In this document: piece by piece, positions 1-45,598 of the stretch
Position numbering within the stretch: the first letter of the stretch is position 1
Layout of the letters: every line of letters starts with the position of its first letter
Origin: Polyangiaceae bacterium
GTDB taxonomy: Bacteria > Myxococcota_A > Polyangia > Polyangiales > Houyiibacteriaceae
NCBI GenBank assembly: GCA_027009115.1
Contig: JALVDI010000062.1
Span: 1 to 45,598 of the forward strand
Direction of reading: 5' to 3'
Length of the DNA: 45,598 nt
Notes under the pieces: generated by a model
What the model saw: the letters and a program-made list of their open reading frames with translations, nothing else
What the model was told of the DNA's origin: nothing
The model's database searches: none
Position numbers and translations under genes: made by a program

Positions 1-3000
1 GCCCGCCTGGAACTCGCCGCCGCCATCGATCCGGACCCTGCGCTCCGCCAGGCCGCCGACAGGGCACGTTGGGCGCAACCGGTCGACCCCAGGCACGCCC
101 GCGCTCACGCGCGCGCCCTCGCCCGCGAGCCCGACCGCAAGGACGAGGCGATCGCCCGGGCCCGCGCGGCGCTCGCGGCGGATCCAAGAGCGGCGGACGC
201 CCTCGCAGCGTTCGTCGAAGCGGCGCCGGCCCCCAGCCCCGAGACCCTCGAGCTCCTACGTCATGCCCGGGACGTATGCGGGGACGAGCCCCCGCTGCTC
301 GCCCGAGGCTTCGCCGTGGCCCGCTCCGTTGATCGCGGCGAAGCCCTTCGGTGGATCACGAGCTGGACGCGGGTGCTCCCCCTCTCGCTCGACCGCGCCC
401 TCGACCGGCTCCACCTCGCGACGGAGCTCGGCGACGTCTCGGCCATCGCCGGGGCCGCCGAGCAGGCCATCGCAGCGCTCGGTCGCACCGCGCGCTCCTC
501 CGAGGCGCTCTTGGCGGCGCTCGAACAGGCCGGGCGACGGCTCGGCGACCTCGAGGAGCCGGACCGGGGCGCGAGGCTCTTGCTGCACGCAGTCGACCGG
601 ATCGGATCAGCCGAACGACTCCTGCCGGTGGCCGAGGCCCTCGCCGAAGATCTCGACACACAGATCGCCGTCGCCGAACGGCGAGTGGCCTGGGCTCGGG
701 CGCGACCGACCCCGCTCCGCCGCCTTGCCGCACTCCACCGGCAGGGCGGCCGCCGCGCGGCCGAGGCCCGCGCCCTCCTGCGGCTGCTCGCTGAGGATCC
801 CCAGGACGAAGAGGCTCTCCTTCGGCTCGCCACCCTCTACGCCGAGACGGGCGAGCACGAACGCCTCATGGCCGCCCTGGCGCTTCGGCTGGAGTGCGCC
901 GACGACGCCGACACCCGCCTCGCCGCTCTATGCGACCTTGCGGGCGCCGCAGCGAGCCTCGACGACGACGAACAGGCCGAGGGCTTCCTCGCCCAGCTCG
1001 AGCGCGAGTACGGCGAGCCGGTCGGCGGCGCCCTCCTCGCCGCCGGGGTCCTGGTCTCGGCGGGGCGCCCCGAACGCGCCATCGCCCGACTGCAAGAGCG
1101 CGCCTTCGCCCCGAAGACGCCCAGCCCAGCGCGTTTGCTCGAGCGGGCCGTCTGCATCGCCGAACGCGTCCTGGGCGACGAAGCGACAGCCCTCGAGATC
1201 GCCGCGGATGCCCTGGAACGGGGCGTCCGCTCGCCGGGCCTGATGCTCGCGTTCGAACGCTTGGCGCTCGGCCTCGAGGCAGTCGAGCGGGCGCGCAAGA
1301 CCTACCGGACCTTGGCCGAGCGCGCCGCCGGCCGTCACGGGCGCCGCGGCACACGCTACCGCGAGGCGCGCTGGCTGGAGCGCGCGGGGCTCGAAGAAGA
1401 AGCTCTCGAAACCTACCGCCGGGCCTTCGCCGAGCTCCCCTCCGAGGGCGTGGTGCTCTCGTCCATCGAGCGCCTCGCCCGGTCCCTGGGACGCTGGGAG
1501 ACCCTCGCACGAACCTACGAGTCCCTCGCCGAGTCGATCCGCGACGTCGAGCGGCGCGTGGCCTTGGTGTCGGAAGCCGCTCGCCTGCGCGAGAGCGAGC
1601 TCGGCGACACCGCCGGCGCCTTCGCAAACCTCTACGAGCTCTGGCGCACGACGCAGCGAAGCGCGCTGGTGCACGACCTGCGCCGCCTCGCGCGGCGACT
1701 GCACGCACAAGACGAGGCCGCAGGAGCCGCGGCGACCACACGCATCCTCGAAGGTCTACGTGAGCGCGTCGAGACGACGTGGAACAGCCAGGACCAGGTC
1801 GAGACCCTCGCCCGCATCGCCCGCATCGAGGCCGAAGATCGCAACGACCTCGACCAGGCGCTCCGGATTGTCGACGAGGAGCTGCTCCCGAAGGCCGAGG
1901 CCGAACCCATGGAGGTTCCACGGCGACTTGGCGCTCTTGCCTTGGGCTGGGCGGCTGGCCGACTTCTCGACGCGGGCGCCGAGGACGAGGCGCGACGCCG
2001 GCTGGCGGAGGCCGAGCGCTGGTCCCCCGACGAACCGGAGATCCGGGCCCTCCGCGAACGCCTCGGCGGTACCGCGCCGCCGCAGACGCGCGCGGAGGAC
2101 GGGGCGGAGCGGAACCGAGCCTCCGCCGAGCACGGAAGCGAGTCAGACGAAGTCGCGCCGGAAGCGGCGCACGAACGCGAGGGCGACGCAAGCGCACGTC
2201 CAGACGAGCGCGTCGCGGCCGACGAACGCGACGCGAGCGACCAGGTCGGCGCGGCCGACGAACGCCACCCGAGCGACCAGGTCGGCGCGGTCGACGAACG
2301 CGACGCGAGCGACCAGGTCGGCGCGGCCGACGAACGCCACCCGAGCGACCAGGTCGGCGCGGTCGACGAACGCCACCCGAGCGACCAGGACGGCGCGGTC
2401 GACGAACGCGACGCGAGCGACCAGGACGGCGCGGCCGACGAACGCGACGCGAGCGACCAGGACGGCGCGGCCGACGAACGCGACGCGAGCGACCAGGTCG
2501 AGGGGCGAAGCTACGCCCGCCCCAAGGGCGCCGCCACCGTCGAAGCCGATGCCGCCGCCATCGAGGCCGACGCAGCCACGCAACCCCGGCGCCGACCCGA
2601 CACCGACCCGCTCGAACGGTGGCGCTCCGCACCGGCGCCCGTCGTCGACGCGAAGGAGCGCGCGCTCAGGGAAGCGCTGGCCTGCGGCGATCTCGACGCC
2701 GGAGAGACCCTCGGGCAGGCGCTGCTGCAGCAGCCAGGCCGGGTGCGTGAGGGGATCCGTCTCCTCCTCCGCGTCTTGCGCGCGGACCCCGCGCGCGTCG
2801 ACACCCTGCGCGCCTTGCACCGAGGCGCCGAGGCGGCGAGCGCCACCACCCTCGCTGAGGTCTGCGCAGATCTTCGGAGTCTCTTCGATGGAGGTCCCGT
2901 GGACAGCCCCCCGGCCGTCGACTCGGATCCCCCACGAGCGGCCTCCCTGCGCCTGCCGCCACCGCCCCTGCTGCAGGCCCTGGCGATCGCCTGGACTGGC

Positions 3001-3747
3001 GCGACGCCTCTGTTCCGGCGAAGTCTACGCGAGCGCAACGTGCTGGGGACCCAACGCATCACCCCCGTGTCCAACCGTCCTCTCGGTCGCGCTTTCGCCC
3101 ACTGTCGCGCCGCCCTCGACTCCGCGACCTGCCTCTACGTCGTCGCCGACGAGACCTTCGGATGGGTCGCCACCAGCCCTGTCTCGGTCCTCGCCCCCGA
3201 GCATTCCGAAGACGATACGTCGACCCTCCCGGCGCGCCTCGGTCGCGCCCTCGAGCTCGCCCGCCCCGAGCATGCGCTGCTCTTCGCGCTCCCGCCGGCG
3301 GAAGCACGGGTCGTGACCGATGCCCTTTGGGCAGCGTTCGGCCCCGCGCACGCCGTCCGAGAAGTGGACCGAGAGGCCGCTCGCCTGGCCGGCGACTTGT
3401 GGCGCATCTTGCCCTCTCGGGAACAAGCGCGGGTCCGCCGGCTCTTCGAAGCGCTCCAAGCCCGACCGTCCTTTGACGAAGCCTTCGACGAGGCCAGGGA
3501 CCGTGGCGCCGAGGCCTGCCTCTTCGTAGAAGGACGGGTGAGCACCGCCGCCCGTGCCCTCCTGGCCGACGAGCCCAGCCTGCGCGCCCACTCCCTCGAC
3601 ACCCCCCTACGCTTTGCCGAAGCCTGCCGCGCCTCGGCACCTCTCCGTCGCCTCCTTCGCCTGGCCTGGAGCGACCGCTACCTTGCGGCCCGCCAACCTC
3701 GAACGACCGCCGCGGCCCATGGGCGTCCGCCCCAGGACCCACCGTGA
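1..3747 (+). CDS. Large TPR-like repeat protein, 5' end outside window
   Basis: The reading frame is open from the first base of the window to a TGA at 3745-3747, so the gene starts upstream. The first internal start-like codon, a GTG at 316, is probably not the true start. The first ~700 residues are Ala/Leu/Glu/Arg-rich helical repeats with TPR-like spacing (for example LERAGLEEEALETYRRAF). A low-complexity linker of eight 12-residue units follows at 2215-2502. The C-terminal ~350 residues look globular and have no motif I recognise. I see no signal peptide or membrane segment in the visible part. Large TPR proteins of unknown role are common in Myxococcota, usually as interaction scaffolds; no specific function can be assigned. 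The next gene lies on the opposite strand. Confidence 0.85.
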   Translation, partial: ARLELAAAIDPDPALRQAADRARWAQPVDPRHARAHARALAREPDRKDEAIARARAALAADPRAADALAAFVEAAPAPSPETLELLRHARDVCGDEPPLLARGFAVARSVDRGEALRWITSWTRVLPLSLDRALDRLHLATELGDVSAIAGAAEQAIAALGRTARSSEALLAALEQAGRRLGDLEEPDRGARLLLHAVDRIGSAERLLPVAEALAEDLDTQIAVAERRVAWARARPTPLRRLAALHRQGGRRAAEARALLRLLAEDPQDEEALLRLATLYAETGEHERLMAALALRLECADDADTRLAALCDLAGAAASLDDDEQAEGFLAQLEREYGEPVGGALLAAGVLVSAGRPERAIARLQERAFAPKTPSPARLLERAVCIAERVLGDEATALEIAADALERGVRSPGLMLAFERLALGLEAVERARKTYRTLAERAAGRHGRRGTRYREARWLERAGLEEEALETYRRAFAELPSEGVVLSSIERLARSLGRWETLARTYESLAESIRDVERRVALVSEAARLRESELGDTAGAFANLYELWRTTQRSALVHDLRRLARRLHAQDEAAGAAATTRILEGLRERVETTWNSQDQVETLARIARIEAEDRNDLDQALRIVDEELLPKAEAEPMEVPRRLGALALGWAAGRLLDAGAEDEARRRLAEAERWSPDEPEIRALRERLGGTAPPQTRAEDGAERNRASAEHGSESDEVAPEAAHEREGDASARPDERVAADERDASDQVGAADERHPSDQVGAVDERDASDQVGAADERHPSDQVGAVDERHPSDQDGAVDERDASDQDGAADERDASDQDGAADERDASDQVEGRSYARPKGAATVEADAAAIEADAATQPRRRPDTDPLERWRSAPAPVVDAKERALREALACGDLDAGETLGQALLQQPGRVREGIRLLLRVLRADPARVDTLRALHRGAEAASATTLAEVCADLRSLFDGGPVDSPPAVDSDPPRAASLRLPPPPLLQALAIAWTGATPLFRRSLRERNVLGTQRITPVSNRPLGRAFAHCRAALDSATCLYVVADETFGWVATSPVSVLAPEHSEDDTSTLPARLGRALELARPEHALLFALPPAEARVVTDALWAAFGPAHAVREVDREAARLAGDLWRILPSREQARVRRLFEALQARPSFDEAFDEARDRGAEACLFVEGRVSTAARALLADEPSLRAHSLDTPLRFAEACRASAPLRRLLRLAWSDRYLAARQPRTTAAAHGRPPQDPP
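2215..2502 (+). repeat. Eight tandem 36-nt coding repeats
   Basis: Eight in-frame copies of a 36-nt unit encode the 12-mer A-(A/V)-D-E-R-(D-A/H-P)-S-D-Q-(V/D)-(G/E). Copies differ only by the DA/HP, A/V and V/D alternatives, so they arose by recent duplication and shuffling. The encoded stretch is acidic, hydrophilic and probably unstructured, linking the TPR-like region to the C-terminal domain. The period is a multiple of three, so copy-number change would keep the frame. Confidence 0.95.
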
Positions 3748-3753
3748 TGGATC

Positions 3754-3769
3754 GCAGTCGCGAGACTGC
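3754..3769 (+). terminator. Hairpin just after the TPR gene
   Basis: A perfect 6-bp stem (GCAGTC/GACTGC) closed by a GCGA tetraloop begins 6 nt after the TPR gene stop codon. There is no U-tract after it, so it may be a 3'-end processing or stabilising hairpin rather than an intrinsic terminator. Confidence 0.35.
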
Positions 3770-3847
3770 CCGTGGGAGATGCGCCGAACGACTGCTGCGG
3801 GCTGGTAGGAAGCGCGCGCCTCGGCGCCACCTCGCGCGCAGATGGAA

Positions 3848-3869
3848 GAGGCCCGCCGAAGCAGGCCTC
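3848..3869 (-). terminator. Hairpin after the 3896-4603 lipoprotein gene
   Basis: Read on the minus strand, this is a continuous 9-bp stem (including one U-G pair) capped by a UUCG tetraloop, starting about 26 nt past the stop of the lipoprotein gene. Only a short pyrimidine stretch (TTCC) follows, so efficiency as an intrinsic terminator is uncertain. It lies between two converging genes and probably protects or ends the minus-strand transcript. Confidence 0.6.
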
Positions 3870-3895
3870 AAAAAGCGTCGCGTTCGAAAGCGCGG

Positions 3896-4603
3896 CTACA
3901 GGCAGGCCAGGTGGGTCGACGGCAAAATCGTCACCGTGTCCTGCCCCGGGTCGCAGGCGAACGCGGGCGTGTCGCCGTCCAGCGCACAGCGGAACAGGCA
4001 CTGGCCACAGATCGTGGTGGGCCACTGCCACTCGGCCATCTCGATGTCGATGTCGCCAAGGGTGCTCCCCAAGAGCTTGACGCCGATCAATACCTGCGTC
4101 GCGACGAGGTTGCCGTCGGCGTCGCGGGGAAAGCCGTTGGCCATCGCCGTCGCGTAGGCCGCCGGGACCGCCGTCACCGCCACCGCCGCGAGCCCCGGCG
4201 TCGTCGGGTCGGCCGACGGCGGAATGTACGCCGAGACGGGTACGCTGAAGGGATTGGGCAACCCGCCGAGGTTGAGCGCGGCGCCGTCGAGGCCGCGGAG
4301 GGTGACTTCAGCTCGCGTGATCTGGACGCCGTTGGTCTCGGCGCGACCGGAACCACCCCGGCGCTGGAGCTGGTTGGCGGCCGAGAGCACGAGCCGGTAG
4401 TCGACGTTCGCGCCGAGCACGAGATCCGTCTCGACATCGAGCACGCCCGGGGCCGGCAAGAACACGTCCGACGACGGATCCCATGTACAGCTGTCCTCGT
4501 TGATCTCGGGCGGAATCACGCCCCTCACGTAGACCGACACACCATCGTCCACGCAGGCGGAAGCGATGAGACACAGGAACGTGGCGCTGAGCCGAAGTCG
4601 CAT
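3896..4603 (-). CDS. Putative exported lipoprotein, function unknown
   Basis: The 235-residue product starts with a short basic n-region and hydrophobic stretch ending in LIASAC, a plausible lipobox placing the lipidated Cys at residue 17. The rest is beta-rich and polar, and a late CGQCLFRC cluster plus two further Cys suggests disulfides in the periplasm or on the surface. I recognise no family. The start is well supported: an AAAGGAG Shine-Dalgarno sequence (4609-4615) sits 5 nt upstream. The gene follows aroKB by 71 nt on the same strand, so it may be the last gene of the pil-aroKB transcript, although two hairpins in that gap could separate expression. Confidence 0.8.
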   Translation of the reverse strand: MRLRLSATFLCLIASACVDDGVSVYVRGVIPPEINEDSCTWDPSSDVFLPAPGVLDVETDLVLGANVDYRLVLSAANQLQRRGGSGRAETNGVQITRAEVTLRGLDGAALNLGGLPNPFSVPVSAYIPPSADPTTPGLAAVAVTAVPAAYATAMANGFPRDADGNLVATQVLIGVKLLGSTLGDIDIEMAEWQWPTTICGQCLFRCALDGDTPAFACDPGQDTVTILPSTHLACL

Positions 4604-4608
4604 GAGAG

Positions 4609-4650
4609 CTCCTTTACTCGCGATGCGAGTCAGCCCGGATCGTACCGGGC
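4609..4650 (-). promoter_or_regulatory. Shine-Dalgarno preceded by two stacked hairpins
   Basis: In the minus-strand mRNA, a 6-bp stem (4633-4650, arms GCCCGG/CCGGGC, 6-nt loop) is followed by a second 6-bp stem (4616-4630, ACTCGC/GCGAGT, 3-nt loop). That second stem directly abuts the AAAGGAG ribosome-binding site at 4609-4615. The pair could end or trim the aroKB message, or set translation of the lipoprotein gene. No U-tract is present. Confidence 0.45.
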
Positions 4651-4674
4651 CCAGTGCTCGGCATCCAAATTTCG

Positions 4675-6195
4675 TCAGCTTTCGAGACCTCGCCGGAGCT
4701 CTTCGAGGGAGAGGGGCACCACTGTAGTCTCGCCCGGCCGACCGGGGACTACGAAGTTCACTCGATCGCCTTCGCGCTTCTTGTCCTGCAAGACGTACCC
4801 GAAGACCTCGTCGCTCAGGGCAGCGTCCAGGTCGACGGGGAGACCGAGCCGGGCGATCAGCCGCAGGAGCCGCTCCTGCTCCGTCGAGCGCATCCGCCCG
4901 AGGGCCACTCCAAGCCGGGCCGCCGCCACGAGCCCGAGCGCCACCGCCTCCCCATGAACCCAGCGCCGGTAGGCCCCCGCCGCCTCCAGGGCGTGGCCCA
5001 AGGTGTGGCCGAGATTGAGCAGCCTGCGCAGGTCCGCCTCGCGCTCATCGTCCTCGACGATGCGTGCCTTGAGCGCCACGCTCCTCATCACCGCCGACAC
5101 ATGGGCATCGAGGTCGCCCGCGCGGAGGGCCTCGGCCTCGGCCTCGAGGGCGCCGACGGCCTCCTCTCCTTGAAGCCACGCCGCCTTCACGATCTCGGCG
5201 CGCCCGGCGACGGCCTCGCGCGCCGGTAGCGTGCGGAGCGTCTCGACGTCGCAGAGCACGAACTGGGGCTGATGAAAGGCGCCGACCAGGTTCTTGCCCG
5301 CAGGCCTGTTGACGCCGGTCTTGCCGCCCACGGAGCTGTCGACCATCGCCAGGAGCGAGGTCGGCACCTGCCCAAAGCCCACACCGCGGAGCAGCGTCGC
5401 CGCCGCAAAGCCGGTGAGGTCGCCGACCACGCCCCCGCCCACCGCCACCAGGAGCCCGCGGCGGTCGATGCCCGCATCGAGGGCCTCATCCCAGATGCGC
5501 GCCACCGTCTCCAGGCTCTTGTGCTCCTCGCCCGCGGGCAGGTCGAGCGAGCGAGCCTCGGGGGCGATCGCGTCGCGCCACCGGCGGGTGTTCTCGTCGG
5601 CCACGGCCAGCGTGCTCCGCCCCTCGATCCGGGCCGGCAGCCGCGAGCGCACCCCGCGCCCAATCTCGACCACGTAGCTTCGCTCGCCGAGGGCGACCAG
5701 GACTCGCCGATCCCGCGCCAGACGCACAATGGCATCCACGGCGCCCGGCTTGGACGTGTCGACCCGACCGTGGCACTCCGCATACGCCGCGGCGCGTTCG
5801 CGCACGAGCTTCGTCAGCGCTTCGAGCGGGTCGGCGCCCAGGAGAGGACGATTCGCACCGGCGCCGACCCGGCGAGCGAGCACCCGGGGCGGTGCCGTCA
5901 GAGTGAGGAGCGTCCCGGTACGGCGTAGGAGACGGCGCACCTCCGGGTCCACCACCGTGCCGCCGCCCAGGGCGACGACCACGTCGTCTTCGGCGGCCAC
6001 CGCCAACGCCACGGAGCGCTCGAGGACCCGAAACGCCTGCGCCCCTTCGTCCCGGAAGATCTCTGCGATGCTCTTGCCCGCGGCCGCCTCGATCCGCGCG
6101 TCCAGGTCCACGGGCGTCAGACCGAGGGCCGCCGCAGCCTCCCTCGCGAGGGTGGACTTCCCGGCCCCCATGGGCCCCGACAGATAGACGCGCAT
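4675..6195 (-). CDS. aroKB: Bifunctional shikimate kinase / 3-dehydroquinate synthase
   Basis: This is a single 506-residue protein joining two enzymes of the shikimate pathway. The N-terminal ~165 residues are shikimate kinase (AroK), with Walker A GPMGAGKS, the DLDARIE substrate region and a GGG segment. The rest is 3-dehydroquinate synthase (AroB): GGGVVGDLTGFAAATLLRG for NAD binding, the PTSLLAMVDSSVGGKTG segment, and metal-ligand candidates in AEIVK, GHTLGHALE and HGEAVALG. I chose the ATG at 6195 because it starts directly before the kinase fold; an upstream in-frame start at 6249 adds 18 unrelated residues. In many proteobacteria separate aroK and aroB follow pilQ; here they are fused in the same position. 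All visible catalytic motifs are intact. Confidence 0.97.
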   Translation of the reverse strand: MRVYLSGPMGAGKSTLAREAAAALGLTPVDLDARIEAAAGKSIAEIFRDEGAQAFRVLERSVALAVAAEDDVVVALGGGTVVDPEVRRLLRRTGTLLTLTAPPRVLARRVGAGANRPLLGADPLEALTKLVRERAAAYAECHGRVDTSKPGAVDAIVRLARDRRVLVALGERSYVVEIGRGVRSRLPARIEGRSTLAVADENTRRWRDAIAPEARSLDLPAGEEHKSLETVARIWDEALDAGIDRRGLLVAVGGGVVGDLTGFAAATLLRGVGFGQVPTSLLAMVDSSVGGKTGVNRPAGKNLVGAFHQPQFVLCDVETLRTLPAREAVAGRAEIVKAAWLQGEEAVGALEAEAEALRAGDLDAHVSAVMRSVALKARIVEDDEREADLRRLLNLGHTLGHALEAAGAYRRWVHGEAVALGLVAAARLGVALGRMRSTEQERLLRLIARLGLPVDLDAALSDEVFGYVLQDKKREGDRVNFVVPGRPGETTVVPLSLEELRRGLES

Positions 6196-6266
6196 GGGCT
6201 CTACATACGAAAAGCGCGCGCCCCGAGCCAGGACGCGCGCTCCTCCCATGGGCGTGCCGAACGGCC

Positions 6267-8462
6267 TCAGCCTTCCGGCAGCGCCTCGGCGCGGTTGACG
6301 ATGCGAGGCGTCAGGAAGATGAGCAGCTCGTTGCGCTCGTCACGGACGCGGCGCCGCTGGAAGAGCGCGCCGAGCACTGGGATGTCCCCGAAGAACGGGA
6401 CCGAGTCCACGTTGCGGCCCGTGTTTCGCGTGTAGATGCCCCCGATGACGGCCGTGTTCCCGTCCGGAATGAGCAGGTCCGTCTCGGCCTCGCGCTTGAG
6501 GATCGTGGGGTCGCCTCGGGTCGAGGTCCGCGTGAAGTCGGGTTCGTCGCGCGTGATCTGCACGTGCATGGAGACGGCGCCGTCGGCGGTCACATGCGGT
6601 CGCACCCGGAGCTCCAGCTTGGCCTCCTGGAATGCCGTGTTCACGCCCTGCGCGCTAACCTGCGAGAAGGGAATCAACGTGCCCTGGGCGATGTGCGCCT
6701 CGTGGTTGTCGAGGGTGAGGATCCGCGGCGAGCTGATGATGCGCACGACGCCGTTGGCCTCGGCGGCACTCAGGCGAACTGCGAGGTTCACGTTCCCGCC
6801 AACGCTCCCGAGGGTCAGGCCGATGGCGCCACCCTGCCCGGTACCGGTGATGGCCGGTAGGTTGACCGCGAAGTTCGACGGATTGACCCGCTGGGTGAAG
6901 GGCGAGAGGCCCGCCGTCGGCGTGTTGTTGTCGTAGTTGCCGCCGGCCAAGCCGATGTTGCTCGGGAAGACGAGTCCCGTCGGATTGCCGTTGGCGCTGC
7001 TCATGAGCACATCTCCGCCCCACTGGATGCCGACGTCGCGGGTGTACTGGCTCGTCGCCTCGACGATGCGCGCCTCGATGAGCACCTGAGGCGTCTGGGT
7101 GTCGAGGGTACGGACCAGCTCTTCGACGTCGTCGAGCTGGTCGATGATGTCGCGCACGATGAGCACGTTCGTCCGCTCGTCCACGGACACGCTGCCGCGC
7201 TCCGTCAGCAGCTCGGAAACGCGAGCTGCGAGGTCCTCCGCGGTCGCGTAGCTGACCGGGACAATCCGCGTCTCGAGCGGCGCCAGCTGCTCCTGCTGCT
7301 TACGGCGAGCGATGGCCGCCTCGCGCTCCTTCTCCAGCGTCTCGAGGGGCGCGACGCGGATCAAGTTGCCGCGCCGCTCCATGCCGAGGCCCTTCGCCTG
7401 GAGGATCACGTCGAGAGCCTGGTCCCAGGGCACGTTCCGCATTCGGATCGTCACAGTGCCGCTCACGTCGTCGGCGGTCACGACGTTCACGCCGCCAACC
7501 TCCGCCAGGAGCCGGAGGATGTTGTGAATGTCGGCGTCCTTGAAATCGAGATCGATGCGCCGCCCGGAGTAACGGCGCCGCCCACGGGAACCGCGCACCT
7601 GCAGCGGCACGTCGCTGAGGAAGGCCGCGACCTCCGCGGTCTCGGCATCCGCGGCGTAGTCGCGCTCCCGGGCGATGGTCCGCGAGCGAGGCCGCGTCGT
7701 CGCCGTGGTCTCGTGCGGCTCGAACATCCACACGATGCGGTTGCCGGCTCGAACCGCCGTGCCGATGGCCCCGGCTTCGCGCTCCACCTCGACGGTCGCC
7801 CGCCCGTCGGCGTAGCGAACCCGGACACGCCGCACGAGGGAGTCCGGGAGACCCCGCAGGTTACGCCGCAGCCTCGGCGACACGCGCGCTCCTCGGATCT
7901 CCAGCCGGGCCGGCCCACCGCCGCGCAGCACTCGGAAGCGCGCCGGCCTGTCGAGCTCGATGATCACCCGCTCCCGGCCATCCCTCCGTTCGAGGGTCAC
8001 GTCCCTCAGCGTCGGGGCGGCCCCCGCAGCGCGAGCGGACGGCGCGCTCTCGTCCTCTGGCGCGGCCTGCTCCGAACCTTCCTCGATGGCGTCGAGGCGC
8101 ACGAAGATGCGGCCCCGGCCGGAGCGGGCGCGGTAGGTCGCAGGACGGGCCAGATGCAGCTCCAGGCGCGCACCCCGGGCCGTGCTGCTGCCGATCGTGG
8201 AGCGGATGAGCGCGGAGTCCCCAACGGTCTGGAGCCCCCCTTCCGGCAGGCTGGCGCCCGCGACGTCCACGACGATGACCCTGCCTTGCTGCCGCGATCG
8301 GATCGCGTAGGTGGGCACGTCGAAAGCGCCGCGGATCGCGATCTCGGCACGAGCGCCGCGTCCACGGACCTCGACGTTCTCGATGGTGGGCGGATCGGCG
8401 AAAGCCGATCCAGACATGGTGAGCATGCCGACGAAGGCGGCGACGACCCAATGGGGACGCAT
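6267..8462 (-). CDS. pilQ: Type IV pilus secretin PilQ
   Basis: The 731-residue product is the outer-membrane secretin through which the type IV pilus passes. A signal peptide ends near GSAFA (~residue 22). Two AMIN-like peptidoglycan-binding regions follow (~26-120 and ~150-250). Next comes a secretin/TonB short N-terminal domain (~300-370, with IDLDFKDADIHNILRLLAEV), an N1 domain (~395-460) and the secretin core (~500-725). The core ends with the typical VPFFGDIPVLGALFQ and NELLIFLTPRIV segments. The ATG is preceded by GAGGAG. It is the last pil gene of pilMNOPQ, but 225 nt separate it from pilP, whereas the other pil genes overlap. Multimer assembly and PilP contact are known for the family. 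Confidence 0.97.
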   Translation of the reverse strand: MRPHWVVAAFVGMLTMSGSAFADPPTIENVEVRGRGARAEIAIRGAFDVPTYAIRSRQQGRVIVVDVAGASLPEGGLQTVGDSALIRSTIGSSTARGARLELHLARPATYRARSGRGRIFVRLDAIEEGSEQAAPEDESAPSARAAGAAPTLRDVTLERRDGRERVIIELDRPARFRVLRGGGPARLEIRGARVSPRLRRNLRGLPDSLVRRVRVRYADGRATVEVEREAGAIGTAVRAGNRIVWMFEPHETTATTRPRSRTIARERDYAADAETAEVAAFLSDVPLQVRGSRGRRRYSGRRIDLDFKDADIHNILRLLAEVGGVNVVTADDVSGTVTIRMRNVPWDQALDVILQAKGLGMERRGNLIRVAPLETLEKEREAAIARRKQQEQLAPLETRIVPVSYATAEDLAARVSELLTERGSVSVDERTNVLIVRDIIDQLDDVEELVRTLDTQTPQVLIEARIVEATSQYTRDVGIQWGGDVLMSSANGNPTGLVFPSNIGLAGGNYDNNTPTAGLSPFTQRVNPSNFAVNLPAITGTGQGGAIGLTLGSVGGNVNLAVRLSAAEANGVVRIISSPRILTLDNHEAHIAQGTLIPFSQVSAQGVNTAFQEAKLELRVRPHVTADGAVSMHVQITRDEPDFTRTSTRGDPTILKREAETDLLIPDGNTAVIGGIYTRNTGRNVDSVPFFGDIPVLGALFQRRRVRDERNELLIFLTPRIVNRAEALPEG

Positions 8463-8687
8463 TCGTTTCTCCTCGAGTTGCTGCAGAACGCTGCAAAGCG
8501 ATTGTCAAACGCCCGCGTGTTGGGAATCAAAAAAACTGCAGCCCATGGGGCGCGCGAAAACTATCGGACGCCTCTGAGCACAAAGGACGAAGGCCTCGCT
8601 CCATCTCGCCTCTGAACCCGCAACCTATAAAGCAACGCCCCCACCGGTCTGTGTCGGTGAGGGCTCGGAACGGCTCGCCTCAGGGCC
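8463..8687 (-). promoter_or_regulatory. pilP-pilQ spacer with T-run and promoter-like box
   Basis: This is the only real gap in the pilMNOPQ block. On the minus strand a short GCCC/GGGC stem (8541-8551) is followed by seven Ts (8535-8529), resembling a weak intrinsic terminator or pause. Farther down is a perfect TTGACA (8508-8503), but the sequence 17 nt on is TGCAGC, a poor -10. A second inverted repeat (CACCG/CGGTG, about 8641-8658) lies near the pilP end. pilQ may thus be expressed differently from pilMNOP; no start site can be fixed from sequence. Confidence 0.35.
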
Positions 8688-9377
8688 TCAGAGGGTGACG
8701 CGGTCACCTCGTTCGGCGCGCTCCCGCTCCTCCCGCTGGCGCTCGAGGGCGCGCCGCCGTAGTTCGAGCGGGTCCTCGCCCTCTTCGTACAAGGGGAGAA
8801 CACGCGTGAGCGGCGGCCGGTCGGGCCCCGTGGGGTCCTCGCGGGTGAGCACAACCTCCCCGGAGCGGATGCGCGCGACGCGCCAGTTCAGGGTCACAGG
8901 CATGCTGTCGGCGCCGCCGGTCTGAATGATCTCGGCACGGCCGATGTACTGCCCGACCTTCACGACGTGCCCGACCGAGGCCGGGTCCTGAAGCATTGCG
9001 CGGGGCTGCGCGACACCGCTGATGATCGCGATGAGGCGCATCTCGTCAATGGACACGCCCGGCATCACGACGTCGCGCTGCACGGCGTTGGTCGCGCGCT
9101 GACGGAAGATGGTGGCGAAGCCGCGAAAGGGATCGCGGTTGGCCACGTCCACCTCCACGAAGTCGTCGTCTTGATAGGTCAGCTGCGCCGCCTCGGCGCC
9201 GGCGTCGGGCTCTTCGCCCGTCTCCATCGGCACCGGCGCGGGGGCGGGCGCGCCCGGCAGCGGCGCCGCACCTGCGCCCGGCGCCCCACCCGCCGGAGGT
9301 CCCCCGACGACCACGGGGTCCTCACAGCCGAACCCCGCGAGCGCCACGATCGCAGCGATGAGAGTGACTCGTCTCAT
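8688..9377 (-). CDS. pilP: Type IV pilus assembly lipoprotein PilP
   Basis: The 229-residue protein has a signal sequence ending in LAGFGC, with the lipidated Cys near residue 18. A Pro/Ala/Gly-rich tether (~residues 20-55) follows. The folded part contains the PilP hallmark RDPFRGF and the HQ-domain-like stretch with GQYIGRAEI. PilP sits in the inner-membrane-anchored alignment complex and docks on the secretin PilQ. The gene overlaps pilO by 4 nt (ATGA), showing translational coupling. The C-terminus is a charged Arg/Glu-rich helix. The gene order pilO-pilP-pilQ strongly supports the call despite the low sequence conservation typical of this family. Confidence 0.93.
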   Translation of the reverse strand: MRRVTLIAAIVALAGFGCEDPVVVGGPPAGGAPGAGAAPLPGAPAPAPVPMETGEEPDAGAEAAQLTYQDDDFVEVDVANRDPFRGFATIFRQRATNAVQRDVVMPGVSIDEMRLIAIISGVAQPRAMLQDPASVGHVVKVGQYIGRAEIIQTGGADSMPVTLNWRVARIRSGEVVLTREDPTGPDRPPLTRVLPLYEEGEDPLELRRRALERQREERERAERGDRVTL

Positions 9378-9991
9378 TGGACCGCTCCTTGCGCCGGTGC
9401 CGCGGTCGCGTCCGGCTCCGCTGGTCGCCGGAAAGTCGTCGCCAGCGCCGTCACCGTGAGGATGTACTCGTCGGCGTCGTTCAGCGTCGGCTCGGCGAGC
9501 ATGATGTTCTCCATGCCGATGGCGCGTTCGAGGCGGCTGACGTTGTAGAAGAACTTCGCGATCTGGTGGAACTTGCCCGAGATGGCCACGGCCACCGGGA
9601 TCCGAACGTAGAGCTCTTCCGGTTCCTCGGGCCGCGGTTCGACGCGCCGCATCTCGAGCCCGCTGAGCTCCGCCACCCGGTTGAGGTCCTGAAGGAACGC
9701 CGGGATCTCGGCGTCGGCCGGAAGGATGCGCTTGTTCCGCCGATCGATGGCCTCGCGAGCCGCGAGCTCCTGAGTCAGGCGCAGGTACTCCTGCTGCCGC
9801 TGCTCGGCCTCGACGAGCTGCCCCTGGAGCTCCTGATGCTCGCGCTGGGCGCGCTCGATGTTCTCCGTCAGCTCCATGTGCCAGATGAAGTAATAGAGAG
9901 CCCCAACGAGCCCCAGGAGGAAGACCAGGATGAAGATCTTCCCGGCCAACGGGAGAGCTTCGAAGGAGCCCGTGCCACCTTTGGAAGCCAT
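9374..9991 (-). CDS. pilO: Type IV pilus inner-membrane protein PilO
   Basis: The 205-residue bitopic protein has one N-terminal membrane helix (IFILVFLLGLVGALYYFIW) and then a coiled coil rich in Glu/Gln (~residues 40-85). A periplasmic ferredoxin-like domain follows, including the conserved-type segment FHQIAKFFYNVSRL. PilO pairs with PilN to form the periplasmic scaffold linking PilM to PilP/PilQ. I chose the ATG at 9991, which overlaps the pilN stop by one base (TGATG); an in-frame start at 10009 would add six residues inside pilN. The 3' end overlaps pilP by 4 nt. The C-terminal Ala/Pro/Gln tail looks disordered. Confidence 0.94.
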   Translation of the reverse strand: MASKGGTGSFEALPLAGKIFILVFLLGLVGALYYFIWHMELTENIERAQREHQELQGQLVEAEQRQQEYLRLTQELAAREAIDRRNKRILPADAEIPAFLQDLNRVAELSGLEMRRVEPRPEEPEELYVRIPVAVAISGKFHQIAKFFYNVSRLERAIGMENIMLAEPTLNDADEYILTVTALATTFRRPAEPDATAAPAQGAVQ

Positions 9992-10671
9992 CAGTACATC
10001 ACCTGGCAAGTGAGCTCGAAGTTGATGAGCTCGAGTCCGCTGTCAGAGTCTCGACTGGCCTCGGTGCGTTGCAACGTGACCTGGTCGAAGAGTTCGGAGA
10101 GGGCGAGGCGACGGAGGAACTCGGCGACGTCCTCGTTGGTGCGCCCAACGCCCCGAATGCGGCACTGGCGCCCTTCCTCCTCGAAGTGCGTCAGCCACAG
10201 GCGGCGCACATCCCAGCTCCGATTGTAGGTCGCGTAGGGATTGTCGCGCCGGAGCTGCTCGAGCTGCTGCGGGTCGATGGTCGGCCCCACGTCGTCGCAG
10301 TTCGGGCGGTCCGGAGGGCAGACGCTCAGGATCCTGGACAGCTCCATCATCGCCCGAACGGGGCCCGTGCGTGCTTTCTCCAGCTCCCCGACCACCTGCT
10401 CGAGGGCGTAGCTCGCCTCGAGCTGGGCCTGCACTTCTTCGAGCCGGGCGCTGCGCGAACGGAGCTCCTCGATCTGAGCGCGGAGCGCCTCATTGGCCGA
10501 GCGCTGCTCCTGGAGCGTCGCGTCGTAGCTGAAGTAGATGACCGCGAGGATCGCGCCCCAGACCACGACGCCGATGGCGTAGATCGCCACCCAAAGCTGC
10601 GCGCTCCCCGATGGACCGCCCGCAGCTCGAACGGACCGGCTGGCTTCCGGTAGCAGGTTGATGCGGATCAT
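9991..10671 (-). CDS. pilN: Type IV pilus inner-membrane protein PilN
   Basis: The 226-residue protein begins MIRINLLPEA; the INLLP motif is the short cytoplasmic tail of PilN that binds the actin-like PilM. A membrane helix (~residues 26-49) and a long coiled coil (~52-100) follow, then a periplasmic domain. Two Cys (CPPDRPNC) in the periplasmic part could form a disulfide. The start ATG overlaps the end of pilM by 4 nt and the stop overlaps the pilO start, so the four genes are tightly coupled. The length is somewhat above the usual ~180-200 residues because of an insert around the CPPDRPNC loop. Confidence 0.95.
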   Translation of the reverse strand: MIRINLLPEASRSVRAAGGPSGSAQLWVAIYAIGVVVWGAILAVIYFSYDATLQEQRSANEALRAQIEELRSRSARLEEVQAQLEASYALEQVVGELEKARTGPVRAMMELSRILSVCPPDRPNCDDVGPTIDPQQLEQLRRDNPYATYNRSWDVRRLWLTHFEEEGRQCRIRGVGRTNEDVAEFLRRLALSELFDQVTLQRTEASRDSDSGLELINFELTCQVMY

Positions 10672-11723
10672 GCCGTCTTCCGCTCCTTCTCCTTACGGAG
10701 AGCCAAGCCCATGGCCACGCAGGCCTGCGCCGTGCGCCCCTGAAGCGCCATCGGGTCGACCTTGTTGTCGGGCTGCGCCACGCGGAGCGGATCGAGCAGG
10801 TCGACGGGCACGCGGGCGCGCTCGTGAATCGCATCCATCAACGCGCGGACGTTCGCGGTCCCGCCCGATACGTAGATTCGGCTCAGGTCACGGTCGCCAC
10901 TGGTCGCGAGATAGAAGTCCAGGGACCGCTGAATCTCGCCGGCGAGCTGGTCGACCGCCTGCTGGATGATGGTCGGGACCTCCCGCGGCACGATCCCGCG
11001 CCCATCCCCGCCACACTTATAGGCCTCCGCCTCGTCCCGGCTGATCGACAGCTGCCGCTGGATCTCCTCGGTGATCGTGTTGCCGCCGTTGACGATGTCA
11101 CGGGTGAAGGCGGTCGTGCTGTCCGCCAGAATGTTGACCGTGGTCAAGGACGCCCCGACATGGATCAGGACGACGGTCTCCTGGGGCGCCGGCAGCCCGT
11201 AGCCCATCTCGAGGACGTTCTGCACGCAGAAGGCGTCGAGATCGACGACCTTGGGCGTGAGTCGGGCTTCGAGGGCGAGGTTCGTCAGGTCGCTGATCTC
11301 TTCCTTCTTCGCCGCGACGAGCAGCACGTCCATCTGCCCCTCGTCTTCGCGGCGGTGGAGGACCTCGTAGTCGATCGTCACTTCCGCGAGGTCGAAGGGG
11401 ATGTGGTGCTCGGCCTCCCAGCGGATCTGCTCGTTGAGCTCGGCGGCGGTCATCAGCGGCATGGCGATCTTCTTGATGATCACGCTGTGGCCGCTCGCGC
11501 GCAGAGCGATGTTCCGCCGCCGCGACTTGTGGAAGAGCTTCTCGAGGCCCTCCACGACCGCGCCGGAGTTGATGATCTGTCCATCGACCACCGTCTCCGG
11601 CGGCAGCGGGTGGTACCCGAATCGGACGAGCCTCCGAGACCCGCGGGACTCCTTGATCTCACATACCTTGATGGAGGTCGACCCGATGTCGACGCCCACC
11701 AAGTTCTTGCCTTCGCTCGCCAT
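10668..11723 (-). CDS. pilM: Type IV pilus actin-like ATPase PilM
   Basis: The 351-residue cytoplasmic protein has the actin/FtsA-like nucleotide fold: phosphate-1 loop VGVDIGSTSIKVCEI near the N-terminus, phosphate-2 segment VVLIHVGASLTTVNI (~residues 190-205), and the adenosine-type motif IYVSGGTANVRAL (~280-295). PilM binds the INLLP tail of PilN and links the pilus platform to the cytoplasm. The gene starts 9 nt after the stop of the XRE regulator and overlaps pilN by 4 nt. The length fits the family. In myxobacteria type IV pili drive social motility; that role is inferred here. Confidence 0.96.
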   Translation of the reverse strand: MASEGKNLVGVDIGSTSIKVCEIKESRGSRRLVRFGYHPLPPETVVDGQIINSGAVVEGLEKLFHKSRRRNIALRASGHSVIIKKIAMPLMTAAELNEQIRWEAEHHIPFDLAEVTIDYEVLHRREDEGQMDVLLVAAKKEEISDLTNLALEARLTPKVVDLDAFCVQNVLEMGYGLPAPQETVVLIHVGASLTTVNILADSTTAFTRDIVNGGNTITEEIQRQLSISRDEAEAYKCGGDGRGIVPREVPTIIQQAVDQLAGEIQRSLDFYLATSGDRDLSRIYVSGGTANVRALMDAIHERARVPVDLLDPLRVAQPDNKVDPMALQGRTAQACVAMGLALRKEKERKTA

Positions 11724-11732
11724 CGCCGCGCA

Positions 11733-12086
11733 TCACTCCTCCTCACCAAAGACCTTAATCCGGTCGGCGAGGCTGAGACCTAGAGCCTCGAGGATCTTCC
11801 GCTTTGTGCTCATGCGGCACCCGAAACCCTTTTCGATTCGGGCGATCGTCAACGCCGAGAGGTTGGCACGTCGGGCGAGCTCGGCCTGAGACAGGCACTG
11901 AGCTTCACGGAACTTCTTGAGACTATTGGGCTTCAGCTTGCGCGGCTTCGCCGAGGCACGCTTGGACACCGCCACTGGCCGGCTCACCGCCTCGTCCGTG
12001 GTGGATTTCACCTCCACGTCGACGGACGAGGCCGCCTCTACAGGCATGCCCTGTGCAGCCTCGGAGACCTTTCCCTCGTGGTTCAT
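11733..12086 (-). CDS. XRE-type helix-turn-helix regulator heading the pil operon
   Basis: The 117-residue protein has a ~50-residue low-complexity N-terminus (Ser/Thr/Val/Lys-rich). A Cro/C1-type helix-turn-helix follows at ~residues 53-105: LSQAELARRANLSALTIARI is a clear two-helix DNA-binding motif, followed by IEKGFGCRMSTKRKILEALG. No ligand domain is present. It sits 9 nt upstream of pilM and is almost surely cotranscribed with pilMNOPQ, so it may tune pilus biogenesis or its own promoter. An AT-rich inverted repeat upstream (12175-12193) is a natural operator candidate, but the target is not shown. The N-terminal extension is unusual for such small regulators. Confidence 0.88.
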   Translation of the reverse strand: MNHEGKVSEAAQGMPVEAASSVDVEVKSTTDEAVSRPVAVSKRASAKPRKLKPNSLKKFREAQCLSQAELARRANLSALTIARIEKGFGCRMSTKRKILEALGLSLADRIKVFGEEE

Positions 12087-12120
12087 CAGTGGGCTCGAAT
12101 GACGCGGATGCGACTCTCAG

Positions 12121-12149
12121 ACCCTATGGTCCGAACCGGGAACCGTCAA
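12121..12149 (-). promoter_or_regulatory. Sigma-70-like promoter of the XRE-pilMNOPQ operon
   Basis: On the minus strand TTGACG (12149-12144) and TAGGGT (12126-12121) are separated by 17 nt. The predicted start near 12114 gives a ~28-nt leader to the ATG at 12086. The region immediately upstream (12150-12174) is strikingly AT-rich for this genome, like an UP element. The -10 matches TATAAT at only three positions. Confidence 0.5.
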
Positions 12150-12165
12150 GCAATTCAAAATCAAT

Positions 12166-12193
12166 TTGAGCAAACTTATAGGAAAGTTATAAG
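12166..12193 (+). promoter_or_regulatory. Divergent promoter and inverted repeat in AT-rich island
   Basis: On the plus strand TTGAGC (12166-12171) and TATAAG (12188-12193) are 16 nt apart, a good sigma-70-like pair for the LysM/M15 gene, although it would leave a ~218-nt leader. The -10 is one arm of the inverted repeat CTTATA-N7-TATAAG (12175-12193). AAGCAATT occurs at 12148-12155 and again at 12191-12198, 43 bp apart on the same strand. The cluster could be an operator shared by both divergent transcripts, for instance for the XRE protein. The rest of the 331-base gap (12087-12417) shows no gene. Confidence 0.45.
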
Positions 12194-12393
12194 CAATTTA
12201 GGCCAACTTCCCCCCACAATGCAGAAGCACCCCGCGCTTGGGAGGGATCGGCCGCGGCGGTTCGACCCGCCCCTGTGCTCACCTCTCGGTTGTCAACGAA
12301 CGCCGCTTGGGACCATCGCCATCGTCGCAGCTCGCGCCACCCGAATCAAAAAAGGTGCGTGTTCCGCTGCGCCGTCGCCTTGCGCCCGCTCCT

Positions 12394-12415
12394 GGGGCCA
12401 GAAAGATTGGGCCCC
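12394..12415 (+). promoter_or_regulatory. Hairpin over the ribosome-binding region of the LysM gene
   Basis: GGGGCC (12394-12399) pairs with GGCCCC (12410-12415), leaving AGAAAGATTG in the loop. The presumed GTG start is at 12418, two bases after the stem. The weak purine-rich binding site would be displayed in the loop or partly masked, which could limit translation. Confidence 0.4.
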
Positions 12416-12417
12416 CC

Positions 12418-13515
12418 GTGCGCAACAAGGCTCCGCTCCTCATGCTCCTATTGGGCCTCTCGGTGGCGGCCGGGCCCGCCCTCGCCGAGCGGCGCCACCG
12501 CGTCCGCCCGGGGCAGTCGCTAGGCCGAATCGCGCGGCGCTACCGGGTGTCGGTGCGCGATCTCGCGGCGGCCAACCAGCTCCCGGTCACGGCGAACCTA
12601 CGTGAAGGACAGACCCTGCTCATCCCCGAACGAGGCGTCCACTACGTGCGCAGCGGCGAGAGCTTGAGCACCATCGCCCGGCGGCGCCACACCACCGTTC
12701 GAGAGCTCCGGCGAGCCAACCGGCTCGGGCCCAACGCCCGCCTGCGGCCGGGCCAGCGACTGCTGCTGCCGGGGCACGACTCGATCGAGGAGCGGGAGCG
12801 TGCCGAAGCCCGCTGGGGCCGCCCCCGCCACCCGGGCGTCGTACGCCTGTTCCGGGTCGCCACCCGCGAGCGGGTCCGGATGCGCCTGCTCGACTCCCGC
12901 GGACGGGTCCGCGCGGGCCCCCGTCGCCGCCTCGCTCGCGTGATGAGGCATCGGCGAACGGGCCGTCAGACTCCGCCGCACCGACGGCTGCTGCGCGTCC
13001 TCACGCAGATCTCCGACCACTTCGGCGGCCGGGAGATCCACATCCTGAGCGGCTACCGTCCCCCCGGAGGGCACACCGAGCGGAGCAGCCGCCATGTCTC
13101 CGGCCGAGCCATCGACATCCGCATCCGTGGTGTCCCCAACCGCGCTCTGCGCGACTATGCACGGACCCTCGACCGTGTCGGCGTGGGCTACTACCCCAAC
13201 AGCACCTTCGTGCACGTCGACGTGCGGGAACGCTCAGCCTACTGGGTGGACCGCTCCGGCCGCGGCGAGGCCCCCGACTACGTCCGAGACCGGGCTGAGC
13301 GCGAGCGGGTCGACGCCGCACGCCCCCCGCGCACCTCCCGCAACGGCCAGAGCGCGCCCGGCGCCGAAGCCGAACACGCGCCCGACGGCGCCGAGAGCGC
13401 GCCCGACGCCGAAGCCGAACACGCGCCCGACGGCGCCGAGAGCGAAGCCGAACACGCGCCCGACGCCGAAAGCGCGGCCGGCGCGCCGCCCCCGAACCCC
13501 GGCGAGCCAGGCTGA
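12418..13515 (+). CDS. Exported LysM and M15/DUF882-type peptidoglycan protein
   Basis: The 365-residue product has a signal peptide ending at ALA (~residue 23). Two LysM peptidoglycan-binding domains follow (~26-69 and ~73-118), then a basic linker, and a DUF882/peptidase M15-like domain (~195-300). Zinc-site candidates are the His of SSRHVSGRAID, its Asp, and the HVD in FVHVDV. This family includes peptidoglycan endopeptidases such as MepK (YcbK), so cutting wall cross-links is a reasonable role. The last ~55 residues are an Ala/Glu/Pro repeat. The GTG at 12418 gives a basic n-region; ATG 12442 is the alternative, and the longer frame from 12238 lacks a signal sequence. It diverges from the pil operon. 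Confidence 0.88.
   Translation: MRNKAPLLMLLLGLSVAAGPALAERRHRVRPGQSLGRIARRYRVSVRDLAAANQLPVTANLREGQTLLIPERGVHYVRSGESLSTIARRRHTTVRELRRANRLGPNARLRPGQRLLLPGHDSIEERERAEARWGRPRHPGVVRLFRVATRERVRMRLLDSRGRVRAGPRRRLARVMRHRRTGRQTPPHRRLLRVLTQISDHFGGREIHILSGYRPPGGHTERSSRHVSGRAIDIRIRGVPNRALRDYARTLDRVGVGYYPNSTFVHVDVRERSAYWVDRSGRGEAPDYVRDRAERERVDAARPPRTSRNGQSAPGAEAEHAPDGAESAPDAEAEHAPDGAESEAEHAPDAESAAGAPPPNPGEPG
13351..13470 (+). repeat. 45-nt coding repeat in the acidic tail
   Basis: Two nearly identical 45-nt units (13351-13395 and 13396-13440, one mismatch) and a shortened third (13441-13470, 15 nt deleted) encode an S-A-P-x-A-E-A-E-H-A-P-D-G-A-E pattern. It forms an acidic, disordered C-terminal tail on the LysM/M15 protein. 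Confidence 0.9.
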
Positions 13516-13528
13516 ATCCGCGGCTCGC

Positions 13529-13732
13529 TCAGCGACACGGACGTGTGCGCGAGGGCTCCTCTTCGCAGACCTGGTCCACGCAGGCCCACACCAAGCCGCA
13601 CTCGGCCCCCGGAGGCGTGCAATCGGAGTCCTCCACGCATGGGCGTCCGTCCGGACGTTCGGGGTCCTCCACGTCCCGAGGACAGCCGAGGGCCAACAGA
13701 AAGAGCGCGAGCCAGCGGAGTGCCATCCTCAT
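13529..13732 (-). CDS. Tiny Cys-rich lipoprotein
   Basis: The 67-residue product has a hydrophobic leader ending in LLALGC, a plausible lipobox with Cys at residue 17. A ~50-residue mature part carries seven more Cys residues, in C-x5-DC-x6-C spacing like the small disulfide modules common in myxobacterial surface proteins. The ATG at 13732 overlaps the stop of the sigma-54 activator (ATGA), so it is translationally coupled to that regulator and probably its operon partner; a second ATG at 13726 is possible. It ends 13 nt from the convergent LysM/M15 gene. Function is unknown; a surface or sensory partner of the kinase/activator pair is a guess. Confidence 0.75.
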   Translation of the reverse strand: MRMALRWLALFLLALGCPRDVEDPERPDGRPCVEDSDCTPPGAECGLVWACVDQVCEEEPSRTRPCR

Positions 13733-16092
13733 CGGAGTATGCCGTGCTCCTTCAGTCGCCGGTAGAAGGTCCGTCGCGGAATGCCCAGCGCCCGTGCCGC
13801 ACGCGCGCGGTTCCAATCGTGGGCTTCGAGAGCCGCAAGGATGCGCTGCTTCTCGGACTGCTTGAAGTCGTCGAAGCTCTGGGGCGGCACGGCTACCGGC
13901 AGCGCGACGGACGGTGGCCGGCCCTGGCTTGAGCTCGCGCTCTCCTCTTCCCCGAGCGCGAGGTCGTCCGGCCCGATCAAGTCCCCCTCGACGAGGACGC
14001 AAGCGTTCAGCAACACGTGTTCGAGCTGCCGGACGTTCCCGGGCAAGGTTGCCCGCGAGAGCCGCGCGAGGGCCTCCCGTGTCAGCCGTTTGCGCGGCTT
14101 GCCCTGCTCCTCGGCGATGCGTTCGAGGAAGTGCTCGCACAGCAGCGGCAAGTCGCCGACACGATCCCGCAGCGGCGGCAGAACGATCTCGACGACGTTC
14201 AAGCGATAGTACAAGTCTTCGCGAAACTCCCCGCGAGCGACCAGGTCCCGAAGCGATTTGTTGGACGCGGCCACCACCCGGACGTCCACGGTCCGCTCCT
14301 CCTCGGCACCGACCGGACGCACGCGACCGTCCTGCAGGACCCGGAGCAAGTCGACCTGCATCTTCGGCGGCATGTCGCCGATCTCGTCGAGAAAGAGCGT
14401 CCCTCCGGAGGCGCGTTCGAGGAGCCCGCGGCGCCTCTTGTCGGCGCCCGTGAAGGCGCCACGGACGTGGCCGAAGAGCTCCGATTCGAGGAGCGCCTCA
14501 GGGATCGCGGCGCAGTTGACGGCGAGGAAGGGCTTGCTGGCGCGAGGCCCTCCATAGTGGATCGCCCGGGCGACGAGCTCCTTGCCGGTGCCGCTCTCGC
14601 CATGAATCACGACCGGGACATCGGTCTCCTGCACCCGCTCGAGGACGGCGAAGACACGACGCATCGCCTCGCTCCGCCCGATGATCCCCCCGCGGCTAAA
14701 CTTGCCGAGCAGCTCGTTCCGCGTGCGGTCGAGGTCTCGCTTCGTCTCCTCGAGCTGCGCGGTGCGAGCCGCGAGTACCCGCTCGATTTCATCCTTTGCG
14801 CGCTCGAGCTCTTCGTTTGCCGCGAGGAGCTCGGCGCTCCGCGCTTCGAGCTCCGCTACCAGGCGGGCGTTCTCGAGGGCGATCGCCGCCTGGTCGGCAA
14901 AGGCCAAGAGCAGCTCGAGCTCGTCCTCATCGGCGAAACGCCCTCGGCGAAGTCGGTGCTCCAGATAGATCACGCCGAGGGTCCCCGCGGGTCCGCGGAT
15001 CGGAAGACACGCCACGGACTTGAGCCGGAGCTTGTGCACCGTCAGGAACTCGGTGAGCCGCCGGTCGTCCTGTGCGTCGACGGTGACGATCGGCTCGCCG
15101 TCGATCAACACAGCCTCGGCAATGGAGCGCGAAAACTGCACCGAAGGGTCGTCGAAGGGGGTGCCCCGAACCAAACGGGGCACGAGCGCGCCTTCGGCGT
15201 CGGGCACGAGCACGAAGCCTCGCTCTGCCTCAGAGAGCTCGACGGCCGCGTCGGTGATGCGCTCGAGGAGGCGATCGAGATCCCGCTCGCACGCCAACCG
15301 CTTGAGGATGTCGAGCAGACGCCGCGTGCGGCGGTCCAGGAGCTCGCCGGAGCTCGCCCCGGCGGCGACGCTCCGCTGCGTGGTCGAGCTCGCCCGCGTA
15401 CGCACCGCACGGCGCCTGGGATCGCTCCAGAAGGCCGACCTCAGCGCCGCCGGCAAGGCCACCACGATCTCTTCGAGGATCTCCATGGACCGCTGCTCGT
15501 GGCGGCGGGCCGCGAAGTCGCTCCCACGCCGGGAGTGGAGCTCCCCCAGCAACGCCTCCGCCTGCCATTGGACCTCCGGGTGGATGCCCTCCGCCTCCGC
15601 CGCGAGGGCCTCCGCCAACGCGAGGGCCTCCCCGAGGTCGTCCCCAGCCGCCCGAGCCCGCACCTGCTGGAGCCTCCAGGCGAGCCGCAGGTCGTCCGCG
15701 CCTTCCGCGTCGATCAGCGCCTCGGCCTCTCCGAGCCCCTCGAGGGCTGCGTCCAGGTCCCCGGGTCCGCCGCGCTCCAACCGCACCTGGGCTCCGGCGA
15801 GCAGCCCTCGAATTCGGAGGCGCGGCGGCACCTGCGAAGCGCTCGCATCGTCGAAGCTGAGCAATGCAGTCGCGAGCTCCCCACCGGCCGCCGCGACCCA
15901 CCCTCGCGCCAGGTGCACCAACGCCGCCTCGGCCTCGCTCGCGGCCACCTCTCCTACGGACTCGAGGGCGCCGAGCCGCGCCGCAAGGTAAGCACGCCAT
16001 GCCGGCGTCGGTGCCGCTTTCAGCGCGGCCGCGAAGTCTCCGGCCGCCTCTGCGCGGTCGACCGGCTCCGTCACTGCGCCCGAATGTGCCAC
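13729..16092 (-). CDS. Sigma-54-dependent activator with TPR-like and GAF domains
   Basis: The 787-residue regulator has an Ala-rich TPR-like helical region (~1-230), a GAF sensor (~265-415) and a coiled coil (~415-470). The sigma-54 AAA+ domain (~480-710) has Walker A GESGTGKE, the GAFTGA loop that contacts sigma-54, and the LFLDEIGDM Walker B. A Fis-type helix-turn-helix ends it (NRARAARALGIPRRTFYRRL). There is no response-regulator receiver, so control is probably through the GAF or TPR parts or by phosphorylation. The start is a GTG at 16092 lying inside a perfect inverted repeat. The gene is 44 nt downstream of a Ser/Thr kinase and overlaps a tiny lipoprotein gene, a likely three-gene signalling operon. 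Confidence 0.93.
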   Translation of the reverse strand: MAHSGAVTEPVDRAEAAGDFAAALKAAPTPAWRAYLAARLGALESVGEVAASEAEAALVHLARGWVAAAGGELATALLSFDDASASQVPPRLRIRGLLAGAQVRLERGGPGDLDAALEGLGEAEALIDAEGADDLRLAWRLQQVRARAAGDDLGEALALAEALAAEAEGIHPEVQWQAEALLGELHSRRGSDFAARRHEQRSMEILEEIVVALPAALRSAFWSDPRRRAVRTRASSTTQRSVAAGASSGELLDRRTRRLLDILKRLACERDLDRLLERITDAAVELSEAERGFVLVPDAEGALVPRLVRGTPFDDPSVQFSRSIAEAVLIDGEPIVTVDAQDDRRLTEFLTVHKLRLKSVACLPIRGPAGTLGVIYLEHRLRRGRFADEDELELLLAFADQAAIALENARLVAELEARSAELLAANEELERAKDEIERVLAARTAQLEETKRDLDRTRNELLGKFSRGGIIGRSEAMRRVFAVLERVQETDVPVVIHGESGTGKELVARAIHYGGPRASKPFLAVNCAAIPEALLESELFGHVRGAFTGADKRRRGLLERASGGTLFLDEIGDMPPKMQVDLLRVLQDGRVRPVGAEEERTVDVRVVAASNKSLRDLVARGEFREDLYYRLNVVEIVLPPLRDRVGDLPLLCEHFLERIAEEQGKPRKRLTREALARLSRATLPGNVRQLEHVLLNACVLVEGDLIGPDDLALGEEESASSSQGRPPSVALPVAVPPQSFDDFKQSEKQRILAALEAHDWNRARAARALGIPRRTFYRRLKEHGILR

Positions 16093-16100
16093 GGTGGCAC
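16086..16100. repeat. Perfect 7-1-7 inverted repeat on the activator start codon
   Basis: GTGCCAC-G-GTGGCAC on the plus strand is a perfect 7-bp inverted repeat with one central base. On the minus strand its second arm supplies the GTG start of the sigma-54 activator. It could be a protein-binding operator in the kinase-activator junction, or a structure that limits translation. TGGCACG here also resembles half of a sigma-54 promoter, but the -12 element is misplaced. Confidence 0.6.
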
Positions 16101-16136
16101 GTTACAGCACGCCGGCCGGACGAGCCAAGGAAGGTC

Positions 16137-17453
16137 TCAGTCCTCCGCGGCCGGATCCCCCTCCGCCTCGAGGCGTCGCCGCAAGTCCTCGAGGTAGTCC
16201 CCCTCGGCCCCTTGGGAGCGTCCTCCCGCCTTCTTGGCCTTGTCGAGCAGCACCACGGGCCGATCGCCGCTCGCCTCCAGGTCTTCGTCGAACCCCTCCA
16301 GCGGCGACGGGGCGCTCTCCGAGTCCAGCTCCGCGAAGCCCTCCATGGGTTCCACGCCACGCGCTGTATCGATGTCGAGGATGCCGAAGGGCCTCGCCTG
16401 ATCGGCCTCGTCGTCTTCCACGAGGACGGCCTCGGCGGCCAGGTCGACAGAGGCGCTCGGCTCGCTCTCGAACGAGGCCCGACCGTGTTCTGCGGGCAGC
16501 TCCGGCACCAGCGCGAGCTCCTCTTCAACGAGACGCTCCCCGGGCACGACCTCGCGGACGTAGTGGGCGATCGCCCGCGGCCCCACGAGCAGCCCCCGGC
16601 ACATCGCGAAGTGCTCGAGGTGGAGCGCCAGATCCGCCGCGCTCGCGATGCGGGCGCGCGCGTCACGTCGCAGCGCCGCCATCACGATCTCCTCGAGATC
16701 GTTGGGGTAATCCGGCACGAGGGACGATGGGGGCGGCGCGTCCCGCTCGACGATCGCCTGCATCACCTCGATCTCCGTCCCCCGATAGAGGCGCGAGCCC
16801 GTCGTGAGCTCGTGGAGGATCACACCGAGCGCGAAGACATCCGCCCGTCGGTCGAGGGCCCTCCCCCGGACCTGCTCCGGCGCCATGTAACCGAAGGTGC
16901 CCTTGACGGCCCCCGCCTCCGTCGCGGGGCGCGCGTCGGTCTTGGCCACCCCGAAGTCCATCAGCTTGGCTACTCCGTCCCGCGTGATCATCACATTCTG
17001 GGGCGTCACGTCACGGTGCACGATCCTCAACGGCCGGCCGGCACGGTCCTTGGCCACGTGCGCGTGGTTGAGCGCCTCGCAGACCTGCAGAGCAATACCC
17101 AGGGTCACGTGCAGCGGCATGAGCTGCTGCGCCCGCGCCCCCATCCGCCAGAGGTCGGCGAGGTTCCACCCATCGACGTACTCCATGGCCAGGAACCACG
17201 TTCCCTCGGCGAAACCGAGATCGTAGACCTGCGGGATGTTCGGATGCGAGAGGTGCGCCAAGAGGTGCGCCTCATAGTGGAACATGCGCAGGGTGGGCTC
17301 GTGCTCGACGAAGTTCTTGAACAGGCGCTTGATGACGACGTCGCGGAAAAAGCCCCCCTGCCCCCACTGACGCCCCAGAAAAATCTCCGCCATGCCGCCG
17401 GCCGCGATCTTTCGGAGAAGCTCGTAACGTCCGTAAGGAGTTCCTTGTTGCAC
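16137..17453 (-). CDS. Hanks-type serine/threonine protein kinase
   Basis: The 438-residue cytoplasmic kinase has all main motifs: glycine loop AAGGMAEIFLG, catalytic Lys in DVVIKRLF, catalytic loop VHRDVTPQNVM, metal-binding DFG in LMDFGVAK, and MAPEQVRG. The kinase domain spans ~1-280. The C-terminal ~150 residues are acidic, Pro/Glu/Ala-rich and probably disordered; no membrane helix is seen. I chose the GTG at 17453, just before the first kinase strand; the frame runs farther but would overlap the divergent gene at 17530. No strong Shine-Dalgarno is visible. It lies upstream of a GAF/sigma-54 activator on the same strand, so phosphorylation of that activator is a sensible hypothesis. Confidence 0.93.
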   Translation of the reverse strand: MQQGTPYGRYELLRKIAAGGMAEIFLGRQWGQGGFFRDVVIKRLFKNFVEHEPTLRMFHYEAHLLAHLSHPNIPQVYDLGFAEGTWFLAMEYVDGWNLADLWRMGARAQQLMPLHVTLGIALQVCEALNHAHVAKDRAGRPLRIVHRDVTPQNVMITRDGVAKLMDFGVAKTDARPATEAGAVKGTFGYMAPEQVRGRALDRRADVFALGVILHELTTGSRLYRGTEIEVMQAIVERDAPPPSSLVPDYPNDLEEIVMAALRRDARARIASAADLALHLEHFAMCRGLLVGPRAIAHYVREVVPGERLVEEELALVPELPAEHGRASFESEPSASVDLAAEAVLVEDDEADQARPFGILDIDTARGVEPMEGFAELDSESAPSPLEGFDEDLEASGDRPVVLLDKAKKAGGRSQGAEGDYLEDLRRRLEAEGDPAAED

Positions 17454-17529
17454 AGCAGTGGAGGGGCGTAGGCCGAAGCGCCGCTTCGAAGTGTACCCGT
17501 TCGAAAAGACAACTACATTCTTTCTCGCG

Positions 17530-19041
17530 ATGTCTCGCCTCCTGTGGATCAGCGGCCTGCTCGCGGGGACGGCGGCCTGCGGGGCGCCACCCTGCCCGGA
17601 GGGCTCGGATGGACGGGACGGGACGCTCGATGGTGGCCCGCTCGCCATGGTCCGACTCCCACCGGATCTGGGCGCAGCGTGCGCGGCCCGCTGCAACGGC
17701 CCCGACGACTGCCCACCGGGGACGATCTGCACACGCGCCCGCTACCGCGACGAGGAAGGCCACACGAGCCGCTTCGAGCTCGTCTGCTTGCCGCCGGCCG
17801 CCCGAGGCCGAGCTGCAGCCGGCGCGTGCACTGTCGCCGGCGAACTCGAAGAGTGCGCCTCGCGCAGCTGCCACGAAGGGCAGTGTGTCGTCGCCTGCGC
17901 GCGCGATGCGGACTGTCTGGTCGGCCAGCGCTGCGTCGAAGTGAGCGAAGACGGGTTCACGACGCGCCTGTGCTGGTACGCCGACGATGCCCTCGAGCGC
18001 CCGATCGAACTGGGAACCCACGAGCTGCGCGGCGGTGAGGCGACCGCCCCCCTCGTCTTCGCCGTGCCCCCGGAGACCGAAGGCCTTGGGCTCGTCGCCG
18101 AAGACCTCGCGGGCCACCGCTTCCCCCTGACGTTCGTGGAGCTGCGGGACGCCGAGGATGTGCTTCTCTTCGACCTCGAGACGATCCTCGCCTGGCAGGA
18201 TACGCCCATCCGCTGGCTGCCCCTGCAGACCCATGGCGCCGCGGCGATGCTGGCCCCCGGAAGCACCGAGGACCGCGTGCGTTTCCGCCACGGCCGCTGG
18301 ACGCTTCGCGCGGGGGTGCTCCCCGGATCGACCGCCGACTCGGTCCGCGTCCGGCTTCGGGCACTCCCGACCGCCGCGGGCCCTGGCTCCCTCCATCTCA
18401 ACGTCCACCTGGCCCCCGGCCTCGGCGTAAACGCCGCGTCCGCATCCACCGACACGAGGCTGCAAGGAGTCCTCGGCACGGTCGAAGCGATCTTCCAGGC
18501 GATCGGGCTCCGCGTCGTCGCCCGACGATACCTCGACGATGTCGAGCCGCACCTATCGGTGGTGGACTCCGTCCAGGGCCCCGAGAGCGAGGCCGCCGCC
18601 CTGCTACGCGGTGCCGTGGGCGAGGGCCTCGACGTGTTCTTGGTGCGCTCCATCGACGCGGCGACCCCCACCCTGGGTCTCGCTGGGGGCGTCCCAGGCC
18701 CCTTCGGGGAGCCAGGCACCTCGCACAGCGGCGTGATCGTGAGCTATGACCGCGCCGTGGTCGGTGACGGTACCCTTCTGGCGGCGCAGGTCCTCGCCCA
18801 TGAGATCGGTCATTACCTGGGCCTCTTCCACAACCAGGAGGGCAGCCCCGCCTGCGCCGCCGGCGAACGTCCGCCCGGCTGTGCGCCCTTCGGGGGGCAG
18901 GATCCCATCGCCGATACCTCCACGAGCGACCGCAACCTCATGTTCTGGGCCCTCCGCACCTTCGAGGACGGCTCGGTCAACGACGAGCTCACCGAAGGGC
19001 AGGGCTTCGTCCTGCTCCGCAACCCCTTGGTCTCCCGATGA
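17530..19041 (+). CDS. Metzincin-like metalloprotease lipoprotein
   Basis: The 503-residue product has a lipoprotein-type leader ending in GTAAC (Cys ~residue 17). A Cys-rich N-terminal region (~20-160) follows with repeated disulfide-type modules, then a beta-rich middle. Near residues 424-434 is HEIGHYLGLFH, an exact HExxHxxGxxH zinc-binding motif of metzincins, followed ~40 residues on by RNLMFW, a plausible Met-turn. Secreted or surface proteolysis is therefore likely; which metzincin family (pappalysin-like or matrixin-like) is unclear. The ATG at 17530 was chosen because the leader starts there; the upstream frame from 17458 runs into the promoter region. It diverges from the kinase gene with only 76 nt between them. 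Confidence 0.87.
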   Translation: MSRLLWISGLLAGTAACGAPPCPEGSDGRDGTLDGGPLAMVRLPPDLGAACAARCNGPDDCPPGTICTRARYRDEEGHTSRFELVCLPPAARGRAAAGACTVAGELEECASRSCHEGQCVVACARDADCLVGQRCVEVSEDGFTTRLCWYADDALERPIELGTHELRGGEATAPLVFAVPPETEGLGLVAEDLAGHRFPLTFVELRDAEDVLLFDLETILAWQDTPIRWLPLQTHGAAAMLAPGSTEDRVRFRHGRWTLRAGVLPGSTADSVRVRLRALPTAAGPGSLHLNVHLAPGLGVNAASASTDTRLQGVLGTVEAIFQAIGLRVVARRYLDDVEPHLSVVDSVQGPESEAAALLRGAVGEGLDVFLVRSIDAATPTLGLAGGVPGPFGEPGTSHSGVIVSYDRAVVGDGTLLAAQVLAHEIGHYLGLFHNQEGSPACAAGERPPGCAPFGGQDPIADTSTSDRNLMFWALRTFEDGSVNDELTEGQGFVLLRNPLVSR

Positions 19042-19060
19042 AAAAGGTCTCCCGATGAAA
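19029..19060 (+). repeat. 17-bp tandem duplication across a stop codon
   Basis: GGTCTCCCGATGAAA occurs at 19029-19043 and again at 19046-19060, a 17-bp period. The first copy carries the metalloprotease stop (TGA 19039-19041). The second supplies an ATG at 19055 that opens a 17-codon frame reaching the SDR start. Confidence 0.9.
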
Positions 19061-19108
19061 CGCCACCCGCCTGCTGCCGCCCTCCCTGAGCTGCGCGGGA
19101 GGCTCTGA
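19055..19108 (+). CDS. Possible 17-residue leader peptide
   Basis: ATG at 19055 opens a 17-codon frame (MKRHPPAAALPELRGRL) ending in a TGA at 19106-19108 that overlaps the SDR ATG by one base. The start lies in a 17-bp duplication, so it may be an accident of recent duplication. If translated, it would couple ribosomes from the metalloprotease stop to the SDR start. The SDR also has its own GGGAGG binding site inside this frame. No amino-acid pattern suggests classical attenuation. Confidence 0.25.
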   Translation: MKRHPPAAALPELRGRL

Positions 19109-19950
19109 TGGCCGTCGGCCTCGAGGGAAAGGTCGTCTTGATCACGGGAGCGGGCCGGGGCATCGGCCGCGCCACGGCCGAGCTGCTCGCGCGCCGCGGC
19201 GCGCGCCTCGTCCTCAACGACCTCGGCTGCGATGTGGAGGGGCGGGGTGCGGACCCGTCGGTGATCGAGGACGTGGCGGGGCAGCTCCGAGCAGCCGGCG
19301 CCGAGGTGGTCGACGACTCCGGCGACGCCACGAAGGACGTCGCTCGCCTCATCGAGCTGGCCTGCGCCACCTTCGGGCAGCTCGACGCCGTCGTGAGCTG
19401 CATCGGCAGCCGTTGGGAGCGCTCGCTGCTGCGGCTCGACGACGCCGACGTCGAGCGGATCTTCGAGGTAGGCTTCCATGGACCGCGGAGGCTTCTCCGC
19501 GCCGCCGCCGCCCACTGGACCGAAGCCCGCCTGCCCGGCCGCGCCATCCTGTGTGCAGGCCCAGCGGCGTTCTTCGGCACCGCCCGCCAGGGCGCGGTGG
19601 GCGCTGCGCAGGCCGCCCTCGTCGCCCTCGCCCGCGCCGCCGCCGTCGAGCTGCGACGGCACGCCATCGGCATCAACGTGGTGGTGCCGACGGCACGGAC
19701 TCGGCTCACCGAGGACCTCCCGCTCTTCCAGGGCATCGGCGAGGGCTCGATGACCCCTCAGAACGTGGCGGCTGTCCTGGCGTTCCTCGTGAGTGACGAC
19801 GCCCTGGAGGTCCACGGCGAGGTCCTGGGCGTCGCCGGAGGCCGTCTGTACGCCGTGCAATCGCGCGAGACGACCGGAGCCTTCCTCGACCAAGCCGATT
19901 TCACACCCGAAGACGTCGCGGCCGCCTGGCCCGAGGTGACCCAGCCGTGA
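19108..19950 (+). CDS. SDR-fold protein lacking the catalytic Tyr and Lys
   Basis: The 280-residue protein has a normal short-chain dehydrogenase N-terminus: VVLITGAGRGIGRATAELLA is the glycine-rich NAD(P) loop and LVLNDLG follows as the cofactor-specificity strand. The NNAG position reads SCIG. Where SDRs carry Y-x-x-x-K, this protein reads RQGAVGAAQAAL, with Val and Gln at the Tyr and Lys positions. The usual catalytic Ser strand reads ILCAGPAAFF. It probably binds a dinucleotide but cannot use the standard SDR mechanism, so it may be a pseudoenzyme or sensor. GGGAGG lies 6 nt before the ATG. It follows the metalloprotease closely and may share its transcript. Confidence 0.88.
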   Translation: MAVGLEGKVVLITGAGRGIGRATAELLARRGARLVLNDLGCDVEGRGADPSVIEDVAGQLRAAGAEVVDDSGDATKDVARLIELACATFGQLDAVVSCIGSRWERSLLRLDDADVERIFEVGFHGPRRLLRAAAAHWTEARLPGRAILCAGPAAFFGTARQGAVGAAQAALVALARAAAVELRRHAIGINVVVPTARTRLTEDLPLFQGIGEGSMTPQNVAAVLAFLVSDDALEVHGEVLGVAGGRLYAVQSRETTGAFLDQADFTPEDVAAAWPEVTQP

Positions 19951-19958
19951 GCCTGGCG

Positions 19959-20126
19959 TCAGCCGAAGAGATCGATCACGACGACGCCGCGATCGGCGTC
20001 CTCGTCGCGCGTCTCTTCACGGGGCGGCACCAAGGGAATGGGGACATGCACCACCGGCTGCTCGCGCTCGTTGCGCACGTCTTCTTCCCGCTTGCGGATC
20101 TGGTCGATGATGAAGGGAGGCAGCAT
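19959..20126 (-). CDS. Small hydrophilic protein of 55 residues
   Basis: The 55-residue product begins MLPPFIIDQIRKREEDV, an amphipathic basic/acidic helix. A Pro/Val strand (PVVHVPIPLVPP) follows, then an acidic stretch and the C-terminus GVVVIDLFG. From memory, small proteins with an MLPPFII-x-QIRKRE start recur in deltaproteobacteria/Myxococcota; their role is not known to me. It has its own good promoter (20154-20181) and ends 8 nt from the convergent SDR gene. No Shine-Dalgarno is evident and the predicted leader is only ~20 nt. There is no signal peptide or membrane segment, so it is probably a cytoplasmic partner or adaptor. It is short enough to be missed by ordinary gene calling. Confidence 0.78.
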   Translation of the reverse strand: MLPPFIIDQIRKREEDVRNEREQPVVHVPIPLVPPREETRDEDADRGVVVIDLFG

Positions 20127-20153
20127 GGTGAAGACCGGGGTGTACTCACCGGC

Positions 20154-20181
20154 AATATAGCAATGGCCCCTCGGGTGACAA
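20154..20181 (-). promoter_or_regulatory. Sigma-70-like promoter for the 55-residue gene
   Basis: On the minus strand TTGTCA (20181-20176) and TATATT (20159-20154) are 16 nt apart, both close to consensus and among the best promoter matches in the window. The predicted start near 20147 lies ~20 nt before the ATG at 20126. Confidence 0.62.
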
Positions 20182-20257
20182 GAGTTTGCGCGCGGAGACC
20201 TGCCGGAGGGCTCGGCCGGACCCCACGACCCGCTATTCGACCGACAGGGGCCCGCCC

Positions 20258-21538
20258 TTGAGGCCCGCCGCGCCGCTTGCCCCGTGGGCGCTGTCGATCG
20301 TGGCTCTCGGGGCCAGCAGCGTCGGAGCTCAGGACTTTGACCCGCAGAACGCTGGGTGGAACGGGCTGCGCGATCTCCTGGGGGCCGCCGATGAAGCCGG
20401 CGTCCTCCTCGACACCCCCGCGGAGATCGACGTGAGCGCCCTCGATGCGACCGACGCTCTGCTGATCGTGCACCCTACCGAACCCCTGCCGCGGGGGAGC
20501 CTTACGGCCTTCCTGCGCGCGGGCGGGCGGGTGGCCGTCGCCGACGACTTCGGGCACGCCGACGCGTTCCTCCGCGGCTACGGCATTGCCCGTCACGAGC
20601 CGAACCTTGGCGAGGACGTGCTGCTCCTGCGCGGCAACCCGGCTCTCCCCATCGCGCGGGCGCGGGCGCGCCATCCGCTGATGGAAGAGGTGGACGCCCT
20701 CGTCGCCAACCACCCGACGGTTCTCACGCACCAGGCGCTGCAGCCGATCGCGGCCTTCGACGAGTCGAGCGAGGCGCTCGTGCTCGCCGGCGCCATCGAA
20801 GAGGGCCGACTCGCGGCCATCGGTGATCCGAGCCTGTTCATCAACAACATGATGCGCTTCCGCGGAAACCGACGGTTCGCGCGCAACCTGCTTCGCTACC
20901 TCGACGCCGGGCGCGGAGGCCGAATCCTGCTCGCAACCCCGGGAGTGCCCCTGCGCGGCCGCTTCGGTGACGGGAGTGGCCCGCCGCTGGAACGACTGAA
21001 CGACCGCCTGCGGGACGCCGCCCACGCGGACACACCGCCCATCGCCCTGACCCTCACCGCCGCCGTGCTCGCGGCCATTCTCCTCGTCTTCGCGGTGTCG
21101 GCGTTGCCGACCCGCTCCCCCTACTCGCGACAGGCTGTCGATCCGATCCGGAGCGAGGGCGGCGGCTTCCTCGGCCGCGTCGAGTTCTTCACGCGGCGAC
21201 GGCGCGACCTCGTCCACCCATTGATGGTCTACAAGTTCGAGTTGGAGGCCGAGCTCGTGCGTCGCCTCGGGCTCGAGCAGACGCCACGGCTGGGAGACGC
21301 CGTCCGCGTCCTGCAGCAAGCCGGGTTGCCGGCGGCCGAAGCCGAGGAGCTCCGACGGCTACTGCTGGAGCTCGACGATCTGCGCCGGCGCCTCGACCAC
21401 CCTCCAGGGCCGCCGAGGGTCTCGCCCCACCGGCTGCGCCGCATGGTAGACACGGGGGAGCGTCTCCTCGCGCGCATCGCCAAGCTCACCCTGCCGGGAG
21501 CGGACGAGGACCAGGCGCGCTACAACGGCCCACGATGA
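20258..21538 (+). CDS. DUF4350-type membrane protein
   Basis: The 426-residue product, started at TTG 20258, begins with a signal sequence ending in GAQ. A Rossmann-like extracytoplasmic domain follows (ALDATDALLIVHP, GGRVAVADDFGHAD), typical of DUF4350. A membrane helix comes next (~residues 270-292, ALTLTAAVLAAILLVFAVSA) and then a basic cytoplasmic tail with helices. DUF4350 proteins are usually encoded beside MoxR and DUF58 genes, exactly as here, and are thought to belong to a membrane-associated MoxR module. The last 4 nt overlap the MoxR start (ATGA). The upstream frame from 20186 lacks a signal sequence, so I kept the internal TTG. Molecular function is unknown. Confidence 0.88.
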   Translation: MRPAAPLAPWALSIVALGASSVGAQDFDPQNAGWNGLRDLLGAADEAGVLLDTPAEIDVSALDATDALLIVHPTEPLPRGSLTAFLRAGGRVAVADDFGHADAFLRGYGIARHEPNLGEDVLLLRGNPALPIARARARHPLMEEVDALVANHPTVLTHQALQPIAAFDESSEALVLAGAIEEGRLAAIGDPSLFINNMMRFRGNRRFARNLLRYLDAGRGGRILLATPGVPLRGRFGDGSGPPLERLNDRLRDAAHADTPPIALTLTAAVLAAILLVFAVSALPTRSPYSRQAVDPIRSEGGGFLGRVEFFTRRRRDLVHPLMVYKFELEAELVRRLGLEQTPRLGDAVRVLQQAGLPAAEAEELRRLLLELDDLRRRLDHPPGPPRVSPHRLRRMVDTGERLLARIAKLTLPGADEDQARYNGPR

Positions 21539-22503
21539 CTGCCACTCGAAGCCCCATCACCGACGCCACCCTCGCCCGCGCGGCGGAGCTCGCGGGCGCG
21601 GTCGTCCGCGAGGTGCAGGCGGTCTTCGTGGGCCCCCGGGACATCCCCGAGCTGCTCCTGGTGAGCCTCCTGGCGGGTGGGCACGCGCTCCTCGAAGGGG
21701 TGCCGGGCGTCGCCAAGACCACGCTCGTCAAGGCCTTCGCCGCCACGCTCGGGTGCTCGTTTCGTCGTATCCAGTTCACCCCGGACCTGCTGCCGGCCGA
21801 CATCACCGGGACCTTCGTGCTCTCGCCGCGGGACGGCACCTTCTCGCTCCGAGAGGGCCCCGTCTTCGCCAACGTCGTGCTGGGCGACGAGATCAACCGC
21901 GCACCCGCCAAGACCCAAAGCGCCCTGCTCGAGGCGATGCAGGAGCGGCAAGTGACCATCGAAGGCGAGACGCGACCGCTCCCCGACCCTTTCCTGGTGC
22001 TCGCGACGCAGAACCCCGTGGAGCACGCAGGCACCTACCCGCTCCCGGAAGCCCAGATCGATCGCTTCCTGGTTCGGTTGGTTCTGGGATACCCGGACGG
22101 ACGCGCCGAGCGTGAGATGCTCCGGCGCTTCTTGGGGGCGCGGCCGACGCCTCGATCCGTCTTGGGGCCCGACGACATCCGGCACCTGCGGGCGCTGGTT
22201 GGCTCGATCCACGTCGAGGACGAGGTCCTCGACTACGTCGTACGTCTGGCGACTTACACCCGCGAGCACAGCCGGCTGTTCTTGGGCATCAGTCCGCGGG
22301 CATCCCTCGCGTTGCTGCAGGCCGCTCGGGCGCGGGCGCTCCTCGGTGGGCGGGCCTACGTGTTGCCGGACGACGTGAAGGCCCTGGCCATCCCGGTCCT
22401 CGCACACCGCCTGGTGCTCACGCCGGAGGCCGAGATGGAGGGGACGCGTCCCGAGCGTTTGCTGGCGCGGGCTCTCGACCGCGTGCCCCCACGAAGCGAC
22501 TGA
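21535..22503 (+). CDS. MoxR-family AAA+ ATPase
   Basis: The 322-residue ATPase shows Walker A GVPGVAKTT (~54-62), Walker B VVLGDEINR (~114-122), sensor 1 ATQNP (~155) and the MoxR-typical PLPEAQIDRF. MoxR ATPases are thought to remodel or mature partner proteins that carry von Willebrand A-like domains, often encoded next door. Here the partners are the DUF58 protein directly downstream (stop/start overlap TGATG) and the DUF4350 protein upstream (4-nt overlap). The C-terminal lid (~230-322) looks complete. The physiological substrate cannot be read from the sequence. Confidence 0.96.
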   Translation: MTATRSPITDATLARAAELAGAVVREVQAVFVGPRDIPELLLVSLLAGGHALLEGVPGVAKTTLVKAFAATLGCSFRRIQFTPDLLPADITGTFVLSPRDGTFSLREGPVFANVVLGDEINRAPAKTQSALLEAMQERQVTIEGETRPLPDPFLVLATQNPVEHAGTYPLPEAQIDRFLVRLVLGYPDGRAEREMLRRFLGARPTPRSVLGPDDIRHLRALVGSIHVEDEVLDYVVRLATYTREHSRLFLGISPRASLALLQAARARALLGGRAYVLPDDVKALAIPVLAHRLVLTPEAEMEGTRPERLLARALDRVPPRSD

Positions 22504-24122
22504 TGTTGCCGATCCCCACCCGCGCCGCGCTGGCAGCGTTCGCCGCGTGCGTACTGACCCTCGCGCTGGGCATCACGCTGACGAGCGCCGCCGCCGTCTC
22601 TGTCGCGGGCGCGGGTTTTGTAGGGCTGGCGCTCGCCTTGGCCGCCACCATGCCCTTGGGGCGCCGTCTCCGGCGCGAACGCCTCGAGTTCGCCTGGTGG
22701 CTCGAGCACGGCACGGGACGGGCAGCCGGCGCAGCGATCCCCGGCGCCCCCTTTGAGGTCCGCTGCTACGTGCGCCACCGCGGCGCCATGAACCTGGACG
22801 CGACAGGCCTCGAGCCCATCGTCCCCAGCGCCGTCAAGGTCGAGCGCTGCCCCACCGCCATCCGTCTCGCCGCGCGGACCCGGACCGAGTTTCGCCTCAC
22901 CCTCCTGGCCCCCGCAGCCGGACGCCTCGTGTTGCATGGGCTGGCGCTGCGCCTGCGCGGGCCCCTCGGATTCTTCGAGACGCCGCTCTACTTCCCCAAT
23001 CCGCTCGTCATCAAGGTGCTGCCCCGCGCGGCCGCCGGACGACCGAGGGCGACGGCGATGCGTCAACCCGCCTCCACGGCCCGGGCGGGGCGCGCCGTGG
23101 TCCGGCACCGTGGCGGCGGCACGGAGCTGCACGAGCTCCGTGAGCTCGTCCCGGGCGACCCCTTCAAGGCGATCGCGTGGAAAGCGAGCGCCCGTCGAGG
23201 ACGGCTGATGGTCAAGGAGGTCGAAGAGGAGATCCAGCAGACCCGCTGGATCCTCCTCGACGTCAGCGGAACGATGCGCGCCGGCCCTCCGGGGCGACGC
23301 AAGCTCGACTACGCCATCGAGGTGGCGGCAGCGGCGGCCACGGAAGCGGAGGCAGCCGGCGACCGAGTAGGCCTGATCACCTTCGACGCGCGGGTGGTCA
23401 CACACCTGGCGGCCCACGAGGGCAAATCGCAACGGCTCCGGATCTACGATGCCCTGCTCGGCGCCACGGAGATCGTCGACGAGGACCTGACGGATATCGA
23501 CGAGCAGGCGCTCGCGGAGCTCGTCGCCCGCTACGTGCGCCAGCAAGACGGAGTCGACTTCTACCGCGGTCACGACGGCGTCGATGGCCCGGGGCTCGTC
23601 GACCACGTGCGGCGCGCCCTGGGCGAGATGCGCCCGTCGGAGCGCGCCGCGGTACGAGCGTCGAGCCCCATGTCCCAGTGGCTGCGCCGCTTCTGCCGGG
23701 CCCGTGGCCTTCCCCTGCCTCACCGAGCCGACGCAGGGGACCACGGCAAGAGCCTCGCCCTCGCCGACGCGCTACAGAGGGTCGGCGGGCGATCGCGTTC
23801 GCCGACGTCGATCCTCGTCTGCAGCGACTTCGACGGAGTCCTCGATCCGTCCCCGATCGTCGCTGCCTTGCGGCTCGTCCGCGCACACCGCCACCGGGTG
23901 ACCGTCCTTCTTCCCGACGCGATGTCCCAAGCGCCCCCAGCGACCGAACCGCTCGCCCAGACCCTGGCGCGCGTGTACGCGCGCAGCGAGGAGCGTCGCC
24001 TTCGCGAGACCCGCGAGCTCCTGGGGCGCCTGGGGATCCCCGCGCTCGTGGCGCGCCGGGGCGAGAGCCCTCACCTCGTCGCCGCACGGGCCTGCCGGGC
24101 GGCGCTGCGGAGGGCGGCGTGA
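22503..24122 (+). CDS. DUF58 / vWA-like membrane protein
   Basis: The 539-residue protein has two N-terminal membrane helices (~10-55) and a beta-rich region. The DUF58 signature GTELHELRELVPGDPFKAI falls at ~203-221, followed by a von Willebrand A-like core with WILLDVSGTMR (~248-258) as the metal-site strand, DxSGT. The C-terminal half (~330-539) is longer than in many DUF58 proteins and contains a second alpha/beta segment (TSILVCSDFDGVLDPSPIV). It is the expected client of the MoxR ATPase just upstream (one-base stop/start overlap). Its own stop overlaps the GTG of rsmA. Role inferred: envelope-linked protein maturation. Confidence 0.93.
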   Translation: MLPIPTRAALAAFAACVLTLALGITLTSAAAVSVAGAGFVGLALALAATMPLGRRLRRERLEFAWWLEHGTGRAAGAAIPGAPFEVRCYVRHRGAMNLDATGLEPIVPSAVKVERCPTAIRLAARTRTEFRLTLLAPAAGRLVLHGLALRLRGPLGFFETPLYFPNPLVIKVLPRAAAGRPRATAMRQPASTARAGRAVVRHRGGGTELHELRELVPGDPFKAIAWKASARRGRLMVKEVEEEIQQTRWILLDVSGTMRAGPPGRRKLDYAIEVAAAAATEAEAAGDRVGLITFDARVVTHLAAHEGKSQRLRIYDALLGATEIVDEDLTDIDEQALAELVARYVRQQDGVDFYRGHDGVDGPGLVDHVRRALGEMRPSERAAVRASSPMSQWLRRFCRARGLPLPHRADAGDHGKSLALADALQRVGGRSRSPTSILVCSDFDGVLDPSPIVAALRLVRAHRHRVTVLLPDAMSQAPPATEPLAQTLARVYARSEERRLRETRELLGRLGIPALVARRGESPHLVAARACRAALRRAA

Positions 24123-24955
24123 CCCCGCAGCCCTGGGACCGCTGGGAGGACCCGCGCCGTGTGCTGGCGCGCCATGGGCTGCGTCCGAGCCGGCGGCACT
24201 CCCAGAACTTCCTGACGAGCAAGAGCGTCGTGGAGGACATCGCGGCAGCCGTCCTGGAGGAGGCCTCACCGGGATGCGAGGTCCTCGAGATCGGCCCCGG
24301 CGTCGGCACCTTGAGCGCCGAGCTCGTGCGGCGGGGCGCACGGGTCACGGCGATCGAGAAGGACCCGCGAATGCTCCAGCTCCTCGAGAAGGAGTTCGGC
24401 GAGCTCGACGCACTTCGGGTCGTGTCCGGGGACGCGGTCGCCCTGCGCATCGACGCGTGGATCCCCGTGCCAGGACGGGTCGCGGGCAACCTCCCGTACG
24501 CGATCACGGGCGTCATCCTTCGACGTCTCGTCGAACAGCGACGCTGCGTGCAACGCGCGGCGCTCATGGTCCAGCGCGAGGTGCGCGACCGCCTGACGGC
24601 GGCGCCAGGGACCAAGGCCTACGGCGCTCCGACCGTCTTTGTGCAGAACGTCTACGAGGTGGCGGACGTCTGCTCGGTGCCGCCAGGCGCATTCCACCCG
24701 CCGCCAAAGGTGCACAGCTCGGTGATCGTGCTGCGACCCCGCCATGCTCCCCGAGCCAAGGACGACACCACGTTCACTCAGCTCGTTCGTGCCGCCTTCG
24801 GGCAGCGCCGCAAGACGCTGCGCAACGCTCTGCGCGCTGCCTTCGACCGGGAGCGGGTCGAGGCGGCCCTCGCGCGCTGCGGCATCGACGGCGGCCGCCG
24901 CGGCGAGACGCTCACCGTCGAGGAGTTCGGAGCCCTCGGCGCCGCCCTTCGCTGA
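24119..24955 (+). CDS. rsmA: 16S rRNA dimethyladenosine transferase RsmA (KsgA)
   Basis: The 278-residue enzyme dimethylates two adjacent adenosines in helix 45 of 16S rRNA. It has the N-terminal RRHSQNFL motif, SAM-binding motif EIGPGVGTLSAEL (~58-70), the acidic IEKD strand, and the active-site motif GNLPYAI (~124). The C-terminal PPPKVHSSVI and FGQRRKTLRNAL are family hallmarks. The GTG at 24119 overlaps the DUF58 stop (GTGA), so it is translated in the MoxR operon. The start matches the usual N-terminal length. Its placement in a MoxR/DUF58 operon is probably incidental housekeeping. Confidence 0.97.
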   Translation: MTPQPWDRWEDPRRVLARHGLRPSRRHSQNFLTSKSVVEDIAAAVLEEASPGCEVLEIGPGVGTLSAELVRRGARVTAIEKDPRMLQLLEKEFGELDALRVVSGDAVALRIDAWIPVPGRVAGNLPYAITGVILRRLVEQRRCVQRAALMVQREVRDRLTAAPGTKAYGAPTVFVQNVYEVADVCSVPPGAFHPPPKVHSSVIVLRPRHAPRAKDDTTFTQLVRAAFGQRRKTLRNALRAAFDRERVEAALARCGIDGGRRGETLTVEEFGALGAALR

Positions 24956-25004
24956 GCCCGCGGGGAGCACGGAGCCCCCCGGAGACGCTGTCTTGGGGCG
25001 GCGG

Positions 25005-25484
25005 CTATGGAGTCGCCTGCCGCGGGAGCGCCCAGGCCTCCCTCAGACATGCCTCGGCGTCCGCGAGGAGCGCCCGCAGGTCGGCGCGCACGGATTCGTC
25101 CGAGGCCGCGACCGAGGTCGCCTCGAGCGCCTCGCGCAGGGTCTCGTCCTCCGGCTCGCCAAGCTCGTCCGCCCCGCCCGCCATAGCCCGAGCGATGCGC
25201 CAGAGGGCGAGCGCTGCGGCGGGAGCGAGCTGCGGGTCGTCGCCTCCGGCCACGGCGGCGAGCGCAGCGACGGCCGCGCGAGGTTCGCGGAGCCAGGGCG
25301 CCGCACGGATCGCCCCGAGCCGCTCCGCTCCAGCCCCCTGAGCGATCCGGCGCAGGACCTCCTCGTCGCCGAGCGACTGGGCCTTCCGCGCCAGCTCCAG
25401 GGGGTCGGCGGTCGGCCGAGGCCCGGTCCGCTGGCCGCTCGCCGCCGCAGCGATGAGGAACGAAATCGACACGAGGACTCGCAC
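25005..25484 (-). CDS. Small exported helical (HEAT-like) protein
   Basis: The 159-residue product starts at GTG 25484 with a signal peptide (VLVSISFLIAAAASGQ). The mature part is all-helical and Ala/Leu/Glu/Arg-rich with pairs of amphipathic helices (ALAAVAGGDDPQLAPAAALA) that resemble one or two HEAT units. It diverges from a 259-residue HEAT protein across 54 nt, and its stop is 49 nt from the convergent rsmA. Coding support is moderate: the leader and the absence of other good frames are the main arguments. The long frame beyond 25484 overlaps the divergent gene and is not used. Function unknown. Confidence 0.68.
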   Translation of the reverse strand: MRVLVSISFLIAAAASGQRTGPRPTADPLELARKAQSLGDEEVLRRIAQGAGAERLGAIRAAPWLREPRAAVAALAAVAGGDDPQLAPAAALALWRIARAMAGGADELGEPEDETLREALEATSVAASDESVRADLRALLADAEACLREAWALPRQATP

Positions 25485-25538
25485 GGGCCCAGCATGCCTC
25501 GGTTGAATCGACGAGGCGAGCGCGATACCACCGCCCCC

Positions 25539-26318
25539 ATGAACCAGCCGACCCTTCCGCTGGCGCTCGCCGTGGCTTTCTCGATAGGCGCCGCGCCGGT
25601 CGCCGCCCAGCGCCTTCGTCTCGCCGACGCCGCGCAGATGCTCGACTCGAGCGATCGGGACGAGGTGCGGATGGGGATCGAGGGCCTGGGCAGCCTCGGC
25701 GGTCGCCGCGCTGCCGCCGCCCTGACAGCCCGGATCCGCCGCGGGCTCCCGGCGGACCTCCTCGACGTGGCGGTCGAGACCCTGGGCCTGTTGGGCGAAG
25801 CGAGCGCGGGCCCTGTGCTCTTTGAGCTCGCCAACCATCGGCGCCCCGAGGTGCGGCGCGCGGCCATCGAGGCGATCGTGAGCTGCCGGCCGCGGGGCGC
25901 CTCGGCGGCGCTGATCGGCGCCCTGGACGACCTCGACCCGCGGGTGCGCGCCAGCGCCGCCGTCGGCCTTGGACAGATCGGCGATACGAACGCCCTGGAG
26001 GTGCTTTTTCAGGCCCTCGACCGCGGACTGCTCGAAGCCGCCACGGCGATCGGGCAGCTCGCCGACGAGCCGGCGCTCCGGCGCCTGGTGGGTTACCTCG
26101 GCCGTATCCCCTTCGATGCCCTGGCGCCCGCGCTCACCGAGGTCTTCGCGCGCCGCGACGTGAGCAGAGAGGTAAAGCTCGACCTCGTCGGCCGAGTCGC
26201 CGAGCTGGCGACCCCCGAGGCGCGGGAGTACCTCACCGAGCTCGCCGAGGCCCTGGGCGACGGCCCGCTGCAGCAAGCTGCCGAGGAAGCGGCGCGCGGC
26301 ATCGTGGAGGGAGGCTGA
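25539..26318 (+). CDS. Exported HEAT-repeat protein
   Basis: The 259-residue protein has a signal peptide ending at PVAAQ (~residue 24), then about six helical HEAT/PBS-lyase-type repeats. Clear units include LVFEL-like and RPEVRRAAIEAIVSC followed by DLDPRVRASAAVGLGQIGD. HEAT solenoids are binding scaffolds, and its export places the partner in the envelope. The ATG at 25539 is the first codon of the signal peptide. The next gene starts 2 nt after the stop, so the two are cotranscribed. It is one of four or five HEAT-type envelope proteins in this window. Confidence 0.88.
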   Translation: MNQPTLPLALAVAFSIGAAPVAAQRLRLADAAQMLDSSDRDEVRMGIEGLGSLGGRRAAAALTARIRRGLPADLLDVAVETLGLLGEASAGPVLFELANHRRPEVRRAAIEAIVSCRPRGASAALIGALDDLDPRVRASAAVGLGQIGDTNALEVLFQALDRGLLEAATAIGQLADEPALRRLVGYLGRIPFDALAPALTEVFARRDVSREVKLDLVGRVAELATPEAREYLTELAEALGDGPLQQAAEEAARGIVEGG

Positions 26319-26319
26319 G

Positions 26320-28428
26320 ATGCGTTGGCTGTTGTTCCTCGCGACCCTCTCGGCCTGTGGAGCGGCCAGTGGCGGCCCGGCGTTCTCTCCCACCTACCCC
26401 GACAACGTGGACGAGGCGATCCAGGCGGTGCTCACGAGGCTCCGCACCGCTCCGCCGAACGACGACGAGCCCGCGGTCGCCGCCGGGGTGACCGACGACG
26501 AGCTGATGGTCGTGGACCTCCGCGAGCGCCGGTTGCTGTGGCGACAAGCTGTCGTGAGCCCCGTAAGCGCGCCTCGGATCGCGGGCGAGCTGGTCCTCCT
26601 GCACGAACGGAGCGGGATCGTCGCCCGAGACCTGCGTAGCGGTGCGATCCGCTTCACTCAGCCAGACGAGGCGCTCTACCTCGCGGGCGCCGACGGCGAG
26701 GGTGAGCGCACGGTCCTGAGCCTCACGACGGGCGGCGGCGTCGGAGCGCGCTCCAAGATCGTGCTCGCCCGGGCCGGCCACATCGTCTGGACGAAGTCCA
26801 TCGACTACGCCGCCGGTGCCCCCGCCCTCGCCGCGGGCATGGTGTTCATCCCCTGGGCTACGCAGAACCTGAGCATCCTCGACGCCGACACGGGCGAAGA
26901 GCTCGCGCGCGTGCGGATCGCCGACACGGTGATCGGCCGCGCCTTCCGGCAGGGCAACAGCGTCTACTTCGGCCAACGCGGCCTCTTCCGGCTCACGGCG
27001 AGCATCACCGGCGGGCGGACGGAGGCGGCGGCCTATTTCGAGCCGCAGCTTCCCGAGTTCCCTGGGGACCCGCCGTTCATGGTCGACCCCTATCAACCGG
27101 CTCCTGCGCCCTCGAGCGCGTTGCACCGCGTCCGCTATGCCTGGCACGCCGCCGGCGAGGGTGACGAGGTGCGCCTCGCCGACGACAACCTCTACGCGAT
27201 CTTCTACCGCGTGGTCTTCGCGCTCGACCCTGCCGGCGATTCGGTCCGGTGGGTCTACGTGCACGAACGGGACATCGTGGGGGCCCAGGGACAGGCGGGC
27301 GGCCTCCTCATCGCCGACGCCGACGGCGGTTTCACACGTCTCTCGGCCCACGATGGGCTGCCGCACTGGAGCCATGACGCCGACACCACGGCGCTGGCCG
27401 CCTCGCTCCGTGCAGAAGGTTTCGCGCCGGACGAAGGCCCCCAAGGACAGGCCGCGCCGCTCCGCGACCAGCTCCTCGCTGCCGCGCACGATCCCGACGC
27501 CCGCCTCGTGCCCGCCCGGGTCCTGGCGACTCGGATGCTGGCGGCGCTTCCCGAGGCCGAGGCAACCGGCCACCTCATCGCCCTGTGCGACGACCGGCGG
27601 GCTCCCCCGCCGGTGAAGACCGCCGCCTGCGAGGCCCTGGCCGAACGCACCACCGGCTCGGAGCTCGTGCTGGAGGCCCTCGAGCGCCACGCGCGCTTCC
27701 TCGCGCAAACCACCGCCCCGCCGGTTGGAGCCCTCGCCCGAGCTGCGGTGCACATGCAAGCCCGAGAGGCGGTGCCGCTGCTCTTGAGCCACGTGCGCGA
27801 CCCCGCGACGGAGGCGCCGGACCTGGCACCGCTCATCGACGCCATCGCCGCCCTCGGCGATCGCTCCGCGCTGGAGCCGCTGAGGGACTTTCTGCGTCTC
27901 TACCACGCCGAAGCGACGGACGACGCCCTGGTCGCCGCCGTCGGTGCAGCCGCCGACGCCCTCGTGGCGCTCGAGGGCGCCTCCGCGGCCGAGACCATCG
28001 AACCCCTCGCGGAAGACCCGCTCGCGCCGGAGCCCGCGCGGGCACGGCTCCGCGCCACCTTGAGCGCCCTGGCGGCCGAAGAGGAGCAGGGAGAGGAACC
28101 CCCGAGCGACGGGGAGGGTGAGGCCACGACCGATGACGGCGCGACCGATGCCGCGACCGACGAGCGCCCCGAGCGCATCGACGCCGCCGTCGTGGCTCGA
28201 ACGCTCGACCCGGTGCAGGCCGAGCTGAGGGCCTGCCTGCGCCAAGACTCCGAAGGGGCCCGGGCGGCGCGCCTCGTCCTCCGCATCGGCGGCGACGGCA
28301 CCCTGCAGCACGTGAGCGTCTCGCCCCGGCGCCTGGCCGGCTGCATCGAGCCGATCGTACGGCGCGCGCGCTTCCCGGCCAGCCGGCGCAATGTGAACGA
28401 GCAGGTCACCTACCGCGTGCGACGCTGA
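26320..28428 (+). CDS. Lipoprotein with beta-propeller, HEAT and TonB/AgmX-like C-terminal parts
   Basis: The 702-residue product begins MRWLLFLATLSAC, a textbook lipobox (LSAC, Cys 13). Residues ~60-370 have PQQ/BamB-like propeller strands (VDLRERRLLWRQ, LDADTGEELARV, FALDPAGDSVRWVYV). Residues ~385-600 are HEAT-type helices. After an acidic linker with ATDDGATDAATDE, the last ~85 residues form an AgmX/PglI- or TonB-C-like domain (ELRACLRQ ... RLVLRIGGDGTL ... CIEPIVRRARFPA). That C-terminal type is frequent in myxobacterial gliding and envelope proteins. The fusion of a BamB-like propeller with HEAT and this domain in one lipoprotein is unusual. It is 2 nt from the HEAT gene upstream, and an LpoA-like gene follows. 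Confidence 0.85.
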   Translation: MRWLLFLATLSACGAASGGPAFSPTYPDNVDEAIQAVLTRLRTAPPNDDEPAVAAGVTDDELMVVDLRERRLLWRQAVVSPVSAPRIAGELVLLHERSGIVARDLRSGAIRFTQPDEALYLAGADGEGERTVLSLTTGGGVGARSKIVLARAGHIVWTKSIDYAAGAPALAAGMVFIPWATQNLSILDADTGEELARVRIADTVIGRAFRQGNSVYFGQRGLFRLTASITGGRTEAAAYFEPQLPEFPGDPPFMVDPYQPAPAPSSALHRVRYAWHAAGEGDEVRLADDNLYAIFYRVVFALDPAGDSVRWVYVHERDIVGAQGQAGGLLIADADGGFTRLSAHDGLPHWSHDADTTALAASLRAEGFAPDEGPQGQAAPLRDQLLAAAHDPDARLVPARVLATRMLAALPEAEATGHLIALCDDRRAPPPVKTAACEALAERTTGSELVLEALERHARFLAQTTAPPVGALARAAVHMQAREAVPLLLSHVRDPATEAPDLAPLIDAIAALGDRSALEPLRDFLRLYHAEATDDALVAAVGAAADALVALEGASAAETIEPLAEDPLAPEPARARLRATLSALAAEEEQGEEPPSDGEGEATTDDGATDAATDERPERIDAAVVARTLDPVQAELRACLRQDSEGARAARLVLRIGGDGTLQHVSVSPRRLAGCIEPIVRRARFPASRRNVNEQVTYRVRR

Positions 28429-28476
28429 GGCCTTCGATGCGTGACGCACCGCTTTGTTGTCCCCGCCGCTCCCGTC

Positions 28477-28492
28477 TGGCACGCCTCGGGCT
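28477..28492 (+). promoter_or_regulatory. Weak sigma-54-like box before the LpoA-like gene
   Basis: TGGCACG-CCTC-GGGCT keeps the invariant GG and GC of a -24/-12 sigma-54 promoter at the right spacing, but has GG where consensus has TT. The implied start would be about 35 nt before the GTG at 28538. Chance matches are likely in GC-rich DNA; it is listed because two sigma-54 activators lie nearby. Confidence 0.2.
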
Positions 28493-28537
28493 GTGGTGGC
28501 GGCGGTGGCGCGTACAGACGTCCTGGGAGCGCTCGAG

Positions 28538-30421
28538 GTGAGCTGGCGTGCCGCCTGGCTCTGCGCGGTCGGGGTCGTCCTCGTCATGGGAGGTTGCCCA
28601 CCCAGGAGCTCGAAGGAGCGGACGCTGCCGGCCGTCACGAGTGACGATCCCGCCGCCGAGGCATCGCTCCGGCAGGCCCAGGAGGCCGCGGACGCCGGCG
28701 ACCTCGACGCTGCCGAGGACCGCTACCGCGCCTTCTTGCGAGACTTCCCCGACGACCCCCTCGTGGCCCTCGCGCACCTCGGGCTCGGGCGGGTGCTCCT
28801 CGCCAAGGGCGCCATCGCCCAGGCCCGCGCCGAGTTCGCGCCCCTTGGCGAGCACCCGGACCCAGCGCTCGCGGAGCGCGCACGCCTCTACGAAGCGGTC
28901 GCGATGCACCTCGGAGGCGAGAGCGCCCAGGCCATCGAGCGCCTGCGGCCTCTGGCGGGCCGCACCGCCGACCCGGACGACACGGCCCTGCTCTACCAGA
29001 CCCTCGGGGCAGCCGCCGAGCGCCTGGGCCAACGCGCAGAGGCCGTCGCCGCTTACGACGCGCTCGTCCGCAGCGAAGCCCCGGCGGAGGCCAAGACCGA
29101 GGCACGGACCCGCCTCGACGAGCTGGTGAGGGCTCTGGACGCCGACGAGCTCGACGGGCTCTTCGACCGCCTCCCTCGGGACGGCCACGCCTGGCCCGAA
29201 GTGGGTCGCCGCGCGCTCCGGGAGGCCTTCGCGCGGGGTGACCTGGCCCGAGTGCGGTCCGTCGCCGCAGCCCTCGAGGCCCAGGACGTCCCCCTCGACC
29301 GCGACCTCCAGTCGATCGCGCTTCGCGCCGAACGGACCGGGCGCACGGATCTGGGCGCCATCGGCGCCATCCTCCCGCTCACGGGCCGCGGGCAGGAGGT
29401 CGGCCGGCTCGCGCTGCAAGGACTGATGCTGGCCGCAGGGCTCCCGCCGGAGGCTCCGCCCGGCCCTGGGACGCCTCGCATCTTCTTCCGCGACAGCCGC
29501 GGTGAGGCCGCCCGCGCCGCCCGTGCCGTCGACGATCTGGTGACCCTGCACCAGGTCGTCGCCATCGTGGGCCCAGTGGACGCCCGCGCCGCCCGCGCCG
29601 CCGCACATCGCGCCCAGGAGCTCGGCGTACCGATCCTCACCCTGAGCCCCGAGCGCTCGGTGGTGGACGAAGGCGAGCTCGTCTTCCGCCTCTTTCCTTC
29701 CCCGCAGGACGAAGCAGAGGCCCTCGTGGCCTACGCGCTGGCTCGGGGCGCGCACCGCTTCGCTGCCTTCCGGCCGGACCACGGTTACGGGGCCACGATG
29801 ACTGGCGCCGTGCAGCAGGCGGTGCAGCGGCGCGGCGGCGAGTGGGTCGGTGAGGTCCGCTACTCCCCCGAGGCGACGTCCTTCGGGGAGCCCCTTCAGG
29901 CGCTCGCGGGGCTTCGTTTCGACGCCCTGCTGATCCCGGACCACGCGCGGCGAGTTGCCCTCATCGCGCCGGCCCTCGCCGCCGCAGGGTACTGGAGCGG
30001 AGCGCCCGGTGCGCAAGCCCCGGCCGGTGCGCGGCCCGTCCAACTCCTCGTTCCGAGCGTCGGGCTCGACGAGGCGCTGCTTCGGACCACGAGCCGCTAC
30101 CTTCAGGGCGCAGCCTTCGCCCACGCCTTTCCCCCCGGCAGCGTCGAGGGGCTCAGGCGCGAGTTCGCCGACGCCTTCGCCGAGCGCTTCCGGCGCAGCC
30201 CCGACGCCTACGCGGCCTCGGCCTTCGACGCCTTCCACCTGGTGCGCGCCGCGGTCGCCGCAGGGGCCCGGTCGCGCGAGGAGGTCGCCCAACGCCTCGC
30301 CTCCGGCCTGGAAGTCGACACCGTGGGGCCGAGCCGCGGCTTCGACGCCCACCGCCAGCCACTCCACGGCACGCGGGTGTGGGTCTTGGAAGCGTCGGGT
30401 CTTCGTCCACCGCCGCCGTGA
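28538..30421 (+). CDS. LpoA-like penicillin-binding-protein activator lipoprotein
   Basis: The 627-residue product, started at GTG 28538 (GGGAG 8 nt upstream), has a leader ending in VMGGC (lipidated Cys ~20). A TPR-rich N-terminal half follows (~35-210, for example DLDAAEDRYRAFLRDFPDDP). Its C-terminal half (~270-610) is a type I periplasmic binding-protein fold (AIGAILPLTGRGQEVG, VAIVGPVDARAARAAAHRA, PILTLSPER). TPR plus a periplasmic-binding fold is the architecture of LpoA, the outer-membrane activator of PBP1a; branched-chain amino acid-binding proteins share the C-terminal fold but not the TPRs. Its place after the HEAT/propeller lipoprotein suggests an envelope-growth cluster. Upstream in-frame starts would precede the leader. 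Confidence 0.85.
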   Translation: MSWRAAWLCAVGVVLVMGGCPPRSSKERTLPAVTSDDPAAEASLRQAQEAADAGDLDAAEDRYRAFLRDFPDDPLVALAHLGLGRVLLAKGAIAQARAEFAPLGEHPDPALAERARLYEAVAMHLGGESAQAIERLRPLAGRTADPDDTALLYQTLGAAAERLGQRAEAVAAYDALVRSEAPAEAKTEARTRLDELVRALDADELDGLFDRLPRDGHAWPEVGRRALREAFARGDLARVRSVAAALEAQDVPLDRDLQSIALRAERTGRTDLGAIGAILPLTGRGQEVGRLALQGLMLAAGLPPEAPPGPGTPRIFFRDSRGEAARAARAVDDLVTLHQVVAIVGPVDARAARAAAHRAQELGVPILTLSPERSVVDEGELVFRLFPSPQDEAEALVAYALARGAHRFAAFRPDHGYGATMTGAVQQAVQRRGGEWVGEVRYSPEATSFGEPLQALAGLRFDALLIPDHARRVALIAPALAAAGYWSGAPGAQAPAGARPVQLLVPSVGLDEALLRTTSRYLQGAAFAHAFPPGSVEGLRREFADAFAERFRRSPDAYAASAFDAFHLVRAAVAAGARSREEVAQRLASGLEVDTVGPSRGFDAHRQPLHGTRVWVLEASGLRPPPP

Positions 30422-30437
30422 GGCGCCCGGGGCCCGC

Positions 30438-31649
30438 TCACTGCATCAGGAACAGCGCCGCGCCCCCGAGAACGAGCGCCAGGAGCAGACCCGCGACGAG
30501 CCCCACGACCAGCCCTCCCCGCGGGCCTTTGGGCCGCGCCTCGGGCGCACCGGTCGCCACGGGCACGGTGATCCGATCGCGCTCACTCGGCTCGGCCGGC
30601 CCGACGGCAGGCGCCGGCGCAGCGACTTGCGGCGGCGCGGTCAAGGAGAGCGCCCGCGCGATCTCCGCTCTCGGCGTCTGGCCCCAGCGGCGGTGATCCC
30701 CCTCCAGGCCGAAGGCCCGAACGACCTCGTCCGCGAAGGCGCCCGCAGAGCTCGGCCGCTCGGCCTTGTCCTTGCGAAGCCCACGGAGCACCACCTCGTC
30801 GAACGCGGACGGGTAGCGCGGGTTCAGGGAGCTTGGCGGCGGCGGATCCTGGTTGACGATCTTCATCAGGATCTCCGCGACGTTCGCCCCCTCGAAGGCG
30901 ACCCGCCCGGTCGCCATCTCCCAGAGGATCGCAGCGATGGCGAAGACATCGGTCCGCTGGTCGACGTCGAGCTTCCCCATCGCCTGCTCCGGCGACATGT
31001 AGTACGGCGATCCGAGGGTCGTACCGAAGGCGGTCAGCTTCGGGCCGGTCTCCATCTGCAACTTCACCGAGCCGAAATCCAGCACCTTCACGACGTCTCC
31101 TTCGTCCGACTGCACGAGGAACACGTTGTCCGGCTTGAGGTCGCGGTGGATGACGCCAAACGAGTGCGCGTGGTCGAGGGCGGAGGCGAGCTGACACACG
31201 ATACGGAGCGCACGATCCGGAGAGAGGGCTCCTTCGCGCGCGATGGCCGCGCTCAGCTCCTCCCCGCGCAGGTACTCCATGGTCAGAAACCAGGAGCCAT
31301 CGCCGGTCTCGCCGAATTCCTCGACCCTCACGATGTTCGGGTGGTCGAATTCCTCGGCCGTCTCGTACTCCCTCTTGAAGCGCTCGACCGCGACCGCGTC
31401 CTTCGCGACCTCGGGATGCAGCACCTTGATGGCCACCTGCTTCTTCGTCTGGGGGTGACGCCCTTCGTAGACCCGACCCATCGCCCCGTCAGCAACGCGG
31501 GCGGCGACGATGTACGACTTGAGCTGTGTGCCAAGGCGCGGGTCGAAGTCGTCGGGGTCCTGCTCCTGGATCGTGACCGTGCCGTCGTGCCCACAGAAGA
31601 ACACGTCGTCCCCATAGACCGCTGCGCATGCCGGACATTTGCGCGCCAC
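30438..31649 (-). CDS. Zinc-ribbon, tail-anchored serine/threonine kinase
   Basis: The 403-residue kinase starts at GTG 31649. An N-terminal zinc-ribbon-like motif (CPACAAVYGDDVFFCGHDG) precedes the kinase domain (~45-310): glycine loop VADGAMGRVYEG, Lys in VAIKVLHPE, VIHRDLKPDNVFL, VLDFGSVK and YMSPEQAMG. A Pro/Ala linker and a C-terminal membrane helix (GLVVGLVAGLLLALVLGGAALF) follow, with almost nothing outside, so it is tail-anchored and has no extracellular sensor. It is the last gene of an operon also encoding an FHA-sigma-54 activator, a PPIase-like lipoprotein and a roadblock-like protein, 38 nt from the last. It ends 16 nt from the convergent LpoA-like gene. Confidence 0.94.
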   Translation of the reverse strand: MARKCPACAAVYGDDVFFCGHDGTVTIQEQDPDDFDPRLGTQLKSYIVAARVADGAMGRVYEGRHPQTKKQVAIKVLHPEVAKDAVAVERFKREYETAEEFDHPNIVRVEEFGETGDGSWFLTMEYLRGEELSAAIAREGALSPDRALRIVCQLASALDHAHSFGVIHRDLKPDNVFLVQSDEGDVVKVLDFGSVKLQMETGPKLTAFGTTLGSPYYMSPEQAMGKLDVDQRTDVFAIAAILWEMATGRVAFEGANVAEILMKIVNQDPPPPSSLNPRYPSAFDEVVLRGLRKDKAERPSSAGAFADEVVRAFGLEGDHRRWGQTPRAEIARALSLTAPPQVAAPAPAVGPAEPSERDRITVPVATGAPEARPKGPRGGLVVGLVAGLLLALVLGGAALFLMQ

Positions 31650-31687
31650 GGCGCGATGGTAACCCCTCACCCCATCGGCGGAAAGCC

Positions 31688-32374
31688 TCACCAGCGCATC
31701 CACCGGCGCTCGGTCGGATCGTAAGCCAGGGTGAGCTCGTCGTCGGCTTCGGTCCGCACACGGAAACACACGAGCTGCTCTCCGGCGACGCCGCCACCCT
31801 CCTCCCAGCGGCCCAGCACATCGCTGATGCGCTGCCGCCGCCCCCCCTCGACGAAGGCCGTCGGTGCGAAGGGCCAGCCCGTCGCCCGGCGCGTCGACAC
31901 ATGGAGACCGGGCGCGCAGGGATCCCACGGCGGAGGCGCGATGCCTGCCTCGCGCCGAAGCTTCGTGACCGCCTCCTCGACGGCCCCGAGCAACGCCTGG
32001 GTCGTGCCCCGGGCCTCCACCACCACCACGAGCGCGTACCCCTCGCCGAGGGCCCGGACCACGAACTCGCGTCCGACGCCCGCGACCTCGAGGCTCGACG
32101 GATGCCCGGCACCAAGCCCCCTGGCGAAAGTACGCACCCGGTCCATCACGAGCCGCATATGTGCCCCGGCAACGCGGGCCTCGTATGGGGAGATCGCCGA
32201 GCAGTAGTCCACCGTCTCGCCTTCGTCGTCGACGAACACCGCGGCCAGGATCGCGGGCTCGCGCGTCCACAGCTCGCGCAGGGTCGGCGTGAAGAGGGTC
32301 TCCTCCATGTCCCGCGCGGCCTCCTCGCTGGGCGCACGGATCCGCAACGCGAAGGTCGACGAGCGCCGGTTCAC
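31688..32374 (-). CDS. Roadblock/LC7-like protein with a unique C-terminus
   Basis: The 228-residue cytoplasmic protein starts at GTG 32374, overlapping the PPIase stop by 3 nt (GTGA). Residues ~35-130 have the helix-strand pattern of roadblock/LC7 proteins: AILAAVFVDDEGETVDYCSA ... VGREFVVRALGEGYALVVVV. These regulate small GTPases and motility switches in myxobacteria (MglB is the known case). The remaining ~90 residues end in WEEGGGVAGEQLVCFRVRTE... and match no family I recognise. Assignment rests on pattern, not on conserved catalytic residues. The operon context, before a tail-anchored kinase, suggests signalling. The frame extends upstream to 32575 but that part overlaps the PPIase gene. 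Confidence 0.72.
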   Translation of the reverse strand: MNRRSSTFALRIRAPSEEAARDMEETLFTPTLRELWTREPAILAAVFVDDEGETVDYCSAISPYEARVAGAHMRLVMDRVRTFARGLGAGHPSSLEVAGVGREFVVRALGEGYALVVVVEARGTTQALLGAVEEAVTKLRREAGIAPPPWDPCAPGLHVSTRRATGWPFAPTAFVEGGRRQRISDVLGRWEEGGGVAGEQLVCFRVRTEADDELTLAYDPTERRWMRW

Positions 32375-33234
32375 AAGCCGAGCTCCAGGGCCATCGCGTG
32401 CCGAATCGCCACCTCGTGGCGCGTCACGCCACGCTCCCGCTCGAGCCTCTCGACGAGGGCGTGGAGCCGCGCAAAGCGACGCTGGGCGAGCAGTTCGTCG
32501 CGGAGCCAGCGGCGGCGCGATTCGAAGCTCGGCACGAACTCCGGCAGCACGACCCGAACCACGATCACGTGCCAACCGTAGGAAGTCCGGACTACTCGAG
32601 GCACGACCCCAGGCTCCTCGAGGGCGAAGGCAGCCTCGCGAAACGACGCCTCCAGGGGAGCGTCCGGACCGAAAAGCGGCACCTCCTCGACGACGAGGTC
32701 CGGGGCCGAACGCCAGCGTTCGAGATCCGGGTCCTGAGCGAGGGCAAGAAGCACGGCCTGGGCGCGCACTCGCGCGGCCTCCTCGATGGCGGCCGGCGCC
32801 CCTTCGGCCACCGGCACCAGGACGTGCACGACGCCGCGCTGTGCGGGGCGCCTCCAGTCCGCGACCCGCTCTTCGTAGAGCGCGCGCAAATCTTCCTCGG
32901 AGACCTCGTCGGATACCTCGGCGGCCACCTCCCGCAGCAACGCCTGGACCGCCGCGCGGCGCGCCTCTCGTCGCACCCGCACCTCCCCGGCGTAGCCCTC
33001 CTGCTCGGCCTCCAGCGCCAGGAGCAGCTCCCCCTCGAGACGGTCGAGGGCCTGCCGTGGGGCAAGGCGGCCCCGCCGAGCCAGCGCTGTCACCTCGGCG
33101 CGCCTCACGGGGTAGCCTTCGACGGTCGCGACGATCTCACCGGTCGCTCGCGCGTCCCCCCGGACGACCTGCCGGCGCGCCGGAGGCTCACCGCCGGCGC
33201 ACGCCACCAGGAGCAGCAGCGCGAAGGGACGCAT
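32371..33234 (-). CDS. PpiC/SurA-like peptidyl-prolyl isomerase lipoprotein
   Basis: The 287-residue product starts with MRPFALLLLVACAGG, a lipobox with Cys 12. A helical SurA-N-like region follows (~30-130), then a parvulin-type rotamase domain (~135-235). The domain has RGVVHVLVPV at the start and YGWHVIVVRVV near its end, as in PpiC. Such lipoproteins assist folding of exported proteins. The ATG at 33234 overlaps the previous stop by one base (TGATG); a GTG three bases earlier adds one residue. The stop overlaps the next gene. Lipoylation and rotamase activity are inferred from motifs. Confidence 0.86.
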   Translation of the reverse strand: MRPFALLLLVACAGGEPPARRQVVRGDARATGEIVATVEGYPVRRAEVTALARRGRLAPRQALDRLEGELLLALEAEQEGYAGEVRVRREARRAAVQALLREVAAEVSDEVSEEDLRALYEERVADWRRPAQRGVVHVLVPVAEGAPAAIEEAARVRAQAVLLALAQDPDLERWRSAPDLVVEEVPLFGPDAPLEASFREAAFALEEPGVVPRVVRTSYGWHVIVVRVVLPEFVPSFESRRRWLRDELLAQRRFARLHALVERLERERGVTRHEVAIRHAMALELGL

Positions 33235-33413
33235 CACTCCCCCAACGAGGGACGAAGAAGCTCGACGCCCGCGCCCAGGAGCGCCAAGCCGATGAACGAC
33301 AGCAGGATCGCCGCCACGTAGTCGTGCGCGCGCAGGTCCATCACCCCGAGGAAAAGCGTGACCAAAGCAGCGAGAAGGAGCAATGTCCCCAGTCCTTCGC
33401 GGAGGCGGCTCAT
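33234..33413 (-). CDS. Two-helix membrane peptide
   Basis: The 59-residue product is almost all membrane helix: LGTLLLLAALVTLFLGVMDL and YVAAILLSFIGLALLGAGVEL, joined by a short polar RAHD loop. I chose the ATG at 33413; a GTG at 33428 would add five residues. It is 28 nt downstream of the FHA-sigma-54 gene and overlaps the PPIase gene by one base, so it is translated in this operon. It could be a membrane anchor or small subunit for a neighbour, but no family is recognised. Confidence 0.72.
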   Translation of the reverse strand: MSRLREGLGTLLLLAALVTLFLGVMDLRAHDYVAAILLSFIGLALLGAGVELLRPSLGE

Positions 33414-33441
33414 GGCGTCACGTCTCACTCGAGCCCCGGGC

Positions 33442-35364
<1,923 letters not shown>

Positions 35365-35425
35365 CGCTTCGGCTCCTCTCCCGCGGCGCGCCACGCGAGC
35401 AGGCCGGGCTGCCGTCGAGCGACGC

Positions 35426-37102
35426 TCATCCGCCCATGCGAGCCCGGAGGCGCGCCTGGATGGGGAGCGCCTCCCGCGAAAAGGCGTTCCAGACTGCGCG
35501 CCCCTCTTCGGTCCGCCGCAGCTCGTCGATCTTGTCGATCGCTGCTTGGCTGCCCGCGGTGGCCACGCGATCGAGCGCGGACACTGCCGAGAGACGAACC
35601 TCGACGTCGGGGTGCCCGAGCTTCTCGACGAGCGCGTTGATGACCTGCTCGTTTCCGCGCCCGAGGCGGCCCAGCATGAAGGCCGCCTTGCGGACGACGT
35701 CCTTGTCCGAATCGTCGAGCTTGCGGATGTAGCAGGCGATGTCCTCGTCGCATTCGTTCGCGACGGCGATGGCCTTCTCCGTGCCCTGCTGGAAATTCGT
35801 GTAGTAGGGGTCGTCCTCGGCGCTGGCAAGCCAGCGGGTCAGCTGCTCCATCTCGCTCTTGTTGGCGAGCAAGGCGTAGGCGGTGACCGCCTCCAGCCGC
35901 ACCGGCGGCTGCTGATCGGTGTCCTTGGCTTGCTCCAGGAAGAACGGCAGAAACCCTGGATCGTAAAGCGAACGCATCGCGGCGATGAGCTGCGCCTTGA
36001 AAGCGACCCCCTGATAGTCGTCGGGCACGCCCCGATACACGTTCATGAGCGTCTCGCGCACCCGCGGCAGGTCCTCCGGCTCGAGGTTCAGCCGCACGAT
36101 CGCGATGGCCGCGTTCACACGCCGGAACTGATCCTCCGCCTGCGTCTCGGCGAGCAGCGGCTCGAGGGCCTCGCGGAAGCCAAGGGAACCCAGCGCGTAG
36201 GTCGCCTCAGCGCCCACGATCTGCTGCACGCTCATCTGCGCCGCCGCGTTCTCGTCCCGCTGCCGAACAGCCTCGATGTAAGCCTGGGCGATGGCGTTGG
36301 CTTCCTCGTTCTCGCCCCGCAACGTCCGAAGCAGCGGTTCGAGGGCCGGCCGGCCCACGCGAACGAGCACCTCGGCGGCCACGTCGTTCATACGCATCGC
36401 GGGATTGTTGGGAGCGAACAGGTACAGCCCCTTGATCATCGGCTCGACGGCCTCGGCCCCAGCGACGGCGCCGAGCTGCTCGGCGGCGAGTCGGTTGATG
36501 AGAAAGTTCTGCTCCTCGGTCTGGGTCGTGGCGATGCGCGTGAGGATCGGCGTGGCCGCTGGGGTCGCCAGCGCACCGAGCGCTCGGAGCATCTCGATGC
36601 GCATGCGGTTGTCGACACCCCGAGATTGGCGCACCTTGGCCAGCGCCTCTCCCAGCTTGGCGGCGACGTTGGCGCGCTCGCCCTCAGGCACCTCGATGAA
36701 CTTGAGGGTCTGCGCGGCGCGGATGGCGTGCTCTTCGGACACCTCCTGGCGCCAGTCCAACGCCTGGATCAACGCCGGCAGCGTGCAGGGGTGCCGAATC
36801 TCGTTCATCAGGTCCAACATCGCCAGCCCGTTCTGCGTGTCCATGGGGTTGTCGATGTAGGCCTGCACGAGCTTGTCGCAGATGGCCTCGCGGACCTCGA
36901 CGACCGGAGCGGCGTCCCGGTTGCCTTCGTTGTCCTGAAGCGCCTTGGACCAGATCTTCTGCAGGTTGCGGATGGCGTTCTGGCGCCGGACCGGATCCGA
37001 CAGCTCCTCCGCCTGCCCCGCGGGGTCGTCCGGCGCGGCGTGGCACGCCACGACGATCGAGGACAAGAGACTCAGCAAGATCCCTAGCGTCAGCCTTTTC
37101 AT
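35426..37102 (-). CDS. HEAT-repeat lipoprotein
   Basis: The 558-residue product begins with a leader ending in IVVAC (lipobox, Cys ~20). The mature part is a long helical solenoid with HEAT-type units throughout (for example MLRALGALATPAATPILTRI and HPDVEVRLSAVSALDRVA near the C-terminus). A Shine-Dalgarno stretch (GAGGGAG) precedes the ATG at 37102. The gene leads, by a 61-nt gap, into the FHA-sigma-54/PPIase/kinase operon, and may report envelope state to it, though that is speculation. The large HEAT protein at 42840-45218 is a second protein of this kind but carries a membrane helix instead of a lipobox. Confidence 0.9.
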   Translation of the reverse strand: MKRLTLGILLSLLSSIVVACHAAPDDPAGQAEELSDPVRRQNAIRNLQKIWSKALQDNEGNRDAAPVVEVREAICDKLVQAYIDNPMDTQNGLAMLDLMNEIRHPCTLPALIQALDWRQEVSEEHAIRAAQTLKFIEVPEGERANVAAKLGEALAKVRQSRGVDNRMRIEMLRALGALATPAATPILTRIATTQTEEQNFLINRLAAEQLGAVAGAEAVEPMIKGLYLFAPNNPAMRMNDVAAEVLVRVGRPALEPLLRTLRGENEEANAIAQAYIEAVRQRDENAAAQMSVQQIVGAEATYALGSLGFREALEPLLAETQAEDQFRRVNAAIAIVRLNLEPEDLPRVRETLMNVYRGVPDDYQGVAFKAQLIAAMRSLYDPGFLPFFLEQAKDTDQQPPVRLEAVTAYALLANKSEMEQLTRWLASAEDDPYYTNFQQGTEKAIAVANECDEDIACYIRKLDDSDKDVVRKAAFMLGRLGRGNEQVINALVEKLGHPDVEVRLSAVSALDRVATAGSQAAIDKIDELRRTEEGRAVWNAFSREALPIQARLRARMGG

Positions 37103-37205
37103 AGCGCTCCCTCGCTCCCTCATGCGGCCCGCGCCGCCCATCCAGCCCCCCCCGACGCCCAACGATACGCAATACATCCCGTGGGCTTACGGAAGCGACG
37201 GGGAC

Positions 37206-37233
37206 GATATGCCGCCGCGGGAAGAGGTGTCAA
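37206..37233 (-). promoter_or_regulatory. Possible promoter for the HEAT/FHA-sigma-54/kinase operon
   Basis: In the 138-nt gap before the HEAT lipoprotein gene, the minus strand has a perfect TTGACA (37233-37228) and, 16 nt on, CATATC (37211-37206), which matches a -10 at only three positions. It would split the bactofilin-pyrE genes from the signalling genes, leaving a ~100-nt leader. Confidence 0.4.
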
Positions 37234-37240
37234 CGAGCTT

Positions 37241-37885
37241 TCACACTCCTTCGCCACGCTGAGTCGACGCCCCCGCGAAGCGCCACACGAGGTCGACGCG
37301 CCCTCGCGGCCCCGTGAAGCGCAGCGTGACCTGGGAGGCATCGGGCGCGATGGTGGGCGTCCCATCGGGACGAGTGGCGGGGAACACGATGCGAAACGCC
37401 TGCCGGTGAGGATGGATCGACGGAAAATAGACCCGCTCGACGGCGCTCGGACGCCGAACCCGCCGGATCTCCACCGGCGAGGTCTGGCGCCCCTCCGGGT
37501 CGAGGAGGATCACGCGCCAGGCCGAGGTGTCCCCCGCGATGTTTTGCTCGCGGTAGCGGGGACCGGCCAGCGTCACGAAGAAGCGGTGATGCTCGCGAGC
37601 GTCCTGCAGCGTCGCCCGCAGGAGCTCCTCCCGGGCGGCGGCATCGAGGGAATGGTCGGCGGCGTAACGCACGACGTAGGCCCAGCGAAACTCCCACGAC
37701 TCGAACGTGGCGGTCGCGTGGAGGACATCGTCCATGTTCCCCCAGGCGAACTCATCTGCCTCACGGGTCCAGGCATCGTAGACGGCAGGGTAGTCGTCGG
37801 CCGTGAAGTCTCGGGGCCCCGCTCGTAGCTGGATCTGCGCGGGAGCGCAGGCGGCAAGGAGAGCGATGAGAGGGACGCGCTTCAT
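37241..37885 (-). CDS. Putative lipoprotein, function unknown
   Basis: The 214-residue product has a short leader ending in LLAAC (lipobox; Cys 13). The mature part is mixed alpha/beta with aromatic-rich segments (RDFTADDYPAVYDAW, FESWEFRWAYVVRY) and the strand VRRPSAVERVYFPSIHPHRQ. No family is recognised. Its ATG overlaps the pyrE stop by 4 nt, so it is translationally coupled to the housekeeping gene pyrE, which is a strange pairing and probably just an operon of convenience. Its own stop lies at the start of the promoter-like gap before the HEAT gene. Confidence 0.82.
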   Translation of the reverse strand: MKRVPLIALLAACAPAQIQLRAGPRDFTADDYPAVYDAWTREADEFAWGNMDDVLHATATFESWEFRWAYVVRYAADHSLDAAAREELLRATLQDAREHHRFFVTLAGPRYREQNIAGDTSAWRVILLDPEGRQTSPVEIRRVRRPSAVERVYFPSIHPHRQAFRIVFPATRPDGTPTIAPDASQVTLRFTGPRGRVDLVWRFAGASTQRGEGV

Positions 37886-38433
37886 CGGTCCGGCAGGAAG
37901 TCGCGACGAGTGTACAGTGTGGCGAAGGGCACGCCGGCGTTCTCGAACGCCTCCGCGGCCCCCTCGAGCCGATCGACGACCGCCACGACCCCCACGACCT
38001 CGAAGCCTTCCTCACGCAGCGCGGAGGCGGCCCGGAGGGTCGAGCCACCAGTGGTGACCGTGTCTTCGAGCAGCGCGAGAGGTGCGCCCGCGGGCAGGTG
38101 GGCGGCGCCCTCGACGCGGCGCCGGCTTCCGTGGGCCTTGGCGTCCTTGCGTACGTAGACCGCGTCGAGGGAGGGGCCGTCGGCCACCGAGGTCATCGCC
38201 ACCGCCGACGCGAGAGGGCATCCTCCGAGCACCACGCCGGCGACCGCGACCGGCGGCCGGGGCAGACGCCGCACCGCGGTCAAGAGCGCCGCCCCCGCGA
38301 GCGCGTGCCCGCGCGCGGTCAGTACCGTCGGCTTGCAGTCGATGAAGAAGTCGCTCTGGACCCCCGACGCGAGGGTGAATCGGCCGCGACGAAAGCTCCG
38401 CTCACGGAGCATCTGCAGCAGCGCGTCGGCCAC
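37882..38433 (-). CDS. pyrE: Orotate phosphoribosyltransferase
   Basis: The 183-residue enzyme transfers ribose-5-phosphate from PRPP to orotate in pyrimidine synthesis. The PRPP-binding motif LALLEDTVTTGGST (~128-141) is diagnostic, with SGVQSDFFIDCKP near the N-terminus, and YVRKDAKAHGSRRR as the flexible loop with the catalytic Lys. Length and order fit PyrE. It starts 2 nt after the bactofilin stop and overlaps the lipoprotein gene by 4 nt, so it sits in a five-gene-scale minus-strand operon. Confidence 0.96.
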   Translation of the reverse strand: MADALLQMLRERSFRRGRFTLASGVQSDFFIDCKPTVLTARGHALAGAALLTAVRRLPRPPVAVAGVVLGGCPLASAVAMTSVADGPSLDAVYVRKDAKAHGSRRRVEGAAHLPAGAPLALLEDTVTTGGSTLRAASALREEGFEVVGVVAVVDRLEGAAEAFENAGVPFATLYTRRDFLPDR

Positions 38434-38435
38434 GC

Positions 38436-39029
38436 TCAGGACCCTCCGCGTCGGCGCCCGCGGACACGACCGACGCTGGGCATGCGCAGCGGGCGGCGAC
38501 GCGGATCCGCGGCCTCGGAGCGCGTGGGCGCGGGCGTCGGCTCCTCGGCCCTCGGCGCCTCCTCCCGCATCGCCTCCGCCGGTCGGGCCTCGAAGGGCGT
38601 CCGGGGGGCCTCCTCGAAAACCCCCGCCTCGGCAGGGGCTTGTCTGGAAGGCGCCGGGAGCCCGCTGAAGGTGTGCAGCGCCGGGTCGTAGGCGCTCAGC
38701 CGGGGCTCCCCCACCTCGTTCATGTGGACCTGCCCTCGAAATCGGGCGCCGACCGCGACCTGCACCCGCGGCGCCGTCAGCTCGCCCACGAGCCGAGCCG
38801 ACTCCTCGACGCGCACCGCCAGCTCACCGTAGGCGTCCCCCTTGAGGACGCCTCGTACCGTCACCGTGCGCGCGCGAACGTGGCCGCGAACCTGGCCGCC
38901 AGCCTCGATGAGCAGCGCACCAGAGACATGGATGGGGCCGTCGACCTTGCCGGCCACCACCAGATCCGCGTCGCCTTCGATGTCGCCGACGAGGGTCACG
39001 CCGGCAGGGATCACGCTCGTCTTCTTCAT
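38436..39029 (-). CDS. Bactofilin with extended basic C-terminus
   Basis: The 197-residue protein has the bactofilin (DUF583) core of beta-helical repeats, VTLVGDIEGDADLVVAGKVD and onward to ~residue 105. A ~90-residue Pro/Ala/Glu/Arg-rich tail follows, ending in a strongly basic stretch (RMPSVGRVRGRRRGGS). Bactofilins polymerise into membrane-associated scaffolds that shape cells or place other proteins; myxobacterial BacM/BacP are known examples. The basic tail could bind DNA or membrane. The ATG overlaps the stop of a second, short bactofilin (4 nt). Confidence 0.94.
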   Translation of the reverse strand: MKKTSVIPAGVTLVGDIEGDADLVVAGKVDGPIHVSGALLIEAGGQVRGHVRARTVTVRGVLKGDAYGELAVRVEESARLVGELTAPRVQVAVGARFRGQVHMNEVGEPRLSAYDPALHTFSGLPAPSRQAPAEAGVFEEAPRTPFEARPAEAMREEAPRAEEPTPAPTRSEAADPRRRPLRMPSVGRVRGRRRGGS

Positions 39030-39367
39030 TCGAATTCCGGCAGCTCGACATCCATCTCGACGGTCCCCAGGAGCGCGCCGCCGTCCTCGAGGCCCACCCG
39101 CGGAGCGCGCACATCGCCCACCAGGCGGCCACCCTCGCGGACGATCACCTCCGCCGCCTCGACGTCACCCTCCAGGCGGCCTTCGACGGCGACCCGGCGC
39201 GCGATCACCGGCGCCCGAACTCGGCCGCGCCCACCGACCCGCAGGTCGCCCTGGAGGTTCAGCTCTCCTTCGAAGGAGCCCTCGATGGTCAGATCGCCCT
39301 CGCCGCTCACCCGCCCGCGGACGACGAGCTCGGCTCCGAGGTACCCAGGAATGTTCGCGTCGGTCAT
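39026..39367 (-). CDS. Short bactofilin
   Basis: The 113-residue protein is almost only bactofilin core: GYLGAELVVRGRVSGEGDLT and regular 18-20-residue beta turns to the end, with no long tail. Such short forms usually co-polymerise with a longer partner. It overlaps the longer bactofilin gene by 4 nt, so the two are made together, possibly as a mixed scaffold. I used the ATG at 39367; the frame extends upstream but would overlap the divergent glutamate-cysteine ligase gene. The gap to that gene is short. Confidence 0.92.
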   Translation of the reverse strand: MTDANIPGYLGAELVVRGRVSGEGDLTIEGSFEGELNLQGDLRVGGRGRVRAPVIARRVAVEGRLEGDVEAAEVIVREGGRLVGDVRAPRVGLEDGGALLGTVEMDVELPEFE

Positions 39368-39506
39368 GGCGTGGTCGAGAACGCGCCGCGGGGCGGCCGC
39401 GGAGGAAGATTCAGCGCCCCACCCTCCCATGTCAACGGCTCGCGCGCTCGGAGGTTCGGTGCTACCCGCCCGTAACGACCGGGCCGGTGGCCCGTCTCGG
39501 TGGCTA

Positions 39507-40856
39507 GTGGCGACGACGGAATCAGGCACGCGCGACGCGATCGACGACCCCGGGGATCTCCTCGCCCCGTTCCTGGCGTCGGAAAAGCCGCGCGCCGCCT
39601 GGCGGGTGGGGACGGAGGCCGAGAAGTTCGGCATGCACGCGAGCGGCCGGCCCGCGCGCTTCAAGGGCGAGATCGACGTGATCCTCCAACGCCTGGCAGA
39701 ACGCCACGGCTGGGTGCCCCAGCAGGAGCACCCCGATCGGCCCGTCATCGCGCTGAGCCGCGGCGGAGCCAACATCACCCTGGAGCCTGGGGGCCAGCTC
39801 GAGCTCAGCGGCGCACCGGTCGAGACCATCCACGCGACCGAGCTCGAGTTCGGCGGCCATCTCGCGGAGGTCGATGCGGCGAGCGCCGACCTCGGCCTGC
39901 ACTGGCTCGGCCTGGGCTTCCACCCCCTTGCGCGGCAGGCCGACCTGCCTTGGGTGCCGAAGCTGCGCTACGGCGTGATGCGCCAGTACTTGCCGACGCG
40001 GGGCAGACGAGCCCTCGACATGATGCGCCGCACCGCGACGGTCCAGGCCAACCTCGACTACTCGAACGCCGACGACGCCTTCCGCAAGCTGAGGGTCGGC
40101 CTGCGGCTACAGCCCGTCGTCGGCGCGCTCTTCGCCAACGCCCCATGGTACGAGGGGCGCGCCACGGGCCACGTCTCGCACCGCCTCGAGGTCTGGGAGG
40201 ACGTGGACCCGGATCGCACGGGGCTGCTCACGTTCCTGTGGGAGGGACCGGCGGACTACCGACGCTACGTCGACTGGGCGCTCGACGCCCCCATGTTCCT
40301 GATCGTCCGCGGCGGCGTCGCCTACCACAACACGGGCCAGACCTTCCGGGCGTTCCTGCGCGACGGCTTCGAAGGCCTGCGAGCCACGCGGCAGGACTGG
40401 GACACGCACCTCAACACGCTCTTTCCCGACGCCCGCCTCAAGCGGACCCTCGAGATGCGCGGCGCCGACGGGCAGCAGCGAGCGCTCGTCCCGGCGGTCC
40501 CGGCCCTGTGGAAGGGCCTGCTCTACGACGAAGCCACGCTCGCGAAGGCCGAGACCCTGGCCTCGACGATCACGCCAGAGGCGGCGTTGGCAGCCCGCCA
40601 TGAGATCCCACGCTCGGGCCTTCGAGCACGGCTGGGACGGCGCTCGGTGGCCGACTGGGCCGGAGACGTCCTCGAGCTCGCCGAAGCAGGGCTCGCCCGG
40701 CTCGGCAACCTCGACGCCGAGGGCCGTGACGAGCGCCGGCACCTCGCTCCGCTGCGCGCGCTGCTGGCGGCGGGCAAACATCCGGCGGACGTCGTGCGCG
40801 AGGCCGCCGGCGACGCTCCCAGCGCCGCGGCCCTCATGACCCACGCCCGAGCCTGA
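39507..40856 (+). CDS. gshA: Glutamate-cysteine ligase (plant-type/GCS2 family)
   Basis: The ~449-residue enzyme makes gamma-glutamylcysteine, the first step of glutathione synthesis. Motifs of the plant-type family are visible: WRVGTEAEKFG (~33), GGANITLEPGGQLELSG (~90), and GVMRQYLPTRGRRALDMMRR. No glutathione synthetase gene is in the window. The GTG at 39507 gives a length and start close to known members; an ATG at 39429 would add 26 residues unlike any family N-terminus. Neither start has a strong Shine-Dalgarno, so the exact start is uncertain. It diverges from the short bactofilin gene. Confidence 0.93.
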   Translation: MATTESGTRDAIDDPGDLLAPFLASEKPRAAWRVGTEAEKFGMHASGRPARFKGEIDVILQRLAERHGWVPQQEHPDRPVIALSRGGANITLEPGGQLELSGAPVETIHATELEFGGHLAEVDAASADLGLHWLGLGFHPLARQADLPWVPKLRYGVMRQYLPTRGRRALDMMRRTATVQANLDYSNADDAFRKLRVGLRLQPVVGALFANAPWYEGRATGHVSHRLEVWEDVDPDRTGLLTFLWEGPADYRRYVDWALDAPMFLIVRGGVAYHNTGQTFRAFLRDGFEGLRATRQDWDTHLNTLFPDARLKRTLEMRGADGQQRALVPAVPALWKGLLYDEATLAKAETLASTITPEAALAARHEIPRSGLRARLGRRSVADWAGDVLELAEAGLARLGNLDAEGRDERRHLAPLRALLAAGKHPADVVREAAGDAPSAAALMTHARA

Positions 40857-40907
40857 TCGCCGGCCGCCGCGCGCAGCGCACACGCCACCAAGCTCACTCC
40901 GGCGCGC

Positions 40908-40935
40908 CGCTCAGCGCAGGCAAGCGCGCTGAGTG
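40908..40935. terminator. Hairpin between converging gshA and tyrS
   Basis: An 8-bp perfect stem (CTCAGCGC/GCGCTGAG) with an 8-nt loop extends to ten pairs with a G-U and a C-G. It lies in the gap between two converging genes and could act on both strands, although neither side has a U-tract. Confidence 0.4.
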
Positions 40936-40946
40936 CCCAGGCACGC

Positions 40947-42176
40947 TCAGCGTAGATGCAAGCTCACCCAGGCGCGCTTGCCCGCCTTGATGACGTAGTC
41001 CCCCCGTCTGAGCTTCGTCTGCGGGTCGCTCACCCTCTCGCCGTCGACCTGCACCGCGCCCGCCTGGATCCTGCGCCTGCCCTCGGAGCTGCTCTTGACC
41101 ACCCCCGCGTCAGCGAGGGCCTTGGGCAGCCACAGCGCCTCGCCCTCGATCGTCAAGGTGACCTCCGGCATGTCCTCGGGCACCTCACGCCTCGAGAATT
41201 GCGCCATCCATTCTCGCTCCGCCGCGTCGGCCGCCTCGGCTCCGTGGTACCGGGCCACGATCTCCTTGGCGAGGCGCAGCTTGGCGTCCCGAGGGTTGGT
41301 CTCGCCGCTCTCGCAGCTTGCTCGGAGGGCGGCGACCTCCGCTGGCGGCAACTCACTGAGCAGCTGATAATAGCGCCACATCAGCCCGTCCGAGATGCTC
41401 ATGAGCTTGCCGAGCTGGGTTCGCGGCGGCTCGGTGATCCCCACGTAGTTGTCGAGGGACTTGCTCATCTTGTCGCCGACGACCCTTCCGTCGGCTTCGA
41501 CCCGGGCGTTGAGCCCCTCGAGGATTGGCGTCGTCATCACGATCTGCGGCGCAAGCCCGTGCTCCCGCATGAGCCGCCGGCCCACCAGGAGGTTGAAGAG
41601 CTGGTCGGTGCCCCCGAGCTCCACGTCACACTCCAGGTGCACCGAGTCGTAGCCCTGCGCGAGCGGATAGAGCAGCTCGTGCAGAGAGATGGCGGCGTGC
41701 TCGCTCCAGCGCTTGGCGAAGTCGTCACGCTCCATCATCCGCGCGAGGGTGTACTTGCCCGCCAGGCGGATCACATCGGCGAAGGACATCCCGCCAAGCC
41801 ACTCGCTGTTGCGCACCACCCTGGTCTTGTCCGGATCGAGGATCTTGAACGCCTGCTCCTGATAGGTCCGGGCACCCTCCTCGATCTCGTCCTCGGTGAC
41901 GACCTGGCGCGTCTTGCTTCGCCCCGTAGGGTCTCCGATGCGGGCCGTGAAATCCCCCACGATGAACACGATCTCGTGCCCGAGCCGCTGGAATTGCTGC
42001 ATCTTGTGCAGGAGCACGGTGTGCCCCAGGTGCAGGTCCGGGCGCGTGGGGTCGAAGCCCGCCTTGACGCGGAGCGGCCTCCCGCTGCGGATGCGTGCGA
42101 GCAGCTCCTCGCGTCGCTCCACATCGACGGCGCCATCGGTGAGAAGCTCGACTTGGGCCTCAGGGTCCATCGGCAT
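40947..42176 (-). CDS. tyrS: Tyrosyl-tRNA synthetase
   Basis: The 409-residue class I synthetase has HLGHT (HIGH signature, ~48) within GFDPTRPDLHLGHTVLLHK and VGDKMSKSLDN (KMSKS, ~240). A C-terminal S4-type RNA-binding region follows (~340-400, with VVKSSSEGRRRIQAGAVQVD). It charges tRNA-Tyr. The form resembles the TyrZ-like bacterial branch. It begins 36 nt after the IHF-beta-like gene on the same strand, so they may be cotranscribed. Confidence 0.97.
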   Translation of the reverse strand: MPMDPEAQVELLTDGAVDVERREELLARIRSGRPLRVKAGFDPTRPDLHLGHTVLLHKMQQFQRLGHEIVFIVGDFTARIGDPTGRSKTRQVVTEDEIEEGARTYQEQAFKILDPDKTRVVRNSEWLGGMSFADVIRLAGKYTLARMMERDDFAKRWSEHAAISLHELLYPLAQGYDSVHLECDVELGGTDQLFNLLVGRRLMREHGLAPQIVMTTPILEGLNARVEADGRVVGDKMSKSLDNYVGITEPPRTQLGKLMSISDGLMWRYYQLLSELPPAEVAALRASCESGETNPRDAKLRLAKEIVARYHGAEAADAAEREWMAQFSRREVPEDMPEVTLTIEGEALWLPKALADAGVVKSSSEGRRRIQAGAVQVDGERVSDPQTKLRRGDYVIKAGKRAWVSLHLR

Positions 42177-42212
42177 GGCGCGCAGTATTGGCCCTGCGCG
42201 CCGCCGCGTCGA

Positions 42213-42512
42213 TCACTGTTCGGACTTCGTCGGGACCGTCGAGTTGACGAGCTCCTTGAGCTCCTTGCCGACCTTGAAGAAAGGCAGACGCTTCTCCGGC
42301 ACGGGCACCGGCTTCCCCGTCCGGGGGTTGCGTCCGGTGTACGCCGGGTAGTGCCGCACGGTGAAGCTCCCGAAGCCGCGGATCTCGATCCCCTCGTTGC
42401 GCTCGAGGGAGGCCGTCATCGCTTCGAAGACACAGTTGACCACCTGTTCGGCGCGGCTCTTGGTGATCCGGGTGCGCTGCGCAACCGCGTCGATGAGCTC
42501 GGACTTCGTCAT
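42213..42512 (-). CDS. ihfB: Integration host factor beta-like DNA-binding protein
   Basis: The 99-residue protein begins MTKSELIDAVA and contains the HU/IHF signature EIRGFGSFTVRHYPAYTGRN (Pro on the beta-ribbon that bends DNA). Its opening and RGFGSFxxR pattern are closer to IHF-beta than HU, though an HU role cannot be excluded. A GGAG site precedes the ATG. Such proteins bend promoter DNA and assist sigma-54 activators, fitting the two sigma-54 activators nearby. The C-terminus GKELKELVNSTVPTKSEQ is slightly longer than usual. The partner alpha subunit is not in the window. Confidence 0.92.
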   Translation of the reverse strand: MTKSELIDAVAQRTRITKSRAEQVVNCVFEAMTASLERNEGIEIRGFGSFTVRHYPAYTGRNPRTGKPVPVPEKRLPFFKVGKELKELVNSTVPTKSEQ

Positions 42513-42530
42513 GCGGGACTCCAGCCGATG

Positions 42531-42559
42531 AGCGTATCGCCGGCCATCTCGGGGGTCAA
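42531..42559 (-). promoter_or_regulatory. Sigma-70-like promoter of ihfB-tyrS
   Basis: On the minus strand TTGACC (42559-42554) and TACGCT (42536-42531) are 17 nt apart. The predicted start near 42524 gives a ~12-nt leader containing the GGAG site at 42522-42519. Confidence 0.45.
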
Positions 42560-42614
42560 TAGCGATTCCGCGCACTTGCGGCAGCTCGCGCCCCCCTGGC
42601 GCCCGCAGGGATGC

Positions 42615-42652
42615 AGCCGTGGCGCCCTCGGGTGGAGCCGTGGCGCCCTCGG
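42615..42652. repeat. Two 17-bp direct repeats, 21-bp period
   Basis: AGCCGTGGCGCCCTCGG occurs at 42615-42631 and at 42636-42652, four bases apart. It lies in the 327-base gap (42513-42839) between the divergent ihfB and HEAT genes. Apart from this repeat and the ihfB promoter I see no gene in that gap. Two sites two helical turns apart could bind a dimeric regulator on one DNA face. Confidence 0.6.
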
Positions 42653-42839
42653 AGCGCCAGCCGCTCACCCGCGTGCCAGCGTCGTTCCTGGCCCTGGAGC
42701 CCGCGGAGCGAACGCCGCAACCTTCCTGGGCACGCGAACGCTGTTGAGCCCCCAAGAGCGCTGAGGTAGGGTGGCGCGGTTTCGCGGGCGGGGGCTCGAC
42801 CACACCCCTCCGCGCGCGACCACAGCCGGAGGACACGCG

Positions 42840-45218
42840 ATGTCGGAAGAGCCCCAGAACGCCAATGATGTCGACGACCTCAGCGCGTTCGACGCCGATG
42901 CGCCGCTGGGTTCGGGCGAGCTGATGGGCGGCAGCGACGCCCAGACGATCAAGGCGATCAACCGCCGCGCGTCGACGGGCACCAAGATCGTCGCGCTGCT
43001 GATCCTCTTGCTCGTGCTCGGCTTCGGCTTCTGGGGCTTCCGGCACTGGCAGGCGCAAGAGACGATGATGGAGGTCTTCGAGCCCATCGCGGCCATGGAC
43101 GACCCTCAACAGCGCAACGCGGCGCTCCGCGAGGTGCTGCAGAACGCCGAGTTCCACGACCAGAAGATCCGCGCGATCATGAACCTCGGCCACTTCCGCG
43201 ATTCCGCAGCGGTCCCGCTGCTCATCGAGGCGCTCGGCGAAGACGATCCGCGGGTCCGGCGCGCCGCGGCCTGGGCCCTGGGCCGTATCGGGTCGCCGGA
43301 CGCGGACGGTGCCAAGGCCAAGCTCCTCGAGATCCTCCCCGAGACAGGCGACGTCGACCGCAACCAGGTCGTGTGGACCCTGGCGCTCCTCGGCGCTCAG
43401 GAGCAGCCCTTCATCGACGCGCTCATCGAGCGCTTCACGGCGGGCGGGCTCCAGGAGCTCGACGGCTTCGACGAGCGCCGCCTGGCGGAGGTCCTCGGCA
43501 TCGAGCGGCTGAGCTCGGAGGCGCTGACCAACCACGACGAAGAGTCCGTCCGGGTCCTCACGGCCCACGCCCTGGCCGAGATCGCCAACGACCAGGTGGT
43601 GGCCCCCCTCGCCCGGATGCTCACCAACGAGCTGGCCCGGGAAGGGGACGAACAATCCACGGAGGTGATCCGCGCCGCCGCTGCGGGGCTCGGACGCACG
43701 GGCTCGCCAGCGGCCGCCCGCCCCCTCTTCCAGCTCCTGCAGCAGGTCCCCGCGATGCACGAGACGGTGCTCGACGCCCTCCGCAAGTCGACGGCCGCGC
43801 CACAGCTCGCGTCCCTCCTGGCCGAAGCGCAGGATCCAGTGGTCCGTAGAGATCTCACGGAGCTGCTCGTCGAGACCCACGACCGGCGCGCCGTCGATGC
43901 CCTGGCCCAGCTCCTTGGCGACAGCGACATCGAGGTGAAAGCGCAGGCGGCGCTGGCGCTGGCTCAGTTCGGCGACCGCCGAGCGGCGCCGGTCCTCTTC
44001 GAGCTCACCGCGGTCGAGGACGACGACGACATGGTCTCGGACGCCATCGAGGCCCTGCGCTGGGTCGCGAGCCCCGAGCTGACGGACTCGATCGCTCGAC
44101 TGCTGGAAACCCACGAGTACCGCAAGGCGGCCATCCTCCGCGCCCTGGGCGCGACGGGCGATCCGGGTGCGGCCCGCTACATCGAACGCGAGCTCGATGG
44201 CGACGACGTCAACGCCGCCGCTCAGGCACTGGCGATGCTCAACCACGACGCGAGCTTCCGAAAGCTCCTGTCAAAGGTGGTCCGACCCCGGGACAAGGAC
44301 ATGACGGCGTTCAACGCCGCCGACCGCAGCCTCGCCAACGAGGACCTGCTCGCTCTTCGGCGCGCCGCGATCATGTCGATGGGCTTCTTTGGACGCCCCG
44401 AGGCGATCGACGAGCTCATGAGAGTGGTCGAAGACGACATGGACGATTACGAGCTGCGGGGGATGGCGGCCGCGGCGATCGGCCAGCTTGGCGACGCCGA
44501 CACCATCCAGGCGGTCATCCGCAAGATCAACGACAGCTCGATCAGCGAAGCCGCCCGCCGCTACTACGTGCAGGCCCTGTGGCAACGACCGCATCCGGAG
44601 ATCAACGGACAGCTCCTCGATCTGATGGGCGACGCCAATGCGGAGCCCGAGATCCGGCGTGCCGCGGCCCTCGCCGTCGGCTACGCCGCCGACCCCGCTG
44701 CGGACGAGCGCCTGATGGCACTCCTCGACGACGAACAGGCCCGTCGCCACGCTTCCTTCGCCATCCTCCTCGGCGGCGGCCCCGAGGCCGTCGCGAAGCT
44801 GGTCGAGACCCTCGACGCCGACCGGGATCTGCAGGAGATCCTTCAGGGTTACGTCACGAACAACGAGAACGATTGGTTCAACCTCCTGACCGAGGAGATG
44901 TTCGAGAGCGGCGCCGTCTGGAGGCGCCTGCGGGCCGGCCAGATCCTCAAGGAGGGCACGGACGACACCAGCTACAGCTACGCCTGGACCAAAGCGATCG
45001 CTGTGCTGAGGAGCGGATGGGACGGGGCCCGCGGCGTCACGCCCCAGCAGGTGCGCGACCACCTCTGGGAGGCGATGGCTGGGGAGAGCGCCGAGCGGCG
45101 CGAGCTCGCCGCGGAGGCCTTCGGGGATCTCCCGGAGACCGGGCTGCTGCTCCGCGCCCGCGACGAGGGGGGCGAGATGGGCGAGGTGGCTCGGCGCATC
45201 CTGAACCGGCAGCGCTGA
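42840..45218 (+). CDS. Membrane-anchored HEAT-repeat protein
   Basis: The 792-residue protein starts at ATG 42840 with an acidic cytoplasmic N-terminus (~1-45). One membrane helix follows (~48-70, VALLILLLVLGFGFWGF), then a long HEAT solenoid to the end: DDPRVRRAAAWALGRIG, DIEVKAQAALALAQFGDRRA, DDYELRGMAAAAIGQLGDAD and more. The solenoid is thus expected on the periplasmic side. It may scaffold an envelope complex. It resembles the HEAT lipoprotein at 35426-37102 in repeat style, which could indicate paralogy. It diverges from ihfB. Confidence 0.92.
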   Translation: MSEEPQNANDVDDLSAFDADAPLGSGELMGGSDAQTIKAINRRASTGTKIVALLILLLVLGFGFWGFRHWQAQETMMEVFEPIAAMDDPQQRNAALREVLQNAEFHDQKIRAIMNLGHFRDSAAVPLLIEALGEDDPRVRRAAAWALGRIGSPDADGAKAKLLEILPETGDVDRNQVVWTLALLGAQEQPFIDALIERFTAGGLQELDGFDERRLAEVLGIERLSSEALTNHDEESVRVLTAHALAEIANDQVVAPLARMLTNELAREGDEQSTEVIRAAAAGLGRTGSPAAARPLFQLLQQVPAMHETVLDALRKSTAAPQLASLLAEAQDPVVRRDLTELLVETHDRRAVDALAQLLGDSDIEVKAQAALALAQFGDRRAAPVLFELTAVEDDDDMVSDAIEALRWVASPELTDSIARLLETHEYRKAAILRALGATGDPGAARYIERELDGDDVNAAAQALAMLNHDASFRKLLSKVVRPRDKDMTAFNAADRSLANEDLLALRRAAIMSMGFFGRPEAIDELMRVVEDDMDDYELRGMAAAAIGQLGDADTIQAVIRKINDSSISEAARRYYVQALWQRPHPEINGQLLDLMGDANAEPEIRRAAALAVGYAADPAADERLMALLDDEQARRHASFAILLGGGPEAVAKLVETLDADRDLQEILQGYVTNNENDWFNLLTEEMFESGAVWRRLRAGQILKEGTDDTSYSYAWTKAIAVLRSGWDGARGVTPQQVRDHLWEAMAGESAERRELAAEAFGDLPETGLLLRARDEGGEMGEVARRILNRQR

Positions 45219-45279
45219 CAACAGCTCGCAGACAGCACCGTCCCTTCCCCACCCTGCGAGCCACGCCTCGTTGTCCGCC

Positions 45280-45319
45280 CGGGTTTACCCACCTGGCTTG
45301 TCGCCGGTGGCCAAACCCG
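45280..45319 (+). other. Strong 15-bp hairpin downstream of the HEAT gene
   Basis: CGGGTTT (45280-45286) pairs with AAACCCG (45313-45319). After a 2x2 internal loop, CCACC pairs with GGTGG, and past a bulged T, GGC pairs with GCC around a 5-nt loop. It starts 61 nt after the HEAT stop and could stabilise or end that transcript, but no U-tract follows. Confidence 0.6.
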
Positions 45320-45450
45320 CGGCGCGAATCCCGCAAAGGCGAGCCCTCCTTCTGCCACGAATCTGCGTGACCCGTCCTGAACCGCTCTGCGCCATCCGAG
45401 CGGGCCGCCTTCGAACCTCCCAAGCTCATGAAACCCGCGGCGCGAGTCCC
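45313..45450. repeat. Two copies of a 20-mer near the window end
   Basis: AAACCCGCGGCGCGAATCCC (45313-45332) recurs as AAACCCGCGGCGCGAGTCCC (45431-45450), one mismatch in 20. The first copy supplies the 3' arm of the hairpin; the second has no pairing partner nearby. It may be a dispersed genomic repeat. Confidence 0.65.
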
Positions 45451-45598
45451 ACGAAAAAACGCATCGGCGTCTCGATACCCAGGGATTGCGGCCCTTGACC
45501 GAGCGCGGAGACGGGTGCGGTACCGCGGAAGGCTCCCCACGCCGGAAGCACCAACGCGCGTCGCCTGGAGGCCCGCGTCCGGCGCACCCTGCGCGTGA

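Follow-up and report, generated by a model that had tools for sequence, protein, structure and literature searches.

The small gene and its neighbors

The window, meaning the whole 45,598-nt stretch of contig JALVDI010000062.1 to which all coordinates refer, contains a short open reading frame (ORF) on the minus strand, with an ATG at 20126 and a TGA stop ending at 19959. The 55-aa product reads MLPPFIIDQIRKREED...DRGVVVIDLFG. The features at this locus are as follows.

19959..20126, minus: small protein gene (55 aa, MLPPFIIDQIRKREEDVRNEREQPVVHVPIPLVPPREETRDEDADRGVVVIDLFG), recognized from its ORF, its homologues, and a coding substitution pattern
20154..20181, minus: promoter of the small gene, TTGTCA (20181..20176), 16 nt, and TATATT (20159..20154), from sequence and conservation in homologues
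19108..19950, plus: short-chain dehydrogenase/reductase (SDR)-like gene, convergent with the small gene and named by sequence from a TGAGRGIG motif, not from a family scan
20186..21538, plus: DUF4350 protein (PF14258), first gene of the divergent neighboring operon and a conserved neighbor
21535..24955, plus: MoxR AAA ATPase, DUF58/VWA protein, and KsgA-like rRNA dimethylase, which serve as synteny markers

The 55-residue frame with its ATG start and clean stop is as described in the original prediction, which gave no strand, and the TTGTCA-16-TATATT promoter named there is present upstream on the minus strand. The stops of the small gene and the SDR-like gene are 8 bases apart. No clear Shine-Dalgarno sequence was found before the window copy, and GGAGG is present in many homologues; the window copy is presumably translated. 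A 447-aa open frame (19976-21319, minus) that is antisense to the DUF4350 gene overlaps the small gene in a different frame and is probably a spurious GC-rich antisense ORF. The small gene had also been described as overlooked and shorter than usual calling limits. However, the Prodigal default minimum is 90 nt, and 55 aa exceeds the usual gene-calling minimum, so that the gene has not been established as overlooked.

Distribution and selection in the Myxococcota

The small gene encodes a member of a conserved, uncharacterized small-protein family that is spread through the Myxococcota. A homologue (E <= 0.001) occurs in 54 of 58 related genomes, mostly as a single copy and never with an internal stop, and in a phylum-wide sample of 284 genomes the family profile matches at least 159, a lower bound obtained with no more than 22 candidates scored per genome. 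An opposite-strand query gave weaker matches, in 6 of 19 genomes, and the sense frame performed far better. In one contig scan beyond the Myxococcota set, the confirmed matches were to records named Myxococcota, Polyangia, Deltaproteobacteria, or uncultured bacterium.

Among the closest pairs, dN/dS is ~0.03 to 0.25, and the changes at codon positions 1/2/3 are 0/0/16, 2/0/17, and 2/1/14; over 163 pairs, which are not independent, the differences are 1814/1361/4348. Judged from these substitutions, selection is acting on the amino acids of the small protein. The homologous frames without internal stops and the coding pattern of substitution, mostly at third codon positions, bear out the original prediction of a real gene, and the conserved MLPPFIIxQIRKRE start that it had singled out is found in the family alignment.

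No significant match to the family was found in Pfam, NCBIfam, PHROGs v4, or PDB sequences (the best PDB match, E 0.061, was to a chain named sohair and covers only the N-terminal helix, and the best PHROG had an E of 0.052), and literature searches on the sequence motifs gave no match. Together with the homologues across the phylum, this agrees with the earlier suggestion of a conserved but undescribed family. The libraries searched thus contain neither a name nor a profile for the family, which leaves annotation pipelines unable to link its members. Its members are similar to the microproteins of unknown function that small-ORF catalogues bring together (e.g., PMC11364881), being likewise conserved and <100 aa long, with short conserved motifs and no named domain. 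Distinguishing features of the present family are its absence from Pfam, NCBIfam, and PHROGs and its occurrence in both bacteria and phages.

Anatomy of the protein

Conservation computed over 52 members places most of the information in M1-E16 (up to 4.3 bits), QPxLELPLP, and RGVVIIDL (mostly 2.6 to 4.2 bits), whereas the linkers between these blocks are acidic or proline rich, carry ~1 to 1.5 bits, and vary in length. The blocks of the window copy are as follows.

20067..20126, minus: N-terminal amphipathic helix segment MLPPFIIDQIRKREEDVRNE, from conservation and a helix at residues 4 to 20 in AlphaFold2
20034..20060, minus: middle motif QPVVHVPIP (QPxLELPLP in the family), the second conserved block
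19968..19991, minus: C-terminal motif RGVVVIDL, the third conserved block, found also in phage members

Within the N-terminal block, M1 and L2 are invariant, I7 is invariant or almost so, and I6 and I10 are almost invariant. The family pattern can be written as ML..[FYW]II..IR - P.LELP - RG[VI].I[IL][DE]L, and the window copy has both the ML..[FYW]II[DE].I[RK] block at its N terminus and the RG[VI].[IV][IL][DE]L block within ~15 residues of its end. The RGVVIIDL hallmark at the C terminus, the phage members, and the putatively sigma-54-dependent paralogues all go beyond what had been predicted originally.

Charged residues make up 41% of the composition over the 52 members, with a net charge of about -4 and Cys in 2 of the 52. 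AlphaFold2, supplied with the alignment, predicts a helix at residues 4 to 20 only, with a pLDDT of 83 for residues 1 to 10 and of 61 to 67 at the end and a pTM of 0.27, and it leaves RGVVIIDL as coil; the models are too uncertain for a fold search. These predictions suggest that the small protein may be mostly disordered and fold on binding.

Pup is a short tagging protein of ~60 aa that is acidic and mostly disordered, with a helical part, and the small protein resembles it in size, acidity, predicted disorder, and helical part. A Pup-like modifier was nonetheless rejected, as the family lacks the C-terminal GG-Gln/Glu conjugation end and carries instead a hydrophobic IIDL followed by a tail that varies.

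Promoters and second copies

Promoter-like matches of at least 9/12 within 110 bases are found for 51% of 66 non-identical homologues versus 4.4% of mononucleotide shuffles, although the sequences are related and the trials in this count are not independent. All of these matches have a 16-nt spacer, though their distance to the ATG ranges from 19 to 80. The window copy thus has its own conserved promoter, which is of the sigma-70 type as judged from sequence.

Six examined genomes of the window's order carry a diverged second copy (e.g., MLPAYIIEELRRREE... and MLPPHIIRDILERERAR...). With 120 bases upstream scanned, a GG-N10-GC sigma-54-type site (GGCACG-N5-TGCW) was found in front of all six second copies (L193 to L198), with scores that are each reached by 0.2 to 0.7% of shuffles. 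The same scan flagged three of the first copies, one of which (L089) has a site that overlaps the conserved TTGCTATATT. Constitutive and sigma-54-dependent versions of the family therefore probably coexist in the order. No gene common to the neighborhoods of the second copies was found.

Gene neighborhood and autonomy

At all 26 loci examined in the window's order (window included), with neighbors assigned by tblastn, the small gene lies beside DUF4350-MoxR-DUF58-ksgA or beside ksgA alone. It adjoins DUF4350-MoxR at 20 of these loci, with DUF58 and ksgA further along in most, and directly adjoins ksgA, without DUF4350-MoxR-DUF58, at the other 6. The arrangement DUF4350-MoxR-DUF58-ksgA (20186-24955 in the window) is itself conserved across the order. 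Neighbor clusters built from crude ORF calls were discarded as spurious antisense clusters. A protein with GAF, sigma-54 activator, and Fis-type HTH parts is encoded at 13729-16092 of the window (minus), and a homologue of it lies near the small gene at 14 of the 26 loci, the window included.

DUF4350 matches are weak in two g2 genomes (E 1e-3 in G001 and 7e-5 in G012), and in G009 the best DUF4350 gene is on a different contig, a pattern indicating that the small gene is not dependent on the DUF4350 operon. At one locus (L091, in G044) the small gene is inverted within the same gap and has its own GGAAGGAAGGAG before the ATG. Since it outlasts the operon and has been inverted in place in one genome, the small gene is autonomous. 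The DUF4350 gene is regarded as a synteny marker and probably plays no part in the small protein's function. The window's neighbors do not recur beside the small gene beyond the order, except for a distant SDR match in L115. Genes for tilS, clpP, or an FHA protein are found near the small gene in different lineages, and no conserved neighbor spanning the whole phylum was found.

Phage members

A family-profile scan of IMG/VR revealed members on contigs that are clearly of phage origin, and pattern scans added those in L134, L145, L136, L139, L166, and L170. The phage contigs with members have 30 to 61% GC. Ten ORFs on IMG/VR contigs match the family profile, nine of them at 2e-19 to 9e-9. The phage ORFs were picked by an N-terminal pattern over the first 8 to 10 residues, and the remainder of each was therefore tested separately: a profile of the C-terminal part alone, run against 3381 ORFs, matches 7 of the 10 at 2e-11 to 2e-5, and the ORF ranked after them stands at 0.041. 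Translation showed many other pattern matches in viral contigs to be chance ORFs, which were excluded. Scanning by the C-terminal motif alone gave a further full-length member, in L207. It also gave one in L208, a 392-kb contig, where an indel after the N-terminal block and before the middle block disrupts the frame (~5179-5350, minus). None of the queries tried had a significant match among plasmid or INPHARED phage records, so that the phage evidence rests on the IMG/VR contigs.

Phage genes lie close to several of these members. L127 and its relative L125 have 30 to 34% GC, and genes for an endolysin, a Holliday-junction resolvase, a tail spike, and a homing endonuclease were found on scanning the L127 neighborhood. 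An endolysin gene ends just upstream of the member in L134 and lies two genes upstream of it in L145, a nucleotidyltransferase (phrog_388) and a clamp-loader-like ATPase are encoded nearby in L136, and look-alike genes are found nearby in L139, as judged by eye. For the more distant members in L166 and L170, there was no PHROG match among the neighbors. The longest contigs of the phage collection (203 to 435 kb) are possibly misassigned bacterial DNA; L121/L191 (231 kb), L207 (203 kb), L208, and L170 (258 kb) may be either this or large phages.

The members in L125 (10001-10198) and L127 (10001-10192) have a repeated hydrophobic C terminus, RVIIIDTVD...IGIVIDL / FVVDL, as if the C-terminal motif had been doubled. 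Between the tail and endolysin genes of the same contigs is a gene (L127:4309-5178 and L125:3514-4380) that weakly resembles class III nucleotide cyclases, its match to PF00211 (E 0.0068) being below the cut-off.

Possible function and alternatives

The reading we favor, which we hold with about even confidence, is that the protein is soluble and mostly disordered and works in trans as an adaptor (linker), engaging a conserved partner through its motifs. The N-terminal helix, M-L-x-x-F/Y/W-I-I-x-x-I-R-R-R-E, would dock in a hydrophobic groove on some host component that is widely conserved, the P-x-L-E-L-P-L motif would be brought to a second contact by the variable charged/proline linker, and the C-terminal R-G-V-V-I-I-D-L would join this partner or a different one by beta-strand addition. 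Phage copies may occupy or redirect the host partner during infection, in two related phages with what appears to be a second IxVIDL-like C terminus, and the second copies within the order, if switched on by sigma-54, would be a conditional version beside the constitutive one. Retention throughout the Myxococcota and on several different phages suggests binding to a basic part of the bacterial cell, and strong selection in the order and phylum, taken with the several phage lineages, likewise makes it likely that the protein touches something basic. Points against an adaptor are that neither a binding partner nor a neighbor conserved across the phylum was found and that the AlphaFold2 model, itself of low confidence, shows no beta strand at RGVVIIDL; the partner is probably not the product of a neighboring gene. 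The phage and sigma-54 copies could offer direct routes to it, as a bait shared by host and phage and through the condition under which the second copy is produced.

A more far-reaching form of this proposal, which we put forward tentatively, is that of an undescribed, motif-only family of trans-acting adaptors that is constitutive in bacteria, duplicated under sigma-54 in some, and repeatedly acquired by phages that are not related to one another, in some cases with the C-terminal motif duplicated, to control one conserved host machine. If so, a new target of host takeover would be traceable through the phage copies.

Phage carriage in several lineages and the presence of ksgA, tilS, or clpP nearby in different lineages are also consistent with a form of the adaptor proposal that specifies the partner, in which the protein is a small subunit or regulator acting on a core machine that phages target (RNA polymerase, ribosome, replisome, or protease), is made constitutively by bacteria, and serves phages in takeover. 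We consider this rather unlikely; no neighbor is common to all lineages. Sliding-clamp binding peptides are of the QLxLPL/QLxLF type, as in the N terminus of Hda, and both the LELPL of the middle motif and the VIDLF end of the window copy resemble them superficially, which in the case of the middle motif would suit a core-machine partner. However, LELPL is preceded by R, V, Q, A, or other residues, with no conserved Gln, and the family end varies (IDLG, IDLM, IDL, and IEL), so that a sliding-clamp motif was rejected.

A peripheral membrane peptide, with the N-terminal amphipathic helix bound to the membrane surface and marking or tethering something at the envelope, is improbable. The hydrophobic moment (~0.34 to 0.35 over residues 2 to 12) and the Arg/Lys cluster that follows would suit such a role, but conservation of the exact residues I6, I7, and I10 goes beyond mere hydrophobicity, and the helix is short, is followed by many Glu residues, and is accompanied by no transmembrane stretch.

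Linkage to the operon or ksgA at every examined locus of the order could suggest that the small gene acts in cis on the divergent DUF4350-MoxR-DUF58-ksgA operon, as its leader peptide or as a regulatory element. This is very improbable: constant upstream linkage to the operon does not hold, with six loci lacking DUF4350-MoxR-DUF58 and the gene inverted in L091, and the family is unlinked to the operon outside the order, is carried by phages, and is under amino acid selection. Least credible of all, and refuted by phylum-wide conservation, the coding substitution pattern, and presence in AT-rich phages (30 to 34% GC), is an untranslated chance ORF in GC-rich DNA, for which the open frames on the opposite strand and the overlapping 447-aa frame on the same strand might speak.
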